NCBI GenBank assembly: GCA_030622125.1
Contig: JAUXGM010000092.1
Span: 1 to 8,321 of the forward strand
Reading direction: 5' to 3'
Length of the DNA stretch: 8,321 nt
Source of the DNA: a bacterium
GTDB taxonomy: Bacteria > AUK180
Shown: positions 1 through 8,321 of the stretch, piece by piece
Position numbering within the stretch: the stretch's first letter is position 1
Layout: each line of letters opens with the position of its first letter
Notes under the pieces: generated by a model
Database searches by the model: none
What the model was told of the DNA's origin: nothing
The model's input: only the letters and a program-made list of their open reading frames with translations
Position numbers and translations under genes: made by a program

Positions 1-41
1 AATTTTTCCTACGGAACGCAACTACTATTTATTAAATCTTC

Positions 42-78
42 AAATGTCGTTAGAAAAGACATTTACAATATTTTTTTT
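42..78 (+). terminator. Possible weak intrinsic terminator of an upstream gene
   Basis: A 7-bp perfect inverted repeat (AAATGTC at 42-48, GACATTT at 58-64) with a 9-nt loop is followed, after a short AT spacer, by a run of eight T (71-78). This is the general shape of a rho-independent terminator, but the stem is short and AT-rich and the T-run starts six bases after it, so it would be weak. No upstream coding region is visible in the window to confirm that it ends a transcript. Confidence 0.3.
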
Positions 79-134
79 AAAGGAATAAAAGTTTAACATT
101 TTGACTTTGGAATAACAATTATTTTTAAAAACTA

Positions 135-163
135 TTGAAAAATTATGTAAAAAGTGTTAAACT
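135..163 (+). promoter_or_regulatory. Candidate sigma70-type promoter of the 170-733 lipoprotein
   Basis: TTGAAA (135-140) and TAAACT (158-163) are separated by 17 bp. The -10 keeps the important first T, second A and last T of TATAAT. Transcription would start about 7 nt downstream, almost at the ATG at 170, giving a leaderless or nearly leaderless mRNA; this fits the absence of a Shine-Dalgarno sequence before that ATG. An alternative is TTGACT (101-106) with TTTAAA (124-129), also 17 bp apart, but its -10 lacks the key second-position A. In such AT-rich DNA chance matches are common. Confidence 0.33.
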
Positions 164-169
164 ATATTT

Positions 170-733
170 ATGAGGAGAATATTTATTTTGCTATCCATCT
201 TATTGTTTTTTGCCGCTGCATGCAACAAGGGGAAATTTGCCGGTTCTTCCAACGAATCAGGGAAAGCTGCCGGAAAATCCAAATTAACCCGTACTTCACA
301 GGAATTGAAGGAAATGCTTGTTATCCCGGAGGGATATTCCGTTACAAGTGAACTGACAAAAGAGATACGGAATAAGGAATTTTCTGTAAATCTTTATAAC
401 ATTGAGCTGTCAACGGATATTGTTAATGACTCTGTGGTTACAAGTATCAAATATTCAATCAAATTAGTTGATATCGGGGATTCTAATATGTATCCACCGT
501 TAGCGGCACATAAACTTTTCTATAAATTCGGAACAGAAAAAAATAGTGAGATCTTTTTTAAAAAGAAGGACATTGTGGGAAATTGGAATATAATTTATAG
601 TTACAATAAGGTAGAGCGTGACGGACAATTTTCAGCACAGAGCGGAATACTTTTTCTCATATTTAATTTTGAAAATAATGATTTTGAAAAAGCGAAAGAG
701 ATCTTTTTAAAATTATCGGAAGATATAAAATAG
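170..733 (+). CDS. Small predicted lipoprotein of unknown function
   Basis: This 187-residue protein begins with a typical lipoprotein signal peptide: basic MRR, a hydrophobic stretch (residues 4-14) and a lipobox A-A-A-C with the lipidated cysteine at residue 18. The mature part starts with a flexible segment rich in Gly, Ser and Lys (about 19-45), then a compact mixed alpha/beta region with no motif I recognise; the C-terminal 25 residues look helical and charged. The ATG at 170 has no clear Shine-Dalgarno sequence. A GAGGAG lies just inside the gene (172-177) before an in-frame TTG at 188, but that start would remove the basic N-terminus and spoil the signal peptide, so I keep 170. The TAG stop ends on the first base of the SRP RNA closing helix, so transcripts of this gene probably read into the SRP RNA. 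The membrane-anchored location is a confident inference; the function is unknown. Confidence 0.8.
   Translation: MRRIFILLSILLFFAAACNKGKFAGSSNESGKAAGKSKLTRTSQELKEMLVIPEGYSVTSELTKEIRNKEFSVNLYNIELSTDIVNDSVVTSIKYSIKLVDIGDSNMYPPLAAHKLFYKFGTEKNSEIFFKKKDIVGNWNIIYSYNKVERDGQFSAQSGILFLIFNFENNDFEKAKEIFLKLSEDIK
684..713 (+). promoter_or_regulatory. Candidate promoter for SRP RNA/dnaX inside the lipoprotein gene
   Basis: TTGAAA (684-689), an 18-bp spacer and TAAAAT (708-713) give a good sigma70-like match inside the 3' end of the lipoprotein coding region. Predicted initiation near 720 would leave a leader of about a dozen bases before the SRP RNA closing helix at 733, to be trimmed by a nuclease. A second -10-like TATAAA (724-729) could start transcription closer to the RNA 5' end but lacks a convincing -35. 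A strong separate promoter is expected because SRP RNA is needed in large amounts; the assignment is inferred from sequence only. Confidence 0.42.
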
Positions 734-1000
734 GAGGTGTGCTAAGTGGGTGGTTAGCGGTAACCTGTAACCTGCAATCCGCTACAGCAGGACTGAATAC
801 CTGATTGAGGGAAGAAGTTCTTTGAAAACAAATAAAAAGCTGTGTTGAGATCAGGGTCCTATGCTTAGATTCCAGGCAAACCCCGCCAGATCCGGAAGGA
901 AGCAACGGTAAACTATGGGTCCATGCCATTGGATAGCCTTGATGGAGTAGATTTTTACGCGGGATCAAAAAATGGAATTTCGAGGTTAGGGCATACCTCC
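733..1000 (+). ncRNA. ffs: Large bacterial signal recognition particle RNA (Alu-domain type)
   Basis: This is the RNA scaffold of SRP, which binds Ffh and targets membrane and secreted proteins to the translocon. The ends are defined by a 10-bp closing helix, GGAGGTGTGC (733-742) with GCATACCTCC (991-1000), containing one G-U pair. The 5' Alu domain is clear: GGTT/AACC stem (752-755/762-765), the TGTAA U-turn (766-770), CCTGC/GCAGG stem (771-775/787-791), and complementary loops AGCGG (756-760) and CCGCT (779-783) able to form the loop-loop interaction. The long helix 5 shows several paired blocks, such as TTTGA/TCAAA (821-825/965-969) and TAAAAA/TTTTTA (833-838/952-957). The Ffh-binding apical part has the hallmark AGATCCGGAAGGAAGCA (888-904) with its GGAA tetraloop (894-897). 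Its 268 nt matches the roughly 270-nt Bacillus scRNA class rather than the roughly 110-nt E. coli 4.5S RNA. It abuts coding sequence on both sides and precedes dnaX as in Bacillus. Confidence 0.95.
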
Positions 1001-1012
1001 GAGGAATATATG

Positions 1013-2614
1013 ATGTCGGATGGATATACTGTTTTTGCACGCAAGTATAGGGCTCAGAATTTTGATGAAATTATCGGGCAACAGCATGTGGTAAAAACGC
1101 TTAAAAATGCCATTTTATCGGGCAATATAGGACATGCCTATCTTTTTGCCGGACCAAGGGGTGTTGGAAAAACTTCAATGGCAAGAATATTTGCAAAAAG
1201 CTTGAATTGTGAAAAGGGACCGACTATAAATCCTTGCAATCAATGCAACCTCTGTGCAATGATCTCTAAAGGCAATTCTCTGGATGTCGTTGAGATAGAT
1301 GGAGCGTCCCATAGACGAATAGATGATATCAGAGATCTTATCGAACAATTAAAGTATCCTCCCGTTTCAGGAAAAAATAAAAAAAAGATATACATAATTG
1401 ATGAGGTTCATATGCTTACGACAGAAGCATTCAATGCTCTTTTAAAATCGCTTGAAGAGCCTCCGAAATATGTTATATTTATTTTTGCGACAACAGAACC
1501 ATTTAAAGTTCCGCCGACAATTCTATCAAGATGTCAAAGATTTGATTTTAGAAGAATACCATTACAGAAAATATCTTTGAAACTTAAAGAGATCGGTAAG
1601 ATTGAAAATATAAATGCAGCAAACGAAGTTTATTCGTATATAGCAATGCAATCCGAGGGCTCACTCCGTGATGCCGAAGTTATGTTCGACCAGTTGAATT
1701 CTTTTTCAGATGGAAATATAACAATGGAAATCGTACAAAATTTTCTCGGGGTTGTCGGCATTGACTGGATAATGAAGGTAATTAAAAATGTTTTTGAAAA
1801 AAATGCTGCGGCTGCCATCGGTACTATAAATGAGCTTTATAACCAGGGTTTAAACTTACGAGATTTTTTACTTTCCTTTTTAAAGGTATTAAGGGATTTA
1901 GTACTTATTTTTGGAAAATATAGATCAGCTGAAACAATCCTTTACTTTCCAGAAGAAAATTATAAAAAGTATCTTGAACTATTCAAGGACATTGACGCCG
2001 ACCTACTTCTTAGTTTTATGCGTCTCATTGAGAAAACATACAACACCATTAGATACTCCGATTCAGGAAATTTGGAAGTTGAAATTATGGCTGCGGATCT
2101 AATTCAACTCTATGAGATCTATGATCTAAATGAGCTAATAACCTATGCAGAAGCGGCAAAGATAAAACAAACGGTTTATAAATCGGTAAATAGGGCTAAA
2201 ACCGAAGATATTAAAGCAGAAGGCTCTCAATCAATTATTATAAATGATGAGAACTACAATGCCTTTTGTAACTGGGTGAAAGCCAGCAATAAAAATATAT
2301 ATGAAAGATTTTTATCGGATACATTTTTTGACCGTTTTGATAATAATGTCGTTTATATTTATATTGAAGGAATACAAAAATTTTCTTTTCGGGAACGAAA
2401 AGCAGCTGATTGGGAGGAGGTAAATGTTATATTAAGAAAATTCTTCAATGAGGATAAATTAAAAATATCGGTTGATTGGGCACAATCCAAATATACCGAA
2501 GGTGGAAGTCAAAAAAAGGGAATTGCAGATGAGGTTACGAAAACAATTCCCGATATTAAACTTATAAGTGATGCTTTTAACGGTAAAATAACTATTAAAA
2601 GAAAAGAGGAGTAG
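1013..2614 (+). CDS. dnaX: DNA polymerase III subunit gamma/tau (clamp loader ATPase)
   Basis: DnaX is the AAA+ motor subunit of the clamp loader that places the beta sliding clamp on primed DNA and links it to the polymerase. In the 533-residue product I see Walker A GPRGVGKT (47-54), the four zinc cysteines C66, C75, C78 and C81 in the usual C-x8-C-x2-C-x2-C spacing, Walker B DEVH (130-133), sensor 1 ATTEP (159-163), the SRC arginine-finger motif (172-174) and the sensor 2 region GSLRDAE (216-222). Later residues match the helical collar and a weakly conserved C-terminal region. The frame is open back to an ATG at 923, but that lies inside the SRP RNA. The real start is the ATG at 1013 (or the adjacent ATG at 1010), served by GAGG at 1001-1004; family proteins begin near the Y-x-x-F-A-R-K-Y-R motif. 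A possible frameshift site near the 3' end is listed separately. The gene is followed after 3 nt by ebfC. Confidence 0.96.
   Translation: MSDGYTVFARKYRAQNFDEIIGQQHVVKTLKNAILSGNIGHAYLFAGPRGVGKTSMARIFAKSLNCEKGPTINPCNQCNLCAMISKGNSLDVVEIDGASHRRIDDIRDLIEQLKYPPVSGKNKKKIYIIDEVHMLTTEAFNALLKSLEEPPKYVIFIFATTEPFKVPPTILSRCQRFDFRRIPLQKISLKLKEIGKIENINAANEVYSYIAMQSEGSLRDAEVMFDQLNSFSDGNITMEIVQNFLGVVGIDWIMKVIKNVFEKNAAAAIGTINELYNQGLNLRDFLLSFLKVLRDLVLIFGKYRSAETILYFPEENYKKYLELFKDIDADLLLSFMRLIEKTYNTIRYSDSGNLEVEIMAADLIQLYEIYDLNELITYAEAAKIKQTVYKSVNRAKTEDIKAEGSQSIIINDENYNAFCNWVKASNKNIYERFLSDTFFDRFDNNVVYIYIEGIQKFSFRERKAADWEEVNVILRKFFNEDKLKISVDWAQSKYTEGGSQKKGIADEVTKTIPDIKLISDAFNGKITIKRKEE
2500..2551 (+). promoter_or_regulatory. 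Candidate -1 frameshift (or transcript slippage) signal in dnaX
   Basis: Seven A followed by G (2511-2518) contain the heptamer A-AAA-AAG in the correct zero-frame phase (AAA codon at 2513, AAG codon at 2516), the same slippery heptamer used by E. coli dnaX. An SD-like AGGTGG lies just upstream (2500-2505). A perfect 8-bp stem follows directly, GGGAATTG (2518-2525) with CAATTCCC (2544-2551), 18-nt loop. A -1 shift would add Gly-Asn-Cys-Arg and stop at TGA 2530-2532, giving 506 instead of 533 residues. The spacer from heptamer to stem is absent rather than 5-6 nt, and only the short C-terminal tail would be lost, so its function is unproven. Confidence 0.4.
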
Positions 2615-2617
2615 GAT

Positions 2618-2929
2618 ATGGCAAATTTTAATAAAATATTAAAGCAAATGCAGAAATTACAACAGGATTTGGCGGTAAAACAGGAAGAAGTTAAGAAGGA
2701 AGAGGTAACAGGTGAGTCTGCTGGTGGGATGGTCAAGATCACAATGACCTGTGGATTTGAGATTCGATCAATAAACATTGAATCCGAGATCTGGAAAGAA
2801 AGTGATAAAGAAATGATCCTGGATCTGATCGCTGCTGCATTTAATAACGCAACCTCAAAGGCACAGGAGAAAATAAATGAAGGATTGTCCGGATTGACGG
2901 GGGGATTAAATATTCCGGGATTATTTTGA
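2618..2929 (+). CDS. ebfC: YbaB/EbfC family nucleoid-associated DNA-binding protein
   Basis: This 103-residue protein belongs to the YbaB/EbfC family, small dimeric proteins that bind DNA and are counted among nucleoid-associated proteins. The family layout is clear: a charged N-terminal helix rich in Gln, Lys and Glu (about 3-30), a central beta region beginning GGMVKITM, the conserved stretch around SDKEMILDLIAAAFNNA, and the typical C-terminal GGLNIPGLF ending. The length is normal for the family. The start is supported by GAGGAG (2606-2611), which overlaps the last codon of dnaX, with a 6-nt spacing. The gene sits between dnaX and recR, its standard place in many bacteria, and its TGA stop shares its last base with the recR ATG, so translation of the two is probably coupled. 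Confidence 0.95.
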   Translation: MANFNKILKQMQKLQQDLAVKQEEVKKEEVTGESAGGMVKITMTCGFEIRSINIESEIWKESDKEMILDLIAAAFNNATSKAQEKINEGLSGLTGGLNIPGLF

Positions 2930-3522
2930 TGAATAAATTGTTAAAAAAACTTAACGGCAACATAAGAAGTCTTCCATATATTGGAAAGAAAACATCGGAG
3001 CGACTTATTTTTGCTCTTTTAGAAACCGAAAATAAAAAATTAAAAGAAATTGCCGAGATATTAGAACAACTTTCACAAGCAAAAACAGTATGTTCAAACT
3101 GCGGAGTTAAAAGCCTGTCTTCGCCTTGTGAAATATGTAATAATGCCGAAAGGGATAATATCTTATGTATTGTTGAAAATTCAAAAGAGCTTTACAAAAT
3201 GGAATTAGCAGGAATATATAATGGCAAATACCATGTTTTAGATGGTGTAATATCACCGTTCAAAAGTAAAAATTTTGATGAATTAAACATTCAAAACCTT
3301 ATAAAACGAATTGAAAATGAACATATAAAGGAAATAATCATAGCTCTTTCCCCTTTACCCGAAGGAGAAATAACTATTAGATATCTTATAAAATATTTAA
3401 GTGGTATTGATATTAAAATTACAAAAATGGCAGTTGGGATTCCGATTGGTCAGTTCTTAGAAAATGCCGATGAGATCACTTTAAAAAGTGCGTTATCAGG
3501 GAGAATTAATGCAAAGGATTAA
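2929..3522 (+). CDS. recR: Recombination mediator protein RecR
   Basis: RecR works with RecO (and RecF) in the cytoplasm to load RecA on SSB-coated single-stranded DNA during gap repair. The 197-residue product has the N-terminal helix-hairpin-helix (LPYIGKKTSERL, about 15-26), a four-cysteine zinc finger (C55, C58, C67, C70), a Toprim domain from about residue 78 (ILCIVE, then YHVLDGVISP) and the typical C-terminal block GIPIGQFLENADEITL. One Toprim loop reads ALSPLPEGEIT where most RecR proteins have A-T/L-N-P-T-x-E-G-x-x-T, so the usual Asn is Ser; this looks like divergence, not damage. I use the ATG at 2929, overlapping the ebfC stop by one base, rather than the in-frame TTG at 2926. GGGA at 2917-2920 may serve as a weak ribosome binding site. 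The 3' end overlaps the next gene by 14 nt. Confidence 0.96.
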   Translation: MNKLLKKLNGNIRSLPYIGKKTSERLIFALLETENKKLKEIAEILEQLSQAKTVCSNCGVKSLSSPCEICNNAERDNILCIVENSKELYKMELAGIYNGKYHVLDGVISPFKSKNFDELNIQNLIKRIENEHIKEIIIALSPLPEGEITIRYLIKYLSGIDIKITKMAVGIPIGQFLENADEITLKSALSGRINAKD

Positions 3523-5086
3523 AATTATTCTTATTATTTTGATATTTCCTATTCTTGTTAACAGCACCCTATACGATTTAATGGATAATGGAGTAAATAC
3601 TTTTAGTGGAGATTTTTTTTCGATTGTGTTAAAAAATCCTGCTGCAATATCAAGGAACCAGTTAAGAAGATTTTCTTTTACGATGAAAAATCAATTTTCA
3701 ATAAATAATTTCGGGATAACCTTTCCAAAAAAGCGATTTAATATTTCATTGGGCGCATTAAATAAAACCCATTCCCCCTATTACGAAAATATATTTAATA
3801 TTAAATATTCATTAGACAATATGTTGGATATTGGCATTTCTTATTCTATGTTATTTCAAGATATCTCAATGGATATGAAAGCTCTTTATAAAATTAATTT
3901 GGGGTTGATCGCCTATCCTTTTACGAATTTATTTAAGAAAAGTGGAAACCTGAGTAATTTTGTTTTCTCATTTTATACCGATAATATTTTAAAAAATAAT
4001 TGTATTGAACATTATTATCCCATTACTTATGGTGGCGGGATCGCTTTTTTTTATCAACGCCATCTCATTGATATTTTCACAAATGTTGAAAATAAGGATA
4101 AAAATATCTCTTTTGGCTTTGGTATGAGGGCAAAAATAATCAATGATCTTCATCTTTCTTTTGGGATCAGGAAAGATAAGCTCAGCAGCGTAGCATTTGG
4201 ACTTGAATATTTATATAAAGATTCCACTTTTGCAGGCGGGGTAAATATAAACGAAGAAAAACAGTCCTTTATATTTGGGATTAATATTACACCCGGGAGT
4301 AAAAAAAATATTCTGATCAGTGAATATATGTCCACAGGGATCTTTTTCTACAAAAAAAAACAATATGAAAAAGCAATGGAATATTTTAACAAAGCACTTG
4401 GAATCGCTCCGAATAATCCGGATGCAAAACAATTTATTGATATTACAAGGGAAAGGATGCTCAGAGAAAAAGATGGTTTGGTTAATAAGTGGATATTAAA
4501 GATACATTCCTTATTAAAAAAAGAAAAATATGAGCGTGCAGAAAAAGAATTTGCACGATTAAGGGAATTGTATCCTGCTTTCAGAGGTAAGTGGAAAAAA
4601 CTAACCCCGTTATTTATAGATAAAAAGAAATTAAAAAATATAGAAAAAGATACTGAATCCGCTAAGTTTTTGTTATCGTTAAATGAATTAAAATTACTCA
4701 TAAAAAAAGATAAATTGATTGAAGCAAGGAAAAAAATGAGTTTGCAAACAAATTATCCTAAGAAATATGAAAAAAAATTTATATCTGTAAAAAATCTTTT
4801 AACCGAGAAGATAAATAAAAAAGTTAAATCTCTATTCTCTATGATAAAAGATGAAAATTCTAAATCGGCAATTGATATATATAAGGAAATTTTATCTTAC
4901 GATGGAAAAAATATACTTGCAAAAAAAAGAATAATATCGTATTATTTAATTATGGGTGAAAAGTTTTATCGTGACCAGAAGTATAATGAAGCATTATCTG
5001 CATGGCGAGAGGTATTGATCTACGAGCCTCACAATACGAATGCCCTGCTTTATATAGATACTGTAAAAAAAAGGATGAAAAAGTAA
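3509..5086 (+). CDS. Predicted outer-membrane beta-barrel protein with C-terminal TPR repeats
   Basis: The 525-residue product starts with a signal peptide (basic MQRIK, hydrophobic core to about residue 17, likely cleavage near VNS-T at 19-20). Residues about 21-262 are made of short alternating amphipathic strands rich in Phe, Tyr, Gly and Asn, opening with a segment containing KNPAAIS (42-48). This resembles the PorV/PorQ/UPF0164-like outer-membrane barrel group, where a G...NPA motif follows the signal peptide. From about 270 on the protein is helical and Lys-rich with TPR-like units; the clearest are 274-307 (GIFFYKKKQYEKAMEYFNKAL) and 478-511 (GEKFYRDQKYNEALSAWREVL), with degenerate units between. 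The TPR part should face the periplasm. I start at the ATG at 3509 (AGGGAG at 3498-3503), not the in-frame GTG at 3488, because it leaves a clean signal peptide. It overlaps recR by 14 nt and the phosphatase gene by one. The specific role is unknown. Confidence 0.8.
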   Translation: MQRIKIILIILIFPILVNSTLYDLMDNGVNTFSGDFFSIVLKNPAAISRNQLRRFSFTMKNQFSINNFGITFPKKRFNISLGALNKTHSPYYENIFNIKYSLDNMLDIGISYSMLFQDISMDMKALYKINLGLIAYPFTNLFKKSGNLSNFVFSFYTDNILKNNCIEHYYPITYGGGIAFFYQRHLIDIFTNVENKDKNISFGFGMRAKIINDLHLSFGIRKDKLSSVAFGLEYLYKDSTFAGGVNINEEKQSFIFGINITPGSKKNILISEYMSTGIFFYKKKQYEKAMEYFNKALGIAPNNPDAKQFIDITRERMLREKDGLVNKWILKIHSLLKKEKYERAEKEFARLRELYPAFRGKWKKLTPLFIDKKKLKNIEKDTESAKFLLSLNELKLLIKKDKLIEARKKMSLQTNYPKKYEKKFISVKNLLTEKINKKVKSLFSMIKDENSKSAIDIYKEILSYDGKNILAKKRIISYYLIMGEKFYRDQKYNEALSAWREVLIYEPHNTNALLYIDTVKKRMKK

Positions 5087-6588
5087 TGTTTAAGAATTTT
5101 AGTTTCAAATGGAAAATTTTATGTGTAATCTCAGTGATATTGATCTTTGCACTTATCTTGTTCTCTCTATTGGTTAATATATATGAGAAAAATCTGTTAT
5201 TAAAAATTAATGATGAGAAAGGTAGGGTAATTGTAGAAACAATAAAAGGGAATCTTGATCTAATGATGCTTTCAGGAACAAAATTACAATTTTTTGATTT
5301 TCTTAATTCTAAAAAGACTTATGAAATAAGGGATATTTCTATTCTCAACAATGAGAAAAAGCATATCCTTTTTTCAACGGAAAAACATATAGAAGGTTCA
5401 GAAATAAAAAAACCAACCATTGAATTATTACATGATATTAAATCAAAAAAAATCAGTGCGGTCTCTTTTGATAATAATATGACGCGAACTTATTTTATCT
5501 ATCTCGGCAATAGTTTTTTTAAAGAAAACGGTTCTTTTGTTTTAAAGGTAAATTTTTCTCAAAAAAGGATCTATGATTTTATTAATAAGCAGACAAAACA
5601 GATCGTTTTCCTCTCTGTGTTTATCTTGATAATTGGATTTATAGGTAGTTTTTTCTTTGGAACTATTGTAACAAGCCCGATCAAGAAATTAACAACCGGA
5701 ACCTTTGAAATCGGGAATGGAAATCTTGATTATAAGATCAACATTAATTCCAATGATGAGTTTGGAAGTCTTGCAAATTCATTCAATCAAATGGCAGAAA
5801 ATTTGAAATTTGCCCAAAAACAGATCATTGTAAAGGAAATAATGGATCGGGATTTTAAAATTGCTATGGATATACAGAATGCCCTTTTTAAGCAGCAACT
5901 TCCTGAATCAAATGTTCTTGATATTGCAACTCATTATGAGTTTGCAAGGCAGATCGGCGGCGATTACTATGAGGTTTTAAAAGCAAATGATGAGACAACT
6001 GTTTTAGTTGCCGATGTTTCAGGAAAAGGAATTCCCGGTTCTCTAATAATGGTAATGCTTAGAAGCCTTATAAGAGCACAATTTCATAGTGAGCATAATT
6101 TAAAAAAACTAATACTTAAGGTAAATCGGATGTTAATGGAAGATATTACCCCTGGGAAATTTGTTACTTTACTTATTGCCAAGTTCAATGAATCAACAAA
6201 TAAATTAGATATTATAAATGCCGGACATATCCCGCTTTACAAATATATTGCGGGGAAAAATAAAATTATTGAGATCGTTCCAAACGGACTTGGTTTGGGG
6301 TTAGATGCCGGGGTGATATTTGAACAGAATTTAGAATTGGGCTCGGATGAGATGCAGTTAGGAGATATTTATGTTTTTTGCACGGACGGCGTAACGGAAG
6401 CAATGAATAAGAATAGAGAACAGTTTGGAGAGGAAAGGTTAAAAAATGCAGTGGTTAAATATAAGGATCGTGATTCTACAACCATCCTAAAAAATATTAA
6501 AACCGACATAAAAGAATTCTTACAAGGTGAAGAATTTAATGATGATTTTACAATGGTCATTGTTAAGAGAATAAATAAGGAGGCATAA
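5086..6588 (+). CDS. Transmembrane sensor phosphatase: HAMP plus SpoIIE-type PP2C
   Basis: This 500-residue inner-membrane protein has TM1 (about 11-31), an extracytoplasmic region (about 32-171) with no domain I recognise, TM2 (about 172-194), a HAMP linker (about 192-245, TSPIKKL...NDEFGSLANSFNQMAENL), a short coiled linker and a SpoIIE/RsbU-type PP2C domain (about 283-496). The phosphatase motifs are intact: GGDYY (291-295), ADVSGKGIPG (309-318), KFVTLL (358-363), NAGH-x-P (378-383), CTDGVTEA (432-439) and NDDFTMVI (485-492). The likely metal-binding aspartates are D293, D310, D434 and D487. In characterised relatives such as RsbU this domain dephosphorylates a STAS anti-sigma-factor antagonist, and such a gene follows immediately. 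The ATG at 5086 overlaps the previous TAA stop by one base, with AAGGA at 5071-5075. The frame is open further upstream to 5002, but that stretch lies inside the previous gene and lacks protein character. The sensed signal is unknown. Confidence 0.93.
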   Translation: MFKNFSFKWKILCVISVILIFALILFSLLVNIYEKNLLLKINDEKGRVIVETIKGNLDLMMLSGTKLQFFDFLNSKKTYEIRDISILNNEKKHILFSTEKHIEGSEIKKPTIELLHDIKSKKISAVSFDNNMTRTYFIYLGNSFFKENGSFVLKVNFSQKRIYDFINKQTKQIVFLSVFILIIGFIGSFFFGTIVTSPIKKLTTGTFEIGNGNLDYKININSNDEFGSLANSFNQMAENLKFAQKQIIVKEIMDRDFKIAMDIQNALFKQQLPESNVLDIATHYEFARQIGGDYYEVLKANDETTVLVADVSGKGIPGSLIMVMLRSLIRAQFHSEHNLKKLILKVNRMLMEDITPGKFVTLLIAKFNESTNKLDIINAGHIPLYKYIAGKNKIIEIVPNGLGLGLDAGVIFEQNLELGSDEMQLGDIYVFCTDGVTEAMNKNREQFGEERLKNAVVKYKDRDSTTILKNIKTDIKEFLQGEEFNDDFTMVIVKRINKEA

Positions 6589-6933
6589 ATGGCAAACCTT
6601 GAAATTATGGCTGAGGATAAAAATGAAGTTACCGTTTTACATTTAAAAGGCTTTTTAGATGCATACACATTTCAAGATTTTGAGGATAAGTTAAAGGAAC
6701 TTATCAGTGAAGACAGGGTTAAGATCGTAGTGGCTATGGATGAGTTAGATTATATATCATCGGCGGGGCTTGGTGTGTTTATGAGTGTTATCGGTCAAGT
6801 AAGAACAAAAGGCGGCGATATTAAATTAACACAATTGAATTCAAAGGTATATAAAGTTTTTGAATTGCTCGGATTTACAAAACTTTTTCAAACATTTGAC
6901 AATATAGAGGAAGCAGCGGAAAATTTTAAATGA
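6589..6933 (+). CDS. STAS-domain anti-sigma-factor antagonist
   Basis: The 114-residue protein is a single STAS domain of the SpoIIAA/RsbV type. The diagnostic block DYISSAGLGVF (54-64) is present; aligned with SpoIIAA, Ser58 is the expected phosphorylated serine. The preceding strands (VTVLHLKGFLDAYT) and the C-terminal VFELLGFTKLF...FDNIEEA are also typical, and the length is normal. In known systems the unphosphorylated form captures an anti-sigma kinase (or another partner) and releases its target; phosphorylation by the kinase and removal by a PP2C phosphatase set the balance. The upstream gene encodes such a phosphatase, ending directly before this ATG, so they are probably a functional pair. 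AAGGAGG (6577-6583) is one of the strongest ribosome binding sites in the window, suggesting high expression relative to the phosphatase. No kinase or sigma factor gene is visible nearby. Confidence 0.94.
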   Translation: MANLEIMAEDKNEVTVLHLKGFLDAYTFQDFEDKLKELISEDRVKIVVAMDELDYISSAGLGVFMSVIGQVRTKGGDIKLTQLNSKVYKVFELLGFTKLFQTFDNIEEAAENFK

Positions 6934-7559
6934 AGATTTTTCCCATGGATCAAGAAATATTACAAATAATAAAAAAAGATCGAACCGATTTGATGGAAGA
7001 ACTGAGTTTACTTTCGGAAAGTGTTATGAAGAGCGCAATCAATGCCTCAAAGTTAATAGCAGAGACCTTCGAGAATAACGGCAAATTACTTATTGCCGGA
7101 AACGGTGGTTCGGCAGCTGATTCACAACACCTTGCAACAGAATTTGTCATCCGATTAAATAAAAAAGATATTCGGATGGGCTTACCGGCTATTGCACTTA
7201 CTACCGATTCTTCTCTGATAACAGCAGGAGCAAATGATATCGGTTTTGATCGTATCTTTGAAAGACAAATTGAAGCACTTGGAAATGAGAATGACCTCTT
7301 TTTGGGAATTTCAACAAGCGGTAATTCAGAAAATATTATAAATGGTATTAAAAAAGCTCATTCAATGAAGCTAAAGACCATTTTATTAACCGGAAGAAAT
7401 GTTCCCAATATAAATACCGATATTATCATCAATGGACCGGGTAATGGGGTTTCTCAAATTCAAACACTCCATAGTTTTATTGAACATTTAATTGTTAAAA
7501 TCGTTTTGATATACATAAAAAACGGAAAAAAAGTTGATTTTTTTTATAAAAATTGTTAA
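6930..7559 (+). CDS. gmhA: Sedoheptulose 7-phosphate isomerase (phosphoheptose isomerase)
   Basis: GmhA converts sedoheptulose 7-phosphate to D-glycero-D-manno-heptose 7-phosphate, the first step to nucleotide-activated heptose for LPS core or other surface glycans. The 209-residue product is a SIS-domain protein with GNGGSAADSQHLATEF (57-72), the LPAIALTTDSS...ANDIGFDRIFERQ block (85-113), STSGNSENI (128-136) and a C-terminal Q-x7-H pair (Q178, H186). H67, E71, Q178 and H186 match the spacing of the zinc ligands H61, E65, Q172 and H180 of the E. coli enzyme. It is slightly longer than E. coli GmhA at both ends. The related DiaA, a DnaA-binding SIS protein, is the main alternative, but the retained metal ligands favour GmhA. 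The ATG at 6930 overlaps the STAS stop as ATGA; an in-frame ATG at 6945 is also possible. Its presence argues for a diderm envelope. Confidence 0.9.
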   Translation: MKIFPMDQEILQIIKKDRTDLMEELSLLSESVMKSAINASKLIAETFENNGKLLIAGNGGSAADSQHLATEFVIRLNKKDIRMGLPAIALTTDSSLITAGANDIGFDRIFERQIEALGNENDLFLGISTSGNSENIINGIKKAHSMKLKTILLTGRNVPNINTDIIINGPGNGVSQIQTLHSFIEHLIVKIVLIYIKNGKKVDFFYKNC

Positions 7560-7579
7560 AATAAAAAAAAGAGGATATT

Positions 7580-8227
7580 ATGCCACGAGGAAGACCAAAA
7601 AAAACGGTGGATGAAAAAAAAACATCACTTTATGACCTTTCTACGATTTTTCAAAAATTATGGAAAGATGATCGATCAGCAAAGAAATCAATTCTTTTCG
7701 CAGCATTTCTTTTATTTTCTGTGATATTAGTGAGCATTGGATTAGTTTTCGGTTATCTTTTTTATTTTATAAGGAATATATTAGAAGGAAAGGAATACAA
7801 ACTTCCCGATTGGCCACTTAATAATGGAAAAAAGTTAACCGATATGTATATTAGGGGTTGGAAGCTTTTCTTGGTATTTTTACCATATTTACTTCTTAAT
7901 CTTCTTTTCTTTATAGGATTTATAAAGACGGTTCTTTTTCCTATACCTATTATTTTTTGTGTTTTTACCATCATTACATTGCCCTTCTTAACCATAAAAT
8001 ATGTTGAATACGAAGATTATAAAAAGTTATTTGATTTTGAGGATATTATAAAATATATTGGAAAGAACATTGTTGACATTATTGTCCTGATCATTTTTAC
8101 AATTGGAATCTTTGTTGTTGCCTGCTTTGGTGTCGTTCTCCTTGTATTCGTTGCTTTTACTTTAACATGGGCTCTTTTTGTAACGACATTTCAATGGACA
8201 ATGCTCTATAAAAAATATAAAAAATAG
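7580..8227 (+). CDS. DUF4013-like integral membrane protein with AT-hook-like N-terminus
   Basis: The 215-residue product has a basic cytoplasmic-type N-terminus, then hydrophobic segments at about 37-66, 96-117, 118-139 and 164-207 (the last long enough for two passes). The sequence after the first segment, Y-x-x-x-x-IRNILEGKEYKLPDWP (62-79), with the LPDW motif and the following G-x-K-L-T-D-M-Y-I-R-G, resembles DUF4013, a family of uncharacterised membrane proteins that I recognise from pattern only. The first eight residues, MPRGRPKK, match an AT-hook core (P-R-G-R-P flanked by basic residues), unexpected ahead of a membrane domain. GAGGA at 7571-7575 supports the ATG at 7580; the 20-nt gap after gmhA holds no terminator. 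Another lipoprotein gene starts right after its stop. Function is unknown. Confidence 0.75.
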   Translation: MPRGRPKKTVDEKKTSLYDLSTIFQKLWKDDRSAKKSILFAAFLLFSVILVSIGLVFGYLFYFIRNILEGKEYKLPDWPLNNGKKLTDMYIRGWKLFLVFLPYLLLNLLFFIGFIKTVLFPIPIIFCVFTIITLPFLTIKYVEYEDYKKLFDFEDIIKYIGKNIVDIIVLIIFTIGIFVVACFGVVLLVFVAFTLTWALFVTTFQWTMLYKKYKK

Positions 8228-8238
8228 GAGGCTTATGT

Positions 8239-8321
8239 ATGAAAAGAATTAACAAATTCTACTTTGTTATTTTCATTGCACTTATTGGAGTTATCGGATT
8301 GCTGCTTGGCGGATGTAAAAA
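8239..8321 (+). CDS. Lipoprotein, N-terminal fragment cut by window end
   Basis: Only 27 codons are visible before the window stops. They encode a clear lipoprotein signal peptide: basic MKRINK, a hydrophobic stretch (residues 7-22) and a lipobox L-G-G-C with the lipidated cysteine at residue 26. AGGAGG at 8226-8231, which overlaps the stop of the preceding gene, is 7 nt before the ATG at 8239. The alternative ATG at 8235 is in another frame and too close to the ribosome binding site. The mature domain lies outside the window, so no function can be given; the membrane anchoring is a confident inference. Confidence 0.85.
   Translation, partial: MKRINKFYFVIFIALIGVIGLLLGGCK

Follow-up and report, generated by a model that had tools for sequence, protein, structure and literature searches.

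A large bacterial SRP RNA gene fills the space between a small lipoprotein gene and dnaX in the window (the whole stretch of DNA that was analysed, an entire contig of 8321 bases from a genome of 2.08 Mb). The layout is probably best understood as a compact SRP RNA-dnaX-ebfC-recR cluster that is served by transcriptional read-through and RNA processing, and no regulatory link between its members is needed to explain it. The four genes lie in this order on one strand (Table 1), and the same holds for four further genomes from the family (G001-G004).

Table 1. Features at and around the junction of the SRP RNA gene and dnaX in the window.
Feature	Position	Strand	Basis
Small lipoprotein ORF, 187 aa, lipobox-like AAAC	170..733	+	ORF; homologues in relatives
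Candidate promoter TTGAAA-18-TAAAAT in lipoprotein ORF	684..713	+	10/12 matches, predicted start ~720
Large bacterial SRP RNA, including full closing helix	733..1000	+	RF01854 match, sequence, covariation
Closing helix, 5' strand GGAGGTGTGC	733..742	+	Sequence, predicted fold, covariation
Closing helix, 3' strand GCATACCTCC	991..1000	+	Sequence, predicted fold, covariation
dnaX Shine-Dalgarno (SD) GAGG	1001..1004	+	Next base after helix base 1000; sequence
dnaX, clamp loader gamma/tau, start ATG 1010 or 1013	1010..2614	+	PF13177 (E = 4.7e-46), PF12169
ebfC/ybaB	2618..2929	+	PF02575
recR (inferred start)	2929..3522	+	PF13662, PF21176

The RNA gene matches the Rfam family RF01854 on the plus strand (positions 737-996; 114.5 bits against a curated score of 60; E = 6.1e-18), and the match covers model positions 1-256 of 256. 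It is the sole RNA that Rfam reports in the window and the only SRP RNA copy in the genome. Sequence and covariation extend the closing helix by four pairs beyond the Rfam match (733-736 with 997-1000), which upholds the helix ends at 733 and 1000 that an earlier, sequence-only reading of the window had proposed; GGAGG (733-737) is thereby paired with CCTCC (996-1000). At the 5' end, G733 is both the first base of the helix and the last base of the lipoprotein stop codon TAG (731-733). At the 3' end, the SD of dnaX directly follows the helix, and the two in-frame ATG codons of dnaX are located 9 or 12 nt past the helix end. The shared stop-codon base, the position of the SD, and the 9-12 nt spacing had all been pointed out in the sequence-only reading, and the sequence bears them out. 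A dnaX start within the SRP RNA, where the reading frame opens at ATG 923, was rejected, as the relatives have no such start. Elsewhere in the cluster, the recR ATG at 2929 overlaps the ebfC stop codon. The lipoprotein ORF matched no Pfam family.

The same-family set consists of five genomes (the window's genome, G000, and G001-G004), among which DnaX proteins are 54-62 per cent identical. All five share the gene order lipoprotein-SRP RNA-dnaX-ebfC-recR-TPR-PP2C, and the four relatives carry lipoprotein homologues of 34-39 per cent identity in the same place. The sequence-only reading had called for a comparison of the junction among related genomes, and this comparison finds the abutment of the SRP RNA gene and dnaX in all four relatives, with the SD starting at the base after the helix in each of the five genomes. 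In the relatives, a helix end of GGGG/CCCC is followed by GAAAGG, whereas GGGAG/CTTCC and GGAAA/TTTCC are each followed by GAGGAA, and dnaX starts 10-11 nt past the helix. The outer pairs of the helix thus covary (GGAGG/CCTCC, GGGG/CCCC, GGGAG/CTTCC, and GGAAA/TTTCC), and folding likewise predicts a helix of 10-11 bp. In the correct register, 95.2 per cent of cells in the outer pairing are paired, with five double changes (four distinct sequences, outside the covariance-model match), in comparison with 27-63 per cent when the partner strand is slid by one to three columns. Because pairing is maintained through base changes, the boundary is more than chance. The lipoprotein stop codon overlaps the first helix base in four of the five genomes (G000, G001, G002, and G004), whereas in G003 the stop codon TAA ends 7 nt upstream of the helix. 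Since the junction is kept in all five genomes, the family as a whole has conserved the abutment of the SRP RNA gene and dnaX, and it has conserved the stop-codon overlap with one exception.

Beyond recR, the window encodes a TPR protein, a HAMP/SpoIIE-type phosphatase, and a STAS protein (3488-6933), and genes for TPR and PP2C-type phosphatase proteins follow recR in the four relatives, too (loci L031-L034). Together, the TPR, phosphatase, and STAS genes may constitute a partner-switching module associated with the replication/repair cluster. Near the 3' end of dnaX, an in-frame A AAA AAG heptamer (2510-2520), from which a -1 shift would lead to TGA after four codons, recalls the slippery site of Escherichia coli dnaX. 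The heptamer is absent from the corresponding place in dnaX of all four relatives and is therefore probably due to chance.

Proximity of the two genes extends well beyond this family. We surveyed 97 genomes with large SRP RNA, most of which belong to unrelated families, and found dnaX as the next downstream gene on the same strand in 75 of them. The gap between the Rfam match and the chosen dnaX start has a median of 46 nt (30 nt or less in 24 genomes and 20 nt or less in 11) and ranges from -4 to 327 nt, with start codons picked by a simple rule under which single gap values may be off; the sole negative gap (G032) probably reflects a wrongly picked start. A tRNA gene, nearly always for tRNA-Ser or tRNA-Ala, lies within 300 nt upstream of the SRP RNA gene in 40 of the 97 genomes. 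A relative from the same class (G005) has tRNA-Ser upstream of the SRP RNA and dnaX approximately 23 nt downstream, a layout that suggests replacement of the tRNA by the lipoprotein gene in the window's family. Because the arrangement is common across bacteria, simple gene packing is the default explanation. In a search of genome contigs with the DnaX protein, the matches were only to distant Pelagibacteraceae and one member of Atribacterota, which are of use for comparison.

Plus-strand searches of the window detected no terminator-like site within positions 1-1400, and the stretch from 714 to 1400 contained no promoter-like site on that strand. A -10-like TAnnnT hexamer is missing from the 45 nt that precede the junction in all five family genomes, and within the SRP RNA gene the best promoter PWM scores do not exceed those of shuffled sequences in six genomes (p = 0.48 to 1.0). 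The sequence-only reading saw no room for a terminator at the junction and held that dnaX mRNA either carries the SRP RNA as its leader or arises by processing; the searches for junction signals agree with it on both points. With neither a terminator nor a promoter-like site at the junction, the RNA from which dnaX is expressed probably arises by read-through of the SRP RNA gene, while for a single processed transcript that spans the SRP RNA and dnaX these absences are only suggestive. Alternatively, a promoter within the SRP RNA gene could serve dnaX, and the two genes would be expressed independently. There are precedents: reporter fusions map a dnaX-ebfC promoter of Borrelia burgdorferi just within the end of srp, with a predicted leader of 179 nt (PMC9879097), and the dnaX mRNA of Caulobacter is leaderless (PMC4117421). 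The mapped Borrelia promoter makes independent transcription a real alternative in other lineages. However, the promoter searches described above give no indication of a separate dnaX promoter here, and we consider this explanation unlikely.

Under read-through and processing, the SRP RNA gene would be an internal non-coding cistron. Its transcription would start at a promoter within the 3' end of the lipoprotein gene or come by read-through from farther upstream, and without a terminator to stop it, RNA polymerase would run on into dnaX. Cleavage or trimming would then reduce the SRP RNA to the bounds of its closing helix (approximately 733 to 1000), and dnaX would be translated either from the read-through RNA, with the folded SRP RNA as its leader, or from a downstream piece that has a leader of 9-12 nt and retains the SD. 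Of this scheme, the promoter, the transcription of both genes as one unit, the RNA processing, and the identity of the nuclease are inferences. The candidate promoter at the end of the lipoprotein gene has a p-value of 0.075, and the number of promoter hits in the window is not above that of shuffles. Two relatives from one genus (G001 and G004) carry a strong candidate, TTGACC-18-TATATT, within 3 nt of the same place, and none of 200 shuffles is as good; G002 and G003 have no promoter candidate at the end of the lipoprotein gene. The weakness of the candidate in the window and its lack in two relatives speak against the read-through model.

Processing of the SRP RNA is feasible in this family, because each of the five genomes has RNase III and RNase Y matches above the cut-offs and lacks RNase E/G. 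No RNase J-type match (TIGR00649) was above the cut-off in the same five genomes, and their set of RNA-cutting enzymes is closer to that of Firmicutes than to that of E. coli. In Bacillus subtilis, scRNA is matured by RNase III (PMC3328962), and RNase Y of Staphylococcus aureus favours cleavage 3' of a G within A/U-rich RNA (PMC4608709). An S. aureus RNase Y site near dnaX (22 nt) was rejected as a cut at the SRP RNA junction, since positive values denote downstream positions (PMC4608709).

The sequence-only reading had also raised the idea that SRP RNA maturation and clamp-loader synthesis are linked. In this view, a given read-through RNA would yield SRP RNA or dnaX mRNA but not both, since the 3'-end cut would fall in or before the SD, and SRP RNA maturation would thereby set the level of the clamp loader. 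The immediate succession of helix and SD in all five genomes is in line with this idea, as are the presence of RNase Y together with the absence of RNase E/G and a GAGGAAUAU-like site, which offers a G in A/U-rich RNA of the kind that the S. aureus enzyme prefers. However, the tightness of the junction varies freely across bacteria, as the range of gaps in our survey illustrates, and folding predicts that cutting leaves the accessibility of the SD unaffected. Specifically, the predicted openness of the segment from the helix end to the ATG in the window is 0.43 in uncut RNA that starts at the helix and 0.41 in RNA cut at the helix end, and the corresponding values in the relatives differ by no more than 0.02. 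These near-equal values give no sign of a switch, contrary to the suggestion in the sequence-only reading that a 3'-end cut might expose the ribosome binding site of dnaX. That reading's view of CCTCC as an anti-SD-like element fails as well: the sequence is found in the window only, the helix of the relatives ends in TCCCC, CTTCC, or TTTCC, and therefore only the pairing is under constraint. With CCTCC unconserved and the SD predicted to be about equally accessible with or without the SRP RNA, the junction does not fit the idea of an anti-SD-controlled leader. Masking of the dnaX start codon through pairing with 723-727 was rejected, too, because the paired bases are absent from the relatives. 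Coupling is still conceivable, since a cut a few bases farther on would remove the SD, but on balance we regard competition between the two RNAs for each transcript as quite improbable. The stricter proposal, in which one and the same cut makes both the 3' end of the SRP RNA and the ribosome binding site of dnaX and SRP RNA maturation thereby controls the amount of clamp loader, appears very improbable.

In most of the sampled genomes with large SRP RNA, the SRP RNA gene adjoins dnaX, and the gap is often too short to hold a terminator. The separation of a highly abundant stable RNA from an mRNA of low level is therefore a general question, for which the window's family, with its exact and conserved boundaries, provides a clean test case. 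If coupling were true, it would tie the capacity for protein targeting and membrane-protein export to replication. As the evidence stands, the layout of the SRP RNA gene and dnaX is tidy gene packing.

Given the gene orders already published and the frequency of the arrangement in our survey, the window represents a known and common kind of locus, of which it is a tight member. The order 4.5S-dnaX has been reported in Sinorhizobium meliloti (PMC2573895). The tRNA-SRP RNA-dnaX clusters of our survey resemble the window in their order and their frequently short gap and differ in their upstream tRNA-Ser or tRNA-Ala gene, where the window's family has the lipoprotein gene. The B. burgdorferi locus (tRNA-tRNA-srp-dnaX-ebfC) likewise places the SRP RNA gene immediately before dnaX-ebfC in the same orientation, but it has two tRNA genes upstream, a long gap, and a separate dnaX promoter mapped 166-247 bp before the dnaX start codon (PMC9879097), whereas the window has a lipoprotein gene upstream and no gap. 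In Streptococcus pyogenes, a protein gene also follows the SRP RNA gene, and cells without RNase Y contain read-through RNA carrying 4.5S RNA, although the authors doubt that 4.5S RNA is an RNase Y product; there, the downstream gene is speG rather than dnaX, and independent promoters are predicted (PMC6460267). Packing is even tighter in Pelagibacteraceae. In Ca. P. ubique, 4.5S RNA fills the 144-nt space between pheA and dnaX (PMC2704228), so that, as in the window, the SRP RNA takes up the interval from a protein gene to dnaX. In five Pelagibacteraceae loci of our own search (L037, L041, L043, L045, and L046; approximately 4900-5010), the Rfam match to the SRP RNA reaches or enters the dnaX ATG. 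These loci differ from the window in their small SRP RNA (RF00169), the lack of an SD, and a TATAAT-like sequence just before the SRP RNA, and their SD-less dnaX may fit a leaderless mRNA such as that of Caulobacter.
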